DNA from: a virus
Reading direction: 5' to 3' (one strand)
Length of the DNA stretch: 54,267 bases
Virus record (IMG/VR): IMGVR_UViG_3300049893_000997
Location: 1 to 54,267 of that record
The position numbers were made by a program, and so were the translations under genes. Below are positions 1 through 54,267 of the stretch, one piece after another. The notes beneath the pieces were generated by a model that worked only from the letters and a program-made list of their open reading frames with translations, had not been told where the DNA came from and did not search any database. The first letter of the stretch is position 1. Each line of letters starts with the position of its first letter.

Positions 1-155
1 GCACTGGTGCGGGTCTGGATCGTATACCAGTTCCCGCTGGAATCCTGCCAGAAGCCGTCGCGGGGAATCCCCGCCGCGTCCATAGCGGCGAACAAGGCCG
101 CCGCGTTCTGAACCCAAACCGTTTCACGGACCACAAACTCGACTTCGCCTCTCAT
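1..155 (-). CDS. Partial GC-rich hypothetical protein (N-terminal 51 codons)
   Basis: An open leftward frame starts at ATG 155 and runs off the left edge of the window. A good ribosome binding site (GGAG, seven bases before the ATG) supports the start. The visible peptide begins MRGEVEFVVRETVWVQNAAA and continues with a Gly/Trp/Asp-rich stretch. I do not recognise a family. Codon use is strongly GC-biased (GCG, GCC, GGG, CGC), unlike every gene from position 471 onward. It may belong to host DNA, to a recently acquired module, or to a different molecule joined during assembly. The frame and RBS look genuine; the function is unknown. Confidence 0.5.
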   Translation of the reverse strand, partial: MRGEVEFVVRETVWVQNAAALFAAMDAAGIPRDGFWQDSSGNWYTIQTRTS

Positions 156-470
156 GGGATCGCTCCAAGGTACCGGGGGGAATCCGAAAGGCTTCCCGTT
201 GCCCGATGGAAGAAAGGTAGTCGGGAGGGGGGAACCGGGTCAAGAGGGGAAAAAAAGATTGTTCGTAAACCCTTGTGGGCAAACGACTTACGTCGAATTT
301 TCGTCCGGACGGGACACTTGGGATCGTGAGAATCGGGAGGGGGTTTTCCATTCTGGCCGCAGGGGGTTTCGGAGGCCCGCCCAACCTCGGGGGGTTCACA
401 CTCAATACCCAAATTCCCCCAAAATGTATCGCCCGTATTCCGCTGCTATAACCGCCCCATCATGACTCTT
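156..470. other. GC-rich intergenic stretch and composition boundary
   Basis: No convincing gene lies here. The plus strand is purine-rich, with several G runs between about 174 and 270. Reading leftward, a TTGACC near 238 followed by TACCTT could be a promoter for the gene starting at 155, but this is weak. Frames that happen to be open in this stretch have low-complexity Arg/Gly/Pro translations and no RBS. Composition drops to that of the phage genes at roughly 440-470, so this is the likely junction or boundary. Confidence 0.45.
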
Positions 471-893
471 TTATTCCGAAGGGGCTAGTATAGCTGCCCA
501 AGGCTCTATGCCTTTGCGTATTCTGCCGCGAAGAGTTTCGTAATTTACCTCGCAACGCGGATCACGACTCCATTCTGCTATAGTTTTGCTTTCACCAAAG
601 CAGTCTACGAACACATTATCCGTGCGGTTATTCGCGTTCTGTAAGTAGTCAATGATTCGCAAATTGTCGCGGGTATTGTTTAACCTATTACGATCTTTAT
701 GGTCCACTATCATTTCCGGATCACTAACGTCCATGATGTAGCGGTGCATTCGCACTTCCTTATAGTTAATCTTTGCAAGAGCATAACCATCACGGTAGTA
801 CCAGCTATATTTCATTACTCGCGGGTAGTCTTCGGGGCTAACTAAGGCCCATTTGCCCGCGGCATTTAGTCCGTTAAGCTTAATTTGTAACAT
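471..893 (-). CDS. HNH endonuclease (homing type) with C-terminal DNA-binding segment
   Basis: This 140-residue protein is a small free-standing HNH nuclease. Residues about 18-55 match the N-terminal part common to phage HNH homing enzymes (SPEDYPRVMKYSWYYRDGYA, then MHRYIM). The catalytic ββα-metal core follows as VDHKDRNRLNNTRDNLRI, with the His and Asn positions present. The C-terminal 35 residues (KTIAEWSRD, then YETLRGRIRKG) resemble the small helix-turn-helix modules that follow such nucleases. ATG 893 has a strong RBS (AGGAG, five bases upstream). It is transcribed away from the packaging operon and sits at the edge of the phage-like DNA. Its role is probably that of a selfish mobile gene, with a packaging role less likely. 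Confidence 0.8.
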   Translation of the reverse strand: MLQIKLNGLNAAGKWALVSPEDYPRVMKYSWYYRDGYALAKINYKEVRMHRYIMDVSDPEMIVDHKDRNRLNNTRDNLRIIDYLQNANNRTDNVFVDCFGESKTIAEWSRDPRCEVNYETLRGRIRKGIEPWAAILAPSE

Positions 894-912
894 CTTTTCT
901 CCTACATTGGGG

Positions 913-918
913 TATAAT
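913..918 (+). promoter_or_regulatory. Candidate -10 box of the rightward operon
   Basis: A perfect TATAAT lies between the leftward HNH gene and the first rightward genes. No good -35 hexamer sits 16-18 bases upstream and there is no extended -10 TG, so only its position and the exact -10 match support it. Confidence 0.25.
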
Positions 919-960
919 ATCGTGTAAACTTTCCTTTTACAGATCGTGAGCGAAGCGAAC

Positions 961-1107
961 GTGAAAATAATACCATCAAGCGGAATATCAGTTGCGGTTC
1001 AAAAAGAACTGCTCGTACCAGACCCAGTTAATATCGCCAAGGGCGTAGAAATTATTCAAAATGCAACCAACTCCGGACCAGCAACAAACGATACTAAAAG
1101 TGATTGA
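961..1107 (+). CDS. Possible small protein at the head of the packaging operon
   Basis: A 48-codon frame starts at GTG 961 (alternatively GTG 946) and ends at TGA 1107. The peptide begins MKIIPSSGISVAVQKELLVP and has ordinary composition. It overlaps the start of the next gene by 47 bases, which would allow translational coupling to a gene that has no clear RBS of its own. Its own RBS is weak and I recognise no family, so it may be a chance open frame. Confidence 0.3.
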   Translation: MKIIPSSGISVAVQKELLVPDPVNIAKGVEIIQNATNSGPATNDTKSD

Positions 1108-1555
1108 CCGCATAGCACCTCGTTATGTTTTTGGTTATTATGAGTTAGAAGATATCAAACAAGAGTCATACATTATATGCCTAGATGCTATAAGTAAGTA
1201 TGATCAAAAACGGCCTTTTGAAAATTTTATCAGCAAGCACCTATCCAATAGATTAAAGACCCTTATTAGGGATAAATATTCCCGCAGTAAAACCGAATCA
1301 GAAAAACACCAAAAATTAAATCAGAACAAAAAAAATCTGATGGATCTTAAAGGGTGTACCGATCAACAATCTTTATTGGACGATAACGCTATAGACCGAT
1401 TAGCAACTCAAGAAGCTATGGAATTGCTTATGGAAAAGCTTTCGCCCGCGATGAGAAATAATTTCTTCCGGCTTGCTAACGGAGTTCCAATTCAATCCGC
1501 GAAAAAGATCGCACTATTCAAACGAGTAAAGGAGATATTGGGTGAAGACTGGTAG
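1061..1555 (+). CDS. Sigma-70 region 2-like protein
   Basis: This 164-residue protein contains the core of sigma region 2, the part that contacts core RNA polymerase and the -10 element. Residues about 27-72 read YELEDIKQESYIICLDAI, then KYDQKRPFENFISKHLSNRL, then KTLIRDKY; this is the familiar 'DL.QE....l..A...Yd....F..yi...l.n.l....R' pattern. A Lys/Asn-rich linker follows. The C-terminal 50 residues are helical but show no clear region 4 helix-turn-helix. The protein may be a minimal phage sigma factor for late or structural genes, or a sigma-derived protein with another role. ATG 1061 lacks a good RBS. The next gene overlaps its end by 14 bases. Confidence 0.65.
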   Translation: MQPTPDQQQTILKVIDRIAPRYVFGYYELEDIKQESYIICLDAISKYDQKRPFENFISKHLSNRLKTLIRDKYSRSKTESEKHQKLNQNKKNLMDLKGCTDQQSLLDDNAIDRLATQEAMELLMEKLSPAMRNNFFRLANGVPIQSAKKIALFKRVKEILGEDW

Positions 1556-2333
1556 ACTAAGCCGCGAAGAGTGGGAATATATTGACGCAAAAGCGGATAT
1601 TTTAAGTCCGGAAAAAATTGCAGAAAATTTACAACGATCTATCGAGCCGGTTCTTAATCATCTAAAGAAGATTGGCAAGGTGGTTAACAAGCACGAATCT
1701 TTTGTGGTTCAGGCAGAGTATGATATCAAATCCCGGCCATATTGGAAAGAATTAAAATCGCAATTTTCCGAAGAAGAGTTGGAACTATTTCTTTACCATT
1801 GGAAGCAAATTATTGCCCAGTTTCGTAAAGATGTTCTTGCCACAGAAGAATTGCAGATTGTTGATACCATAAAGCTGGAGGTGTTGATGAACCGGGCTTT
1901 ACGCGAACAGCAGCAGTCTATGGAAAGGGTACGCACTTTAGAAACAGAAATAGAATTGGAAAAGAGCAGAGATTCTGACCAACAGGATAAGGAAATGATT
2001 TTTAACTTGGAAAGACAAATTGCTAGTTTAAGGGCGGCTAAAGAATCCTTGTCCCGAGAATTCAAAGACTTACAAACCAAAAAAGCGGCCATGTATAAAG
2101 ACCTTAAAGCCACCCGCGAACAACGTATTGAAAAGTTAGAAAGCAACAAGCAAACATTAGCATCTCTAGTTAATCAAATACTAAGAGATCCGGACTTTTA
2201 CGAACAAGAAGGTAAAGCTTTAGAAAAAATGAGACTCGCTATAGAAAAGGAAAAGGAGAGGCTATCAGATTATCATTCATACGCGGATGGTAGTCTAGAT
2301 CAACCATTTTTAACACCAGACACAGTAAAGTGA
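1542..2333 (+). CDS. Coiled-coil protein, candidate small terminase subunit
   Basis: This 263-residue protein starts at GTG 1542 behind an excellent RBS (AAAGGAG, seven bases). Residues about 5-45 look like a small DNA-binding helical domain (LSREEWEYIDAKADILSPEK, then two more helices ending HLKKIG). Residues about 105-215 form a long charged coiled coil with heptad-like Leu/Ile spacing. An N-terminal DNA-binding domain followed by an oligomerising coiled coil, a few genes upstream of the large terminase, is what a small terminase (DNA-recognition subunit) can look like. I see no sequence signature that proves it. A general DNA-binding scaffold protein is the alternative. Confidence 0.4.
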   Translation: MKTGRLSREEWEYIDAKADILSPEKIAENLQRSIEPVLNHLKKIGKVVNKHESFVVQAEYDIKSRPYWKELKSQFSEEELELFLYHWKQIIAQFRKDVLATEELQIVDTIKLEVLMNRALREQQQSMERVRTLETEIELEKSRDSDQQDKEMIFNLERQIASLRAAKESLSREFKDLQTKKAAMYKDLKATREQRIEKLESNKQTLASLVNQILRDPDFYEQEGKALEKMRLAIEKEKERLSDYHSYADGSLDQPFLTPDTVK

Positions 2334-2340
2334 GGGATTT

Positions 2341-3498
2341 ATGGGATGTTGTTCGGGAAAATGCAAGCAGACTTCATTTACTTTAAGAGAAGATGTTAGC
2401 GTATGTGATACTAGGAATACAGCGATTATAACCGGCGTAACCGGTCAGGATGGTTCCCATCTGGCAGACTTTCTTTTATCGAAAAACTATCGCGTAATTG
2501 GTCTAGTTAGAAGAGTCTCTACTGATAATACTCAACGAATCAAACATCTAATCGATCACCCTAATTTTGAACTATTTGAGGGAGACGTAACCGACTATTC
2601 TAGCGTAACCAAACTGCTTCTTAAACGCGGTCGTAGACCGGTAGAAATCTACAACCTCGCGGCACAATCTCATGTTGGCATTTCTTTTAAACAGCCCGGA
2701 TTAACATGGGATGTTACCGCTAAGGGAGCTTTAAATATTTTGCAGGCCATAGTGGATCTTAATCTAACCAATGTTGTGCGGTTCTATCAAGCAAGTAGTA
2801 GCGAAATGTTTGGTAAGCATTATGACGTTAAGGACGGCGTAAAATTTCAAAATGAAACAACAAGGTTTTTACCGCAAAGTCCGTATGCTATTGCCAAGTG
2901 TGCCGCACACGAAGCGGTAAGAATATACCGCGAAGCATATGGGATTCATGCTAGTGCGGGAATATTATTCAATCATGAAGGTCCGCGAAGGGGTGAGAAT
3001 TTTGTTACCCGAAAAATTACTAAATGGATTGGCGAATTTGTAAGATGGAAAAATGCAATAGATAGTCAACAACATGATTATACTTCTGATCCAAACTTTC
3101 TATTAAAACTATCACCGGTTTCTTTGGGCGGAAGTGGCAATATTACTGATAAATTTCCAAAGCTACGTCTGGGGAATCTTGAAGCATTTAGAGATTGGGG
3201 GTACGTAGGAGATTACGTGGAAGCCATGTGGATGATGTTACAGCAGGATAAGCCTGACGATTATGTTATCTGCACCGGTGAGACTCATACGATTCGGGAG
3301 TTCTTAGACGTAGCATTCAATCTAGTTGGCATAAATGATTGGTCACAATATGTAGTGCAAGACCCGCAATTTTATCGCCCTGCGGAAGTCGATTATCTTA
3401 TGGGTGATAATAGTAAGGCTAGGAATAAACTTGGATGGCAACCAAAAACCTCTTTTCAAGAGCTTGTAAAAATGATGGTAGATAATGATTTACAATGA
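2341..3498 (+). CDS. gmd: GDP-mannose 4,6-dehydratase
   Basis: This is an extended short-chain dehydrogenase that converts GDP-mannose to GDP-4-keto-6-deoxymannose, the precursor of GDP-fucose, GDP-rhamnose and GDP-perosamine. The Rossmann dinucleotide motif GVTGQDG lies at residues 32-38. The catalytic set is S153 and E155 in ASSSEMFG, plus Y182 and K186 in SPYAIAK. The family signatures FNHEGPRRGENFVTRKIT and RDWGYVGDYVEAMW are also present. At 385 residues it is slightly longer than usual because of a 25-residue N-terminal extension with four cysteines (C3, C4, C8, C22). No internal Met could replace the ATG at 2341, which has a GAGGG RBS. It sits among packaging genes and presumably supplies the glycosyltransferases encoded at 47-53 kb. 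Confidence 0.92.
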   Translation: MGCCSGKCKQTSFTLREDVSVCDTRNTAIITGVTGQDGSHLADFLLSKNYRVIGLVRRVSTDNTQRIKHLIDHPNFELFEGDVTDYSSVTKLLLKRGRRPVEIYNLAAQSHVGISFKQPGLTWDVTAKGALNILQAIVDLNLTNVVRFYQASSSEMFGKHYDVKDGVKFQNETTRFLPQSPYAIAKCAAHEAVRIYREAYGIHASAGILFNHEGPRRGENFVTRKITKWIGEFVRWKNAIDSQQHDYTSDPNFLLKLSPVSLGGSGNITDKFPKLRLGNLEAFRDWGYVGDYVEAMWMMLQQDKPDDYVICTGETHTIREFLDVAFNLVGINDWSQYVVQDPQFYRPAEVDYLMGDNSKARNKLGWQPKTSFQELVKMMVDNDLQ

Positions 3499-3746
3499 AT
3501 ACATACACGGTCATTGTTGACATGACATCTATTTTGCCTCATCTAAAAAAGGCTAAATTTCAACTTCATGAATTTAATAAAGAGTCTCCGGTTCTTGAGA
3601 TAGAGGCCAATGATCCTGATGATGCGTGTTATATTGCATATAAAAAACTGTATGATTTGTTATCAGAGCAAGTACAGAAAAAAGACCGGGAAGCATTACA
3701 AGATTTCAAACATGATTTTCGAATAATTAATGCTATCAAATCATGA
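3495..3746 (+). CDS. Small hypothetical protein
   Basis: This 83-residue protein is not recognised. It starts with an ATGA overlap on the dehydratase stop codon and ends with an ATGA overlap on the next gene, so it is translationally coupled on both sides, which argues that it is real. The sequence is acidic and mixed αβ in appearance (MNTYTVIVDMTSILPHLKKA, then a segment rich in Asp/Ala/Tyr, then a basic helix). The middle ANDPDDACYIAYKKLYDLL resembles the DpdA..A..a. helix of small phage proteins that modify or bind short peptides, but that is only a resemblance. No cysteine clusters or membrane segments are seen. Confidence 0.6.
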   Translation: MNTYTVIVDMTSILPHLKKAKFQLHEFNKESPVLEIEANDPDDACYIAYKKLYDLLSEQVQKKDREALQDFKHDFRIINAIKS

Positions 3747-4015
3747 GAAACTATGATGATCCGGTATATAAGGATGTCCGCAAAAAAGTATTAGACAGAG
3801 ACAATCACCAATGTCAGTTTCCAGAATGTGGAAAAAAGAAAAGACTGCATGTGCATCATATTATACCATGGAGCAAAGCGGCATATTTACGGTTTGACAT
3901 GTCCAATTTAATTACGTTATGCTATCAGTGCCATGAATCAATTAAGGATATGGAACACATATACCAGTCTATCTTTATGAAGATAGTTAGAGATAATGAA
4001 AATAATAAGAGATAG
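3743..4015 (+). CDS. HNH endonuclease (zinc-ribbon type)
   Basis: This 90-residue HNH nuclease carries paired zinc ligands C24/C29 and C60/C63, the catalytic histidine pair H38-H39 in VHHIIPWSKA, and N55 in SNLITLC. This is the compact bacterial and phage form (HNH with CxxxxC and CxxCH). Members of this family encoded next to the large terminase can be required for packaging-associated DNA cleavage (as known for HK97 gp74), and this copy lies two genes upstream of the ClpP-like and terminase genes. It overlaps its neighbours at both ends (ATGA upstream, 20 bases downstream). A homing nuclease is the alternative. Confidence 0.85.
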   Translation: MRNYDDPVYKDVRKKVLDRDNHQCQFPECGKKKRLHVHHIIPWSKAAYLRFDMSNLITLCYQCHESIKDMEHIYQSIFMKIVRDNENNKR

Positions 4016-4460
4016 TCGAGAACGCAACGGATGGAATTTTCCATTGCTTGATGCGGAAATTATCACACGCAAATTAGATTGTGGAGATTATACTACGGAT
4101 CTACTAGAAAACTTTGTGGTAATAGAACGCAAGGCCACGGCCACAGAAATTGCGAATAATCTAGGAAAAAGAACCGCCAAGGCTAGGTTCTATAGAGAGT
4201 TTGACCGGATGCAAACTTTAAGAAAAGCGTATATAGTGTGCGAATTCCCCGAGTCTAGAGTATACGAATTTCCTAAAAATTCTGGCATGACTCCTTTTCA
4301 GATATCCAAAGTAAAACTGAATGGTAATTATATTCGTAAACTAATGTTCCAAATAGAAAAAGACTATCCGAATATTGAGATTGTATTTTGCAATAATCGT
4401 GATGAGGCGGAAAGTTTCACATATGATATTCTTAGTTTTTGGGAGAAAGAATTAACATGA
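3996..4460 (+). CDS. ERCC4-type nuclease
   Basis: This 154-residue protein has the ERCC4/XPF nuclease fold signature: D6 and R8 in IIRDSRERN, the GDY motif at 30-32, and E44-R45-K46 in VVIERKATATE. These residues form the metal-dependent active site. XPF-family nucleases cut branched or flap structures near single/double-strand junctions. In a phage a stand-alone ERCC4 domain would fit processing of replication or recombination intermediates before packaging. No helix-hairpin-helix partner domain is visible. It overlaps the HNH gene upstream by 20 bases and its stop overlaps the next start (ATGA). Confidence 0.82.
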   Translation: MKIIRDSRERNGWNFPLLDAEIITRKLDCGDYTTDLLENFVVIERKATATEIANNLGKRTAKARFYREFDRMQTLRKAYIVCEFPESRVYEFPKNSGMTPFQISKVKLNGNYIRKLMFQIEKDYPNIEIVFCNNRDEAESFTYDILSFWEKELT

Positions 4461-5092
4461 GAAACGTAGATAAAGAATTACTACACGATATTCATAACTA
4501 TAGTGCTAATCTTGCTAGCCGGGAAATATTTCTACACAACACATTAATGAGTGATGACAATCAAAATCCGGGCGTGGAATACAAAATGGCGAATGCGTTT
4601 ATTAAGAACATTCGCATTTTAGAGGGTCGGTCACAAGAACCCATTAAGATTCATATGCAAAGTATTGGTGGCGAATGGGCAGACGGTATGGCGATTTATG
4701 ATGCGATAGCAATGTGCAAATCGTATGTGACCATTGTAGTATACGGTCAGGCCGAGTCAATGAGTAGCATTATATTACAGGCCGCGGACCAAAGACTCAT
4801 GACCCCAAACGCCTATTTTATGGCCCATTATGGCTCTACTGAAATTAGTACAGACTATCTAAGTGCAATGAATTGGGCTGATTTTGAACGAAAAATGGCA
4901 GAGACTATGTTTGACATTTACGCTAAACGCTGCGTGGATGGTAAATTCTTCTTTGATAAATTCGGCAAGAAACCAAGCGATAAACAGGTCAAGCAATTCT
5001 TAGTTAATAAACTAAAGTCCGGAGATTGGTATCTTAGTGCGGAAGAGGCCGTTTATTATGGATTCGCAGACGGGGTAATTAATTCATGGTGA
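4457..5092 (+). CDS. ClpP-like serine protease
   Basis: This protein has the ClpP/crotonase fold. The glycine-rich strand and oxyanion region is MQSIGGEWADGMAIYDAI. The catalytic nucleophile is S101 in GQAESMSSI, the histidine is H124 in FMAHYG, and the likely acid is D190 in SGDWYLSAEEA. The C-terminal YLSAEEAVYYGFADGVI is a typical ClpP ending. I chose ATG 4457 over an in-frame ATG at 4439 because it overlaps the upstream stop (ATGA) and has GGGAG eight to ten bases ahead; the protein is then 211 residues. Phage ClpP-like proteins often act as head-maturation proteases. Here a second, assemblin-like protease lies at 9286, so the role may differ. Confidence 0.85.
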   Translation: MRNVDKELLHDIHNYSANLASREIFLHNTLMSDDNQNPGVEYKMANAFIKNIRILEGRSQEPIKIHMQSIGGEWADGMAIYDAIAMCKSYVTIVVYGQAESMSSIILQAADQRLMTPNAYFMAHYGSTEISTDYLSAMNWADFERKMAETMFDIYAKRCVDGKFFFDKFGKKPSDKQVKQFLVNKLKSGDWYLSAEEAVYYGFADGVINSW

Positions 5093-7080
5093 AGAACATT
5101 CAAGAACTTAATAATGCTTGGTTAAACCTAAACGTGGATGAGAAATATATCATCAATCCTCTAGATAGACTAAAGACAGATGATCCTGAAGAGTTCTATA
5201 AGCGGTTTACTTGTCTGTTAATGAACCCAGATTACCTCACTTTTATCTGTAAGCATTTACTAAATATAGACTTACTGCCGATGCAAGCTTTGGTTCTAAG
5301 AGAAATGTGGAATAGAAAATTCCCCATGCTTGTTGCAACCCGAGGATGGGGAAAAACCTTCTTATTATCATTATACTGTATACTACGAGCGGCCCTTATT
5401 CCTAACAGAAAAATTGTGGTGGTAGGAGCAGCATTTAGGCAAAGTAAGTATCTTCATGATTACATGGAGAATATATGGAAAAATGCACCGATTCTAAGAG
5501 ATATGTGTGACAGCAACAGTGGCCCCAGACGCGATGTTGATATGTGTAAGTTAACAATTAACGGCAGCACCATTTCGGCGTTGCCTATCGGTGACGGTCA
5601 AAAAATTCGTGGACAGCGAGCAAACGATATAATTGCGGATGAATTTGCGAGCATGTCCAGGGAAGTTTTTGAGAACGTAATCGCTGGTTTCGCGGCGGTT
5701 TCGGCCTCCCCCGTTGATAATGTAAAGAGATTGGCTATGGAGGAGAAGGCAAAGGAGATGGGCATCGACACCTCTTTTCTTTACCAGAATAAAAGCACTT
5801 TTAATACAGCAAAATCCAATCAAATTATTATCTCTGGAACCGCATATTATGATTTTAATCATTTTGCGGAATATTGGAAAAGATGGAAAACTATCATAGA
5901 AACTAAAGGCGATCCAAGAGCCATATCCAACAATGTCTTTAATGGTGAGCCGATACCAGATTCGTTTAAATGGGATGACTATTGTATTATTCGAATTCCA
6001 GTAGAATTAGTTCCCAGGGGTTTTATGGACGAAGGCCAGATTGCCAGATCCAAAGCCACAATCCATAACGGTATTTATCTTATGGAATTTGGAGCAGTAT
6101 TTACAAAAGATAGCCAAGGTTTCTTTAAGAGAAGCCTAATTGAATCATGTGTTGGAACAGAAAATAAACCGATTAGTGTATCTAGTGGAGATATTTATTT
6201 TGATCCATTATTAAGAGGAAGAAAACTTGAAAAATATGTAATGGCTATCGACCCGGCATCAGAAGTGGACAATTTTAGTATTGTTATTTTAGAGGTTCAC
6301 CCCGACCACAGAAGGGTTGTTCATTGCTGGACCACAACCAGAAAAGATCATACGGAGCGAGTAAAGAAGGGCTTGACAAAGGAGAACAATTTTTATAGCT
6401 ATTGTGCTAGGAAGATTAGAGAGTTAATGAATCTATTTCCAATAGTGCATATCGCTATGGATGCCCAAGGCGGCGGTTATTCTGTGGCAGAAGCCCTACA
6501 TGATAATAATCAGTTGCAGCCCGGAGAAATTGCTATTTGGCCTATTATTGACGAAGAGAAACCGCAGCCATCGGACGATCAACCCGGTTTGCATATTTTA
6601 GAAATGTGTCAATTTGCCAAATACGATTGGTATTCTGATGCAAACCATGGGCTCAGAAAAGATCTAGAAGATAAAATTTTACTATTTCCTAGATTTGATC
6701 CGATCACAATTGGTTTATCTATAGAAGAAGACAAAGCAAATAATAGACTTTATGATACTCTAGAAGACTGTGTTCTAGAAATTGAAGAACTTAAAAATGA
6801 ACTTTCTCTGATAGAGGTTAGCGAAAGCGTTAACGGAAGAATGAGATGGGACACACCGGAAATAAAAATTGGGGTTGGTAGAAAACAGCGTATGAGAAAA
6901 GATAGATATTCCGCATTGGTTATGGCAAATATGGCGGCTAGGAGCATGAACTTTGAAGAAAAGCAAATGACCTACCAAGGCTATGGTGGATTTGCTTCTA
7001 GGAGCAATAATACCAAGGGTGACGGTGCGACATTTACTGGACCAAATTGGTTTACTTCAAAAATGGATAACCTATACTAA
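5086..7080 (+). CDS. terL: Terminase large subunit (packaging ATPase and nuclease)
   Basis: This 664-residue motor protein pumps DNA into the prohead and cuts it. The Walker A motif is ATRGWGKTF (K90-T91). Walker B is IIADEFASM (D185-E186). A coupling-motif candidate follows in QIIISGTAYYD. The RNase H-like nuclease domain starts with D389 in MAIDPASEVDNFS and continues with D459 in IAMDAQGGGYS. A long insertion before the C-terminus is charged. The gene overlaps the ClpP-like gene (ATGGTGA), so the upstream nucleases, the protease and the terminase form one coupled unit. A 75-base spacer to the portal gene follows. Confidence 0.95.
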   Translation: MVKNIQELNNAWLNLNVDEKYIINPLDRLKTDDPEEFYKRFTCLLMNPDYLTFICKHLLNIDLLPMQALVLREMWNRKFPMLVATRGWGKTFLLSLYCILRAALIPNRKIVVVGAAFRQSKYLHDYMENIWKNAPILRDMCDSNSGPRRDVDMCKLTINGSTISALPIGDGQKIRGQRANDIIADEFASMSREVFENVIAGFAAVSASPVDNVKRLAMEEKAKEMGIDTSFLYQNKSTFNTAKSNQIIISGTAYYDFNHFAEYWKRWKTIIETKGDPRAISNNVFNGEPIPDSFKWDDYCIIRIPVELVPRGFMDEGQIARSKATIHNGIYLMEFGAVFTKDSQGFFKRSLIESCVGTENKPISVSSGDIYFDPLLRGRKLEKYVMAIDPASEVDNFSIVILEVHPDHRRVVHCWTTTRKDHTERVKKGLTKENNFYSYCARKIRELMNLFPIVHIAMDAQGGGYSVAEALHDNNQLQPGEIAIWPIIDEEKPQPSDDQPGLHILEMCQFAKYDWYSDANHGLRKDLEDKILLFPRFDPITIGLSIEEDKANNRLYDTLEDCVLEIEELKNELSLIEVSESVNGRMRWDTPEIKIGVGRKQRMRKDRYSALVMANMAARSMNFEEKQMTYQGYGGFASRSNNTKGDGATFTGPNWFTSKMDNLY

Positions 7081-7084
7081 ACTC

Positions 7085-7104
7085 TTTGGAGTATACTAGA
7101 TTGA
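7085..7104 (+). promoter_or_regulatory. Repeated intergenic motif, candidate late promoter (copy 1)
   Basis: TTTGGAGTATACTAGATTGA lies between the terminase and portal genes. It matches the element at 17314-17333 at 16 of 20 positions, including the unbroken core TGGAGTATA. Both copies sit in short gaps on the same strand ahead of structural genes. It could be recognised by a phage-encoded sigma-like factor; no -35 partner is obvious. Confidence 0.3.
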
Positions 7105-7155
7105 TGAATCGTATTGTATTCCCACCGCATTCTGATTGTTAATAAGGATTAATTT

Positions 7156-9237
7156 ATGGCCGAAGAAAAAAACAATCCATACATCTTTTGGACATCAGCA
7201 GAAGATCAGCAAAAGGCTTTTGATAAAACTGCTGGTAATATTGATAGTTATGATGGCATAATGAGTTCAACGGCTAGTCGCAGATCGTATATCGATCTTG
7301 AGCCAAATATTTCGGTCAGAACCGATTTTCTAAAAGAGGATTATTATCGCTTTCGTCCAATGGAAGAGCCTGCGAGTGATTTCAAGCAGGCAATGTCTAT
7401 GTGCATGAAAGCGTATGAAAAGATTGGCATTGTAAAAAACGTTATTGATTTGATGGGAGATTTTGGTTCTCAAGGAATAACTCTTAATCATCCAAATAAG
7501 CAAGTAGAGCGATTTTATCGCAAATGGTGGAAGAAAGTCAGAGGAGAGGAGAGATCAGAACGATTCCTAAATAATCTCTATAGATGTGGAAATGTTATAA
7601 TCCATAAGAGGTATGGCAAGATAACTAAAAAACAACAACGCGATATGTCAAAAGCTTCGGATTTAATTGATCTTCCGGAGCAGCAAGTTACAAAAAGGGA
7701 AATTCCGCTCAGATATAACTTTCTTAATCCTTTACAGATCGAAGTAGATGGTGGATATGCGGGTGCGTTTAGTGGCGATAAATCCTTCAAAATGAAGATT
7801 AGCAACTCTGTTCGTAAGTCTTTTGAAAAAAACGAAAAGTTTGCTAACAAACTTCCATCACAAATAAAGAAAGCTCTTAAAGATCAGAAAACATATATAG
7901 CCCTAAATGATAATGAGATAGAGGTTTTCTATTACAAGAAAGACGATTGGGATCTTTGGGCATACCCGATGATCAATGCTATTATCGATGATATTCTCAT
8001 GCTTGAGAAAATGAAATTAGCGGATATGTCCGCTCTGGACGGTGCCATTTCCAATATTAGATTGTGGAGATTAGGTAATCTTGAGCATAAGATTTTACCT
8101 AATAAGGGTGCTATTGATAAATTACGCAATATTCTAGCAAGTAATGTTGGTGGCGGCACTATGGATCTGGTATGGGGTCCAGAGATCGATTTCAAAGAAA
8201 GTAACACACAGATCTATAAATTTTTGGGCACAGAAAAGTATCAGCCAGTTTTAAACAGTATCTACGCAGGACTCGGTATTCCTCCGACATTAACGGGGCT
8301 TGCTGGTCAATCTGGTGGATTTACAAATAATTTCATCTCGCTAAAAACACTAATCGAACGTCTAGAATATGGCCGCGATTTACTTTATGATTTTTGGCAG
8401 AAAGAGATTGAGCATGTTCAAAAGGCAATGGGCTTTTCCCAGCCCGCCACAATCCACTTTGAACATATGATACTTTCAGATGAAGCCGCCGAAAAGAATT
8501 TGCTAATTCAATTGGTTGATAGAGATATCATCTCTGTGGAAACTCTAAGACAGAGATTTGGCGAATTACACGACATCGAAGACTCTCGCATCAAGACCGA
8601 AGGTAGAAAACGTAATAGATTACAAATGCCACCAAAAGCTGATCCATTTCATAATGGCAATGTTGATTCTGAATATCGTAAAATCGCTTTACAAAGGGGC
8701 GAGATTGGAATAGATGATGTTACCACATTGCAGCCAAAAGAGGGTTTTACAGCACAAACTCCGTCCTCACCTAATAGGCAAACGCCAAAAACTCCGAATC
8801 AAAATGGTAGACCTCCATTTAAACAAGATACCAAACCTCGTAAACAAAAGAGGGTTTTACCCAAAGACAAGCCAGCATTAGCCTCGGTTTTAGTTTGGAG
8901 TTCCGAAGCACAAAAAACTATATCCGAAATTGTTAACCCCGCCATCCTCAACTTTTATGGCAAAAAGAATCTTAGGGAATTAACAAAAGCCGAGTTATTA
9001 GAATTAGAAGATATTAAATTTCGAGTATTATGCAATTTGATTCCTTACGAATCGATAAATAATGATAGAATTGCTTCGATTTTAGAAAATACCCCGTCGC
9101 TTACGGCTTCACAATCCGGAGCAAATGCACAACTAAAATCGGAATTTGTGGATAATCACGGCCGTTCACCATCAATAGATGAATTACGTCAGATACATAA
9201 TCTAGCATATTCTTTTGATTTTCTTGATGCGAAATAA
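7156..9237 (+). CDS. Portal protein
   Basis: The position directly after the large terminase, the length (693 residues) and the content identify the portal, the dodecameric ring at the special head vertex through which DNA passes. The middle of the protein (about residues 95-480) has the portal pattern: a helical start (FKQAMSMCMKAYEKIGIVKN), a β-rich wing with LRYNFLNPLQIEVDGG-like text, and the long stem helices around DDILMLEKMKLADMSALDGA. The loop GLAGQSGGFTNNFISLKTLI is typical of phage portals. After residue 500 comes a Pro/Thr/Gln/Lys-rich linker and a helical C-terminal tail of about 110 residues of unknown use. ATG 7156 has a TAAGGA RBS. Confidence 0.88.
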   Translation: MAEEKNNPYIFWTSAEDQQKAFDKTAGNIDSYDGIMSSTASRRSYIDLEPNISVRTDFLKEDYYRFRPMEEPASDFKQAMSMCMKAYEKIGIVKNVIDLMGDFGSQGITLNHPNKQVERFYRKWWKKVRGEERSERFLNNLYRCGNVIIHKRYGKITKKQQRDMSKASDLIDLPEQQVTKREIPLRYNFLNPLQIEVDGGYAGAFSGDKSFKMKISNSVRKSFEKNEKFANKLPSQIKKALKDQKTYIALNDNEIEVFYYKKDDWDLWAYPMINAIIDDILMLEKMKLADMSALDGAISNIRLWRLGNLEHKILPNKGAIDKLRNILASNVGGGTMDLVWGPEIDFKESNTQIYKFLGTEKYQPVLNSIYAGLGIPPTLTGLAGQSGGFTNNFISLKTLIERLEYGRDLLYDFWQKEIEHVQKAMGFSQPATIHFEHMILSDEAAEKNLLIQLVDRDIISVETLRQRFGELHDIEDSRIKTEGRKRNRLQMPPKADPFHNGNVDSEYRKIALQRGEIGIDDVTTLQPKEGFTAQTPSSPNRQTPKTPNQNGRPPFKQDTKPRKQKRVLPKDKPALASVLVWSSEAQKTISEIVNPAILNFYGKKNLRELTKAELLELEDIKFRVLCNLIPYESINNDRIASILENTPSLTASQSGANAQLKSEFVDNHGRSPSIDELRQIHNLAYSFDFLDAK

Positions 9238-9285
9238 CTTAAATTCCTTTGTTGTGGCGTATCTAGGAAATAGAAAGGCTATATC

Positions 9286-10785
9286 ATGAAAGTATACAAG
9301 CACGAAATATTAGATGGAATAGCAGTAGATAAGAATAATTCTATTGCTTTTGAATGCGATATCGTTGTGCCAAATCTTATTTCAGATTTGACCGATGATG
9401 GTATAGCATCATCTTTTGCTTGCTTATATGAAGATAGTGAAAAACAGAATGATCTATACTATCTTAATTCCGTTCTCGTTTCGGCAGGATGGAATAAAAA
9501 TGACGATGTATTCGGAGTAAATGAGTTGTGGTCCGCGAGAAATACTCCGATTAATAAACAATTCAACTACATGCACGATGATACAGATATTATAGGACAT
9601 ATTACCGGTTCTATGGTAATTGATCATAAAGGTGCTGCAATTAAAGCTATAGATAATGTTGAAAATTTGCCAGAAAAAATTGACATTATCACAAGTGCTG
9701 TAATATACAAAACTTGGTCCGATCCGGCGATGAGAGAAAGAATTGAAGAATTAACTCAAGAGATAGATCAGGGTAAGTGGTCTGTGTCTATGGAGTGCGT
9801 CTTTAATAATTTTGATTATGCGGTTATTGGACCAAATAATGAAAATAAAGTTCTTGCTAGAACGGAAGAATCCGCGTTTTTAACCAAGCATTTACGTGCA
9901 TATGGTGGAACGGGCGAGTATCAAGGATATAGAATAGGAAGACTTTTGAGAGGCTTTTATTTCTCTGGAAAAGGTTTAGTCGCCAAGCCAGCTAATCCAA
10001 GAAGTATAATTCTTAGCAAGGAAGTCAATCCTTTTAACAGTAAGGCCGATATAACCTTCAACCACTTTTTAACTGCGATGGAGAATAACGATATGAGTAA
10101 AGATGTCACACCGCAGATTGAAGATTTGAAAGCTGAACTAGAATCTGTTAAAGCAGATTTTGAAGCTCAAAAGTCTACAATCGAACAAAATAGTGCTGCC
10201 AACGAGGCCGTACTAGCAGAAAAGGATCAACTTATTTCTTCTTTGGAAGCCAAAGTAAAAGAATTGGAAGATTCTGTTGCTGGCATGAATGGCGATAAGG
10301 AGAAGATGCTCAAAGAAGTTGAGGCTTTCAAGAAAGATATGACCGATAAAGAAGATGAACTCAAGAGCATGAAAGAACAATACGCTGCAATGGTCAAACA
10401 AATGAAGAGCATGAAGCGTATGGCATCTCTTATTGATGCCGGTGCTAACGAAGCCAGTGCAACCAAGATTGTGGAAGATTTTTCCGATGCTTCGGATGAA
10501 ATGTTTGCATCTGTGGTAGCCCTTCTAGCAGACAGACCATCAAAGCCGGAAGTTAAACCGGAACCGGCCAAAAAGCCGGAACCTGCTCCTGTTGATTTTG
10601 GATCAGAGGGTGCAGAGGATGACAACGAAGAAGCGGATGCTTCTGAGTTAGATAATGTTGAAGGAGTTGCTGAAGCTACTTTAGCAAATCCCGAATCAAA
10701 TCAAGAAAATCAGCAGTTAGCCATTGCTTCTGCCGCTTCTTGGTTGCGTCAATCTGTTTTAAAGTCAACCAAAAATCTCAAGTGA
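9286..10785 (+). CDS. Prohead protease-scaffold fusion
   Basis: This 499-residue protein appears to join a maturation protease to an internal scaffold. Residues 1-240 match the assemblin-like phage protease arrangement: histidines H97 and H105 in YMHDDTDIIGHITGSMVID, and a serine segment KWSVSMEC (S166 or S168). Residues 270-385 form a strongly charged coiled coil (KAELESVKADFEAQK, MLKEVEAFKKDMTDKEDEL), as in scaffolding proteins. The C-terminal part is Pro/Glu/Asp-rich and ends in a short helix that could bind the capsid protein. An in-frame ATG at 10093 with its own RBS could give the scaffold alone. It lies between portal and decoration genes, as expected. ATG 9286 follows an AAAGG RBS. 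Confidence 0.8.
   Translation: MKVYKHEILDGIAVDKNNSIAFECDIVVPNLISDLTDDGIASSFACLYEDSEKQNDLYYLNSVLVSAGWNKNDDVFGVNELWSARNTPINKQFNYMHDDTDIIGHITGSMVIDHKGAAIKAIDNVENLPEKIDIITSAVIYKTWSDPAMRERIEELTQEIDQGKWSVSMECVFNNFDYAVIGPNNENKVLARTEESAFLTKHLRAYGGTGEYQGYRIGRLLRGFYFSGKGLVAKPANPRSIILSKEVNPFNSKADITFNHFLTAMENNDMSKDVTPQIEDLKAELESVKADFEAQKSTIEQNSAANEAVLAEKDQLISSLEAKVKELEDSVAGMNGDKEKMLKEVEAFKKDMTDKEDELKSMKEQYAAMVKQMKSMKRMASLIDAGANEASATKIVEDFSDASDEMFASVVALLADRPSKPEVKPEPAKKPEPAPVDFGSEGAEDDNEEADASELDNVEGVAEATLANPESNQENQQLAIASAASWLRQSVLKSTKNLK
10080..10095 (+). promoter_or_regulatory. Candidate internal ribosome binding site and start for a separate scaffold
   Basis: GGAG at 10080-10083 is followed nine bases later by an in-frame ATG at 10093, exactly where the protease-like part ends and the coiled coil begins. 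Initiation here would yield a 230-residue scaffold beginning MSKDVTPQIEDL. Nested scaffold starts are known in lambda-type protease genes; use of this one is inferred. Confidence 0.4.
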
Positions 10786-10800
10786 TATAGGAGTACTAAT

Positions 10801-11253
10801 ATGCCACTTAAAGGTGATCGTAACGAACTAGATACAGAATTCACATACTTCATGAACGAAACAGCGGTCAAGGGTGTGATCGTAAGCGTTAGCACACAGG
10901 GCTCTGGATCAGCAATGGATAGTGCCGCCTCACTAGCCACTGTTGCGGCAAATGCATCCGGTGCTGCTCCGCTAGGTATTCTCCTTAATGATGTTGTAGA
11001 TATCGACCAGACAAGGCAGCACCTCAACTGGCACAAAGACGAGGTTCAAAAGGGTGGCAAAGTCACAATTTTGACAAAGGGCTTTGTTGTAACAGATAGA
11101 ATTAGTGGTACTCCAACCGCTGGTCAAATCGCTTATAATGCCAACAGTGGTCTTATTTCCGGCACACAAGCTGCTGGCACTGTTGCTATCGGTAGATTCC
11201 TTAGCACAAAGGACGCCGATGGGTACGCTAAAGTTGCCGTTAATCTTCCATGA
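10801..11253 (+). CDS. Capsid decoration protein (β-tulip type)
   Basis: This 150-residue protein lies just before the major capsid gene. Its layout is that of head-stabilising decoration proteins related in fold to lambda gpD. An early GVIVSVSTQGSG strand is followed by APLGILLNDVVDID, then LNWHKDEVQKGGKVTILTKG, then GQIAYNANSGLISG and VGRFLSTKDADGYAKVAVNL. The 'G.p.Gil..DVvdid......n..k..v..GgkV.il..G' arrangement recurs in many phages beside HK97-fold capsids. It would bind at capsid three-fold sites after expansion. ATG 10801 has a strong TAGGAG RBS. Codon use is more GC-rich than in most of the window, consistent with high expression. Confidence 0.78.
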   Translation: MPLKGDRNELDTEFTYFMNETAVKGVIVSVSTQGSGSAMDSAASLATVAANASGAAPLGILLNDVVDIDQTRQHLNWHKDEVQKGGKVTILTKGFVVTDRISGTPTAGQIAYNANSGLISGTQAAGTVAIGRFLSTKDADGYAKVAVNLP

Positions 11254-11279
11254 TTTTAAAGAAATAGGAGAATACCAAT

Positions 11280-12290
11280 ATGTCATTTTTAACTAAACCA
11301 GAACCTGAATTCATTCAATTGCTTAAGCGTACAGCAAGTGAAGATCGTCACGAAGCCGCTGCCGCAATGGCAGAATTAGCCAAGGCTATCGAACTACCTT
11401 TACGCGAAGGCATCATGGTTGGTGATATTGCTAGCAATATCTATGAAAGAATCGCCATGGCCCCAGGAACATCCACAGAGTTCCCACTAGATCTACTTTC
11501 TCCTGGTGAAGAGTCAGATTTTGTGGCCTATGTTGCTCCTGCCCACGGCCGCGTTCCAGAAAGAACAGTCGAGGGCGATTATGTTATGGTTCCTACTTAC
11601 ACCGTAACAAATGCTATCGATTGGCTTCTTCGTTATGCTCGTGAGGCTCGCTGGGACATTGTTGCTCGTGCAACCCAAGTCCTTGAAGCTGGCTTCGTCA
11701 AGAAGATGAATGATGATGCTTGGCACACAATCCTCGCTGCGGGCGTGGATCGTAACATTCTCGTTTACGATGCCGACGCCGGTGCTGGTCAGTTTACCAA
11801 GCGTCTCGTAAGTCTTCTCAAGGTCGTTATGCGTCGTAATGCTGGCGGTAACAGTGCGAGCGTTAAGCGAGGTCAACTCACAGACATTTATCTCTCACCA
11901 GAAGGTGTTGAAGATATGAGAAACTGGGGTATTGATCAGCTTGATGATACAAGCCGCAGAGAAGTTTACGTTGCAAACGACGGTGCCGGTTCAGTCTCCC
12001 GTGTGTTCTCCGTGAATCTACACGCCCTCGATGAACTCGGTGAAGGTCAAGAGTATCAGGCATACTATACTAGTAATCTCAGTGGTACTCTTGGTCCTAG
12101 TAGTGATGTTGAGCTTGTAGTTGGTCTTGACCTTGCTGCTAACGATAGTTTCGTTATGCCCGTTAAGCAAGAAGTCACCATCTTCGAAGATCCATCACTA
12201 CACCGTCAGCAACGTGCTGGACTCTATGGCTTCGCAGAAGTAGGTTTTGGTGTGCTTGACAATCGCAGAGTTATTCTTGGAAGTTTCTGA
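11280..12290 (+). CDS. Major capsid protein (HK97-like)
   Basis: This 336-residue protein follows the protease-scaffold and decoration genes, which fixes its identity. It has an N-terminal helical arm rich in Glu/Ala/Arg, a middle with an extended β segment (VPERTVEGDYVMVPTYTVTN), a long spine-helix region around RYAREARWDIVARATQVLEA, and a C-terminal part with EVTIFEDPSLHRQQRAGLYG. It shows no sign of a long cleaved N-terminal propeptide, so the scaffold is provided by the upstream gene. Codons such as CGT, CTC and GCC are more frequent than elsewhere in the window, as expected for the most abundant virion protein. ATG 11280 has a TAGGAG RBS. A strong terminator follows. Confidence 0.88.
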   Translation: MSFLTKPEPEFIQLLKRTASEDRHEAAAAMAELAKAIELPLREGIMVGDIASNIYERIAMAPGTSTEFPLDLLSPGEESDFVAYVAPAHGRVPERTVEGDYVMVPTYTVTNAIDWLLRYAREARWDIVARATQVLEAGFVKKMNDDAWHTILAAGVDRNILVYDADAGAGQFTKRLVSLLKVVMRRNAGGNSASVKRGQLTDIYLSPEGVEDMRNWGIDQLDDTSRREVYVANDGAGSVSRVFSVNLHALDELGEGQEYQAYYTSNLSGTLGPSSDVELVVGLDLAANDSFVMPVKQEVTIFEDPSLHRQQRAGLYGFAEVGFGVLDNRRVILGSF

Positions 12291-12314
12291 GATCGATTCT
12301 TGTTGATTGTTTCT

Positions 12315-12350
12315 GGGGGAGTGGGGAGATTTCCTCCCCCTCCCTTTTTT
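12315..12350 (+). terminator. Rho-independent terminator after the capsid gene
   Basis: A G/C-rich hairpin (left arm GGGAGTGGGGAG, right arm CTCCCCCTCCC, one internal mismatch) at about 12315-12344 is followed by six T at 12345-12350. It lies 25 bases after the capsid stop and before the fibre gene, so it would cap or reduce read-through from head genes. Confidence 0.85.
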
Positions 12351-12375
12351 GTTGACACCATTACAAGGATAACAA

Positions 12376-15114
12376 ATGTCTTTAAAAGTTGCTAATAGGG
12401 TTAAGGAATCCACTTTAACATCTGGCAATGGAACAATTGCTCTTGCTGGAGCATTGAATGGATATCAATCCTTCTCTTCCGTGTTGTCTAATGGTGACAC
12501 TACCTATTATACCATCGTTAATAACAATAATTGGGAAGTTGGTATAGGAACATATTCTTCTGGAACTCTTTCTAGAGACTCTATACTATCTAGTTCGAAT
12601 CTCAATAATAAACTTAGTCTATCTGGACAGAGTTTTGTTTTTATAGCTTATCCATCAGAGAAAAGTATCTATAAAGATCAAAATGATCAAGTAATAGCAG
12701 GATCTTCTGGAATTATAATAGATTCTGGGAATCCATCTAATATTTCAAATGTACTATACAACATAAGCGGAATCCTTCATTTTAATGGATTTCCAGTAAA
12801 TAGCGATCCTGATGTTGTAGCTCAAGCAACCGCTTTAGTAACAACGGTTTTTAATAGAACATCCTCACCGATACCAAAATTTACTGTTGTTTATATTAGT
12901 GGCGGTCAGGGAGATTTGCCGACCATAACTCCTGCGATAGCTAGTATTGAATCTAAATCTAGTAAAACATATGGCGTAACTCAGAATATTATTCCAGCAA
13001 TGGATAGTGGACATATCGTATCGTATGGAAATATCACCGGAGTTAATACTGACGCCTACAATATTAATGCTCCACACGGTGATATTAATGGTAGAGTATT
13101 GTATTTAAGTCCAACAGTTTCTGGTGGACTAACAATTGATAAACCTTATGCTCCAGACCATTTAGTTGCGATAGGTACAGTTATCCGAACGCATCAAAAT
13201 GTTGGTATTTTTAATGTTAGGATTCAGAATGGATTCGAATTAGAAGAACTACATAATGTTGCGACCACAGGAGCAATTAGTGGACAGTTTTTGAAATATG
13301 ATGGATCGTTATGGAGAAATACCGGAATACTTAGTTCTGATATATCTGACCTACTCTCAACAATTAGCGGAGTCTCTACTAATAATATTTCTATAACTGG
13401 GGTTAGTGGTATCAACGTTAGTAAAAGCGGGAACTCATACACTATATCTGCCACAGGCTCATTTGGATTAACTTCAACTCAAATTCAGCAATTATTAAAT
13501 AGCGGCGTTTCAGCAAATATACTCTCTGGTACTGGTAATTTTAATTCGCTATCTGTAAATAGCGTTTCTATTAGTCTTAGTGGGCATACGCATACATCTT
13601 CTCAAATCACAGACTTCAATAGCAGCGTTAGTGGTCTACTTCCCTCTGTAAGTGGCAGCGGATACGTTCGATCTATATTTAGTAACAATGGGTACATAAT
13701 CAGTGTATCTGGGCTACAAACTAGCGGTAATTATAGCTTAGTAGGACACTCCCATACCACATCTGATATTTCAAATTTTAATACCGGGGTAAGTGGATTA
13801 TTAACACAATATGCCTTATTGTCTAGTGGCAATTTTGCCAATCTATTTGTTACGGGCGTGCCGGTTAGCTTGAGCGGCCATACACACATTAGTTCACAAA
13901 TAACAGATTTTAATAGTAGTGTGAGCGGTTTGCTTGCAATAAGGAGCGTGTCTGGTTCTGGATATGTTATAGTGTCTTCTAGCGGTGGTAATTATATCAT
14001 CTCGGTTTCCGGCTTACAACAAAGTGGAAACTATTCCTTAGTTGGACATAATCATACAACTGCCGATATAACCAATTTTAATACAGGCGTTAGTGGACTC
14101 CTTCCTGTGACAAATATACTTGGAAGCGGAAATACAAGTGTTGTTCAAAATGGAACAACTTTTATAATTAGTTCTTCCGGCACAGGAACTTCATCTTCTG
14201 GATTGACGCAGCAACAAGTACAGTCTTTTTTAAATAGCGGAGTTAGTATCTATATTACTAGCGGCACAGGCTTATTCAATAGTTTGAGCATTAATGGAAC
14301 GGGGGTTAGTGTTAGTGGACATAAACATGTTTCTACGGATATAACAGATTTTAATTCTTCTGTTAGCGGATTAATTCCAATAACTGGTGTTGTCGGTAGT
14401 GGCTACGTTGTGGCAACAAATATCAATAAGACTATTACGTTGTCAATTACCGGCCTACAGCCAAGCGGTAACTATAGTTTGGTGGGCCATAATCATATAG
14501 CTACGGATATCACTAACTTTAATAGTTCTGTTAGTGGATTATTGAATCCTTATGCTTTATTAAGTAGTGGCAATTTTTCTTCTTTGTTTATAACTGGAGT
14601 TCCGGTTAGTTTAAGCGGTCATACGCATACTAGTTCGCAAATAACAGACTTTAATACAGCGGTAAATAATCAAATAACTGTAAAAAATGTTAGTGGAAGT
14701 GGCTATGTCTCTATTGCATCTATTACTGGAAATTATATTGTTTCGGTTACTGGTTTGCAACCCAGTGGTAATTATAGTATTGTTGGTCATACTCACGTTT
14801 CTAATGACATCACCAATTTTAATACTTCTGTTAGTGGACTTTTACGAGTTACTAATATAATAGGATCAGGATCTATTTCAGTTACTTCTAGCGGTTCAAC
14901 TTTTATTATTTCCTCTACTGGAACTGGGGGTGGTGGAGGGGGCGGCGGATCAACAGTTACAAATTATGGATCAAATAGAGTATTAGTTTCTGATGGAACT
15001 CCTAGCGGAATTTCCGCACAGTCTGGACTAGTATTTGATGGCAAGAATTTGTTTGTGAATGGTGTAAACATAAGCAATGCTAGTAAGATTTTTTTGTGGT
15101 CAACATATAGATAA
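12376..15114 (+). CDS. Repetitive fibre protein with HxH motifs
   Basis: This 912-residue fibre protein has an N-terminal part (about 1-340) that resembles fibre attachment domains, followed by long Ser/Gly/Val-rich β-repeats. Eight copies of a 'GHxHxxxxITxFN' motif (for example GHTHTSSQITDF) run from residue 403 to 807, alternating with 'SGSGYV...ISVSGLQ.SGNYSLVGH' units. In T4 gp37, HxH motifs bind metal along the trimer axis, so a metal-stabilised trimeric shaft is plausible. A run of eight glycines near 14930-14950 separates a short C-terminal domain (YGSNRVLVSDGTPSGISA). It lies between capsid and neck genes rather than after the tape measure, so it may be a head or neck fibre. ATG 12376 has an AAGGA RBS. 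Confidence 0.82.
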   Translation: MSLKVANRVKESTLTSGNGTIALAGALNGYQSFSSVLSNGDTTYYTIVNNNNWEVGIGTYSSGTLSRDSILSSSNLNNKLSLSGQSFVFIAYPSEKSIYKDQNDQVIAGSSGIIIDSGNPSNISNVLYNISGILHFNGFPVNSDPDVVAQATALVTTVFNRTSSPIPKFTVVYISGGQGDLPTITPAIASIESKSSKTYGVTQNIIPAMDSGHIVSYGNITGVNTDAYNINAPHGDINGRVLYLSPTVSGGLTIDKPYAPDHLVAIGTVIRTHQNVGIFNVRIQNGFELEELHNVATTGAISGQFLKYDGSLWRNTGILSSDISDLLSTISGVSTNNISITGVSGINVSKSGNSYTISATGSFGLTSTQIQQLLNSGVSANILSGTGNFNSLSVNSVSISLSGHTHTSSQITDFNSSVSGLLPSVSGSGYVRSIFSNNGYIISVSGLQTSGNYSLVGHSHTTSDISNFNTGVSGLLTQYALLSSGNFANLFVTGVPVSLSGHTHISSQITDFNSSVSGLLAIRSVSGSGYVIVSSSGGNYIISVSGLQQSGNYSLVGHNHTTADITNFNTGVSGLLPVTNILGSGNTSVVQNGTTFIISSSGTGTSSSGLTQQQVQSFLNSGVSIYITSGTGLFNSLSINGTGVSVSGHKHVSTDITDFNSSVSGLIPITGVVGSGYVVATNINKTITLSITGLQPSGNYSLVGHNHIATDITNFNSSVSGLLNPYALLSSGNFSSLFITGVPVSLSGHTHTSSQITDFNTAVNNQITVKNVSGSGYVSIASITGNYIVSVTGLQPSGNYSIVGHTHVSNDITNFNTSVSGLLRVTNIIGSGSISVTSSGSTFIISSTGTGGGGGGGGSTVTNYGSNRVLVSDGTPSGISAQSGLVFDGKNLFVNGVNISNASKIFLWSTYR

Positions 15115-15125
15115 GGAGCGGTAAA

Positions 15126-15524
15126 ATGGCTGATAATCCTGCATTTGCAGTATATCCAGAAATAGGAAATGGCTTTGTAAACGTGTTAAATAATAACCGC
15201 GATGGGGTGTCGGGTAGTGGCTATGTTGTTTTTGCTAGCGGTGTTCGTGCAGGAACAAGAATAGCCGAAATCGTAGTTCAAGCCACCGGAACAACAGTTG
15301 CTGGATTGGCTAGAGTATTTATATCTGGTGCGAATATAGTTGGTAATCCATTATTTGATGAAATTACTATTGCGGCAGCAACGGCTAGTGCTAGTGCAAA
15401 AGCTACTAGAATTAGTACCACTTACAACAATTTGGTTTTACAAAGTGGTCAGTTTTTAAACGCAACGAATAGTATCGGCCCGGCTCAAGGATTTAACATA
15501 ATTGCTTTAGGAGCGGATTTGTGA
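15126..15524 (+). CDS. Small β-rich structural protein
   Basis: This 132-residue protein is of unknown exact role. Its sequence is rich in Ala/Gly/Val/Ile with alternating hydrophobic residues (GTRIAEIVVQATGTTVAGLA, RVFISGANIVGNPLFDEITI), which suggests a β-sandwich. Small proteins of this kind recur beside phage fibre genes and may be a fibre-tip, adaptor or decoration subunit. ATG 15126 has an excellent AAGGAG RBS eight bases upstream. Its stop overlaps the GTG start of the next gene (GTGA), so the two are coupled. Confidence 0.6.
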   Translation: MADNPAFAVYPEIGNGFVNVLNNNRDGVSGSGYVVFASGVRAGTRIAEIVVQATGTTVAGLARVFISGANIVGNPLFDEITIAAATASASAKATRISTTYNNLVLQSGQFLNATNSIGPAQGFNIIALGADL

Positions 15525-16801
15525 ACCAGGGAATATTGGGAACAAAATCATTTGATATTGATATAGATAATAACACGAGTAAATGTTTATTGGGTGAACC
15601 ACAACCAATACCCATTCCCTTTCATTTACCTCCAAATCAGCTTTGGATGTTGGGAAATAGCGATGGAATAAGTAATAAAGATATTGTTATGGTGATAGAC
15701 ACCGTTGCTTATGGTAGTACAACTATTTCTATAGCGATTTCTGTTGGTGCTGGAGGATCATTTAGTATTGACTGGGGCGATGGATCTAGCGGAACAAGAT
15801 TAACTTCTTGGACAGGCACCCGCAGACCGGATAGTTTTGAAACGAGAATAGAAAGTACCGCAACCGGAACGGGCAATGCCGTTCATACTTATTCTAAGCA
15901 TGGGATTTATCTCATAGTTATTAAAGGAACATTTAGTTCTGCCGCGGTAACTGTGGCATATCCAGAAATTTTTCCAGGTTTAATAAGAGTGTTGAATATT
16001 GGTCAAACTCAACTGAGACATAATATTATTAGATTTCGTGATAATAGGCAGTTGGAATACGTTCCGCCCTTTTTGCCAACCGGGATTACTACTTTGGCGA
16101 ATTGTTTTCAAAATTGTGTAAATTTTAATCATCCCAATGTTACTTTATGGAATTTATCAAATATTACTTCTATGGTGGCGGCTTTTCAGAGTGCTAGCGG
16201 ATTCAATCAAGATATTAGTCCATGGGTATCATATAGCAGCGGCGTAACAACATTTGTAAACTTTTTGTTGAATGCCAAATCTTTCAAAAATGCTGATAAA
16301 GATCTTACTAATTGGGTTATCAGATCAGGAACGTCTTGTCAAGCTATGTTTTCAAATACAAGCATATCTAGTAATAGTTTTAGTGGATGGCAATTTTTGG
16401 GTAATAATAATCTTCAGCAAATGTTTGCTGGTTGTATTGACTTTACTGGTTTTGGTTTAAATACGTGGGATGTGAGTAAGGTTAGCGTTATGCAAAACAT
16501 ATTTGATGGATGCTCCGGATATTCTGGTAGCGGTATAGAAAATTGGAATTTGGCAGGATTGGGTTTCTCTACTTCCTTGAATACCTTTGCTAGGGGATGT
16601 ACTTTTCCAACCGGTCAATATGATCTTATACTTAATTCATGGAATGCGAACAAGAGTAGCGGAGTTAATGGAGTCGCAGACTGGAGAACAGATTTAACTC
16701 CAAACTTTGGTAGTAGCAAATATACGGCCGCGGGAAGCGGAGCCAGAGCATCATTAGTAAGTTATGGTTGGACCATAACAGATGGAGGTCTACAAACATG
16801 A
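15521..16801 (+). CDS. Adhesin-like protein with BspA-type repeats
   Basis: This 426-residue protein starts at GTG 15521 with TAGGAG seven bases upstream. Residues about 75-140 look like a PKD-type β-sandwich (FSIDWGDGSSGTRL, then HTYSKHGIYLIVIKG). Residues about 170-390 carry repeats of the BspA/DUF285 leucine-rich family: WNLSNITSMVAAFQSASGFN, then LTNWVIRSGTSCQAMFSNTS, then WDVSKVSVMQNIFDGCSGY. Such repeats mediate binding to surfaces in bacterial lipoproteins. In this fibre cluster a receptor-binding role is likely, though unproven. The C-terminus (YGWTITDGGLQT) resembles the end of many such surface proteins. Confidence 0.72.
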   Translation: MNQGILGTKSFDIDIDNNTSKCLLGEPQPIPIPFHLPPNQLWMLGNSDGISNKDIVMVIDTVAYGSTTISIAISVGAGGSFSIDWGDGSSGTRLTSWTGTRRPDSFETRIESTATGTGNAVHTYSKHGIYLIVIKGTFSSAAVTVAYPEIFPGLIRVLNIGQTQLRHNIIRFRDNRQLEYVPPFLPTGITTLANCFQNCVNFNHPNVTLWNLSNITSMVAAFQSASGFNQDISPWVSYSSGVTTFVNFLLNAKSFKNADKDLTNWVIRSGTSCQAMFSNTSISSNSFSGWQFLGNNNLQQMFAGCIDFTGFGLNTWDVSKVSVMQNIFDGCSGYSGSGIENWNLAGLGFSTSLNTFARGCTFPTGQYDLILNSWNANKSSGVNGVADWRTDLTPNFGSSKYTAAGSGARASLVSYGWTITDGGLQT

Positions 16802-17310
16802 GTGCTGAAATACGTGCAACCGATAAAACGTATTGGATTCTTAGTAATGGGATGGGATATGTTGATGGCATAACAGATTCCGGACTCGTTACAACCGTTG
16901 GAAATGGCTTATATATTTATTGGATTGGTCAAAATTACCTAGAATACCTATCGTCTTGTGCTGAGGCTGGATTCGTTCCAAGGAATCAAGATAAAGATAC
17001 ATTAAGAGCAGATCAAATACTAGTAAATAAGAAGATATTCGACAAAATTTCTAGCCTTGAGCCCACCGTGATTCCGGGTCAAAGAATTAGTGCTACTCAA
17101 GCCAGATTATGGCTGATTCAGAATGGTTTTGATTTAAATACTATAAATGCGGTGATTGATCGTATTCAGGATTTTACTACTAGAGAGTGTGTGCGTGCCC
17201 AATGGGAATATGCACCATATTTGGAAAGAAATCATTACTGGTTATGTGAATTAGCTACTATTTTAGATATAGACTTAGATAAATGTTTTGATGAAGCGGC
17301 CTTGTTATAG
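16798..17310 (+). CDS. Fibre-associated protein, possible assembly factor
   Basis: I place the start at ATG 16798, which overlaps the upstream stop (ATGA) and has GGAGG nine bases ahead, rather than at an in-frame ATG at 16768; this gives 170 residues. The N-terminal half (TDKTYWILSNGMGYVDGITD) is β-like. The C-terminal half has a helical pattern seen in many phage fibre-region proteins: ISATQARLWLIQNGFDLNTI, then INAVIDRIQDFTTRECVRAQ, a W-E-Y segment, and a final LDIDLDKCFDEAALL. Proteins with this module usually lie directly after fibres and may be structural partners or chaperones. That assignment rests on position and pattern only. Confidence 0.5.
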   Translation: MSAEIRATDKTYWILSNGMGYVDGITDSGLVTTVGNGLYIYWIGQNYLEYLSSCAEAGFVPRNQDKDTLRADQILVNKKIFDKISSLEPTVIPGQRISATQARLWLIQNGFDLNTINAVIDRIQDFTTRECVRAQWEYAPYLERNHYWLCELATILDIDLDKCFDEAALL

Positions 17311-17313
17311 TCG

Positions 17314-17333
17314 TATGGAGTATATTAGGGTGA
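17314..17333 (+). promoter_or_regulatory. Repeated intergenic motif, candidate late promoter (copy 2)
   Basis: TATGGAGTATATTAGGGTGA lies in the 32-base gap before the gene at 17343 and shares 16 of 20 positions with the element at 7085-7104. The same strand and a similar setting suggest a functional site, either a promoter or an mRNA processing signal. Confidence 0.3.
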
Positions 17334-17342
17334 CAATTTATT

Positions 17343-17594
17343 ATGTTTTGTGACGCACCATTTTGCGATCTGCCCTTCGCTTCGTTTGTAATTGAAGTTG
17401 GTTTAACAAATGGAGAGATATTCTATTTTGATGCGGACATAAACCAATCGGATTCGTTTATTTTGGAAATTCAACAATCGACCGGCCTTACGTTTAGTCT
17501 CAATTTAGGTGAAAGTTTTGTTTTAGATATTCAGCAGTCAGAAAACTTTGTTTTGTCTCTACAACAAGATTCTGGATTTTTACAAATTCGATAG
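17343..17594 (+). CDS. Small repeat-containing structural protein
   Basis: This 83-residue protein begins MFCDAPFCDLPFASF, a Cys/Pro/Phe opening seen in short proteins of phage tail-fibre regions. The rest is made of imperfect 10-16 residue repeats (SFILEIQQS, SFVLDIQQS, NFVLSLQQDS), which look like a small β-helix or β-prism. It follows the motif at 17314 with an AGGGTGA RBS and precedes the BppU-like gene. I infer a minor fibre or baseplate component; the function is not known. Confidence 0.55.
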   Translation: MFCDAPFCDLPFASFVIEVGLTNGEIFYFDADINQSDSFILEIQQSTGLTFSLNLGESFVLDIQQSENFVLSLQQDSGFLQIR

Positions 17595-17607
17595 ATCATG
17601 GTGACTT

Positions 17608-17913
17608 ATGGCTAGTGAAATACATGTAAACGATGTTGGCACTCAATTGATAATTACCATAAAAGATGATGGGGTGGTGGTGGATATTTCCGCCGCGAGT
17701 CTGCTACAGATTATTCTTAAAAAGCCAGATGGTAAGTCTTATACGAAAACAGGAACATTCTATACGAATGGCACTGATGGAAAAATGACGTATACTTCTA
17801 TTGATGGCGATTTTAATGTGCCGGGAAATTATAAGATACAGGGCAAAGTGACCTTGGCGGGCGGAACATATTATTCCAGCATATCGGATTTTCAGGTATA
17901 TTGTAATCTATAA
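17608..17913 (+). CDS. BppU-like N-terminal domain protein
   Basis: This 101-residue protein resembles the N-terminal domain of lactococcal phage upper baseplate proteins (BppU), a β-sandwich that anchors receptor-binding proteins. Supporting text is GTQLIITIKDDGVVVDISAA, then LLQIILKKPDGKSYTKTG, TDGKMTYTSIDGDFNVPGNY and a final β-hairpin. No coiled-coil or receptor-binding part follows in the same gene, so it would be a stand-alone adaptor. It closes the fibre cluster. The next gene follows after 11 bases with an AAGGAG RBS. Confidence 0.68.
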   Translation: MASEIHVNDVGTQLIITIKDDGVVVDISAASLLQIILKKPDGKSYTKTGTFYTNGTDGKMTYTSIDGDFNVPGNYKIQGKVTLAGGTYYSSISDFQVYCNL

Positions 17914-17924
17914 GGAGAACCTTT

Positions 17925-18452
17925 ATGTCTTGGCAAGGTGAGATGACCACTATCGTTCGAACATTAATTGATGATATTGACTCTACCAACTATACATATT
18001 CTAACAAAAGGCTTGAGACAACGGTTTTGGTGGCAGCACAAATTGTTTTAACCGAAGTGGATTTTGAGAATACATATACCGTGGATGTGGAACAATGTTA
18101 TCTTAACCCTGACCCAACTGATCCAACTACCGGACTCGCTACCGCCAACAAGGATGACGCTTTCATTAATATTGTATCTTTAAAAACCGCCTGTTTGATA
18201 ATGGGAAGCGAACTAAAAACTCAAGCACTAAATGCGGTCAAGGTTGTTGATGGTCCTAGCAGTATAGATTTTACTGCTGTAGCATCAAATATTCGTTATT
18301 TATATGATTATGCTTGCAAAAACTATGAGGAATATAAGTTCAACTATGCAGCCGGAAATAATGCTGTTGGCAAGGCGATCCTTAGTCCTTACTCGCCAGG
18401 GAGCAATGTTATTTATAGATACAATACTTCGTTTAGACAATACTTTAGATAG
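17925..18452 (+). CDS. Head-tail connector (adaptor) protein
   Basis: This 175-residue, largely α-helical protein is the first gene of the neck block. The N-terminus (MSWQGEMTTIVRTLIDDIDS) and the helices that follow (NKRLETTVLVAAQIVLTEVD, then FINIVSLKTACLIMGSELKT) have the layout of gp6/gp15-like adaptor proteins that bind under the portal: a helical bundle with a conserved acidic start and an extended C-terminal arm ending RYNTSFRQYFR. Identification rests on this pattern and on its place ahead of other neck genes and the tail tube. ATG 17925 has a strong AAGGAG RBS. Confidence 0.6.
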   Translation: MSWQGEMTTIVRTLIDDIDSTNYTYSNKRLETTVLVAAQIVLTEVDFENTYTVDVEQCYLNPDPTDPTTGLATANKDDAFINIVSLKTACLIMGSELKTQALNAVKVVDGPSSIDFTAVASNIRYLYDYACKNYEEYKFNYAAGNNAVGKAILSPYSPGSNVIYRYNTSFRQYFR

Positions 18453-18461
18453 GAGATTATT

Positions 18462-18668
18462 ATGCCCGATGATGTAATCACAAAAGCAAAAGCTGCCAAT
18501 AACTATAAGAACGGCGGCGTTATGGTATCCGTGGATGTTGTTGGTGTTACGGCCAACCATACCATTGATCCAAAGATAAACAAGACCCAGGTAATTATTT
18601 CTCAGTCTGGAACATTAGATGCCAGATTTGATGATGTTAGATACTATAGTGGAGATTCAATAACCTGA
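18462..18668 (+). CDS. Small neck-region protein
   Basis: This 68-residue protein is of unknown function. It has a helical start (MPDDVITKAKAANNYKNGG) and then a β-rich part (VMVSVDVVGVTANHT, QVIISQSGTLDARFDDVRYY). Its end overlaps the next start (TGATG), so it is co-translated with the neck genes. ATG 18462 has a good TAGGAG RBS. It is probably a small connector or a decoration of the neck. Confidence 0.5.
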   Translation: MPDDVITKAKAANNYKNGGVMVSVDVVGVTANHTIDPKINKTQVIISQSGTLDARFDDVRYYSGDSIT

Positions 18669-19147
18669 TGGTTACTATACCTTCTATTTTAGGCACTAAA
18701 TATGCGGAGATTATGGATTCTATGTTAGAATCCGATATTTTCACTGTATCGTGTAAGTTAGTTTATAACGAAGAGATGCAAGTGATCAGTGATCCTATGC
18801 CGTCTCTAAGAAATCAAAAAACAATGAACTTGCAAGATATGCATCCTAGTTCTCCATTCAAAAGGGGAGCCTCCTCGTTTAAAGTTGTTGAAACCACAGA
18901 AGATATTTCCTTACGTATGTACTGGGATAAAAGAGATTTTCAGAAATTTGGTCATATTCAAGTTCCAGACGGTAGTGTTATGACGATTACAAAATATTCT
19001 AATTTAGACAAAATGAATAAGGCTATTGCATTGCTTGTTTGTACAGACAAAACAGACCATCAGGAATGGCGGTTTATTAAATCCGCAGAACCGATTGTGC
19101 ATGGTTTAAACAACAACTATCTTATGTGTTTTTGGGGAAGAGCATAA
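18668..19147 (+). CDS. Neck protein, possible head-closure (stopper) protein
   Basis: This 159-residue protein is mostly β. The middle GASSFKVVETTEDISLRMYW and VPDGSVMTITKYSNLDKMNK, with a final SAEPIVHGLNNNYLMCFWGR, suggest a small β-barrel such as the stopper proteins that seal the portal channel. It is the third gene between capsid and tail tube, where the stopper is expected. Starts and stops overlap on both sides (TGATG and TAATG). I see no family signature that settles it. Confidence 0.5.
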   Translation: MVTIPSILGTKYAEIMDSMLESDIFTVSCKLVYNEEMQVISDPMPSLRNQKTMNLQDMHPSSPFKRGASSFKVVETTEDISLRMYWDKRDFQKFGHIQVPDGSVMTITKYSNLDKMNKAIALLVCTDKTDHQEWRFIKSAEPIVHGLNNNYLMCFWGRA

Positions 19148-19791
19148 TGTTACGAGCCTCATTAACTGTAGTCGATGAAAAGGAACTTGCATTAGCAGCT
19201 TTAGATTTAGCATCTAAGGTTAAGTTGGATATTGGTAAGATTGATATGAAGAAACTCAGGCCCGCCATAGGGCTATTGTTGACAAAAGCTTTAAATTCAT
19301 CTCCAACTGTTGAATCTTTGAGATCTGGTTCGCTGCGTGACGATCTTGGTCTTTATGGTGATCTTGTTGATCAAGCTATAGATGGAATCATTAAGGTGTT
19401 GGTGAAGAATATTTCTATCGAACAAATTGCCGCCAAGAAGGGTAACCGAATTCAGATTAAGATTATGCCAGAAGATATTAACGAGTTAATTAATGTTCCG
19501 GGATCTAGTTATGAGACTGAAGAATATGGTAGTATACCTTGGCTTGAATGGTTATTAACAAAAGGTTCGCGTGTAATTTTAAGTAAGTTTTGGATTTTTC
19601 CTCATGCTAAGGGCAGCACACGTTCCGGCGGCAAAAAAGTGATGCAGAAGATTTCAAATAATCCAAGAGATCCGTTTAGAGTTGATCCGTCTCATTCTGG
19701 TACTCGCACAAACAATTTTATTACTAGGGCCATAGACACGGTTTATGATGATATTGTCAATTTGATTAATATTGGACCCGGAGCAGTATAA
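19147..19791 (+). CDS. Neck or tail-completion protein
   Basis: I start this at ATG 19147, which overlaps the previous stop (TAATG) and has GGGGAAG six bases ahead, rather than at an in-frame ATG at 19126; this gives 214 residues. The N-terminal half is helical (KLRPAIGLLLTKALNSSPTV, then LRDDLGLYGDLVDQAIDGII). The C-terminal half has SIPWLEWLLTKGSRVILSKF and a basic segment (GSTRSGGKKVMQKI) ending DPSHSGTRTNNFITRAIDTV. That 'W...G....G...r' segment occurs in phage neck proteins of the gp10/tail-completion kind. Position between stopper-like and terminator-like genes agrees. Confidence 0.55.
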   Translation: MLRASLTVVDEKELALAALDLASKVKLDIGKIDMKKLRPAIGLLLTKALNSSPTVESLRSGSLRDDLGLYGDLVDQAIDGIIKVLVKNISIEQIAAKKGNRIQIKIMPEDINELINVPGSSYETEEYGSIPWLEWLLTKGSRVILSKFWIFPHAKGSTRSGGKKVMQKISNNPRDPFRVDPSHSGTRTNNFITRAIDTVYDDIVNLINIGPGAV

Positions 19792-20744
19792 TGTCAACGC
19801 TCAAAGGATTCTCCACTTTTGGTGACGCAACGGTTACTACTCATGTGCGAGAAAATCTTATTTCATTTTTTGATTATGGACTTGTGGAAAAATCAGCATT
19901 TGTCAATGTAGATATTCCTTCTAGTGGTTATTATGGTGGAGAATCACACAAATTAGCTTTGGTGGATGATCACAGATATCAATATGGACAGGTATGGGAA
20001 GGTTTTCGTTCAAATTGGCTATGGGAGAGCGGAGTTGGAGGATATACAAGCACTAATAGTGCTACTCCTGGCGTATCCGGAGTTTATGTAAACAATGTAT
20101 TTTATCCAGTTTCTACTACTGGAACATATGCCCATCATATTAATCATCCATTAGGTAGAGTTGTTTTTGATAATCCGATTCCTACCGGATCTATCGTCAC
20201 ATGTAGATATAGTTACAAATTTGTGAATGTTACTAAAGCGGATGGATTAGAGTGGTTCAAGCAAATTCAACAAAATTCAGAAAGGCCAGATAATCCTAAT
20301 TTCATTAATAATGAGGGTGAATGGGGTATGCTGGCAGATAATAGACTTCAATTGCCAGCTATTGGGATAGAGGTCGTAAATTATAGGACTATGACTCCGC
20401 ACGCTCTTGGCGGGGGTCAGCATGTTATTACGGACTTTGTTTTACATTGTGTAGCAGAGGACGTTTATACCAGGGATCATTTAATTGATATTGTGACATT
20501 ACAAAATGATAAGATTTTAAAGTCATACAGCTTAGACAAAATTTCTACAGATAATGCATTTCCATTAGATTATCGAGGAGTTCCAATATCTGGTGCTTTA
20601 TTATATCCAGATTTAATTTCTCAATATGAAGGAAATCATATCCGCATTTTTAATGCTAGTATAGATTCTACTTATCCTTTAGGCACAAATATCCATGTTG
20701 GTTCAGTTCGAATAAAAACAGAAGTCATACTTTTTGGCGTATAA
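19791..20744 (+). CDS. Tail-terminator-like or neck structural protein
   Basis: This 317-residue protein is translationally coupled (TAATG) to the preceding gene and is the last before the tail tube. It is β-rich: HKLALVDDHRYQYGQVWEGF, then GRVVFDNPIPTGSIVTCRYS, then QHVITDFVLHCVAEDVYTRD, then YPLGTNIHVGSVRIKTEVIL. It begins with a short helix (HVRENLISFFDYGLVEKSA). The last block ('f.lhc.aed.ytrd.l.div') resembles tail-terminator proteins that cap the tube and contact the neck. At 317 residues it is larger than typical terminators, with an inserted β domain of about 100 residues in the first half. Function is inferred from position and pattern. Confidence 0.5.
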   Translation: MSTLKGFSTFGDATVTTHVRENLISFFDYGLVEKSAFVNVDIPSSGYYGGESHKLALVDDHRYQYGQVWEGFRSNWLWESGVGGYTSTNSATPGVSGVYVNNVFYPVSTTGTYAHHINHPLGRVVFDNPIPTGSIVTCRYSYKFVNVTKADGLEWFKQIQQNSERPDNPNFINNEGEWGMLADNRLQLPAIGIEVVNYRTMTPHALGGGQHVITDFVLHCVAEDVYTRDHLIDIVTLQNDKILKSYSLDKISTDNAFPLDYRGVPISGALLYPDLISQYEGNHIRIFNASIDSTYPLGTNIHVGSVRIKTEVILFGV

Positions 20745-20778
20745 ACAATAAACCGCCCCCTTTTTGGAGTAATTTACT

Positions 20779-21978
20779 ATGCCCAGGCCAAATAATACAA
20801 ATAGACGAGTTTTTTACGCTACACAAGCTGTTGCTGTGGGCGATATGGGTGCATCCGGGGTTCAAGATAGTTGGAAGCCATCCGTTGGAGGCTCAGATTT
20901 TACATCTCAGAATCTTGTAAACATTGCTCACGGTTTGCAATCCATTGGTGTTACCACAAATTTCAATCTAGAACAAATCTTTGAACTTGGACAACTTTCT
21001 CTATACGAGAACTATGAAGAAGTTCCAGAGATCGAAGTTACGTTTGAAAAAGTGCTTGACGGGTATTCGCTAATGTACCATTTAGGTACAGTTGATGCTA
21101 CTAGTCCAACATTAGTTGGTAGAAGCAACGCAAGGGCCGATATTCGCATGGCCGTTGGTTTTGATACAAATGATTATATGGCCGCGGGAGTAAATTCCGG
21201 AGTGGCTGAACTATACTGCTCCGGAATGTATATTAGTTCGGTTTCCTACACATTAGGAACAGATGGAAACTTTACAGAATCAACAACATTCGTTGGCAAC
21301 GAAAAGCAATGGATCACAACCGCGGATAGTGGCGGTCTATTAACAAGTGATGCCACAGGTGCATTAATTGCTGCACTTAGCACGGGCGTATTTGGTAGTG
21401 ATGCTCCTGTGGGCGTTGGTAACAGTGTGCTGCGTCGTCAGAATCTAGTAATTGGCAGCACTGGTAGAACTTATGGTAGTGGAACTTTCAGAACAGAAGT
21501 TCCAAATATTCTAGAAGGCGGAAGTGCTGGCTCACTCACAAATTCTAAGTACATTATTCCAGGTAGTGGTCCATTTATTCAGTCTGTGAGTATTAGCTGC
21601 GATCTTGGTCGTGAAAATATTCAGCAGCTTGGCAAGAAGGCTCCGTATTATCGATATGTTGCATTCCCTGTGGATGTTACATGCGATATCGAAGTAACTG
21701 CAACCGCTGGTGACAATGTTGACGCGGCCGAAGAAGGTGGTGCTACAGGTAAGAATCTGTCTAATCACTCTATTCAGATTGTTCTAGATGATAGCACAGT
21801 TTTCCAGCTTGGAAAGAAGAATAAACTAACTAGTGTCACATATGGTGGTGGTGATGCTGGTGGTGGTAATGCCACAATCACATATAGTTTCACCAATTCT
21901 AATGATTTAGTTGTTCTTCACTCTGGCGATCCAATGACATTAGCATCTGCTAGTTACTGGAAAGATTGGTTTGCATGA
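20779..21978 (+). CDS. Major tail tube protein
   Basis: This 399-residue protein lies between the neck block and the tail-assembly genes. Its β-rich sequence contains a long loop-forming middle and paired tube-fold strands: LYENYEEVPEIEVTFEKVLD, MYISSVSYTLGTDGNFTEST, FIQSVSISCDLGRENIQQLG, then SIQIVLDDSTVFQLGKKNKL with a final TITYSFTNSNDLVVLHSG. The 'G.v.sv..slg.dG.ftes.tfvG' part is common in tube proteins. At 399 residues it is longer than a minimal tube subunit, so an added surface domain is likely. No contractile sheath gene accompanies it. Codons are GC-richer than its neighbours, which fits abundant expression. ATG 20779 has GGAG nine bases upstream. Confidence 0.75.
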   Translation: MPRPNNTNRRVFYATQAVAVGDMGASGVQDSWKPSVGGSDFTSQNLVNIAHGLQSIGVTTNFNLEQIFELGQLSLYENYEEVPEIEVTFEKVLDGYSLMYHLGTVDATSPTLVGRSNARADIRMAVGFDTNDYMAAGVNSGVAELYCSGMYISSVSYTLGTDGNFTESTTFVGNEKQWITTADSGGLLTSDATGALIAALSTGVFGSDAPVGVGNSVLRRQNLVIGSTGRTYGSGTFRTEVPNILEGGSAGSLTNSKYIIPGSGPFIQSVSISCDLGRENIQQLGKKAPYYRYVAFPVDVTCDIEVTATAGDNVDAAEEGGATGKNLSNHSIQIVLDDSTVFQLGKKNKLTSVTYGGGDAGGGNATITYSFTNSNDLVVLHSGDPMTLASASYWKDWFA

Positions 21979-21990
21979 TAGCATGATAGT

Positions 21991-22018
21991 GCGAGAGGAG
22001 GCATATGCCTCCTCTCGC
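21991..22018. terminator. Perfect 28-base palindrome after the tail tube gene
   Basis: A perfect inverted repeat (arms GCGAGAGGAGGCAT and ATGCCTCCTCTCGC) starts 13 bases after the tube stop. Only four T follow, after GGGAA, so it may act as a weak terminator, an mRNA-stabilising 3' end for the abundant tube transcript, or a processing site, rather than a full stop for the operon. Confidence 0.6.
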
Positions 22019-22038
22019 GGGAATTTTAGGATGGAAAA

Positions 22039-23049
22039 TTGGAATATATTCATAGCCTTATATCTGGTATTGTGCTATTTAAACTAAGGGGATTCTATAT
22101 CTACGTAAAACCGTTTTCCGCAGAAGATAAGACTTTTGCGGATTTTTTTTCTAACGAGCAATATGACGATGCTTTACTGGATGGAATTTGGACACAAAAG
22201 GATGCCGAGATGCATTTAATTTCTACAGGATATTGGTCACAAGTCGATGAGGATCGAATCAAGGAAATAGAACAAAATCTAGATAATATGAAAGTTGACT
22301 ACTTTAATAACTTCTATAACTCTACTACCAAAGAGTATATTAAAAGAAACATAGAATCTCAGAATAAACAATATTCAGATTTACATACCAAGAAACATGT
22401 GTTTTACGATAAAACATGCGACTATATTAAGCAATATTCTTATACGAGCTATTTACTACAAAAAAATGCCTACATTATGGATGCTGGTTTGGCATCAAAG
22501 AAATTCAATATCAACACAATCTACAACAAATATTCATCTGTTGTATATGATATGAATTCAAAAATCAGATCAATAGCCAAAAGCGATGAATGGAAGAGTC
22601 GATGGTTTGCTGCAAAAAACTCAGTATTTGACAACCCGACCTCATCATTTACTGATCTTCAATATTCTATAATTTCATGGTCTAATTACTATGATAATAT
22701 TTTGCAGTCTATGGAAAAACCATCCGATGAGATTATCGAGGATGATATTGCGTTAGATGGTTGGTCCATAATACAAAGACGCAAACGAAAAGAAGAGGAC
22801 AAGAAAGCTAATGCAGAGAAGATGCTTCCAGACAAAATGAAGGGTGCTGGAGAAATTTTTATTCCGGCACGTAATTCCAAGGAAGCATCCGATGTTATGA
22901 GTTTGAATGATCGAGAGGCTCTATCTAGGATTAAGTCGTTAAGGAAGGATCTGGCGGAGCATGGTGCTGTGCAAGAAAGTGACTTAACCTCGACTAGGAG
23001 AGATTTGCAAATGCAAGGTTTACAAATGAGTAAAGAGAGGAGACGATAA
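22039..23049 (+). CDS. Tail-assembly protein (TTG start)
   Basis: This 336-residue protein sits where tail-assembly chaperones are encoded, between tail tube and tape measure. The frame has no early ATG. TTG 22039 is preceded by AGGA seven bases upstream, an ideal RBS, which supports a rare TTG start. It begins with a β-like segment (LFKLRGFYIYVKPFSAEDKT) and is then strongly helical with many Tyr/Lys/Asp residues. The middle ISWSNYYDNILQSMEKPSDE followed by DDIALDGWSIIQRRKRKEED matches a pattern I associate with chaperone-like proteins of large phages. The C-terminal 90 residues are charged coiled coil. No ribosomal frameshift into the next gene is evident. Confidence 0.55.
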   Translation: MEYIHSLISGIVLFKLRGFYIYVKPFSAEDKTFADFFSNEQYDDALLDGIWTQKDAEMHLISTGYWSQVDEDRIKEIEQNLDNMKVDYFNNFYNSTTKEYIKRNIESQNKQYSDLHTKKHVFYDKTCDYIKQYSYTSYLLQKNAYIMDAGLASKKFNINTIYNKYSSVVYDMNSKIRSIAKSDEWKSRWFAAKNSVFDNPTSSFTDLQYSIISWSNYYDNILQSMEKPSDEIIEDDIALDGWSIIQRRKRKEEDKKANAEKMLPDKMKGAGEIFIPARNSKEASDVMSLNDREALSRIKSLRKDLAEHGAVQESDLTSTRRDLQMQGLQMSKERRR

Positions 23050-23050
23050 C

Positions 23051-23362
23051 GTGGATAGGAAACAAGAAATAGTTGGTGAGCGGTCTAAAACCCGACTCAA
23101 GAAAGAGGTTAAAAAGCGTATTCAAACCGCCTTTATAGGCTCTCTTTCTAGTATTGAAAAGTATTTTGGATTTTTATGGGGCGAAGATTCCGACCAAGAA
23201 TTAACCAAAGAGCAAATGAAAATGCGAGATATTTTTGAAGATTTAAGAACCGAAGTACTTGATAAGGGCAATGCTCAGATTAGGAACGCGGATTTAGAAA
23301 TAGATAACTACGACGTATCGTGGAATAAGTATCACATCAATTTACCAATCAAGAGAATTTAA
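23051..23362 (+). CDS. Small conserved tail-region protein
   Basis: This 103-residue protein starts at GTG 23051, two bases after the previous stop, with a GGAG RBS inside the previous gene. It resembles short proteins found in the same position in large marine myoviruses: a basic start (ERSKTRLKKEVKKRIQTAFI), then SLSSIEKYFGFLWGED, a helix, and the ending VLDKGNAQIRNADLEIDNYD with VSWNKYHINLP. Its role is not established. Position between two tail-assembly genes suggests a factor needed to build the tail. Confidence 0.6.
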   Translation: MDRKQEIVGERSKTRLKKEVKKRIQTAFIGSLSSIEKYFGFLWGEDSDQELTKEQMKMRDIFEDLRTEVLDKGNAQIRNADLEIDNYDVSWNKYHINLPIKRI

Positions 23363-23380
23363 GATAATAAGGGAGGAACG

Positions 23381-24214
23381 ATGGCTAAGAAAGACGAAAA
23401 GCGGTTCACTTTTGAAAATAAAGACTATGTAATTCGCCCAATTAGTGCTTCTAGTGCGGTAGAAGCCCAGAAGGTTTATAACAGGACATTCAAGCGTGCT
23501 ATCGAAGAGGGTGCTATTCTGAAAAAGAGTCTTGAGGACCATATGCGTCGTCAAGGTTTGTGGGATGATGCGAAGCAAGAGGAGTATGAGAATTTGCTAA
23601 AGAAGAGTGCGGATATCGAGTACAAGATCAAGACCGGAGAATATAAGAAAGCTTCTCAATTAAGAGAAAAGGGTATTGAACTCAAAAGACTTCGCAACGA
23701 ACTCTCTTCTTTATTGCTTGTTCGAAACTCAATGGATAGTAATACCGCCGATGGACAAGCAGATAATGAGCGATTTTTCTATCTGATTACCGCGTGTGTA
23801 TATGATTATGAAACTCAAAAACCGGTGTATACATCGCTGGATGATTATCATGAAAAATCAGAAACAGAACTAGCACTAAAGTGTGCTTCCGAGTTTGCTA
23901 ATTATGCATATGGTCTTGAAGAGAATTTTGAAGATTCTCTAATAGAGAATAGGCTTCTTAAAAAACTAGGACTGCTCAATGATAAAGGTCAATTAACAAA
24001 CAAGCACGGTCAGCGGGTTGATCTTGACGGCAACCTTCTTAATGAAGAGGGTTCTAGAATTGACAAGGATGGTAATCGTATAGACATCAATAATAATCCT
24101 GTTATAGACGATAGCGTTATTGACAATTTGCAATTTGAAGATGATCTGGAGGAAGATACTGTAGAGGAAAAGCCAGTTAAAAAGAAGGCTCGCCCGGTAG
24201 AAACCAAAGAATAA
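23381..24214 (+). CDS. Tail-assembly or structural protein with D-x-D-G-N repeats
   Basis: This 277-residue protein lies directly before the tape measure. Its N-terminal part (KRFTFENKDYVIRPISASSA, then VEAQKVYNRTFKRAIEEGAI) and helical middle (KASQLREKGIELKRLRNELS, NSMDSNTADGQADNERFFYL) match a family I recall from large marine phages. Residues about 195-240 form short repeats of the 'DGNxxDxxG' kind (for example DLDGNLLNEEGSRIDKDGNR), which resemble acidic calcium-binding loops. The tail is Glu/Lys-rich. A tail-assembly chaperone or minor structural role is inferred. ATG 23381 has a GGGAGGA RBS. Confidence 0.6.
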   Translation: MAKKDEKRFTFENKDYVIRPISASSAVEAQKVYNRTFKRAIEEGAILKKSLEDHMRRQGLWDDAKQEEYENLLKKSADIEYKIKTGEYKKASQLREKGIELKRLRNELSSLLLVRNSMDSNTADGQADNERFFYLITACVYDYETQKPVYTSLDDYHEKSETELALKCASEFANYAYGLEENFEDSLIENRLLKKLGLLNDKGQLTNKHGQRVDLDGNLLNEEGSRIDKDGNRIDINNNPVIDDSVIDNLQFEDDLEEDTVEEKPVKKKARPVETKE

Positions 24215-24225
24215 GGTAATTTACA

Positions 24226-27200
24226 ATGGCTTATGATCTTTCTATGCAGATTAATTTGCAGAAACCATCACCCACCAATCTCACAGAAATTAGAAATTCT
24301 ATAGAGAAGGGACTAAAGGGCATTAATGTTGGTGCTGCAATAAGAAGTGCTACCGCCGGAAAACCAATAAAAATTCCGATTACGCCTACTGTATTTAAGA
24401 AAGACATTGATAGTATCAAGCAATCAATAGCTCTCGGTTTAGGGAAAACCCCCTTTTCCGTTGGCATAAAAGCTTCGAAGCAGGATGTAAAAACTATTAG
24501 AAGCTTTATTCAGAGTGGAATTGGCACAATACCAATAACTACAAAAATCTTCAAAAGCAATGTTACTGATATTCGTAAAACAATAATAGGTAAGATTGGT
24601 GTTGTGCCAATTACTATCAAGGTATTCAACTCCAATATTAAGCAGATTAGGCAACAAATTCAAGCTGGTTTGCAAAATATTACGGTTAGTGTTAACACTA
24701 CCGGTGCTGGAGGGGCTGGAGGCGGTAGCGGACGAGGAGGACGCGGCGGTGCTGGAGGTGCCGGAAGAGGTGGTGGCGGGGGTGGTATTGGCCGACAGGC
24801 CGCGGGCATATCACAGAGTTTAAGGGATGCTACGGATAGTGGTAATTCATTTTTTGATGCAATTACTGGCAAGGCACGTAGTTTTGCGGCATATGCTGTG
24901 GCTAGTACCGCTATTTTGAAACTTAGTGGGGCGGTTTCCAATGCAACAAACGAGGCGATTAAATATGAAAAGGAATTGATCAATATCGCACAAACTACCG
25001 GAGATTCTATAGAAAGAACCAAGTCTTTTTCTGATGCGTTAGTAGATATATCCACAAAGTACAATGTAAACCTGAGCCAAGTTGCAAAACTAACAAGAAC
25101 TCTAGCACAGGCGGGTCTTAGTTTTTCGGAAGCCTCAAAGGGTGCTGAGATTCTTGCTAGAACAAGTTTGCTCGCTGGCTTTGATAGTCTTACCAGCACA
25201 ACAGAAGGTTTAATTGCGGTAATGTCCACCTTCAATCTTACCGTGACTAGTGCGGGTAAGGTTCTTGAGTCGATCAACGCAGTATCCAAAGCATACGCGG
25301 TTGAGTCAACCGACCTTGTAGAGTCTATTAAGCGAACCGGTGGTGCATTTAGTGTTGCTGGCGGAACAGTAGAAGAACTTATTGCTTTAATTACCGCTGT
25401 ACGATCAACCACGCGAGAAAGTGCTGAAACTATTTCTACTGGTTTCAGAACAATCTTTGGTCGTTTGCAAAGACCCAAGACAATTGAATACTTTAAGAAG
25501 CTTGGTATCGAATTAGAGGACGCGGAAGGCAAGTTCATCGGACCATATCAATCAATTATTGCCATTAATAAGGGACTGGAACAGCTAGGAATTACTACTG
25601 GAACAGTAAAATTTGCAGAAGTTGTCGAACAAATTGGTGGTATTCGTCAAATTAGCAAGGTGGTTCCTCTATTAACACAGACTAAAAAAGCCCAAGAGGC
25701 TTTAAATGTAGCTAATAATGCTAGTGAGGAGAGCATTAAGGACTTGGAAAAGGCACAACAAGGTCTTGGATATAAACTTGGTACATTACAGAAAGAGTTT
25801 GCAGCATTGATTTCGGAAGTTGTAGACTCTAAAGGATTTAAGACTCTGGCCGATATCTTTATCGGTTTATCAAAATCTGTAATACAGTTCACAAGCACTC
25901 TTAAGCCACTAATGTCAGCATTAGCACCTATTATGGGTGCAGTTGCTGGTAGAGTATTAGGACAGAGTTTACAAGGCAAAGGATTTTCTGAAACTTATGG
26001 TAGTGGTAGAGCGGCGGCTCGACGTAGAAACAGAATTCAAGGCAGAATGAGTAATATTGGTGGATTGGGCGGTGCTGCTGGACCATATGCGACCTCACAG
26101 CAACAGGATGTAGCAAATTTTTATCAAAACCAACTTAATGCCATCCCCGCATCAAGAAGAGGTCGTCGCAGATACGCATCTGGTGGAACGGTTCCAGGAA
26201 GCGGTAGCGGAGATACTGTTCCGGCTATGTTAACTCCTGGCGAGTTTGTGATTAATAAGAAATCCGCACAAGCTATTGGTTATAGCAATCTTGCGAAAAT
26301 CAATAAATACGCCGATGGAGGTTTAGTCGAAGGAAAAACTACAAAAGAAGCATACTTATATCATGCATCGAATTCAGGCAAAGATAACCGAGTGATAGAA
26401 TCCTTATTAAAGGGAGGGGCAAGGTCCGATATTGCACATGGATATGGGCAAGGTTCTGGATTCTATTTATATACTAATGTACAAAAGGCATATGATCACG
26501 CTCTTGGACTATCAGACCCTACTGCACTGACGGGAGCAGAACAAGGGGGGAAACCGTTTGTCGCATGGTTTGTCGAAAAACTTACTCCAAAAAGGTGGAA
26601 TCTTGATTATGAGTATAATAGTCCATTAGTTACAAAATGGATTACAGATAATTATGATCAACTGAAACGGTATCTGGAGGGACAAAAAATTGATCATCCA
26701 GAATTTCCATCACAATTGCCAGCAATCACAGTCAAGGGAATTACGCAACAGAATAAAGGAATTTCTCTTGAGGTTGCTGATAAATCTGGAAGAACACAAC
26801 TAGATGAAGTTTTATCGAATCAATCGGGCAATGTAAAAACTGGACGATATTTAGGTCAAATTATCAGTCATTTAAGAAATAATGATCCGAATATAGTTTA
26901 TAATTTTGAAGGATGGGCTCTTGAGAATGTTGCAGAGAAAAAATTCAAAAGTGATATCAAAGGAATTAAATATGTTGGTAAAGAACCATTAAAGCCGTTT
27001 TCAATTCAAACATATGATGAAGCAAATGACTTTTGGAGGACAGTAAAAAATGATGATTGGAGTCTATCAAAATTTGCTAAAGGAGGTGCTGTTGGTACAG
27101 ACACTGTGCCCGCTATGTTAACTCCCGGCGAGTACGTTATCAATAAAAAATCCGCACAAGCTTTTGGATATGGAAATCTTGAAAAGGTGAATAGGTATGC

Positions 27201-30200
27201 TAAGGGAGGGATTGTATCCGGGGTACAAAAATTTGCCGAAGGAGGTTCTGTTAAACGGTCTTGGATGGAATTTTTTGGATTCACAAAATCAAAGAACCCC
27301 ATGCAAGATGATCTAAGCCAAGGCGGTGGAGAATTAATACATACATTTGATGATCTTAAAAAGGCTGTAGAGTCTGTAACAGCAGATATGGGTGATGCAG
27401 GAAAAGAAATTCTTAAGCAAATAAAACTAAGTGTGCGGCCAGCTATTATTAATGGACGTTTATTTGCGGGTGCTTTTAGACCTAGTACTGGAAAAATAGA
27501 TGCAACCCCCGGAAGGGCTGATCAGGTTGTAGCCGCTCATGAAGTTGGACACGCCTCGGATTATCTTATGGGAGGAAGTAGACCTGGGACAGAAAGATTT
27601 CCTCTTGTTGGAAGAGTAGGAGCAGAAAGATATGCTAGTGGACAACAGGGAACTCTACAAAACAAACTAGCAAAAGCTGCTCAACAAAGAATGTATATAG
27701 AATTAAAGGCTAGGGGTGCATCAGAAAAAGAAATACAACATAGATTAAATCTACAAGAAGTTTATGCTGATTTATTCTCAAAAAGTAAGCCCGCCGTTCG
27801 TGCAATCTTGGCTAGTACAACAAACGCACGCGAAGGAATGAAGCAGTTAGCCGATTTATTGGAAAATGAACCAGAACAATACAATAGACTGTTTATGGGA
27901 ATAGAGAATGATATTCCCTCGCTACGCAAAGCTCGTAAAAGAGGTTTGCAGGCACTTCAAGACGCGGCTATTGGAGCAGAGATAGAAAAAGAGAAGCAAC
28001 TAGAGGCCGCTAAACAGGCCGCAGCCGCTGCGGAAGAAGCAAAAAGGCAAGCGGCTATTTCCGAGAAGGCAGAAAAGGATAGGCAGCGAGCTTTAGAAAT
28101 TGAGAGAAAGAATAATGTTAAGCGATTAAGATCAGAAGGAACAATCACAGGCAAGCGGGCTAAAGAGGGTTTGCAAACAGAAGAGTCAAAAGCCATTGGC
28201 GGTCAAATCAGAGAAGAAAGTCAAAGGATACAAACTTTATCAAAGACTAAATCGGATGCTCAAAGTAGAGTGGAACAGTTGCCCAAAACGCTAGAAAGTC
28301 TAAAAGCGAGCGTTCAAACCGGCGTTTTAAGTCAACAAAGATACAATCAAATTGCTAAACAAACTCAAGCACAGATTAGAAAAGAACAAGAATTAATCAC
28401 TAAGATTGATCAACAAATCACAGAATCTGAAAAAAATAGAGCCGAATTACGTAATCAGTATAAAGCATCACAGCAGAAGTCTAGAGGTTTATTATATTCA
28501 GCCTCAAATGCACCCCCAAATCTTCCTAAAGGTGGTGGCCCTGGCGGTCCCGGCGGTCCCGATGATCCGGGTGGCGGACCTGTAGGCTCTTTCTTAACAA
28601 CAATTGGCAATATAGATAAACAGATGCGGAAGCTAAACATCACTTTTATTGAAATGGCGGTATATGCACAAACATTTGCTTCTACATTTGGTTCAGCAAT
28701 ATCTCAATTTTTTGAAGGTGACTTCAAACAAGAAGTATTATCCGCAGCCACAGCAAGGGGTGGTGTTTTATCAGCTACTGGAGAAGCGGCCGAAGCGGCA
28801 CTTTCAAGAAAGAATGCGTTTTTAACTGGTAAAGCCCTGGGTAAACTTCCGGGCGGGCTTGGTAGATTTGGTCAGGCTATATCAAATAATGCTGGCCGCA
28901 TAGCCGCCGCCGGTAAAGCTTTTGGTAGAGCTTTTGATATCTTCGCTAAAGTAGAGTTGGTTGGTGGATTATTTGATGCGATTCTTAGTGTTAACTATGC
29001 TGCTCAACGCGACAAGTTTATTCAATTAGGTGACGCAAGCAAAGCGGCGGAAGCGGCCACAAGGGCATATGCTCAAGAACAACTAAGAGCTATTCCTATT
29101 CTTGGTGGATTTATATCGGGCCTAGGTGGAGGTATGAACGCCACCGAAGAAAATCTAGATTCTCTTGGAAGATTGGTTGTGGGAAATGCTAGATTAGCAG
29201 CGTCTGTGATCAATAGCCAAAAAGAATTTACTCGACTATCTAATGCTTTGGACGAAGCTCGTTCTTCGAACGATGGGGGTGCCGCGAAGGAGATTATTGG
29301 TAATCAATTAAAATCAATTGAAAATCTAGACGCTCAAGCTTTCGATCTATTCCGTCAGGCTCAAATGGGTGCTAAGACTAATAAGAATGCTCCGGGATAC
29401 ACCGGTGCGGGTATGGGTATTGGTGGCACATTAGGATCCATAGCGGGCGGTGTTGCTGGTAGTTTTGTAGGAGGACCGGCAGGAGCAGCAGGGGGTGCTG
29501 CATTAGGAGGAAAGATTGGAACAGCGGTCGGGGGATTTGTCGGCCTTGGTGTTGGAGCGTATATGGACTCTCAAGAAAATAAGGCAAAAATAGCAGAAAG
29601 CTATCAAGTTCAAATTGATGCTATCAAGCAAAGTTCGCAAAATCAAATCAATATGATTAAAGATGTATCCGCTTCCTTAAAGAGCGAGTCAGCAAGAATT
29701 ATAGATGCGGGCGGTTCATATGAGGACGCATTAAAGAATATTGCGGATAGAGTTGGCGGTAAGGATATCTTGACAAAGATTATGGCAGGAGAAGAATTGA
29801 CGGGTGATATACAAAAAGATCTTGAGGCGTTAAGAGCCCAACGCGATGCTGGTCAAAAAAGGATTGACACGCTCAAAGCAGAAAAAGCCACTATAAAAGA
29901 TTCGGATAAAGTGGCTGTTATGGCAAAAGAACGAGAAATTCAATTGGCTCAGGTACGTTTAGATGCAGTTGATACTATTGAAACGGAACTACAGACTATT
30001 CAGTACAATAATATTCAGCAAGAAAGATTGCTAGAAAGAAGAAAAGTAGAGTCTGCGGCTATTAAAGAACAGATAAGAATCATGAAACAATTAGAAACCG
30101 CTTATGATGGCTTTAATGCTACCATGAGGGATATTAACGATACCGTTGAACAAATGGGTAATGTTGGAACCGGAAGATTATCCACGAGAAGGGCCGCATC

Positions 30201-31950
30201 CAGAGTGGGCATAGATGATTCTAGAATGTTTGAGATGAGTCCACAAGAAATAATGAGAACTCCAGAAGTTGCTACCGCAATGGCAACATATGCGACAGCG
30301 GCTGGTGCTCCCGGAGGAGAAATTAATCGTGCGTTGATTAGTGTAGACCAACTAAATAGATTGAATAAATTTGCTGAAACAAAAGAGTTTCAGCAATTAA
30401 GACAGAGTGCTGTTGAAGGAGAAAATAGACCATCTGCACAAGAACTTGAAAAAGATATTATGGACTTATTTGGTTTCGATGAGAGTAATCCTATCATAAA
30501 AAATGCTATTAGAACATATGCTGAAAGATTACTTTCTAATTCTGATGATGTTGCTGGTGCTGGACAAGCGGCCAAGGAGGAAGCCGAGAAACAGGCTATT
30601 GAGATTATCTCTAGACAGCAAGAAAAGTTTAAGGAGTTGATTCAAACGGAGCAAAAGTACCGCGAGGGTCAAATTGAATTAATTAACCGCAGAGCGGAAG
30701 ATGCTAAGAGGGTGTACGAGGCCGAGAAAGAATATTTCGATGAGAGGCTATCACTTAATACTAAGGTAAGAGAAGCTTTACAAATTGAGCCTGCTGGTCC
30801 GGGACGATCCTCATTCTTACAAACGCAGGCCGCAAGCAACAGAGCGGCCAGAATGGGCAATCTATCTGCCAATAGGGGCAGATTGGGGATAAGGAATGTT
30901 GATGAATCTATCAATAACGTATCTAGACTAATGGAATTTGGCAAAAGGGCCGCGGAACAGCAAGCGGCAGAAAAGGGGGAGCCGACCGGCATTAGTGATA
31001 TAATGCCGGGACTCAAAAATGACTTAGAAATTCTACAACAAACTATTAGAGATGAAATAGATATCCAAAATCAATATCTTGATGGTCTTATTGATAGTGC
31101 CAAAGCACAACAAGAATATACTCAGGCTTTGTATGATGCTCAGGGGGCTATAGTAAGAGATTTAGTTACTGGCACAGACGAAGACGTTGCTAAACAACTA
31201 AGAGGTTTGAATGCAGCAGCAATTGCTTCTATGCAGGGCAGTTTTGCTGGAGTGCCAGAAGATTTGAAACAAGAAGTATTTAGTATATTTGATCAATTTG
31301 CAGATATCGAGATTCCTGGACTTGGTAAGACTGGCAGACAAGCACAAAGAGAGATAACTAAAAATGAAATGATGAAGCGATTTGGTGTTGATGCTGCCAC
31401 AGCGGAGCAGTTAGCAAGCAAGGCCGTTCAAGACCGCGTACCAATAGATCAACGCATGGCCGATCAGATTGAAAATCAAAGAAAGATTGTTGAAGGATTA
31501 ATTACTAAAGAACACGACATGAAACAAAAACAAATTGAAATGGAAATATCTAATACTACTATATTTGGACAGCACGTAGATAGGCTGGGTATACGAGTTG
31601 ATCAATTAATTAATGAACTGGGAATGAGTCGTCAAAATTTCACAAATCCTCCACAACAAATTCCAGATAATGTTCGACCTATGAATAATATGGCCCAAAA
31701 TGTACCCGCCGCATCAAATCAACCTATTCAACTTGTTACTAATGGACAGCAAGAATTTACTTTAAGATTACCAGATATGCAGATGGCTGTAAATCAAGCT
31801 ATTACTAGCACAATCTATGATGCTATATCTACTAAATTCAAAAATCTGGCCGATGGTATAAGGACCGCAAATAATTTTGAAGATGCAGCGAATATTATAC
31901 AAACCGCCGCATCCCAAACGGAAACTCTTAATATAGGAGGACAGGTATAA
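24226..31950 (+). CDS. Tape measure protein with embedded enzyme-like domains
   Basis: This 2574-residue protein sets tail length and leads the DNA during ejection. Residues about 1-155 contain repeated short β/α units. A Gly/Arg-rich linker follows at about 160-195. Residues 200-600 are the conserved tape-measure core (ISTKYNVNLSQVAKLTRTLA, TVEELIALITAVRSTTRESA, TISTGFRTIFGRLQRPKTIE). A 39-residue motif (DTVPAMLTPGEFVINKKSAQ...) occurs at 663-701 and again at 959-997. Between the copies lies an ADP-ribosyltransferase-like segment, and an HExxH metallopeptidase-like segment follows at about 1025-1225. Then come long coiled coils, a glycine-zipper hydrophobic stretch at about 1726-1785 that could insert into a membrane, and a helical C-terminus. 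Size and place, after the chaperone-like genes and before the distal tail genes, confirm the role. Confidence 0.93.
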   Translation: MAYDLSMQINLQKPSPTNLTEIRNSIEKGLKGINVGAAIRSATAGKPIKIPITPTVFKKDIDSIKQSIALGLGKTPFSVGIKASKQDVKTIRSFIQSGIGTIPITTKIFKSNVTDIRKTIIGKIGVVPITIKVFNSNIKQIRQQIQAGLQNITVSVNTTGAGGAGGGSGRGGRGGAGGAGRGGGGGGIGRQAAGISQSLRDATDSGNSFFDAITGKARSFAAYAVASTAILKLSGAVSNATNEAIKYEKELINIAQTTGDSIERTKSFSDALVDISTKYNVNLSQVAKLTRTLAQAGLSFSEASKGAEILARTSLLAGFDSLTSTTEGLIAVMSTFNLTVTSAGKVLESINAVSKAYAVESTDLVESIKRTGGAFSVAGGTVEELIALITAVRSTTRESAETISTGFRTIFGRLQRPKTIEYFKKLGIELEDAEGKFIGPYQSIIAINKGLEQLGITTGTVKFAEVVEQIGGIRQISKVVPLLTQTKKAQEALNVANNASEESIKDLEKAQQGLGYKLGTLQKEFAALISEVVDSKGFKTLADIFIGLSKSVIQFTSTLKPLMSALAPIMGAVAGRVLGQSLQGKGFSETYGSGRAAARRRNRIQGRMSNIGGLGGAAGPYATSQQQDVANFYQNQLNAIPASRRGRRRYASGGTVPGSGSGDTVPAMLTPGEFVINKKSAQAIGYSNLAKINKYADGGLVEGKTTKEAYLYHASNSGKDNRVIESLLKGGARSDIAHGYGQGSGFYLYTNVQKAYDHALGLSDPTALTGAEQGGKPFVAWFVEKLTPKRWNLDYEYNSPLVTKWITDNYDQLKRYLEGQKIDHPEFPSQLPAITVKGITQQNKGISLEVADKSGRTQLDEVLSNQSGNVKTGRYLGQIISHLRNNDPNIVYNFEGWALENVAEKKFKSDIKGIKYVGKEPLKPFSIQTYDEANDFWRTVKNDDWSLSKFAKGGAVGTDTVPAMLTPGEYVINKKSAQAFGYGNLEKVNRYAKGGIVSGVQKFAEGGSVKRSWMEFFGFTKSKNPMQDDLSQGGGELIHTFDDLKKAVESVTADMGDAGKEILKQIKLSVRPAIINGRLFAGAFRPSTGKIDATPGRADQVVAAHEVGHASDYLMGGSRPGTERFPLVGRVGAERYASGQQGTLQNKLAKAAQQRMYIELKARGASEKEIQHRLNLQEVYADLFSKSKPAVRAILASTTNAREGMKQLADLLENEPEQYNRLFMGIENDIPSLRKARKRGLQALQDAAIGAEIEKEKQLEAAKQAAAAAEEAKRQAAISEKAEKDRQRALEIERKNNVKRLRSEGTITGKRAKEGLQTEESKAIGGQIREESQRIQTLSKTKSDAQSRVEQLPKTLESLKASVQTGVLSQQRYNQIAKQTQAQIRKEQELITKIDQQITESEKNRAELRNQYKASQQKSRGLLYSASNAPPNLPKGGGPGGPGGPDDPGGGPVGSFLTTIGNIDKQMRKLNITFIEMAVYAQTFASTFGSAISQFFEGDFKQEVLSAATARGGVLSATGEAAEAALSRKNAFLTGKALGKLPGGLGRFGQAISNNAGRIAAAGKAFGRAFDIFAKVELVGGLFDAILSVNYAAQRDKFIQLGDASKAAEAATRAYAQEQLRAIPILGGFISGLGGGMNATEENLDSLGRLVVGNARLAASVINSQKEFTRLSNALDEARSSNDGGAAKEIIGNQLKSIENLDAQAFDLFRQAQMGAKTNKNAPGYTGAGMGIGGTLGSIAGGVAGSFVGGPAGAAGGAALGGKIGTAVGGFVGLGVGAYMDSQENKAKIAESYQVQIDAIKQSSQNQINMIKDVSASLKSESARIIDAGGSYEDALKNIADRVGGKDILTKIMAGEELTGDIQKDLEALRAQRDAGQKRIDTLKAEKATIKDSDKVAVMAKEREIQLAQVRLDAVDTIETELQTIQYNNIQQERLLERRKVESAAIKEQIRIMKQLETAYDGFNATMRDINDTVEQMGNVGTGRLSTRRAASRVGIDDSRMFEMSPQEIMRTPEVATAMATYATAAGAPGGEINRALISVDQLNRLNKFAETKEFQQLRQSAVEGENRPSAQELEKDIMDLFGFDESNPIIKNAIRTYAERLLSNSDDVAGAGQAAKEEAEKQAIEIISRQQEKFKELIQTEQKYREGQIELINRRAEDAKRVYEAEKEYFDERLSLNTKVREALQIEPAGPGRSSFLQTQAASNRAARMGNLSANRGRLGIRNVDESINNVSRLMEFGKRAAEQQAAEKGEPTGISDIMPGLKNDLEILQQTIRDEIDIQNQYLDGLIDSAKAQQEYTQALYDAQGAIVRDLVTGTDEDVAKQLRGLNAAAIASMQGSFAGVPEDLKQEVFSIFDQFADIEIPGLGKTGRQAQREITKNEMMKRFGVDAATAEQLASKAVQDRVPIDQRMADQIENQRKIVEGLITKEHDMKQKQIEMEISNTTIFGQHVDRLGIRVDQLINELGMSRQNFTNPPQQIPDNVRPMNNMAQNVPAASNQPIQLVTNGQQEFTLRLPDMQMAVNQAITSTIYDAISTKFKNLADGIRTANNFEDAANIIQTAASQTETLNIGGQV
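26212..26328 (+). repeat. In-frame direct repeat flanking a tape-measure cassette (copy 1)
   Basis: This encodes residues 663-701, the 'DTVPAMLTPGEFVINKK' motif common in tape measures. Copy 2 begins 888 bases downstream. The two 39-residue segments are identical at 31 positions by my alignment and also similar at the DNA level, so they could recombine. Confidence 0.75.
26338..27060 (+). other. ADP-ribosyltransferase-like segment inside the tape measure
   Basis: Residues 705-945 of the tape measure. The opening YLYHASNSG, with H713, and then GQGSGFYLYTNVQKAYDHAL, with Y747, resemble the histidine and 'G.GFY.t....A..yA' motifs of H-Y-[E/x] ADP-ribosyltransferase folds, including small phage and bacterial families of the DUF3990 type. 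The third catalytic position is not clear. By eye, 17 of 22 glycine codons are GGA or GGG and 3 are GGT, whereas the flanking core at 24841-25640 uses GGT for 12 of 23. That shift suggests separate acquisition. Enzyme activity is inferred, not shown. Confidence 0.5.
27100..27216 (+). repeat. In-frame direct repeat flanking a tape-measure cassette (copy 2)
   Basis: This encodes residues 959-997, the second copy of the 39-residue motif (DTVPAMLTPGEYVINKKSAQ...). Together with copy 1 it brackets the ADP-ribosyltransferase-like segment. Confidence 0.75.
27301..27890 (+). other. Zinc metallopeptidase-like segment inside the tape measure
   Basis: About residues 1026-1222. H1105-E1106-x-x-H1109 in VVAAHEVGHASDYL is a zincin active site. 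E1178 in NLQEVYADLFSK, about 70 residues later, has the spacing and 'ExxAD' context of the third ligand in gluzincin-like peptidases. Glycine codons here are mostly GGA, unlike the core of the gene. The substrate is unknown; cell-wall peptides, a host envelope protein or the tape measure itself are possible. Confidence 0.65.
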
Positions 31951-33680
31951 TGCCAGTTATTGTTACTAAAGATAATGTAGACTATTATCTGGTTCCAGCA
32001 CCGCTCGTTTCATTCAACAAGCAAGTTTACAATAATGTGGGGCGACCAGGATTTGGAGCAGATTTTACTATATCATTACAAGGCACGCTAGTACAAACTC
32101 ATGGTAATCCGTATTTTTCATCAGGAGTGGGCGGCGTATATTCCAGCGGAACAGACTGGACAAGAACAATAGATGTTGAATCGGCAGAAATTACCGATGT
32201 TGCCGGAATTGATAGATTAAATGCTACTATCCGAAAACAGGAGTTGATTAGAAATCTTTTTTCAAATCCGGTTGTTAGCGGAGTTGCCAAACCAATCAAA
32301 GTCACGATTCGCGGATGGGACGCGGGAATTAACGCCGGGTCTGGTATCTCATTTAATGGATTTGTAGATGATATAGCTTTCGACTCTGATGGTAGATGGG
32401 CCAATCCGGGTGGATACACGGTTAATCTAAGGAATACTACCTTTCTATCTAGTGCTAATGGTATATTCAATGGTAATGAGAATCTTAATCAAGCATCCGG
32501 ATATTATGTATCTAATGTCACAGAAACTTTTGATATTCAAGAGGATGGTAGAACAACGTTAGTATTTCAGAATAGTGGAAGCGGTAGACAACTACAGGGT
32601 ATTAACAAAATATACAATATCAATCGATCTATTACTGTGGTTGGTTCGCCAGTGTATGGTTCTGATGGATCATATCTAAACGGTTTAGCTCCCTGGCAAC
32701 AGGCTAGTGGGTTTCTTCATCAATATCTCAATGTTGGCTCGGGGGTACTATCCGGTTTTGGTTCTGTAAGAACACGGGCGATTTCTAATACAATTCAAGG
32801 TAATTATAAACCAGCTAATTTTGTCTATCAAGAAAGCATTGATCGAGAGGCCGGGTCATATAGCATCACGGAAACATACACTCTTTATAGCGGTGGATAT
32901 CCGGTTATTGAAACAATCACCATTAATCAAGACATTGGAGAGGATGATACAAACAGCGTTAGTATTCAGGGAACAATCCAAGGATTAAATACTGTAGATG
33001 GGTTCGCTAGTACTGGTAACGCTTACTTTAATGCCAATGCGTACTTTACTGGGGTTGTTGATACTGGTATACCATCAACCGCATATTATTATGCTCGTGG
33101 CGTGTTACGCGATCCGGCCAATCCCGGATTAGTGCCCTGGCTACATCCAAGACCGCTTACTGAATCAATTGCTAGAGATTTTAGTGCGGGAACCATAAGT
33201 TACACGTATAATTATAATGATAGACCGGCTAATTTGGTTCCGGGAAGTATTTCAGAAAGTATACAAATTAGTGATACTTATCCTGGCGAATTATTTTCTG
33301 TAACTCCAGTCATTGGTAGAAGTCAACCGGTATTGCAATATCTAAATTCTAGAAGCGAGTACAAACGTAGTTTATCTATCAATATTACCATGGGTGCAAC
33401 AGGAGTTCTGGGATTTGGCACAGTAAATGGTCGCGGCGAGAATATAGATGATTCTGCGACAAGACGAGCGATACTTCAGAGGATGCTTTTAACAGAAAAA
33501 CCCAGCGTTTCGCAAAACGCGGCACTAAATGATATTTTTCAAGCTGCTAATCCGGTAAACGATCCTAATTTTACGGTCGCCAGCGGAAAATGTTACCATT
33601 CTGCACCAAATGAAAGTTGGGATGCTAGAACTAGAAATTATAGCTATAATATTGAGTGGACATTTGAAAGGACAACCTAA
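31950..33680 (+). CDS. Distal tail structural protein
   Basis: This 576-residue protein is coupled to the tape measure (TAATG). It is β-rich throughout, with many Ser/Gly/Tyr/Asn residues: PGFGADFTISLQGTLVQTHG, then KVTIRGWDAGINAGSGISFN, GGYTVNLRNTTFL, and in the C-terminal part NAYFNANAYFTGVVDTGIPS and NESWDARTRNYSYNIEWTFE. The first 250 residues resemble distal-tail or baseplate-hub proteins that close the tube beneath the tape measure. No enzymatic motif is visible. Exact assignment is by position. Confidence 0.55.
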   Translation: MPVIVTKDNVDYYLVPAPLVSFNKQVYNNVGRPGFGADFTISLQGTLVQTHGNPYFSSGVGGVYSSGTDWTRTIDVESAEITDVAGIDRLNATIRKQELIRNLFSNPVVSGVAKPIKVTIRGWDAGINAGSGISFNGFVDDIAFDSDGRWANPGGYTVNLRNTTFLSSANGIFNGNENLNQASGYYVSNVTETFDIQEDGRTTLVFQNSGSGRQLQGINKIYNINRSITVVGSPVYGSDGSYLNGLAPWQQASGFLHQYLNVGSGVLSGFGSVRTRAISNTIQGNYKPANFVYQESIDREAGSYSITETYTLYSGGYPVIETITINQDIGEDDTNSVSIQGTIQGLNTVDGFASTGNAYFNANAYFTGVVDTGIPSTAYYYARGVLRDPANPGLVPWLHPRPLTESIARDFSAGTISYTYNYNDRPANLVPGSISESIQISDTYPGELFSVTPVIGRSQPVLQYLNSRSEYKRSLSINITMGATGVLGFGTVNGRGENIDDSATRRAILQRMLLTEKPSVSQNAALNDIFQAANPVNDPNFTVASGKCYHSAPNESWDARTRNYSYNIEWTFERTT

Positions 33681-36600
33681 TGCCAACGATTAACCCATTT
33701 GGTGGTACATCGACCGCCTCCGGTACTCCAGATTTGGCTCCAATCAAGTTATTTGGATGCACCGTTATAGATTTCAATGTTTCTGCGGATTGGTCTTCTC
33801 AGGGCGGAAGTTTAAATTGTAGATTGATAGAGAGTGACACGGATGGCGATAGGTTGAAAATACCGGTACTTGGCTCGCCGGTACTATTTGAATTAAAAGA
33901 TAATGCTGGTAATGTACTATTTCAATACATTGGTATTGTTGATTCTTTCTCTAGATCAGCGGGTGACGGCAAAACTTATAGTGCTAACCTAAGCAGTCCA
34001 ATGTTAATTTTGGATGCTACATCGGTGATAATGAACGGTTATGCCGGATTAGGATCATCAAGAGAAGGTTCGTATCTGTTGAACGGTATGACTGACCAAC
34101 AGTTTGGTCATAATAATAGTGGAATAATAGTAGATAACTCTCCGGGAGTATATCACTGGTGGAATGTTGCTAATCTGATTAATGTTTTTGGTATTCTAGA
34201 AAATGATGATCCTCAGTATAGAGTTCCAACAAACATTGATGCTAATTTATTTGGAGTTGGCACTAGATATGGAGATTTTGGATTCTCTAGTAATAGTCAG
34301 GATGGAATTCCTTTAATTAAGCTTATGTGGGCTTTACATATGGGAATTAATCATTTGCCACAGATTACTGAAACTCAAAAACAAAAAACACATGGTGGCA
34401 ATCTATTATTTGGACGACATAATTACAATCTTTATGATGACCAAGAAGCTATACCGTATTACTATCATTTTGATGCGATACATTTTTACAATCAGATAGT
34501 AGGTAAATTAGGACCAGAGTATAGAGTCGCTGGAGATGCTAAAACTTTATCTGAGATAATTTCTCATCTTTGTACAGAAGCAAATCTAGAATTTTTTACT
34601 TATCTGGATATTTATACGGATCAAACTATAGGTGATCCAACACTACAAGACGAAGATCCGTATATTAATCGTCCAGCAGTATTTAATTGGTCAGCGGGCG
34701 TTGGACAAAGCATGATTCCCATCAAGTTTCCGTTAGGAGGAAATTATGGTGGTACTATTAGAGTTCAAACTATAGACAAAAACAGCTTTTTCAATTCGTA
34801 TCGTCCATTCAGCAACATCGCATATAATCTAATTGGATTAGAAGTTCCCGATTTGAAATCGGATATTTTTGCTAGCAATTCTGTTCATCCGGGCAAGCGT
34901 CCGATAGGTGATTCCTCATATGGTCTAGCAAGTAGCAATAGCACGATATATTCGGACCCGCTTGATTCTTCGGGTGTGCGACAATGGAGAGGAAGTGAGG
35001 TACAGTCGCAAGAACCAACGTGGGGTTTTACGGATGTTAGCACAAAATCGCTAGCTAATGGTGGAAGTTTTCCGGTTCAGCAAACTGGGGTTGGTGGGCT
35101 ACCGGTATTATTTGATCCAAGTAAACTATCCGATGTAAAAATAAAAAATTCTGATATTTCCATCAAGTTAAATGATCTTACAACAATGAAGGTCGTTACC
35201 GGGGGCTATCAAACTAGATTGGTAACAGCATCTGGTTCATTTTTAAGGCATTATTGGGGCGATATTATTGTTACTGGCGTATCTGATCCTAAATCCACAA
35301 TGGATACGGCAACCGATCAATTTGGGCTTGATGAAACTTCTACACGCAAAATTCCAGTAATCACTCCAATATTAGACCCAAGAGATGTTGATGATTATAT
35401 TTTGATTGATATGAAAAGCGAGTTTGGTCCAATCACAGTCTCTGGAGTGTTATATCAAGGTATTTATGCTGCATCTATGTTGGAAATTAGATGTGCTATG
35501 GCATCTATAGAAAGTTGGAAAGGATTTATAGATGGATACAAGCAGAAAAAGGTGGACAATCTTATCAACGCCTTCTATCCTTTATTGCCTTCTGGTAGTG
35601 GGCAAAATGGAATCTCAAGAACTGATCAGTTACAAAGTACCAACTATATTAATGGTAAGGGGGGTCTTGGGTATGCGGGTATAGTTAATCTATTAGGACT
35701 CGGCAATGTTTTTACAGCATACAAAACTCCTAATGAATTAATTTCTGTTAATTGTGACAAGTCTGGAGAGTTTAATAATTTGCCAACAGCGTCTGGCGAT
35801 GGAATCTTTGGCCTTGGACTGAATATGTCAAGGGCACAAGCCGAATTTCAAGTTAAGGGCTTGATTCTTCCTAAGATACATGAGAAATTAAAGGAATTAG
35901 GAGATACGCACTATGGTAAGTCCTGGTATGCTCCGGTTCCTTATGCTAAAGCAATGCAGGACTTAGACGGAGATAGTTTGGTTGGTGATTTCAAAAGAGC
36001 GTGGGAATTAAATGATTCTGCTTATGTTGAGCCATCTAATTATTATCCTAGAGAAATTCCTCAAAGCAATCTCTTCATTAAGGATGGAAAAGTTACTCCA
36101 TTTTTGAATTATAATCAAGACTTTTTAACATCAAATACCGGACAATATGATACCACATACGCTAAGGATATTACTAATCTTCTTGGTCAAAAACAGATGA
36201 TCTGCAATTTTTCTGAATATGACTTAGATAGATTATGTATGACTAGATACTCGCCATCTTATGTGGACGCAAGTGGTAATATACTATTTAATACATCTGG
36301 AGTATCTGGAATTACAATTGTTCACGCGGCACCAGATAGCATAGAAGATATTTACGCATTTTTACCAGTAGGTTATGATTACTACTATAATCGTGCATCA
36401 TTACCATATAGCGATATTTTAACCGGACTATCTAAAAAATATACTCAGAAAACTATGCCAGGAATCGATTTAATCCCGAGCGGAGAAGGACAACAAGATA
36501 CCATTTATTACAAAACGGTCGATACAAGTAAGGGCTATGTGGCTTCTGCTAATAATCTAACACTTCAGGCTTTATCTACTGCCACCACAGGCTCACCTGA

Positions 36601-37447
36601 ATACAATTATAGTGGAATTATTGGCATTCCATCGCAAACTCAAAATGATTGGCTCGTTCGTGCGGTTAGTGGATTGCAAGCCTTAGAATATCCAGAAAAT
36701 GGTAGGTTTTGTTTTCCATTTGTGAAATTCTCTACGGCTAGAGTTTTTCTTCCTGTTCCAAGGCCGGGATTTGTGGCAAGCAACGGACTAGGAGATATAC
36801 CACTTAATGGCTTAAATGCTTTTTTAGGCACATCTATCAGAAACAAAAATGGATTTCCAAATCAACCCGGAGATCTACTGCCATCTGGAAGGGCCAGACA
36901 ATTATCGATGATGGAGGATCAAATTGTTTCAGTATTACAGCCATTTCAAACTTGTGTTGTTCCAAGATCATTCAATTATACTCAACTATCAACTAGATAT
37001 GTTTATGGACCATGGATTACTAGCCTAGAATATATACCATTTCGTGGAAAGGTAGAATACGAGCAGGACGAATCTTTAGTGCCAGAAAATTTTCTCATTC
37101 CAAATAATTTTGGTCAATTTGGAAGCTATACATTAAGTCAAATTAGTGGTTTCGCTGGTATGAACTTGGCGGCACAAGGAAAAGCAAATGCTATAGATGA
37201 TTTTGCTCTTTTTGCATTAGAAGAAGGAAGTATTACTATACCGGGTGCCCCATCAATAAAGAGGGTCGGGGATAGTCTTTATGGTATTCAGCAAGTTACT
37301 GATATTAAGATTAGTGTAAACAACAACGCTATAGAAACTACATATAGTTTTAAGACTATATCGCCAAAATTTGGAAAAAATACTAGAGACTTAGAACAAA
37401 AAATGACTAAGATATCTAATGATATCAAGAAATTAAAGCTTAGGTGA
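33680..37447 (+). CDS. Large baseplate or tail-tip hub protein
   Basis: This 1255-residue protein is again coupled to its upstream neighbour (TAATG). The N-terminal 110 residues (IKLFGCTVIDFNVSADWSSQ, GGSLNCRLIESDTDGDRLKI, FQYIGIVDSFSRSAGDGKTY) have the pattern of tail-hub proteins: two β-domains of the gp27/tail-associated-lysin kind. The rest is long, β-rich and contains many Tyr/Pro/Asn segments, with a helical part near residues 600-780. A short C-terminal coiled coil (KNTRDLEQKMTKISNDIKKL) may trimerise it. I see no lysozyme or peptidase signature. It is likely a central piece of the tail tip. Confidence 0.6.
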   Translation: MPTINPFGGTSTASGTPDLAPIKLFGCTVIDFNVSADWSSQGGSLNCRLIESDTDGDRLKIPVLGSPVLFELKDNAGNVLFQYIGIVDSFSRSAGDGKTYSANLSSPMLILDATSVIMNGYAGLGSSREGSYLLNGMTDQQFGHNNSGIIVDNSPGVYHWWNVANLINVFGILENDDPQYRVPTNIDANLFGVGTRYGDFGFSSNSQDGIPLIKLMWALHMGINHLPQITETQKQKTHGGNLLFGRHNYNLYDDQEAIPYYYHFDAIHFYNQIVGKLGPEYRVAGDAKTLSEIISHLCTEANLEFFTYLDIYTDQTIGDPTLQDEDPYINRPAVFNWSAGVGQSMIPIKFPLGGNYGGTIRVQTIDKNSFFNSYRPFSNIAYNLIGLEVPDLKSDIFASNSVHPGKRPIGDSSYGLASSNSTIYSDPLDSSGVRQWRGSEVQSQEPTWGFTDVSTKSLANGGSFPVQQTGVGGLPVLFDPSKLSDVKIKNSDISIKLNDLTTMKVVTGGYQTRLVTASGSFLRHYWGDIIVTGVSDPKSTMDTATDQFGLDETSTRKIPVITPILDPRDVDDYILIDMKSEFGPITVSGVLYQGIYAASMLEIRCAMASIESWKGFIDGYKQKKVDNLINAFYPLLPSGSGQNGISRTDQLQSTNYINGKGGLGYAGIVNLLGLGNVFTAYKTPNELISVNCDKSGEFNNLPTASGDGIFGLGLNMSRAQAEFQVKGLILPKIHEKLKELGDTHYGKSWYAPVPYAKAMQDLDGDSLVGDFKRAWELNDSAYVEPSNYYPREIPQSNLFIKDGKVTPFLNYNQDFLTSNTGQYDTTYAKDITNLLGQKQMICNFSEYDLDRLCMTRYSPSYVDASGNILFNTSGVSGITIVHAAPDSIEDIYAFLPVGYDYYYNRASLPYSDILTGLSKKYTQKTMPGIDLIPSGEGQQDTIYYKTVDTSKGYVASANNLTLQALSTATTGSPEYNYSGIIGIPSQTQNDWLVRAVSGLQALEYPENGRFCFPFVKFSTARVFLPVPRPGFVASNGLGDIPLNGLNAFLGTSIRNKNGFPNQPGDLLPSGRARQLSMMEDQIVSVLQPFQTCVVPRSFNYTQLSTRYVYGPWITSLEYIPFRGKVEYEQDESLVPENFLIPNNFGQFGSYTLSQISGFAGMNLAAQGKANAIDDFALFALEEGSITIPGAPSIKRVGDSLYGIQQVTDIKISVNNNAIETTYSFKTISPKFGKNTRDLEQKMTKISNDIKKLKLR

Positions 37448-37451
37448 TTCT

Positions 37452-39230
37452 ATGGTAAGAACAAATAATCCAGCGATAATCACTAGACCAGCGTCGTTGG
37501 TTTTAGTTGGAGAAATTAGCCACACCTTGCGGGCACAAGGTAATCCTTTAGCCACAGGAATAGAGGTTGATTCTTCTGCTGATTCTCCAGTGGTAAGCGG
37601 AAAATGGTCAGAAATACCACAAGCACAAGTTGGAATATTGGATTTTGCTACTTTTGCTGATATTGCTGGTAGATTTAAAGACGGCATCACAGACTCTAGT
37701 GGAGTGGCAAATAGAACTCCATGGAATTTAGTATCTGCTATTTCTTTAGATGCATTATTTTGTCCTTACAATAATATTTCTGATAGAGATCGTGCTGGTC
37801 CATACATGCCGTATTGGACAAGTCCATCCGGGTCGGTTGATACTAGTGGTCCAAATTCAAATACTTTGAACCCATTCAATCCATTCAATCAATTAGCATC
37901 CATTAATCCTAGAGGAAATACGATATCTAGTGATCCATGGACTTCTGGCGGTCATAACATCTCTATGGCTTTGAGTTATAATCCACTAGATTCTGGTGTG
38001 GACGGTAAGGGTGGTTACGTTGGTGTTAGTGGAACATATCCTTATGGTAGTGGTGCCCCGGTTGATTTATATTTCGAAAAAGACCACTGGGCACGTTCTA
38101 CGGTAGAAGTTACCGGAATTCGTGGCGTTGGATTTAGGGCACCAATGGTCCTTACGGGCTGGGGATTTGATACGGATGGCAAACCGGTTCCAAGTAATCC
38201 TAATGATAGTTCAAAATTTCATCCAGAAGTTAGCTGGAATATGAATTTATGGAAATCCGGACCAGTGGATTTAAGATGGGATAATAATAGAGGGGTTTGG
38301 ACTGGTGGAGGAAATAGTACTAAAATCTATCTAGTTAAATTGACAAATTTGTATACGCCTCCCAGTTTTTCTTTTGAAGTGGATAGAAGCAACAGCCGAG
38401 ATCAGTATACTCGTAATGCTCCAAATACTCGTAGAGCTTTTAGCTCCACCGGCAATATTTATGATCCAGAATACTTGGCATATACGAATAATGTGGACAA
38501 CAAGAACTATTATGAGCAATTAAATTACGCGGGATTAGAATTTCCTTTATACGAAGCGTTTATTATTAGAGAAACAATTGATGATCCAGTTTCTGGAGAT
38601 TCATACTATAATATTTGGACGAACGATTGTCAGGATTGTGGACATATCACGGTTCCGTGTGCTAATGGTCATGGTTCATCTTCTGTAAATAAGAAGATAT
38701 TGATTGAGAATCCACTAAGACAGTCTTTTGATGTGGGGGACTTAGCGTTTACTGTTTATACAGGAAGGAGCAAGAAAGTAAATACGGGCACTTTTACGGG
38801 CGGTACTGGAACTAGTGCTTCTGGAAAACTTGTTACAAATGCAAGCGGCGTAGCCTCGTTTACCGTGTTGAGTGGCGGAACCGGTTACACTAATGGTGCA
38901 TTTGCTGTGCAGTCTTCTGGATGTAAGATATGTACAAATTTAACCCTTGTTTTTACTGGCGGCGTGTTAACTAGCGGAACTGTTAGTCCATCTTCTGGTT
39001 TTCCAGTTAATCAAGAGTGTGCTTTAACAATTTATCCGAATGATGCTACAGCAGAAACAGAATCATTGCCAATACATTGGGTTACACAGGCTGAATTCAA
39101 ATCACAACAAGTTGTTACCCATGTAGAATGTGACAATGGAATATTACAAACTTGTACCATGAAAATACAAACTCAGGGATATAAAACATGTGAGTGGTGT
39201 GGCGAGGATACTGCACTAATTAATAACTAG
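37452..39230 (+). CDS. Tail-tip protein with cysteine-rich C-terminus
   Basis: This 592-residue structural protein begins MVRTNNPAIITRPASLVLVG, with β-rich text through about residue 380. The second half has paired cysteines: CQDCGHITVPC near residue 395, CKIC near 494, and HVEC, TC and CEWCGED at the C-terminus (11 cysteines in all by my count). CxxC pairs of this kind usually bind zinc or form disulfides. The middle GGTGTSASGKLVTNASGVAS, then FTVLSGGTGYTNGAF, is a β-repeat seen in phage adhesins. It lies between the hub-like protein and the 2007-residue cysteine-rich protein, with which it may assemble. Confidence 0.55.
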   Translation: MVRTNNPAIITRPASLVLVGEISHTLRAQGNPLATGIEVDSSADSPVVSGKWSEIPQAQVGILDFATFADIAGRFKDGITDSSGVANRTPWNLVSAISLDALFCPYNNISDRDRAGPYMPYWTSPSGSVDTSGPNSNTLNPFNPFNQLASINPRGNTISSDPWTSGGHNISMALSYNPLDSGVDGKGGYVGVSGTYPYGSGAPVDLYFEKDHWARSTVEVTGIRGVGFRAPMVLTGWGFDTDGKPVPSNPNDSSKFHPEVSWNMNLWKSGPVDLRWDNNRGVWTGGGNSTKIYLVKLTNLYTPPSFSFEVDRSNSRDQYTRNAPNTRRAFSSTGNIYDPEYLAYTNNVDNKNYYEQLNYAGLEFPLYEAFIIRETIDDPVSGDSYYNIWTNDCQDCGHITVPCANGHGSSSVNKKILIENPLRQSFDVGDLAFTVYTGRSKKVNTGTFTGGTGTSASGKLVTNASGVASFTVLSGGTGYTNGAFAVQSSGCKICTNLTLVFTGGVLTSGTVSPSSGFPVNQECALTIYPNDATAETESLPIHWVTQAEFKSQQVVTHVECDNGILQTCTMKIQTQGYKTCEWCGEDTALINN

Positions 39231-39238
39231 GAATTTGA

Positions 39239-42200
39239 ATGGCTTTTATTAACAAGACAACGGACCCCAAGTGCTACGAATGTGGTAAGCAATGCATTAA
39301 TGTGGAGTTCTGTTCCGCTGGTGCTAGTTACGACTTGGATGATGTGGGAACTCAAGGAGTTTCTTTATCACGAAATATTCGTGTATCAATTAAGGCTAAT
39401 CCGGAATTTTGGGGATTTAGCGGGGTACTGATTTCAGGATGGGCTACATACTCTAATGGTTATTACGATTATTTTGATGGATTTGATGAAGATCATCAGT
39501 CCACGAAGGTATGTAATTCTGTAACCTATGGGCCATTCTTAAATGAACAAAGGCCAGACGTTTTTTATCGGTCGGTATACGATCCGGATACGGGGCTAAC
39601 CTCTCACTATGGTTCTGATGGCTCTTTAGAAAGTAGCGGAATTGGGCGGGGAGGTGCTGAAGTTTATTTGGTGAATAGAGCTAAATCTTTGGTTAAATCC
39701 GTATCAGCAGACAATAAATCATGCTTGAGTAGCGATCCAACTCAATCATTTCGTAGATTTCCAGAGAATTTTGGCTGGGGCAATAAAATCAACTTTAATA
39801 CAAAGATCTTCAAAAATTTAAGCGGTGCCTGGAGATTAACTAGTTTAGAAAATTGTCACGCCGCCTCTAATCTTTATGATCCACCAGGATATCTAGTCGA
39901 TTGCTCTGGAAATGAAAAACAGAATATAAGCAGCCAAGAAAATCGTTATGGTTATTATGAGCCATCTAGAGTAAGAGCTTCTGGCTCATCTTCTTATTAC
40001 AAATATTCTTCCGGATGCTATCCGGACGGTGCTGTAGCGGGAAGATATGCGGGTTATTTTCCAGACTCAAGTAGCATTTTTCGATCCAATGCTTCATCGC
40101 CATTTGTTCAGGCAAGATTATCTTATGGCAGTTTAGATAATCCAATTGCGGCGAGCGGCCTGCGTAATGGAATGACTATAGGTATTAAAAATGATGTTAG
40201 CGGTATAGTCAATAATGTTTATGTGATTTTCGATGTTGTTCATTCCTCAACATATACTTCTGTTAAATTTGTTGGAACATCAACTGGAAATATTTCTTCT
40301 GCACTACCAACCGGCGACTTCTCCCTTAATGTAGGCAAGAGTGGGCATTGGGTTGCGTTTGATACCTATGATCCACAAACTTGTTGCGGTCTGAGTGCTT
40401 ATGGAATTTCGGATACCAATAAGCAGTTTGGCAACGAAAACAATTATCATACTGACTTTCGTAGAGTATTCAATAATCCAAAGAATCTTCTTCAATCAAA
40501 TCGAGATAGAAACTGGAGATACAACTATCATCTTTTTGATCCCATTGCTTATATTACTGGGGTATCTTCTACATCTGGTAGACTAGATTTTACTTATGTA
40601 TCTACTAGTGGTGGATATGGAGTTCTGAAAAATGTTAGTGGAATAATTGTTGCTAGTGGGTCTGGATATCCAGCGTTTGATAAAGAGTTATCATATTATG
40701 GTAATTTCTTTGAAACGGATAAATATGATGCCTTGATGAGATTGGATCAGGCAATTAATCGAGGTAAATCTAATAATGCTACGTGCTACAGCAAACATGC
40801 TACTTTAGAAGTTTTTCCAGACTGTATAACACAATATGACAAGTATAATGATTGTGATAATGTTGAGCAATATATAACTAATCAAGTGCCAAGATTAGCG
40901 TTCGTATATCGAGGATGTGATTTTAATGATGATTGCTCTTTCGATAGTAGCGGACTGCCGCTTGGTGGATGGAAAAATCAAGGAGGAGTTCCCACAGGAA
41001 TTAATGATCTAAAAAGGCAATTGGCGGGTCAAGAAATACATATGTTTATCAACCTCGCTGATGCTTGGGGAGGAAGAAAAGCGTTAAATCCCTGTAGGTG
41101 CGATTGCAATGGTTCTATTCCAGGATATGCTGAACCAGACCATGTTACAATTAGAAGTCCAATTACTTTTCCTTCTTTTCCAAATTTTGATCTTAATCCG
41201 ACTATTTATGGATGTCAAGATCCAAGATATCAGATAACACATAAAAGGTTGGAACTTGGTGGATCTATTCCGAGTACTGGGATATGTGATGCGTTTCCAA
41301 CATCTTCTAATGCTTGTTTACCAAAACAACCATATGTAACGTATGGCTATATCATGAATTTGTGTGGTAAGCAAAGTAAAAATAGACGGGATGTTATATC
41401 GGAAGCGTTTGCTAAATTACATCAAGACAAAACTTATACAAATGCTAATCCTACTGGCAATATTACTGAACCAATGTATTGGAATATTGTTGCTCCATCG
41501 GCTTTGCCGTTTGGTGGCCGTTTGTGGTCCAGTGGCACAACAGCAAGAGATGATTCTGGTGGTACATTTATTCAAGTGGCGGGTAGCGGATATGGATTTT
41601 GGGGCGTATCGGATACGAATAAGCAGGTGGTGGCCCCTTATTTTTGTACACAGCAGGGAAGATCGATTTGCTGCGAATCTACAGGAACATTCGTAGATTT
41701 TAGTCTTAGCGGAACACTGTCTCGCGTTTTGGGAACCAGTAATGGTTGGCCCACATCGTCAACACCATTTTTAATTGAATTTGAGGTTGAAGATACTTGT
41801 GGCGGTTGCGTTTCAACAAGAATGAATCCAACATCTTTGAATTTGGAAATTCAGGGACTGAGTACAGATTTTGTTTGGCAGCAGTCTACTACTAGATATG
41901 GTCATAATTACTGTACTTATGGAACGTCTACCTCTACAGCAAAAGCAAAGGTAGAAAAGCCAGGGTTTACATGTTCTAGTGGATTTGATACCTCTATTTG
42001 TGGAACAGGCGATAATTTTGGAGCAATTTATGGAAATTATTATACTGGAAACACATGCTCGTGTGTTAACGGATTAAACGTAACTCTTTCGCCCGTATTG
42101 GCATCGGGCACTAATGATGTGATTATTGGCTGGACTAGTAATTCAATCGGTGGTGCGGCGGGCCTTACAGAACTATCTGGATGTAATGATTTAACTAGTG

Positions 42201-45200
42201 CATTCTTAGATCAAACATATAACCGCGGAGAAGGTTTTGGTTATACTCCGTCTCAAGGATGCGGATACAGAGTTTTTGCTCAATTTGATTTAGCATGTGA
42301 TGGAATGCATGGATTTTTAGCAAAACCATATGCTCCAGACATTTACTATACAAGCGATCCGATATCTACGTTATGGTCAAATATTACTAATTGCTCTCAT
42401 CATTATCCGGCCAGAGTGGGCACAAATGGTGATCTTGATCTTAAAACAACATTGTATTTAGTAACTGAGCAAAATGTTGATATTTTCAAAAAGCTAACCG
42501 ATAAAGGCTTAAAAGAAAAGAATCTGGAGTCTTCGTGTATCACTTTAAGTGATTTTACTTCTGTAAATAATCCATTTGGTATTTGTCCTGGAGAAAAAGT
42601 TTATACATACGGTTGTAACCTGGGCTCGGTCTTTTATGGATGTACCGCTTCTGGCGGGTATGGTCCAACAGAATATTTACAATGCACGGGCAATAGTTTA
42701 TGTAATACCTGTCCTACTGGATCTGCCAGCGGTGAAGTTACATGCTCTTGCGGTGCGGCAATTGGTTACGAAGGAAATTTAACCAGAAGAGTACCAGCAA
42801 ATTATCAACTAAATGAGTGTTTTTGTGAATGTAAAGATCCATCTTTAATTGCTGAGTATACACTTACCAGTACCGGCTTGGTTCTAGTATCCGGGGCTAG
42901 TGCGGCATGTGCAGAGGTTTATTGGGTTTCCACCGATAAAACAGGAATGGTTTTGATAAACTGTGTACCCCCACAGCCCTATCTTGGGAAAAAACTATTT
43001 ACTAATGTTGGTTCTACGGACTGGTATGATTGGAGTCATGGTGTTAATGGAGTTGTTAGTGGCGTTAAGTATGATCTAAATTATCCATTTCTTAATACTG
43101 AGGAGTGCAATAATCTCAGAAGATATCCATTTACTTCATTAACATCGTTCGGAAATAGTGCCACAAGAATAGATTGCACCAGTTCTGATTGTGCGTTTGA
43201 TAATAATGTATATTCAAAAACATGTGGCGATCCGATTTATTCTAGTGGAACATTTAATGGCGTTCGCGTTAGAAAGAAAAAGTGTCATCCAGAAGTTGCT
43301 ATTGTTAATAAGATCGAGTGCCTTGGCAATAGTTACAAACTTTATATTTCAAGAGAATATCATGAACATGATAGAACGTGGGAAGAAGTACTAACGGTTG
43401 GAGATAGTACTATTTGTTCGCCAGTTAATGCTGGTGCGTATCTATATAATTATGGTAGCGGGGTTTCAGGATGTCAACAAATTAACTATGCACTTTTAGC
43501 AGATACAGTTACTCCAGCCTCCGATTCTCCTTGTAGTATTCATCCATCTTCTGGAACATATGTGAATCAAGACTATCAATATAACTTATCATCATTTCCA
43601 TCCGGATCGCGTATCTGGAATTACTTTAATCTGTTTTATTCCAGTTCTTATCTACCAACGGTCAGTAATGGTAGACTGATCGCGTCGATGTCTAGAACAA
43701 GCGGCATTTTTAGTTGTAGCGGAACTCCATTGCCGATAATAAATAGCAGCACTATTTTTACAACCGGCGAATATAACACTCCTGTTGGCTTTAATGGCAT
43801 TTTTGCAACCAATAAAAAACATAGTTGCGTTCAAGATTCTACGGTTTGTGGTGGTGAATTGTGGTGTAACAAATTATTCTTTCCTAGACACAGTTACAAA
43901 ACTGGAACTAGAATTGCACCATTTGGATCTCCTTCTATTTGTACCAGAACAAATGAATTCAAAAATGCATTCAATTTAGACGGATATGAAGAGGGGGGCA
44001 GCACCATAGACGGAGGTAAAACTTTACTTGATGAGCAAAGATTAAGATTTTTTGATTGGTGCAATGATAGTTTAATACAGGAGTCTTTACAAGATATTGG
44101 AATCGATGATACATACATTATTGTTGAAGACTATCTCCCGTTGATAGGAGTTGTTCATCCAGGATGGAGATTTACTTCTGATACTAAAAGTTGTACATTT
44201 GGTGGAACTGGATGTATCGATATTTTACCAACGCATAGCAACAATTCTATATTAGCTGGAGTTCATCAGCCCAAAACTTTTGCGGATAATGGATTTGAAT
44301 CAATGGGATATTATCTCGATAAGTTTGGTGCATCTTATGCTAATTCAGGATTGGTACGAGCGAGTGGATCGGATCAGTGCTTATTTAATCCATTTAAGAT
44401 TCTCATCGACGTAGAATGTTCATTAAATAGGATAGCTAGGAGAGATTTTCCATCAGATTCACCAACATATTTACACGGTGTTCAATCATGGTCGCCGGGT
44501 GCGTGTTTGGGTATGCTTGGTGATCCTCCGTGTTCGTGCGGCGACACAAACTGTGCATCTGCCTCTATTATGAAACAAGGGGAATGTGTCGGATTTCAGT
44601 TAACATCATACGATGCCACACTTGCCAGCGGAACATATTGGTATTGTCCAAGTGGAGCGTCATGTAGCGGGTGTTCTCTGAATGGGTGCGTGGAGCAAAA
44701 TGGTCAATATATACAGCTTGGTACTCCAGTAGGAAAATACTTTCATCCATCAGTTTTAGAATCTTTTACGCCAGTGGGAGTATTGTCTTCTACTCCTCAA
44801 ATATGTTATTGTTCCAGCGGCAGCGGCACGACCTCCGGTGTTTATACTTATGCCACAGCGGTTCCCTCCGGTCAAGTATGGAAAAAGAATACATGTGATG
44901 GCAAATTATATCAAGTAAGTACTTCTGGATTAACATATGTGCGTAGATTCACATGCACCAGTAATCAATACCTAGCAAAAGGACCGGCACAGGCAGCGAG
45001 TGCCAATCAAGGTTCACAATGTCAATGTGAATCTAATATTGCTGATGGAATCTGTGATTCTCAATATAGATGCATAGATTTTACTAGTTGTTCATGCCAG
45101 CCGGTCGGCATAGCATCGCAATTGGTGCCCACTATCTCCACAATGGGAACAGGAGGTAGTGGAATATGGTGGTCCACAGACTGTGGGTGCGAAGGCACAC

Positions 45201-45262
45201 CAAAAGCTGCTAGGGAATGCTCTCAGGATTCATTGATTGAGTGGGAGATTACAGAGAGTTAA
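39239..45262 (+). CDS. Giant cysteine-rich tail-tip protein
   Basis: This 2007-residue protein is the last gene of the rightward operon. I count about 93 cysteines, spread from the N-terminus (KCYECGKQCINVEFC) to the end (GICDSQYRCIDFTSCSCQPV). They include CxC, CxxC and CC pairs. Tyr, Ser, Gly and Asn are also frequent and β-structure dominates. No catalytic motif is recognised. Its place after the hub-like proteins fits a tail spike, tip or receptor-binding protein. The cysteines could bind many metal ions or form disulfides after release from the reducing cytoplasm. ATG 39239 has a TAGGAA RBS. The stop at 45262 touches the end of the leftward operon. Confidence 0.7.
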   Translation: MAFINKTTDPKCYECGKQCINVEFCSAGASYDLDDVGTQGVSLSRNIRVSIKANPEFWGFSGVLISGWATYSNGYYDYFDGFDEDHQSTKVCNSVTYGPFLNEQRPDVFYRSVYDPDTGLTSHYGSDGSLESSGIGRGGAEVYLVNRAKSLVKSVSADNKSCLSSDPTQSFRRFPENFGWGNKINFNTKIFKNLSGAWRLTSLENCHAASNLYDPPGYLVDCSGNEKQNISSQENRYGYYEPSRVRASGSSSYYKYSSGCYPDGAVAGRYAGYFPDSSSIFRSNASSPFVQARLSYGSLDNPIAASGLRNGMTIGIKNDVSGIVNNVYVIFDVVHSSTYTSVKFVGTSTGNISSALPTGDFSLNVGKSGHWVAFDTYDPQTCCGLSAYGISDTNKQFGNENNYHTDFRRVFNNPKNLLQSNRDRNWRYNYHLFDPIAYITGVSSTSGRLDFTYVSTSGGYGVLKNVSGIIVASGSGYPAFDKELSYYGNFFETDKYDALMRLDQAINRGKSNNATCYSKHATLEVFPDCITQYDKYNDCDNVEQYITNQVPRLAFVYRGCDFNDDCSFDSSGLPLGGWKNQGGVPTGINDLKRQLAGQEIHMFINLADAWGGRKALNPCRCDCNGSIPGYAEPDHVTIRSPITFPSFPNFDLNPTIYGCQDPRYQITHKRLELGGSIPSTGICDAFPTSSNACLPKQPYVTYGYIMNLCGKQSKNRRDVISEAFAKLHQDKTYTNANPTGNITEPMYWNIVAPSALPFGGRLWSSGTTARDDSGGTFIQVAGSGYGFWGVSDTNKQVVAPYFCTQQGRSICCESTGTFVDFSLSGTLSRVLGTSNGWPTSSTPFLIEFEVEDTCGGCVSTRMNPTSLNLEIQGLSTDFVWQQSTTRYGHNYCTYGTSTSTAKAKVEKPGFTCSSGFDTSICGTGDNFGAIYGNYYTGNTCSCVNGLNVTLSPVLASGTNDVIIGWTSNSIGGAAGLTELSGCNDLTSAFLDQTYNRGEGFGYTPSQGCGYRVFAQFDLACDGMHGFLAKPYAPDIYYTSDPISTLWSNITNCSHHYPARVGTNGDLDLKTTLYLVTEQNVDIFKKLTDKGLKEKNLESSCITLSDFTSVNNPFGICPGEKVYTYGCNLGSVFYGCTASGGYGPTEYLQCTGNSLCNTCPTGSASGEVTCSCGAAIGYEGNLTRRVPANYQLNECFCECKDPSLIAEYTLTSTGLVLVSGASAACAEVYWVSTDKTGMVLINCVPPQPYLGKKLFTNVGSTDWYDWSHGVNGVVSGVKYDLNYPFLNTEECNNLRRYPFTSLTSFGNSATRIDCTSSDCAFDNNVYSKTCGDPIYSSGTFNGVRVRKKKCHPEVAIVNKIECLGNSYKLYISREYHEHDRTWEEVLTVGDSTICSPVNAGAYLYNYGSGVSGCQQINYALLADTVTPASDSPCSIHPSSGTYVNQDYQYNLSSFPSGSRIWNYFNLFYSSSYLPTVSNGRLIASMSRTSGIFSCSGTPLPIINSSTIFTTGEYNTPVGFNGIFATNKKHSCVQDSTVCGGELWCNKLFFPRHSYKTGTRIAPFGSPSICTRTNEFKNAFNLDGYEEGGSTIDGGKTLLDEQRLRFFDWCNDSLIQESLQDIGIDDTYIIVEDYLPLIGVVHPGWRFTSDTKSCTFGGTGCIDILPTHSNNSILAGVHQPKTFADNGFESMGYYLDKFGASYANSGLVRASGSDQCLFNPFKILIDVECSLNRIARRDFPSDSPTYLHGVQSWSPGACLGMLGDPPCSCGDTNCASASIMKQGECVGFQLTSYDATLASGTYWYCPSGASCSGCSLNGCVEQNGQYIQLGTPVGKYFHPSVLESFTPVGVLSSTPQICYCSSGSGTTSGVYTYATAVPSGQVWKKNTCDGKLYQVSTSGLTYVRRFTCTSNQYLAKGPAQAASANQGSQCQCESNIADGICDSQYRCIDFTSCSCQPVGIASQLVPTISTMGTGGSGIWWSTDCGCEGTPKAARECSQDSLIEWEITES

Positions 45263-45691
45263 TTACCACTTGCCAATTGGGCAGCTAGAACTAGCCCATT
45301 TTGTTTTAACTTCAAGAAAGCATCCGCATTGGGCACAACGACTATTGTTTTCCACAATAAATGGACACTCGTTGCATATTTTGAGACGTTGTTCTTGAAT
45401 TTCTGATGTAACATGAGCCATTCCATTTGCAACATGTTTTGCGGCGGATTTAATAAAATTCCCAGCCATTTGCATTTTGCTAGGAAGTTGTGGCTCTTCT
45501 TTTGCTGGCTCAACTGATTCAATCGACTGTTTTTTGCAGTCGTTTGGATTCTGTTTTGGTCCACGACACTCTTCCCATAAATTAAAGTAGCCGGTGTGAC
45601 TTTGGCATAATTTATGTAAATGGGCAGATTTTTCTATTCCGTGTCTAACACAGAATCCAGCCATTGGGCATTCGCATGGAGTTTTATTCAT
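45263..45691 (-). CDS. Small cysteine-rich (zinc-binding) protein
   Basis: This 142-residue protein is the last gene of the leftward operon. The N-terminal part has PCECPMAGFCVRHGIEKSAH and LCQSHTGYFNLWEECRG. The C-terminal part has LKICNECPFIVENNSRCAQC, then GCFLEVKTKWASSSCPIGKW. The final 'RL.IC..CP.f....RC..CGCfl..Kt.w....CP.GKW' is a recurrent phage signature of unknown function, often found near glycosyltransferase or sugar genes. Two zinc-ribbon-like sites joined by a Pro/Lys/Glu linker are likely. Its start overlaps the end of the next gene upstream by eight bases. Confidence 0.7.
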   Translation of the reverse strand: MNKTPCECPMAGFCVRHGIEKSAHLHKLCQSHTGYFNLWEECRGPKQNPNDCKKQSIESVEPAKEEPQLPSKMQMAGNFIKSAAKHVANGMAHVTSEIQEQRLKICNECPFIVENNSRCAQCGCFLEVKTKWASSSCPIGKW

Positions 45692-45914
45692 GAATTCCGG
45701 CCAAATTTTGGTAAGTACCTATACCAAGAAGCATAGCATCGAGATAGTCCCTATCTAATGCCAAGAAATGTATATGCCCGGCCATTTCGTGTCTAATGAT
45801 GGGAGATTCCCAGTTCATTTGCTCTAGATCGTGCTGGGAGATATCTTGTTCGATAATCTCACTAAACATCACTTTATTGTTATCTTTTTTGAAGATGAGT
45901 CTATAGTATTTCAT
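45684..45914 (-). CDS. Small hypothetical protein
   Basis: This 76-residue protein is not recognised. It begins MKYYRLIFKKDNNKVMFSEI and ends with HEMAGHIHFLALDRDYLDAM and a short helix. The HEMAGHIH text resembles an HExxH, but the spacing (H-E-M-A-G-H) is one residue too long for a zincin. The RBS at ATG 45914 is weak. It lies in the operon between a hairpin and the cysteine-rich gene and overlaps the latter. Confidence 0.5.
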   Translation of the reverse strand: MKYYRLIFKKDNNKVMFSEIIEQDISQHDLEQMNWESPIIRHEMAGHIHFLALDRDYLDAMLLGIGTYQNLAGIHE

Positions 45915-45934
45915 TTTTCATATAGATAGTAGCC

Positions 45935-45956
45935 GGGGCCAGAATTATCTGGCCCC
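45935..45956. repeat. Intergenic hairpin (perfect 9-base stem)
   Basis: GGGGCCAGA and TCTGGCCCC enclose a four-base loop in the 56-base gap between two leftward genes. No T run follows on either strand, so it is more likely an RNA processing or stability element than a terminator. Confidence 0.55.
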
Positions 45957-45970
45957 AGCCATATCCTATT

Positions 45971-46330
45971 TCAGTCTTCCTTGCCAGTTTCCTTGTTATA
46001 TTTTCTCCAAGGCTTCCAATTTCCCTCTTCGTCCTTGCTCTTTGGGAATAGACCACCACCTTTCTTGTTTTGGCCGAATACTCGCTTCGCGTAATTACAT
46101 TCCGGTTTGCTCTGATCATAACAAACCATCTCGTAATACTCGTTGTCCTCTTTGTCTGTTCTAACGTTTACGCGAACCTTATCGGATGTTTGACCATTCC
46201 TAACGCAGACGCAGTCATCAAATAATTCCTGCATATGGTATAAGAACTTGAATACATCGGAATCTGATTCACATTCATTCGATACAACAATATCTCGACC
46301 ACCAAGTTTTACTGAATATTCTACTCTCAT
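45971..46330 (-). CDS. Conserved recombination-linked protein with degenerate zinc ribbon
   Basis: I start this at ATG 46330, which overlaps the previous stop (TAATG), rather than at an in-frame ATG at 46342; this gives 119 residues. The pattern 'v...LGGrdi.v....d..d.fk.l...qelf.d......v....r...dney.e..c......kr.fGqnkkgg.LFPK..d..GnWkpw.kynketGKe' matches a phage family usually encoded next to single-strand annealing proteins. Typical members carry a CxxC...CxxC ribbon in the middle. Here only scattered cysteines remain (CVCVRNG, MVCYDQSKPEC), so zinc binding may be altered. Function is unknown; the link to recombination comes from context. Confidence 0.62.
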   Translation of the reverse strand: MRVEYSVKLGGRDIVVSNECESDSDVFKFLYHMQELFDDCVCVRNGQTSDKVRVNVRTDKEDNEYYEMVCYDQSKPECNYAKRVFGQNKKGGGLFPKSKDEEGNWKPWRKYNKETGKED

Positions 46331-47022
46331 TATTGATTCCAATCTTCTTTATAGCCTTGTAAATCTTTACCTAAGTTATGGTCGCCACGCTTGACCTTAT
46401 TAATTAGATCAATCATTTTAGCGGCCACATCACGCTTTACTTCGTACACACTATTATAGACTCGTTCGCCCGAATTGATAAACTTCACGACATCAATATT
46501 CAATTTCTTGCAATTAACATCGATATACTTAATCTGCTCAGGCTTGATACGCTCGTCCATTTGGTTTGGTTGTTGTCCCAAAAATTGGGATACATCCTTT
46601 TTGCACAATTCTTCTGCTGCCACAACCCTCAACTTTAGAGCTTTTCTTAATGCTCTGCCCTCGGCTTTTGTGGATGCTGTGGCTGGGGCGTGGACCGCAA
46701 ACATGTCGTCAGTATTACCAGCCCAAACATCAGCCACATCAGCATAGGTCTTTACGTAGGAGCTTCCATCTGGGTTTCTGATCAAAAACTGTACCTCATA
46801 GACCACGGTGGTCTTGCCTATCGGATCGTTTGTTTCTAGACGGTCCACTTTAATTGGTTTACTGGAAATAATCTCTCCAATAAGCATTTCTGCCACTCTA
46901 CGTAATCCGGCGGTTAGCGGATTACCATCTATCAATTCTTTGTCTGTGAAAAAAGTCATTGCATAGTCGCTCCATTCTGGAGACAATATGCTTGGAACTT
47001 TAGATTCTTCTGGTTTGTCCAT
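46330..47022 (-). CDS. Probable single-strand annealing protein (Rad52/ERF-like)
   Basis: This 230-residue protein pairs with the family encoded just downstream. The N-terminal 150 residues have the α/β layout of Rad52-superfamily annealing proteins: NPLTAGLRRVAEMLIGEIIS, then TTVVYEVQFLIRNPDGSSYV, ADVADVWAGNTDDMFAVHAP and the helix STKAEGRALRKALKLRVVAA. The 'ADV...T......ATA.TkAegRalRkaL.l' segment recalls the conserved helical region of such proteins. A linker with QFLGQQPNQ and a helical tail follow. It would anneal single strands bound by the SSB-like protein at 53105. ATG 47022 has a GAGGT RBS. The assignment rests on recall of pattern and context. Confidence 0.5.
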   Translation of the reverse strand: MDKPEESKVPSILSPEWSDYAMTFFTDKELIDGNPLTAGLRRVAEMLIGEIISSKPIKVDRLETNDPIGKTTVVYEVQFLIRNPDGSSYVKTYADVADVWAGNTDDMFAVHAPATASTKAEGRALRKALKLRVVAAEELCKKDVSQFLGQQPNQMDERIKPEQIKYIDVNCKKLNIDVVKFINSGERVYNSVYEVKRDVAAKMIDLINKVKRGDHNLGKDLQGYKEDWNQ

Positions 47023-47827
47023 CTTTTACCTCAATTTCTATCAATCGGTTTTTTGATTCCGGAAACTTTGTTTTAATAGAATCTATCTCCTGCATCACCA
47101 ATGATAGCAGATGATTCATCTTTGTCAAGGAGATGCTTTTATCGATTTGACGAATCCTAATCAATACATATCCATTATTCAACAATATACCCTGTTTTGC
47201 TGTATCAGCAGATCTTTGTTTTGCTAGTTTTTCCTCGCCCCATATGGGCATAAAATGTCCGGGGCCATCGATCTCAATAGCAGTTTTAATTTCTGGTAAG
47301 AAAAGGTCAACTTCTAAAGTATTACCAAAAACAAGGTCAGTTTTATGAAATTCAACAGTATATCCGGCTTTCATTAATCCGTTATGAAGATGTCTTTCGG
47401 TTTTTGATCCCAATTTGCTAGCATTACGAACGCTTTCTAGGGCCATACTCCTAATCTCTGCTTGTTTTGCCTTGCCAAGAGAATCCCAGTTTTTTTTGCT
47501 AATTTCTGATATCTTCTGTTTATCTTCATTAGAAAGGTTATGATACGCTTTGGATCGTGCGGCACCTATTTTTTCTTTGTGTTCATTGTCTAGTTTCTTA
47601 CCTTCTGTTGGGTGTTTAGCCCTGCCATTTTCTAGAGCTAATCTCTGTGCTTCAGAATAGTCTCTTTTATAGTATCCGTCGTCGTCGTGTAAGACTCTAC
47701 CAAGAAATTTCAAAGCTCTGAGAATCTTAGTTGAATAGGTGTTTAAAGATTCTGCTATTTCGTAGCTACTAGCACCATCTTTATACATTTGCAGTATTTT
47801 GTCTTTATTTTTTAAAGCGAATTCCAT
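47000..47827 (-). CDS. Homing-type endonuclease: HTH, NUMOD3-like and PD-(D/E)XK domains
   Basis: This 275-residue protein starts with a helix-turn-helix (LQMYKDGASSYEIAESLNTY). A middle part with KLDNEHKEKIGAARSKAYHN and NKLSNEDKQKISEISKKNW-like text resembles NUMOD3 DNA-binding modules of homing enzymes. The C-terminal nuclease core of the Vsr/DUF559 type has EVDLFLPEIKTAIEIDGPGH and then a helix and strand (GYVLIRIRQIDK). The D and E-x-D residues fit a PD-(D/E)XK active site. The combination suggests a mobile homing endonuclease inserted in the operon. It overlaps both neighbours, so it is well integrated into the operon. Confidence 0.75.
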   Translation of the reverse strand: MEFALKNKDKILQMYKDGASSYEIAESLNTYSTKILRALKFLGRVLHDDDGYYKRDYSEAQRLALENGRAKHPTEGKKLDNEHKEKIGAARSKAYHNLSNEDKQKISEISKKNWDSLGKAKQAEIRSMALESVRNASKLGSKTERHLHNGLMKAGYTVEFHKTDLVFGNTLEVDLFLPEIKTAIEIDGPGHFMPIWGEEKLAKQRSADTAKQGILLNNGYVLIRIRQIDKSISLTKMNHLLSLVMQEIDSIKTKFPESKNRLIEIEVKDGQTRRI

Positions 47828-48267
47828 ATATCCTCCAGATTAAAATTATCGAGTATTGCGTCTACTTTGCGGCTACATGTTCTTTGTATTATATCTGCGT
47901 GGTCTTGTGATCTTGCTATAAGAAATAGGTCTGGGTTGTTCAGTATTGAATAAATTTCATCATAAAAGATCGGTTGAAACATCCAATCAAGATCGTATAA
48001 ATAGAGGACTTTTTTGGAATTATTTGTACATCCTAGCATACGATTTGCCAAATTAAGAGTATGTGCTATTATGAGTCCATTATGGAATGAATCCATATCA
48101 TACGGGGCATAAACAGCGGTGTTGATTTGTGTAAATGGCATGGTTTGATCCAATGTGACAAAGCATACCTCCTCGTTTGACTGCTCACAGAAACGATTTA
48201 CTTGAGTTATTGCCTCATAGTTGAATTGAGAGTATGAGACGTTTTCTAGACATATCATTGTTTTCAT
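47812..48267 (-). CDS. Hypothetical protein of the sugar-transfer cluster
   Basis: This 151-residue α/β protein is one I cannot name. Features are VYAPYDMDSFHNGLIIAHTL, then KKVLYLYDLDWMFQPIFYDE, and LFLIARSQDHADIIQ. This layout recurs in phage glycosyltransferase clusters and resembles the N-terminal Rossmann half of a GT-B enzyme without the donor-binding half. It may work with the GT-B-like protein encoded immediately upstream, with which it is coupled (ATGA). A separate role in sugar-nucleotide or host-surface recognition is possible. Confidence 0.5.
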   Translation of the reverse strand: MKTMICLENVSYSQFNYEAITQVNRFCEQSNEEVCFVTLDQTMPFTQINTAVYAPYDMDSFHNGLIIAHTLNLANRMLGCTNNSKKVLYLYDLDWMFQPIFYDEIYSILNNPDLFLIARSQDHADIIQRTCSRKVDAILDNFNLEDIWNSL

Positions 48268-49040
48268 TGTGACAATAGCCTTTGCTTTTTGATTTTTAGT
48301 ATTTCGTCAGCAATCTTAGTTAATCCTATAGTTTTGAATATCTTAGAAACGGCATCATATGATGTATATTTTTTCAGAATATCGGATTTAGAATATCCTT
48401 CTATATCATATCTAGTTCCATTTTCTATAGCGTCAAAAATTTGATCTTTACACCTTTGAGGATTCAGAGGGTCGTATAGTATTGGATTTCCATCAGATGC
48501 CACAATATCCATTAATCTGGTCGTATCAGAGTTTAAGCAGATAGATGCTTTTGCATAGCGATAATATTTACCATAATCTGCTGTGCTACACATGCCACAA
48601 TAACCGGCTATATTATGTGGCTGATGTGTGAAAAACTTAAACTGTATATCATTATTCAATATGAATTCTAGAACATCTCCAAATACCGCTGGAGATCCAA
48701 TGTATACCACATCAGAAGTAAACTTGGGGATATCGCGTTCGTGAACCACAGTGCTTCTTGGTTGAATAAACTTCCCGATGTAATTCTTAGACCCCTCATT
48801 TAACGAGAAGGAGTTTGATGTTTCCGTTTCGTTGATATTGATAGAAATTGCATTGTTTTTGATAGGAAACTCTTTGGCGTGTGGAATATTGTGCATGATG
48901 ATATCGGGACTAAATGTAGCAATATGTTCTTGTTTTAATTCACCAGAAGCAAATGCACATTCGTATTTACTTTCGGATAATACGCTTAATAAGGCTTCGA
49001 ATATTGGATCTTGTGAATATTTGTAACAAAGTATTTTCAT
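48264..49040 (-). CDS. Glycosyltransferase, GT-B fold (CgeB-like)
   Basis: This 258-residue protein has a two-domain Rossmann layout. The N-terminal half begins MKILCYKYSQDPIFEALLSV. The C-terminal half has DVVYIGSPAVFGDVLEFILN, FKFFTHQPHNIAGYCGMCST and DYGKYYRYAKASICLNSDTT with MDIVASDGNPILYD. The 'y...a...l......tr..divas.g.pily' segment is the donor-binding end found in GT4/CgeB-like enzymes. It is shorter than bacterial relatives. It overlaps its neighbours on both sides (ATGA and TAATG). Acceptor and sugar cannot be told. Confidence 0.68.
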   Translation of the reverse strand: MKILCYKYSQDPIFEALLSVLSESKYECAFASGELKQEHIATFSPDIIMHNIPHAKEFPIKNNAISININETETSNSFSLNEGSKNYIGKFIQPRSTVVHERDIPKFTSDVVYIGSPAVFGDVLEFILNNDIQFKFFTHQPHNIAGYCGMCSTADYGKYYRYAKASICLNSDTTRLMDIVASDGNPILYDPLNPQRCKDQIFDAIENGTRYDIEGYSKSDILKKYTSYDAVSKIFKTIGLTKIADEILKIKKQRLLSQ

Positions 49041-49720
49041 TATAGATCTTTCAGTGTTTGAACTTCTTGTGAACTTTTATAGATTACATGAATAGGAACT
49101 TTTTTATTTAGTGCATTTATGAAAGCGTCAAGATTATAGAATTTTTGCTGCTTATATTCGTTGATTAAACTACGAGCAGTTTCAAAATCATTTTTATGAA
49201 GAAAGAATATTTCTGACCATACATTGGGCAATCCATATGAAATATTTACTAGACGGTTATTTTCGTATAGTAATCCTAGATCATAGTTATTTTTTTTAAC
49301 ATTGTGACATATAGTATGTGAGCAATGTGTTAATGATGGACTGATAGCCGCTGTGCTAAAAATTCTGTCTCCATGTATTATGAATGTATTTTGATCAATA
49401 GACAGATTCAATGCAAAAATCCACGAATCTAAGGCACTAGAGTTTTTATAGTCTTTGTTTTCTGCAATTCTAATATTGGGATATTTTTTTTGACGAATAT
49501 GGGCTAATAATCTATCGTGTTCGAAACCAGATACCAAAATAATTTCGTTGTTTTTATAGATGGATTGAATAGTTTTTATTTGTTTATCGATGAGTAGATC
49601 ATGGTCTATGGGAGTAAGCGGAATATTTTTGTGGCCGCGTTTGTTTGGTTTTTGAGAGCAAAGTATAATGAATGAGAATCTTTCCTGCTCATTTGTTAGT
49701 GAATGAGGTTTACTTTTCAT
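49040..49720 (-). CDS. Nucleotidyltransferase or GT-A-like sugar enzyme
   Basis: I place the start at ATG 49720, an 11-base overlap with the upstream gene, because upstream in-frame ATGs would force much longer overlaps and the recognisable domain begins soon after; this gives 226 residues. The fold begins FSFIILCSQKPNKRGHKNIP with LTPIDHDLLIDKQIKTIQSI, the loop typical of nucleotidyltransferases (though the G.GtRl loop is degenerate), then EIILVSGFEHDRLL and NTFIIHGDRIFS, where the D may bind the nucleotide metal. It may activate a sugar or phosphate group, or be a glycosyltransferase of the GT-A kind. The degenerate loop leaves activity uncertain. Confidence 0.58.
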   Translation of the reverse strand: MKSKPHSLTNEQERFSFIILCSQKPNKRGHKNIPLTPIDHDLLIDKQIKTIQSIYKNNEIILVSGFEHDRLLAHIRQKKYPNIRIAENKDYKNSSALDSWIFALNLSIDQNTFIIHGDRIFSTAAISPSLTHCSHTICHNVKKNNYDLGLLYENNRLVNISYGLPNVWSEIFFLHKNDFETARSLINEYKQQKFYNLDAFINALNKKVPIHVIYKSSQEVQTLKDL

Positions 49721-50279
49721 CTTGAAAAACTGTACACACGCTCTTTGGTATATGCAGGCTTGCATAGTTATTGCCAACTATATTTAGTTTATTCTCTTCA
49801 CCAAGATGTCTAACCAGTTTATCGGTTGACCAAAATACAATTGGTAGATTTAACTGAGTACCCATAGCTCTGGATCTAACATAGCACCTGATATTATTTA
49901 GATGAAAATCACAATAGATAAATCCATTTAAATCTTCATTCAGCCAACTAAAATCTATTTCATCTAATGCATTTCGAAAAAGTGTTACATTTTCTGGTAA
50001 AATACAAAAAGCTGTTGAATCGCCATGTCTAATTAGATTCGATAAAACGATATTATCGGCGTTTGGTATAGATTCATAGAATTCAGGTATGTATTTAATA
50101 CTTGTATTTACATAAGACGCATAAGGCATTAGATACGTTGGTATGTTCTTTTGCAAACAGAAGTCAAATACATTTACATGTATCTTATATTTTGAAGATA
50201 CGCATCCATCGAGTAGTGAGTGGAACTTCTCGATAGATGGTTCAGATGTGAATTTGTAGTTAATTACTATAGTTTTCAT
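49710..50279 (-). CDS. Hypothetical protein of the sugar-transfer cluster
   Basis: This 189-residue protein is not recognised with confidence. It starts MKTIVINYKFTSEPSIEKFH and contains IYCDFHLNNIRCYVRSRAMG, then LPIVFWSTDKLVRHLG. The αβ pattern and DFH element recall GT-A-like or other nucleotide-sugar folds, but no complete motif is visible. Overlaps of 20 bases upstream and 11 bases downstream put it firmly in the operon with glycosyltransferases. Confidence 0.5.
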   Translation of the reverse strand: MKTIVINYKFTSEPSIEKFHSLLDGCVSSKYKIHVNVFDFCLQKNIPTYLMPYASYVNTSIKYIPEFYESIPNADNIVLSNLIRHGDSTAFCILPENVTLFRNALDEIDFSWLNEDLNGFIYCDFHLNNIRCYVRSRAMGTQLNLPIVFWSTDKLVRHLGEENKLNIVGNNYASLHIPKSVCTVFQDEK

Positions 50280-50991
50280 CTATGTCCTTCCAGGTTAGCA
50301 CTTGTGAATCCGAATTTTCTTTGTTTGCTATATCACAAAGCTTTTCGCCAAACGAACATTGCAAGTCACCTTTGAGCCATTTATAGATATGAATCATACT
50401 AACAGATTCATGAAAGCCCTCTGTTGGCAATACATGTAATAATCTATTTAGTTGTTTGTTTACGAAAAAATCGATTTTATCTACGATCTTCTCATCAAAA
50501 GCCTTGTTCGTATCAAGTATAAAAAGATACCCATTTTTTGCATAGGTTAAAGCTTTGTAGACATGAAAAGCGATGTCATGATCTAACCATTTGATTAATT
50601 TATACCCTCCATGGATATTATTTCCGCAAACATCCAACATATCACTAGCTTTAATATCCTTATAGATTACTATGAGCTTAAAGTTACTAATCTCAGTATT
50701 TGCGTTCAGTTTTTTAATAGCTTGTAATAAGTTGCTGGAATCATTCGCTATTAGTATAATAGTGCCAGAGATATAGATCTCGTTTCTACATATAGACATT
50801 TTTTCTTCTATAGGCAACTCTTGATTCCAATCGGAGGATCTAAAGTATGGACATATTCTATTGATAATAGGAGATCCATCATGCATAACAATATCCGCAC
50901 CGTGTTTCTCAAATTTCTCCAATAGATTATGAGAACATGTTGCATTTTGATAGAAGCAACAAAATTTACATGCCGTTTTTAAGCCAACCAT
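50260..50991 (-). CDS. Cysteine-motif protein with GT-A-like domain
   Basis: This 243-residue protein begins with a cysteine cluster (C8, C11, C12, C19 and C47 in TACKFCCFYQNATCSHN and NRICPYFRSSDW) that may bind a metal. The rest is α/β: ISGTIILIANDSSNLLQAIK, then NFKLIVIYKDIKASDMLD, then GYLFILDTNKAFDEKIVDKI. The last resembles the D-x-D region of GT-A glycosyltransferases (LDTN). The N-terminal cysteine module is shared by several phage proteins near glycosyltransferases. The start overlaps the preceding gene by 13 bases. A role in sugar transfer is likely but not proven. Confidence 0.52.
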   Translation of the reverse strand: MVGLKTACKFCCFYQNATCSHNLLEKFEKHGADIVMHDGSPIINRICPYFRSSDWNQELPIEEKMSICRNEIYISGTIILIANDSSNLLQAIKKLNANTEISNFKLIVIYKDIKASDMLDVCGNNIHGGYKLIKWLDHDIAFHVYKALTYAKNGYLFILDTNKAFDEKIVDKIDFFVNKQLNRLLHVLPTEGFHESVSMIHIYKWLKGDLQCSFGEKLCDIANKENSDSQVLTWKDIDENYSN

Positions 50992-52631
50992 TTAGCACCA
51001 TGATCTGTAAGTTTTGAACGATTAAGTCTAACCTCTTCCCAAATATTATAGTTCTGCAATCTTTGCTCAAAAGTTTTGATTACCCCTTCCCGATTTATTG
51101 CTTTTGGTCTATTATTACCAAGAGGAGAAAATTCGCTTACATAGAATCCATCCCATGAAGCTTTTGTTACTCCTCGTTGTAAATCGGTCTGAATAGCTCT
51201 GGAGAAGTGTGAGTTTTTGTGAGGTTGATAATAACAATATGCGTCCATTAATTCATTCATGAATTGGCTATGAGATGGATTGTCCATATTAACCTTTTGC
51301 GGTGGAATTAACTTCATTGGTTGTTTCCAATCAGCATATTCACAGTCATCTATCGCCTTCATCCATTCTTGAGTTGTAGAATCCCAATTATAATTTTCTT
51401 CAAATAGCTTTCGCGTTTCCTCTCTTCTTTTTTGACGATAATCGCTATCGTTATCGATAAAGAAGTGCTTTAGGATTTTGGTTAGGGAATGGTGATCCGG
51501 AACGGCCCGATTACATCCGGTTTCTAATTCCTTGTAGTAAGAATAGTCGATTGGATATGCACCAAGTTTATTCACAACGTCTTCCATTGCGGAATAGTTT
51601 GTGCATACAATGGGAGTCCCACATGCTGCGGCCTCTACTTGAGGTAGTCCGAATCCTTCTGAATTTGCACACTGAACATATAGATCAAAAAGATTGTATA
51701 TCTTGGCTAACTGTTCATCGGGAACACCATTGCCAACATTGGATGGACTTGAGGCATATTGTCTACATGACGAGCAAACTTTCTTAATGTCCCTGAATGG
51801 TGATGCTTCTATATTTTTACAATTTTCACACACATATGTCATTAGCACTCTAGACGATAGACCATTTGAATGAATTAATTCGGCTAAATTCCAGCCAGCG
51901 TCTGGAAAACTGGTGTGTAAGTATAGATATGTATTTGTTGAATTAGTAGATCGGATATATTCTGCAAATGATTCGATTAAGGCTGGAAACAGTTTACGTC
52001 TTTGGTTTCTCATAACTGTTCCAACAATATTTACATCTAGCGGAAGATTAAATTGTTGACGAAGTGCTAGTCGATCCATCGGGTAAAAGCATTCTGAGGC
52101 GGATGGTGAAGCCACTCCGATAGTATTAATTCTACTACCTCCCTCATTCTCCAATACATTTTTGGCCCAGTCCGAATATGTTAGTACATAATCAGCGTCT
52201 GAAAAAATGTCCAGCCATTCCTGATTTTGTGGACTAGCGTCAACGGTTGGCATCCACGCCCAAGAGAAAATACGCCTGTATGGGGAATGGTAAATGAAGG
52301 AGTCCATCCAAAAATCTCTGATAGTGAGAATAATATCCGGCTCAAAATCTAAACAGACTCGTTCGAATCTCCATGCACCGAATTGGTTAACGGGATTTGA
52401 ATTGTAAATATTTTGTAATTGCTCATCATTATTAGGAGGCATATTGCAGTAGTTTTTCCACGGAATGGAGGATCTACGCGGATCATCTTCATTCCCATAA
52501 ATCGAGAACTCCGCTATCTCATATTTATTTGTGGCGTAAAGTCTAGAGATGACCTCTTTGCTATATTTTGCATATCCAGTATTCAAATACGCCGCTTCGG
52601 ATATGAACAGAACTCGTTTCTTTTTATGCAT
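50979..52631 (-). CDS. Glycosyltransferase family 4 with inserted zinc ribbon
   Basis: This 550-residue GT-B enzyme begins RVLFISEAAYLNTGYAKYSK with the GT4 acceptor-domain start. The C-terminal donor-binding domain has LFDLYVQCANSEGFGLPQVE, then AAACGTPIVCTNYSAMEDVV; the two glutamates form the E-x7-E motif of family 4. A short insert in the middle carries CENC and CSSC (encoded near 51818-51832 and 51759-51778), a probable zinc ribbon. The last 120 residues are an extra helical domain. It transfers a sugar from a nucleotide donor; acceptor unknown. Overlaps with both neighbours place it in the operon. Confidence 0.85.
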   Translation of the reverse strand: MHKKKRVLFISEAAYLNTGYAKYSKEVISRLYATNKYEIAEFSIYGNEDDPRRSSIPWKNYCNMPPNNDEQLQNIYNSNPVNQFGAWRFERVCLDFEPDIILTIRDFWMDSFIYHSPYRRIFSWAWMPTVDASPQNQEWLDIFSDADYVLTYSDWAKNVLENEGGSRINTIGVASPSASECFYPMDRLALRQQFNLPLDVNIVGTVMRNQRRKLFPALIESFAEYIRSTNSTNTYLYLHTSFPDAGWNLAELIHSNGLSSRVLMTYVCENCKNIEASPFRDIKKVCSSCRQYASSPSNVGNGVPDEQLAKIYNLFDLYVQCANSEGFGLPQVEAAACGTPIVCTNYSAMEDVVNKLGAYPIDYSYYKELETGCNRAVPDHHSLTKILKHFFIDNDSDYRQKRREETRKLFEENYNWDSTTQEWMKAIDDCEYADWKQPMKLIPPQKVNMDNPSHSQFMNELMDAYCYYQPHKNSHFSRAIQTDLQRGVTKASWDGFYVSEFSPLGNNRPKAINREGVIKTFEQRLQNYNIWEEVRLNRSKLTDHGAKWLA

Positions 52632-53097
52632 TTTGCTGCCTGATAATTCTATTTTTTATTGTGGAAAGAATTTTAGAGATTTTATTCGGGGAAACATTTA
52701 GTTGAGCCGCAATGCTTTTATTAGTCTCACCGCTCATTTTAAGTTCAATAATTTTTTGTTCTAGATCATTTTTTGCTCCAACCATATCATTGCATTCTAG
52801 ATAGTCGATATCTCGATTACGATATTTGAGTGAATTATTATCTAAATGTATCAGATCACCCTGTAGTTTGTTGGATTTAATATACTTCAGAATATCATTT
52901 CTAACGCAATGTGTAATAAATGTAGATACTTTCCCGCGAGTGGGATCGTACTTATGTCCACTCTTGCATAATGCGAGAAAACCAACCTGAATTAAATCAT
53001 CTCTGCTAAACAGCTTATTCTTCATATAGATAGAATTTGCTATCTTATAGACCAATTTCTTGTTATCCTCAATCATTTGCTCAACTTGTATATCCAT
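52624..53097 (-). CDS. Sigma-70-like factor (regions 2 and 4)
   Basis: I start this at ATG 53097, which has GAGGAAG just upstream and begins MDIQVEQMIEDNKKLVYKIA; a longer in-frame extension would overlap the SSB-like gene heavily. The 157-residue protein has sigma region 2 (SRDDLIQVGFLALCKSGHKY, then YDPTRGKVSTFITHCVRNDI) and a region 4 helix-turn-helix (LKMSGETNKSIAAQLNVSPN, KISKILSTIKNRIIRQ). It is therefore a complete small sigma factor, unlike the plus-strand protein at 1061. It may redirect host RNA polymerase to phage middle or late promoters. It lies in the replication operon between SSB-like and glycosyltransferase genes. Confidence 0.82.
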   Translation of the reverse strand: MDIQVEQMIEDNKKLVYKIANSIYMKNKLFSRDDLIQVGFLALCKSGHKYDPTRGKVSTFITHCVRNDILKYIKSNKLQGDLIHLDNNSLKYRNRDIDYLECNDMVGAKNDLEQKIIELKMSGETNKSIAAQLNVSPNKISKILSTIKNRIIRQQNA

Positions 53098-53104
53098 GTC
53101 TTCC

Positions 53105-53383
53105 TCATTTAATAATCTTGAACTCGTTGATACGAAAGCATATATTCTCTTTATATTGTCTTGCCGTAGAATCAATAACCAACAGATGCTCTCCGATACG
53201 CAGCGAATTGAACAGAGCGAACGACGCCCCACCCCATGCTTCAAAAATCAAATCATCGTAGTCTATTACTTGTTCATTCTTGGACTTCCTCTTGTGTCCT
53301 ACCTTAAGAACAATTTTGATCCTTTGTTCAGCCGGATCAAAAACTATAGATTGAGTTTGTCCTAGAAATGTACATTTGTTCAT
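53105..53383 (-). CDS. SSB-like single-stranded DNA-binding protein
   Basis: This 92-residue protein has the OB-fold pattern of SSB proteins: NKCTFLGQTQSIVFDPAEQR, then IKIVLKVGHKRKSKNEQVID, DLIFEAWGGASFALFNSLRI, GEHLLVIDSTARQYKENICF and RINEFKII. It lacks the acidic C-terminal tail used by cellular SSB to recruit partners. It lies between the DnaE-type polymerase and the sigma factor, as expected for a replication module. The RBS (AGGG) overlaps the end of the upstream gene. Confidence 0.72.
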   Translation of the reverse strand: MNKCTFLGQTQSIVFDPAEQRIKIVLKVGHKRKSKNEQVIDYDDLIFEAWGGASFALFNSLRIGEHLLVIDSTARQYKENICFRINEFKIIK

Positions 53384-53390
53384 AATAGCC

Positions 53391-54267
53391 CTAAATCAAA
53401 AATATCTTATCAACCACAAAGGAGTTTCTTTGCTTGTCTTTAATTTGTCCTGATATCAATACAGTGGCCCTTTCATACATTATATCCTTGTTTTGCTCGT
53501 ATACGTCAGGAAAAACCACGATATTATCTAGTTCGCCAGAATCATCCTCTACTGACAGGAACACCATCACATCATCATTTTTTGTTTTATGCTGCTTTAT
53601 CCTTTTGATTACAGCCGCTATGATGCACTGATCTTGTTTGCCATCGGCTATTTCTTTACATGTAGCGTTGGCATGGCAACTGTCTGAACAGCCATTTAGT
53701 TCAGAATGGTTAACTTGACAACCTAGTAGTTGCTCTTCTATTCTAGCATAAACGACGGAGTTGTCAACTAGCGTTCTGCCGGGATTCAATATTCTCACAA
53801 TGATATTCTCTATTTTTTGCAATCGATTTTGAGTAGAAATCCATCCACCCGCTTTCTTAACTCCTCGATTTACTAGTTTCTTTAGAACATCCACGGCCCC
53901 TCTATCGTTATCTAGCAATTGTACCACGCCATCAATCTCTTTGTCTGTTAGTTCTAATACACAATGATATTCATGCAACATTTCGCTTCTACTTTTACCA
54001 AAACCAGAGAATGTTCCTACACTAATCAAATTTTCTATGGCTCTTTTATTTATGTTTACAAGCACCTTGAAAAGGATCGTGGTCCAGTTTGACTTTTCAT
54101 CGGTGGATAGATCGTCTAATCTTTTTTTAAGTTCGCTTAGGTGTGCTTGACCAACATTTTTAACATTGCATATGCCAAACTGAATACTATCGCCTTGCAG
54201 GGTAAAATTTTCTTCTAATACATTTATACTTGGTCCACGAATGCCTATACCTTCGGATCTCGCAGAC
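53391..54267 (-). CDS. dnaE: DNA polymerase III alpha-type (DnaE) C-terminal part, truncated by window end
   Basis: The frame is open from the right edge (54267) to TAG at 53391, 292 codons. The visible start SINVLEENFTLQGDSIQFGI, then KNVGQAHLSELKKRL, matches the part of DnaE polymerases with 'GI..VL.PDiN.S...f' and 'i.fGL..ikgvG'. Next come GTFSGFGKSRSEMLHEYHCV and a long helical part, a CxxxC pair, and an OB-fold end (DDVMVFLSVEDDSGELDNIV, VFPDVYEQNKDIM, RNSFVVDKIFLI). This is the C-terminal third of a bacterial-type replicative polymerase subunit. The catalytic palm and PHP domain would lie to the right, outside the window. Confidence 0.85.
   Translation of the reverse strand, partial: SARSEGIGIRGPSINVLEENFTLQGDSIQFGICNVKNVGQAHLSELKKRLDDLSTDEKSNWTTILFKVLVNINKRAIENLISVGTFSGFGKSRSEMLHEYHCVLELTDKEIDGVVQLLDNDRGAVDVLKKLVNRGVKKAGGWISTQNRLQKIENIIVRILNPGRTLVDNSVVYARIEEQLLGCQVNHSELNGCSDSCHANATCKEIADGKQDQCIIAAVIKRIKQHKTKNDDVMVFLSVEDDSGELDNIVVFPDVYEQNKDIMYERATVLISGQIKDKQRNSFVVDKIFLI

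What the first reader, a model, noticed from the sequence alone, without database searches (positions are those of the whole stretch)
26212..27216. ADP-ribosyltransferase-like cassette bracketed by direct repeats inside the tape measure
Residues 705-945 of the tape measure show H713 in YLYHAS and GSGFYLYTNVQKAYDHAL, which resemble an ADP-ribosyltransferase fold. The segment lies between two copies of a 39-residue motif (31 identical positions) 888 bases apart. Its glycine codons (GGT 3 of 22) differ from those of the flanking core (GGT 12 of 23), as counted by eye. Together these suggest an exchangeable effector cassette, swapped by recombination between the repeats. The tape measure leaves the tail with the DNA, so the domain could reach the cell interior or envelope.
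Basis: partly seen in the sequence, partly recalled or inferred. Interest (0 to 1): 0.87.

Follow-up and report, generated by a model that had tools for sequence, protein, structure and literature searches.

The report
Swappable enzyme slot in phage ruler
The protein that sets this virus's tail length carries an ADP-ribosyltransferase-like enzyme domain in a slot that related viruses leave empty or fill with quite different predicted enzymes, which suggests that the ruler doubles as a carrier of early host-takeover proteins.

Summary
The tape measure protein (TMP, 24226-31950, 2574 aa) has two copies of a 39-residue motif (31 identical, 888 bp apart) around a 249-residue segment. The motif is not private to this insert; it is a common TMP element. 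The segment is ART-like: nine relatives, all inside TMPs of uncultured phages, share L[YF]HG[ST]...GYGQGxG[FL][YF]; their profile matches the N-terminal H-Y region of DUF3990 (Pfam ART clan) at 94% probability (shuffled controls at most 2.2%). AlphaFold is moderate (pLDDT 75.6), the fold search inconclusive, the third catalytic residue unassigned.

The slot view is well supported. In six relatives of this phage the same place is empty (L004) or holds other domains; one such domain is about 95-100% identical in DNA over ~300 bp between two TMPs whose core DNA is 72% identical. In 69 distinct TMPs the slot holds 159-1860 aa; three slot domains pass Pfam's cut-off for ADPrib_exo_Tox.

Not supported: recombination between the repeats as the swap route, and the codon argument. 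A control shows the TMP beyond repeat 2 is about as variable.

Most likely a virion-carried effector; delivery and activity are inferred.

The parts
24226..31950 (+). tape measure protein, 2574 aa
   Evidence: ORF; Pfam PF10145 PhageMin_Tail 91.9 bits; PHROG 4211 and nine other 'tail length tape measure' families
23381..24214 (+). conserved gene directly upstream of the TMP (277 aa; position of a tail assembly chaperone, function inferred); used to find relatives of this phage
   Evidence: 58-85% identical in nine loci found with it
25039..25587 (+). conserved N-terminal TMP core (PhageMin_Tail, residues 272-454)
   Evidence: 72% identical to L004, 66% to L009, 58% to L011
26176..26328 (+). 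TPGE repeat 1 (residues 651-701)
26329..27075 (+). slot content: ART-like cassette (249 aa; domain from LYHAS at 26356)
   Evidence: homologues L028/L093-L101, all in TMPs; hhalign to DUF3990 prob 93.6; AF2 pLDDT 75.6
26353..26370 (+). motif 1, YLYHAS (putative NAD-binding His713)
   Evidence: His invariant in 9 sequences
26434..26475 (+). motif 2, YGQGSGFYLYTNVQ (putative Tyr of the H-Y pair)
   Evidence: GYGQGxG invariant in 9 sequences; aligned with DFGQGFYLT of DUF3990
27076..27216 (+). TPGE repeat 2 (residues 951-997)
27328..27927 (+). zincin-like metallopeptidase domain (HEVGHASD at 27538; second motif NLQEVYADLF)
   Evidence: shared with L004, L028/L095/L096 and L110; motif-level call only

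Best explanation
The segment is an ADP-ribosyltransferase-like domain (H-Y type, closest to DUF3990) lodged in a variable slot of the tape measure protein, between two copies of a conserved TMP linker motif. SHOWN by sequence: the slot is empty or holds other domains in relatives; all nine ART relatives found lie inside TMPs; real ART domains of a second kind (ADPrib_exo_Tox) occupy the same slot in other TMPs; a zincin-like domain follows repeat 2 here and in L095/L096. INFERRED: because the TMP is packaged in the tail and reaches the host inner membrane at DNA injection, the domain enters (or is exposed to) the cytoplasm at the start of infection and modifies a host target, much as phage T4 Alt or the polyvalent proteins are thought to do; the zincin may free it from the TMP or cleave host proteins. 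Cassettes are gained, lost and exchanged between phages; the DNA route of exchange is not established.
For: Conserved L[YF]HG[ST]...GYGQGxG[FL][YF] in nine TMP cassettes; hhalign to 25 DUF3990 proteins prob 93.6, P 2e-7, against 0.0-2.2 for 20 column shuffles and 0.1 for the reversed profile; DUF3990 belongs to Pfam's ART clan (PMC7955679). PF03496 above cut-off in slot domains of L045 (28.0 over 23.4 bits), L092 (26.3), L060 (29.4); PF01129 above cut-off in L045. Slot occupancy in the window's own phage group: ART (window), empty (L004), one shared domain (L009, L011), others (L242, L244, L245). L009/L011 cassette DNA 93% over 420 bp against 72% for the core, rising to 95-100% for ~300 bp that begin at the end of repeat 1. 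69 distinct TMPs with 159-1860 aa in the slot; 58 of 68 pairs with cores at least 70% identical have unlike slot contents. Lambda TMP is proximity-labelled by ManZ-TurboID at the inner membrane during injection (PMC13190303).
Against: Window cassette alone has no Pfam hit; best DUF3990 E-values are 0.091 (a relative) and 0.007 (L093, below cut-off); only the first ~57 residues align with confidence. Foldseek finds no match at E <= 1e-3 in PDB or BFVD. Third catalytic residue not identified, and the usual LYHG is LYHA here. The 400 aa after repeat 2 are about as variable as the slot (79% against 85% unlike). No experiment shows delivery or activity; a folded 250-residue domain may not fit the tail lumen without unfolding.
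Confidence: 0.52

Rival explanations
1. The domain is not an ADP-ribosyltransferase: the LYHxS and GxGFYLY motifs belong to another, perhaps structural, fold that only resembles the DUF3990 N-terminus.
For: No Pfam hit for the window sequence, no significant structural match, only ~57 of 240 residues align to DUF3990, no assigned third catalytic residue.
Against: Profile match far above shuffled controls at exactly the catalytic motifs; DUF3990 is the only Pfam family hit by several members; undisputed ART families in the same slot of related TMPs; exotoxin A catalytic domain, an ART, is among the first PDB hits though not significant.
Confidence: 0.2
2. The domain is an ART that acts in the cell in which the phage is made, or during tail assembly, rather than after injection.
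For: TMP is made late and in many copies; T4 ModA and ModB are ARTs that act inside the infected cell without being packaged (general knowledge).
Against: Fusion to a packaged ruler is an odd way to keep an enzyme inside the producing cell; the slot domains (ART, HAD-like, GNAT-like, nuclease-like, zincin-like) resemble the repertoire of proteins injected with phage or conjugative DNA (PMC5512222).
Confidence: 0.12
3. The insert is selectively near-neutral: a rapidly changing part of the TMP (spacer, linker or inactive domain) tolerated because the ruler length is set elsewhere.
For: The C-terminal flank is about as variable as the slot; some nuclease-like slot domains have lost the catalytic lysine (DAT in place of DAK in L014, L024, L027, L068, L080).
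Against: The ART motifs are invariant in TMPs whose cores are only 38-42% identical to the window's; the folded-enzyme repertoire is not what drift of a spacer would give; a cassette was exchanged nearly intact between divergent TMPs.
Confidence: 0.13
4. It works in the envelope (for example on periplasmic or membrane proteins at the entry site), as do the peptidoglycan hydrolases known from other TMPs.
For: TMPs with lytic domains are established (SPbeta YomI transglycosylase among the TMP hits); Gordonia phages have a VanY-like peptidase between such repeats (motif reading).
Against: An ART needs NAD, which is cytoplasmic; the other slot domains (GNAT-like, HAD-like, P-loop, nuclease-like) also point to the cytoplasm.
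Confidence: 0.08

Closest known systems
DUF3990 (PF13151), Pfam ART clan
   Same: N-terminal LYHGS ... (D/Y)(F/Y)GQGxGFYLxT ... A..A motif region; profile match prob 93.6
   Different: Below the Pfam cut-off; longer (about 240 against 152 residues); C-terminal half not alignable; lies inside a tape measure protein, not in a cellular gene
Phage T4 Alt / ADPrib_exo_Tox ARTs (PF03496)
   Same: ART carried by a virion; PF03496 domains occur in the same TMP slot in L045, L060, L092
   Different: Alt is a separate protein packaged in the head; here the domain is part of the tail ruler and of a different ART subfamily (H-Y, not R-S-E)
Polyvalent proteins (Iyer et al. 2017, PMC5512222)
   Same: Large virion-gene-linked proteins with interchangeable ART, zincin, GNAT, nuclease-like and other domains, thought to be delivered with the DNA
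   Different: The paper does not mention tape measures (0 hits); the zincin here does not match MPTase-PolyVal; the carrier is the TMP itself and the domains sit between fixed TPGE motifs
Tape measure proteins with peptidoglycan hydrolase domains
   Same: Extra enzyme domains inside a TMP
   Different: Those act on the cell wall; the slot domains here look cytoplasmic
Polymorphic toxin systems (PMC3482391)
   Same: Conserved carrier with exchangeable effector cassettes
   Different: Phage tail ruler instead of a bacterial secretion protein; cassette is internal, not C-terminal; no immunity gene was sought

Membership tests
Tape measure protein (PF10145 / PHROG tail length tape measure) | PhageMin_Tail core and TMP profile, long helical protein after the tail chaperone gene | tested here: met
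   PF10145 91.9 bits over cut-off 33.2; PHROG 4211 E 1e-31
DUF3990 ART family (PF13151) | score above Pfam's curated cut-off (32.2 bits) | tested here: not met
   best 12.3 bits, in L093; window cassette no hit
DUF3990 ART family (PF13151) | N-terminal H-Y motif region | tested here: met
   hhalign prob 93.6 over columns 2-57, controls at most 2.2
ADP-ribosyltransferase superfamily | ART fold | tested here: inconclusive
   AF2 pLDDT 75.6, pTM 0.73; no PDB or BFVD match at E <= 1e-3; exotoxin A domain III at E 0.28
ADP-ribosyltransferase superfamily | complete catalytic triad (H-Y-E/Q or R-S-E) | tested here: inconclusive
   H and Y assigned; conserved Glu candidates E76, E88, E187 of the A7 numbering, none proven
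ADP-ribosyltransferase superfamily | NAD-dependent ADP-ribosyl transfer | not testable with these tools
   needs biochemistry
Polyvalent proteins | several unrelated effector-type domains in one virion-linked polypeptide | tested here: met
   ART-like plus zincin-like in the window; arrays of up to 1860 aa in relatives; ART families by Pfam, other domain types by motif only
Polyvalent proteins | zincin of the MPTase-PolyVal family (PF18818) | tested here: not met
   hhalign prob 2.5, only HExxH aligned; my PF18818 set was small, 8 sequences
Polyvalent proteins | delivered into the host with the DNA | not testable with these tools
   TMP is a virion protein; lambda TMP reaches ManYZ at the inner membrane (PMC13190303)

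The most novel reading that the evidence does not exclude
In a large, mostly uncultured group of tailed phages the tape measure protein is a general effector carrier: between two conserved TPGE motifs it bears exchangeable single domains or strings of domains (ARTs of two kinds, nuclease-like, HAD-like, GNAT-like, P-loop, zincin-like, 159-1860 aa), delivered into the cell with the genome. A 'polymorphic tape measure'.
Probability: 0.42. Interest if true: 0.86.

Novelty: new variant of a known kind. Interest (0 to 1): 0.74.

Why it matters
If true, the tail ruler is also an effector delivery device: the phage would inject host-modifying enzymes in fixed stoichiometry at the very moment of entry, before any gene is expressed. 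That makes a directly testable prediction (label the TMP slot domain and ask where it goes), links TMPs to the injected polyvalent proteins and to the Alt-type ARTs, and gives a reason why TMP size varies so widely (the slot alone varies from 159 to 1860 aa). It also marks a natural insertion point for cargo in phage tails. I found no paper in the held library that describes enzyme cassettes other than cell-wall hydrolases in tape measures; the library lacks most subscription journals.

Tried and rejected
Single-sequence AlphaFold of residues 690-959: pLDDT 36.5, useless. Single-sequence searches for ART relatives in viral contigs and named phages: none. PDB profile searches with two and five ART sequences: only noise. 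Foldseek of the MSA-based model in PDB and BFVD: nothing at E <= 1e-3; the top PDB hit, a cyanophage A4 pre-ejectosome chain (E 2e-3, TM-score 0.25), is too weak to use. ART relatives in GTDB genome contigs: none. MPTase-PolyVal for the zincin: not matched; ART-PolyVal: only one sequence could be extracted, no match, inconclusive. PD-(D/E)XK idea for the commonest slot domain: E...D...DAK is invariant in 19 sequences, but they were chosen with a pattern containing those letters, and a PDB profile search found nothing; kept as a motif-level lead only. PADLOC, NCBIfam and PHROGs on 63 cassettes: nothing helpful beyond one weak 'RNA polymerase ADP-ribosylase' hit (E 0.004). Codon usage as evidence of foreign origin: rejected. 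Direct intramolecular recombination between the window's repeats: not supported. The 'slot is uniquely variable' claim: rejected by the C-flank control. Mini-linkers (GGxIQKFAxGG) as cassette delimiters: seen in several arrays but not denser in slots than in the C-flank (0.71 against 0.67 per 1000 aa), so not claimed.
Full report
WHAT THE WINDOW IS. The window is a 54,267-base IMG/VR virus record, a fragment. It carries a tail gene order with a 2574-aa tape measure protein (TMP) at 24226-31950, identified by PF10145 (residues 272-454, 91.9 bits) and by ten PHROG tape-measure families. Named phages match the TMP only over the core at 21-28% identity (SPbeta group, Rhodococcus and others).

THE OBSERVATION. 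H713 and GSGFYLYT are there. The glycine counts are right within one codon (GGT 3 of 21), but overall synonymous codon use of the segment is ordinary among 117 windows of the TMP; its G+C is the lowest of the TMP (36.0%). It is a general TMP element.

IS THE SEGMENT AN ART? The window sequence alone has no Pfam hit and no relatives in 50,697 named phages. Through the 1062-aa slot of L028 I found a homologue (33% identity, E 2e-32); with that pair two further scans gave L093-L101. All nine relatives lie inside TMP reading frames; in L093, L094, L095/L096 (= the L028 type), L097 and L098 the domain stands directly before TPGE repeat 2, as in the window. The alignment (A7) keeps the His of L[YF]H, GYGQGxG, an FxExLxP...LDYE stretch and a K-Y-x-G...L-x-P end. 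DUF3990 was the only Pfam family touched by several members (3 of 5, best E 0.091; 0.007 in L093). I then collected DUF3990 proteins from GTDB genomes, aligned 25 and ran hhalign: probability 93.6, P 2e-7, over columns 2-57, pairing LYHgSn...GYGQGaGfYlyT with LYHGSn...DFGqGFYLT; twenty column shuffles gave at most 2.2 and the reversed profile 0.1. DUF3990 is a member of Pfam's ART clan (PMC7955679). AlphaFold with the nine sequences gave pLDDT 75.6 and pTM 0.73, but Foldseek returned no match at E <= 1e-3; exotoxin A domain III, an ART, ranks sixth in PDB at E 0.28. So: ART-like by profile, fold unproven, third catalytic residue unassigned.

IS IT A CASSETTE? In the window's own phage group, found through the gene upstream of the TMP: L004 (core 72% identical) has no repeats and nothing in the slot, but keeps the zincin-like domain; L009 and its near-identical copies L008, L010, L012 (66%) and L011 (58%) have a different ~160-175-aa domain between the same two repeats; L245 (55%), L242 (53%) and L244 (48%) have further domains, two in a row in L242. 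The L009 and L011 domains are 93% identical in DNA over 420 bp while the core DNA is 72% identical; in 40-base windows identity steps from about 0.7 in repeat 1 to 0.95-1.0 within some 30 bases of its 3' end, holds for ~300 bases and decays before repeat 2. That is a transfer of the domain without the repeats at matching identity. For the window's ART itself no recent transfer is visible: its relatives are 33-38% identical, like the cores that carry them (38-42%), so patchy retention and old exchange both remain possible.

THE WIDER PATTERN. Among 80 loci with the motif plus relatives, 69 distinct TMPs have two repeats with 159-1860 aa between them; of 68 pairs with N-cores at least 70% identical, 58 have slot contents without BLAST similarity over half the shorter one. 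Control: the 400 aa after repeat 2 are unlike in 44 of 56 such pairs (79% against 85%). The whole TMP beyond the core is therefore mosaic or fast-evolving, with the repeats as conserved islands; the slot is not uniquely variable. What sets the slot apart is content: ADPrib_exo_Tox domains above Pfam's cut-off in L045, L060 and L092, ART PF01129 in L045, and by motif (not by a significant library hit) nuclease-like E...D...DAK domains, HAD-like, GNAT-like, P-loop and zincin-like domains. Most slot domains have no library hit.

THE ZINCIN. Residues about 1035-1234 hold HEVGHASD and a second conserved E-[VILT]-[FY]-A-[DE] motif, shared with L004, L028/L095/L096 and L110; in L110 it lies between two TPGE repeats. 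It does not match MPTase-PolyVal in a small test.

HOW IT PROBABLY WORKS. The TMP fills the tail and leaves it at infection. For lambda, proximity labelling with TurboID on ManZ marked the TMP as the one robustly labelled phage protein during injection (PMC13190303), so TMP segments can come within reach of inner-membrane and cytoplasmic proteins. The likeliest role of a slot ART is to modify host proteins at that moment, as T4 Alt does and as is proposed for ARTs in polyvalent proteins (PMC5512222). The neighbouring zincin could cut the effector free or act on host proteins; both are suggested for zincins of polyvalent proteins in that paper. Shown here: anatomy, homology, slot turnover. Inferred: delivery, catalysis, target, release.

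NOVELTY. Injected ARTs, polyvalent proteins and TMPs with cell-wall hydrolases are known. A tape measure whose internal slot carries interchangeable cytoplasm-type enzymes was not found in ten searches of the paper library, and the polyvalent-protein paper does not mention tape measures. I rate it a new variant of a known kind.

Noticed in passing
window 27328-27927: Zincin-like domain (HEVGHASD ... EVYADLF) after TPGE repeat 2 in the same TMP; kept in L004, which lacks the ART and both repeats.
   Followed up: partly
L045:5500-6207, L092:5608-6312, L060:5984-6688, L093:5221-5955: A second kind of ART (R-S-E, ADPrib_exo_Tox PF03496; first three above Pfam's cut-off) as a slot domain of TMPs; in L093 it lies just upstream of the DUF3990-like one.
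   Followed up: yes
L093, L098, L094, L097: TMP arrays of about 1600-1900 aa between the two repeats; the L093 TMP frame is 5886 aa long.
   Followed up: no
L014, L015, L019, L036, L042, L058, L059: Recurrent HAD-like slot domain (D-x-D-R-T-[LI]...IISKSRR...NMIFTQGGSKQPALDAxRxKGPRA), 53-82% alike between TMPs of different core types.
   Followed up: partly
L014, L024, L027, L068, L080: Nuclease-like slot domains in which the DAK of the presumed active site reads DAT or DTT, as if catalysis had been lost.
   Followed up: no
L055:4645-5139, L067:4666 onward, L091:5545-6603: P-loop (GPAGSGKTT) and possible kinase-like segments between TPGE repeats.
   Followed up: no
L110, L103, L106, L107, L109, L112: Same TMP architecture on contigs filed in GTDB bacterial MAGs (SAR202, Verrucomicrobiales, Micavibrio and others), probably phage contigs binned with hosts or prophages.
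   Followed up: no
window 39239-45262: 2007-aa ORF downstream of the tail genes with no Pfam or PHROG match.
   Followed up: no
window 12376-15114: 912-aa ORF with five Phage tail repeat (PF12789) stretches.
   Followed up: no
model m67e5ddfc258a: Weak best structural match of the ART-like domain to a cyanophage A4 pre-ejectosome chain (9k3a_B, E 2e-3, TM-score 0.25), another ejected phage protein.
   Followed up: no

What the first reader, a model, noticed from the sequence alone, without database searches (positions are those of the whole stretch)
27301..27890. Zincin metallopeptidase-like domain in the tape measure
HEVGH (residues 1105-1109) with a downstream QEVYADLF (E1178) gives the ligand set of a gluzincin-like peptidase. 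Enzymatic domains in tape measures are known for cell-wall hydrolysis, but pairing with an adjacent ADP-ribosyltransferase-like domain is one I have not seen. Target could be a peptidoglycan peptide, a host envelope protein or the tape measure itself.
Basis: partly seen in the sequence, partly recalled or inferred. Interest (0 to 1): 0.75.

Follow-up and report, generated by a model that had tools for sequence, protein, structure and literature searches.

The report
Metallopeptidase cargo in phage tape measure
The protein that sets the tail length of this uncultured phage carries a built-in, probably active zinc peptidase next to an ADP-ribosyltransferase-like domain, in a swappable cargo region that in related phages holds other enzyme-like domains, which suggests that tape measure proteins can double as carriers of enzymes into the infected cell.

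Summary
HEVGH is at residues 1105-1109 (nt 27538-27552) and E1178 at nt 27757-27759 of a 2574-aa tape measure protein (TMP). AlphaFold2 with 7 sequences gives a confident fold (pLDDT 86, pTM 0.85) whose neighbours are zincins: anthrax lethal factor protease domain, PPEPs, MATCAP, and phage MuF and polyvalent-protein domains. Eleven non-redundant members (relatives 22-31% identical to the window's) keep both histidines, the general-base Glu, an Asp three residues on, and the Glu ligand. No Pfam or NCBIfam model matches above its cut-off. I could not measure zinc-site geometry, because no coordinates are returned.

The ART neighbour is also supported, more weakly. The ART-linker-zincin cassette recurs in two other TMP lineages (L148/L165, L158), while the window's closest linker-bearing TMP relatives share no motif1-motif2 cargo with it. 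Cargo stretches between DTVPAMLTPGEFVI repeats vary from 3 to 2268 aa. Other TMPs carry nuclease-like and GNAT-like domains and other HExxH domains (24 in 89 TMPs against 0.35 expected).

Best reading: an effector peptidase carried by the TMP and acting after ejection. Self-processing is the main rival; cell-wall cleavage is less likely. The parts resemble known polyvalent proteins; this vehicle was not found in the papers searched.

The parts
24226..31950 (+). tape measure protein, 2574 aa
   Evidence: PhageMin_Tail E 6.5e-26; PHROG tail length tape measure E 1e-31
25039..25587 (+). PhageMin_Tail (PF10145) core, residues 272-454
26173..26325 (+). first DTVPAMLTPGEFVI-type linker repeat, residues 650-700, start of the cargo region
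   Evidence: profile hit; also seen
26332..27060 (+). ADP-ribosyltransferase-like domain, residues 703-945
   Evidence: 7-member family with invariant His and Tyr; ART neighbours in the fold search of a weak model
27070..27216 (+). second linker repeat, residues 949-997, between the ART and zincin domains
   Evidence: the two copies are similar at the DNA level
27292..27957 (+). gluzincin-like metallopeptidase domain, residues 1023-1244
   Evidence: 11-member family, AlphaFold2 pLDDT 86.2 and pTM 0.85, zincin neighbours
27538..27552 (+). HEVGH, residues 1105-1109 (predicted zinc ligands H1105, H1109; general base E1106)
   Evidence: invariant
27559..27561 (+). D1112, three residues after HEVGH, invariant in the family
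27757..27759 (+). E1178, predicted third zinc ligand in QEVYAD
29410..29565 (+). glycine-rich GxxxG stretch, residues 1729-1780, possible membrane-inserting segment
   Evidence: function by analogy only (PMC10240207)

Best explanation
Residues 1023-1244 of the tape measure protein are an active gluzincin-type zinc metallopeptidase domain. It sits in a variable cargo region of the TMP, just after the second of two repeated linker elements, with an ART-like domain between the two. Shown: the sequence family, the invariant catalytic residues, the predicted zincin-like fold, the recurrence of the ART-linker-zincin unit in divergent TMPs, and the exchange of cargo between relatives. Inferred: the TMP leaves the tail ahead of the DNA, at least its cargo part enters the cell, and the peptidase acts there, most likely on a host protein, with the ART-like domain as a second effector. 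Release of cargo by self-cleavage is not excluded.
For: Invariant HExGHxxD plus downstream Glu in 11 members, relatives only 22-31% identical to the window's; leave-out profile E 7.7e-16. AlphaFold2 pLDDT 86.2, pTM 0.85 with the HExxH helix followed by the Glu helix. Structural neighbours: lethal factor protease domain Z 7.6, PPEPs Z 6.4; MATCAP, Certhrax, M32 peptidases and IrrE (all E above 0.07); phage MuF, polyvalent and internal core proteins, probability up to 0.99. The ART-linker-zincin unit recurs in L148/L165 and L158. The window's six nearest linker-bearing TMP cores (53-67% identical) share no motif1-motif2 cargo with it, whereas L158 (45% core) does. The stretch between linkers varies from 3 to 2268 aa with an empty example, L141. 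Other cargo includes E..D..K nuclease-like domains in 74 TMPs and GNAT-like domains in 11. The zincin starts 22-70 aa after a linker copy in all nine TMPs that have a full-length match and linker copies. Polyvalent proteins combine zincin, ART and GNAT domains and are injected (PMC5512222).
Against: No activity, virion or ejection data. No coordinates, so the metal-site geometry was not measured. Structural match scores are middling (Z below 8; Foldseek E above 0.006). The nuclease and GNAT labels of other cargo rest on conserved-residue patterns and gained no Pfam support. A fixed place just after a linker copy could mean a processing role rather than an effector role. It is not known whether this part of the TMP crosses the inner membrane.
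Confidence: 0.6

Rival explanations
1. Self-processing peptidase: the zincin cuts its own TMP, for example near the linker repeats, to free the ART-like domain or other cargo during maturation or after ejection.
For: In nine TMPs the zincin starts 22-70 aa after a linker copy, at the boundary between cargo and the rest of the TMP. Iyer et al. propose processing as a role of polyvalent-protein zincins, citing P1 DdrB (PMC5512222). The T5 TMP is cleaved next to its own peptidase motif (PMC10038345).
Against: Only 5 of 34 TMPs in the tail-protein-based sample have this family, although nearly all TMPs carry at least two linker copies and cargo. L003 has the zincin without ART and without detected linkers.
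Confidence: 0.25
2. Cell-wall peptidase: the domain cuts peptidoglycan peptides to help the tail cross the wall, as enzymatic TMP domains of other phages do.
For: T5 pb2 carries a metallopeptidase motif with muralytic activity (PMC10038345). No other wall hydrolase was recognised in the ten large window proteins scanned, which include four downstream of the TMP.
Against: The domain is internal and its position varies (residue about 640 to 2090 across relatives) rather than being fixed near one end; structural neighbours are protein-cleaving zincins; companion domains would need NAD+, DNA or acetyl-CoA.
Confidence: 0.1
3. The zincin fold is kept as an inactive structural or binding module.
For: No catalytic evidence exists.
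Against: All ligands and the general base are invariant in 11 diverged members while most columns vary.
Confidence: 0.05

Closest known systems
Zincin-like MPTase domains of phage polyvalent proteins (Iyer et al. 2017, PMC5512222), including N4 virion RNAP and P1 DdrB
   Same: HExxH plus Glu on a later helix, Asp three residues after HExxH in one clade, small zincin fold, found with ART and GNAT domains in large virion-associated or injected proteins
   Different: Carrier here is a tape measure protein, a term absent from that paper; no matching Pfam model above cut-off; the clade's conserved His at the end of strand 2 is not seen among the invariant positions
M34-type folds: anthrax lethal factor protease domain and Pro-Pro endopeptidases
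   Same: Best structural neighbours, Z 6-7.6 over about 120-140 residues
   Different: No significant sequence match; no evidence for the same substrate or delivery
T5 tape measure pb2 with muralytic metallopeptidase motif
   Same: Peptidase motif within a tape measure protein
   Different: The T5 motif lies after the cleavage site R1127 and has muralytic activity (PMC10038345); here the domain is internal, mobile and has an ART-like neighbour
Polymorphic toxin systems
   Same: Conserved carrier plus exchangeable enzymatic modules
   Different: Phage TMP carrier, modules internal between repeats rather than C-terminal, immunity genes not looked for

Membership tests
gluzincin metallopeptidase | HExxH motif on a helix | tested here: met
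   H1105-H1109 in model helix 78-93; invariant in 11 members
gluzincin metallopeptidase | third ligand Glu on a later helix | tested here: met
   E1178 (model 156) in helix 154-164, invariant
gluzincin metallopeptidase | zincin fold | tested here: met
   Top structural neighbours are zincins, with middling scores
gluzincin metallopeptidase | the three side chains converge on one zinc | not testable with these tools
   Model coordinates are not returned
gluzincin metallopeptidase | proteolytic activity | not testable with these tools
   needs experiment
polyvalent-protein MPTase (Iyer et al. 2017) | small sheet, N-terminal helix, HExxH helix and Glu helix | tested here: met
   secondary structure of the model
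polyvalent-protein MPTase (Iyer et al. 2017) | Asp three residues after HExxH (widely distributed phage clade) | tested here: met
   D1112 invariant
polyvalent-protein MPTase (Iyer et al. 2017) | conserved His at the end of strand 2 (same clade) | tested here: not met
   no such His among the invariant or nearly invariant columns
polyvalent-protein MPTase (Iyer et al. 2017) | joined to other effector-type domains such as ART or GNAT | tested here: met
   ART family in window, L148, L158; GNAT-like domain upstream of the zincin in L152
polyvalent-protein MPTase (Iyer et al. 2017) | match to a curated Pfam or NCBIfam model | tested here: not met
   only sub-threshold hits to M90, SprT-like, Aminopep, YpfJ
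M34 peptidases (lethal factor, PPEP) | significant sequence relationship | tested here: not met
   profile search of PDB sequences found none of them
M34 peptidases (lethal factor, PPEP) | shared fold | tested here: inconclusive
   best neighbours, Z 6-7.6, below the level that excludes a merely common arrangement
H-Y-[E/D] ADP-ribosyltransferase (neighbour domain) | His and Tyr of the NAD site | tested here: met
   H24 and Y60 of A8 invariant in 7 members
H-Y-[E/D] ADP-ribosyltransferase (neighbour domain) | third catalytic acidic residue | tested here: inconclusive
   several invariant acidic residues, none assignable with a pLDDT 54 model
H-Y-[E/D] ADP-ribosyltransferase (neighbour domain) | ART fold | tested here: inconclusive
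   neighbours are nearly all ARTs (Tpt1, PltA, PARPs) but the model is weak
muralytic tape measure enzyme (T5 pb2 type) | peptidoglycan cleavage | not testable with these tools
   needs experiment

The most novel reading that the evidence does not exclude
Tape measure proteins of a widespread uncultured phage lineage are polymorphic effector carriers: a conserved TMP frame with exchangeable enzyme cassettes bounded by a repeated linker, delivered into the host ahead of the genome, with the zincin as one effector or as the cassette's release peptidase.
Probability: 0.45. Interest if true: 0.85.

Novelty: new variant of a known kind. Interest (0 to 1): 0.66.

Why it matters
Tape measure proteins are usually seen as rulers that also help DNA cross the envelope. 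If their middle holds exchangeable enzyme cassettes, every virion carries a set number of effector copies that would arrive before any gene is expressed, which would suit early takeover or counter-defence. It gives a concrete test of how much of a tape measure enters the cytoplasm. It also adds a zincin family that Pfam and NCBIfam do not recognise, and a linker repeat that can be used to find further cargo.

Tried and rejected
Single-sequence searches of the domain against Pfam, PHROGs, PDB sequences, INPHARED phages and viral contigs gave only weak or no hits; relatives came through a neighbouring tail-module protein. Weak PDB sequence hits (BamB, TRPM8, designed repeats, snapalysin) were judged chance. 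An early alignment with the Leptospira LE1 zincin misaligned the C-terminal Glu and was dropped. Comparison of C-terminal tails on all TMPs was unsafe because many loci are cut; it was repeated on 45 complete ORFs. Pfam did not confirm the nuclease-like and GNAT-like cargo, so these stay labelled as motif-based. A scan of bacterial genomes for the zincin gave one hit, probably a viral contig in a MAG bin, so the host is unknown. The sample of 89 TMPs is biased by motif, ART and zincin searches; only the tail-protein-based subset is used for frequency.

Full report
Check. The window is a virus record of 54267 bases. ORF 24226-31950 encodes a 2574-aa tape measure protein. HEVGH lies at residues 1105-1109 and E1178 in QEVYADLF, as stated. 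Shuffles of this His-poor protein rarely contain any HExxH (0.26%).

Relatives. Direct searches with the domain failed. A 399-aa protein of the tail module (20779-21975) led first to two and then to 80 related contigs, and a linker motif search gave 120 stretches. Their TMPs showed an alignable domain with HETGH or HEVGH and a downstream ELFAEF or QEVYAD. A profile of five HETGH members alone finds the window domain at E 7.7e-16. A further scan raised the family to 11 non-redundant members; 15 columns are invariant and include both His ligands, the general base, the Asp three residues on, and the Glu ligand.

Fold. AlphaFold2 with 7 sequences gives pLDDT 86.2 and pTM 0.85. The neighbours are zincins: lethal factor protease domain and PPEPs by VIA-align (Z 7.6 and 6.4), MATCAP, Certhrax, lethal factor, M32 peptidases and IrrE by Foldseek (weak E), and among viral models MuF, polyvalent, internal core, IrrE-like and SprT-like proteins. 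Scores are middling, so the fold class is supported but no closer kinship is claimed.

The neighbour. Residues 703-945 belong to a seven-member family in TMPs with invariant His and Tyr in ART-like contexts. The model is weak (pLDDT 54) but its neighbours are nearly all ADP-ribosyltransferases; Pfam gives sub-threshold hits to DUF3990. ART, a linker copy and the zincin occur in this order in the window, L148/L165 and L158.

Cargo architecture. A profile of the DTVPAMLTPGEFVI linker finds at least two copies in 88 of 91 TMPs. The stretch between the first two copies ranges from 3 to 2268 aa, median 439; L141 has two copies in tandem with nothing between. For 165 pairs of complete TMPs with cores at least 60% identical, 99 share a C-terminal region but only 57 share cargo. 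The window's six closest linker-bearing cores (53-67%) share no motif1-motif2 cargo with it. L003 (56% core, TMP cut by the contig end) has no linker but does carry the zincin, about 30% identical, at the same place and without ART. The zincin starts 22-70 aa after a linker copy in all nine TMPs with a full-length match and linker copies. Other cargo shows an E..D..K pattern typical of PD-(D/E)XK nucleases in 74 TMPs and a GNAT-like domain in 11, plus several other HExxH domains; these labels rest on motifs and were not confirmed by Pfam. One of 19 scanned TMPs matched SNase at E 0.0045.

Mechanism. Phage polyvalent proteins are thought to be injected with the DNA and combine zincin, ART and GNAT domains; their authors propose self-processing or action on host proteins (PMC5512222). 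Tape measures are believed to form a conduit for the DNA (PMC7824862), and a glycine zipper helps a T6SS effector cross membranes and similar ones occur in some TMPs (PMC10240207); a GxxxG-rich stretch follows this cassette. I therefore favour an effector peptidase delivered by the TMP, acting in the cell. Its sporadic presence (5 of 34) fits an effector better than a general processing enzyme, while its fixed place after a linker keeps self-processing open. The muralytic role known from T5 pb2 (PMC10038345) is less likely because of the internal, varying position and the cytoplasmic substrates implied by companion domains.

Novelty. Searches of the open literature for tape measure with zincin, ADP-ribosyltransferase, polyvalent proteins, nuclease cargo or GNAT found no description of such TMPs; subscription papers and preprints were not covered, and only titles, abstracts and selected passages of the hits were read. 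Domain types are known; the family and the carrier appear new.

Noticed in passing
window 26173-26325 and 27070-27216: Repeated DTVPAMLTPGEFVI linker, at least two copies in 88 of 91 related TMPs, bounding a hypervariable region; role unknown
   Followed up: partly
L141 13507-19347: TMP with two linker copies in tandem and 3 aa between them, which looks like an empty cassette
   Followed up: partly
L028 minus strand: TMP with five linker copies and two different zincin-like motifs (HEMAH..NELFA, HEYGH..QEVFA)
   Followed up: partly
L085, L229, L256, L268, L254, L269, L300, L255, L201: Several further HExxH-bearing domains of other families in TMPs (HELTH, HESFH, HELSH, HELGH, HEFAH)
   Followed up: no
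L232, L152, L097 and eight other TMPs: GNAT-like domain, directly after the ART-like domain in L230/L232, a neighbourhood also described for polyvalent proteins
   Followed up: partly
L002 4495-6549: Leptospira phage LE1-type protein near the baseplate gene with a related zincin-like domain (profile E 4e-9, covering the HExxH half)
   Followed up: partly
L301: TMP of this kind on a contig binned in a Chitinophagia MAG, probably a viral contig; the lineage's tail-module protein has no match among INPHARED phages
   Followed up: no
window 15521-16801: DUF285 (BspA-like repeat) protein, E 7.1e-23
   Followed up: no
window 2341-3498 and 50979-52631: Nucleotide-sugar epimerase and group 1 glycosyltransferase, possible sugar modification genes
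   Followed up: no
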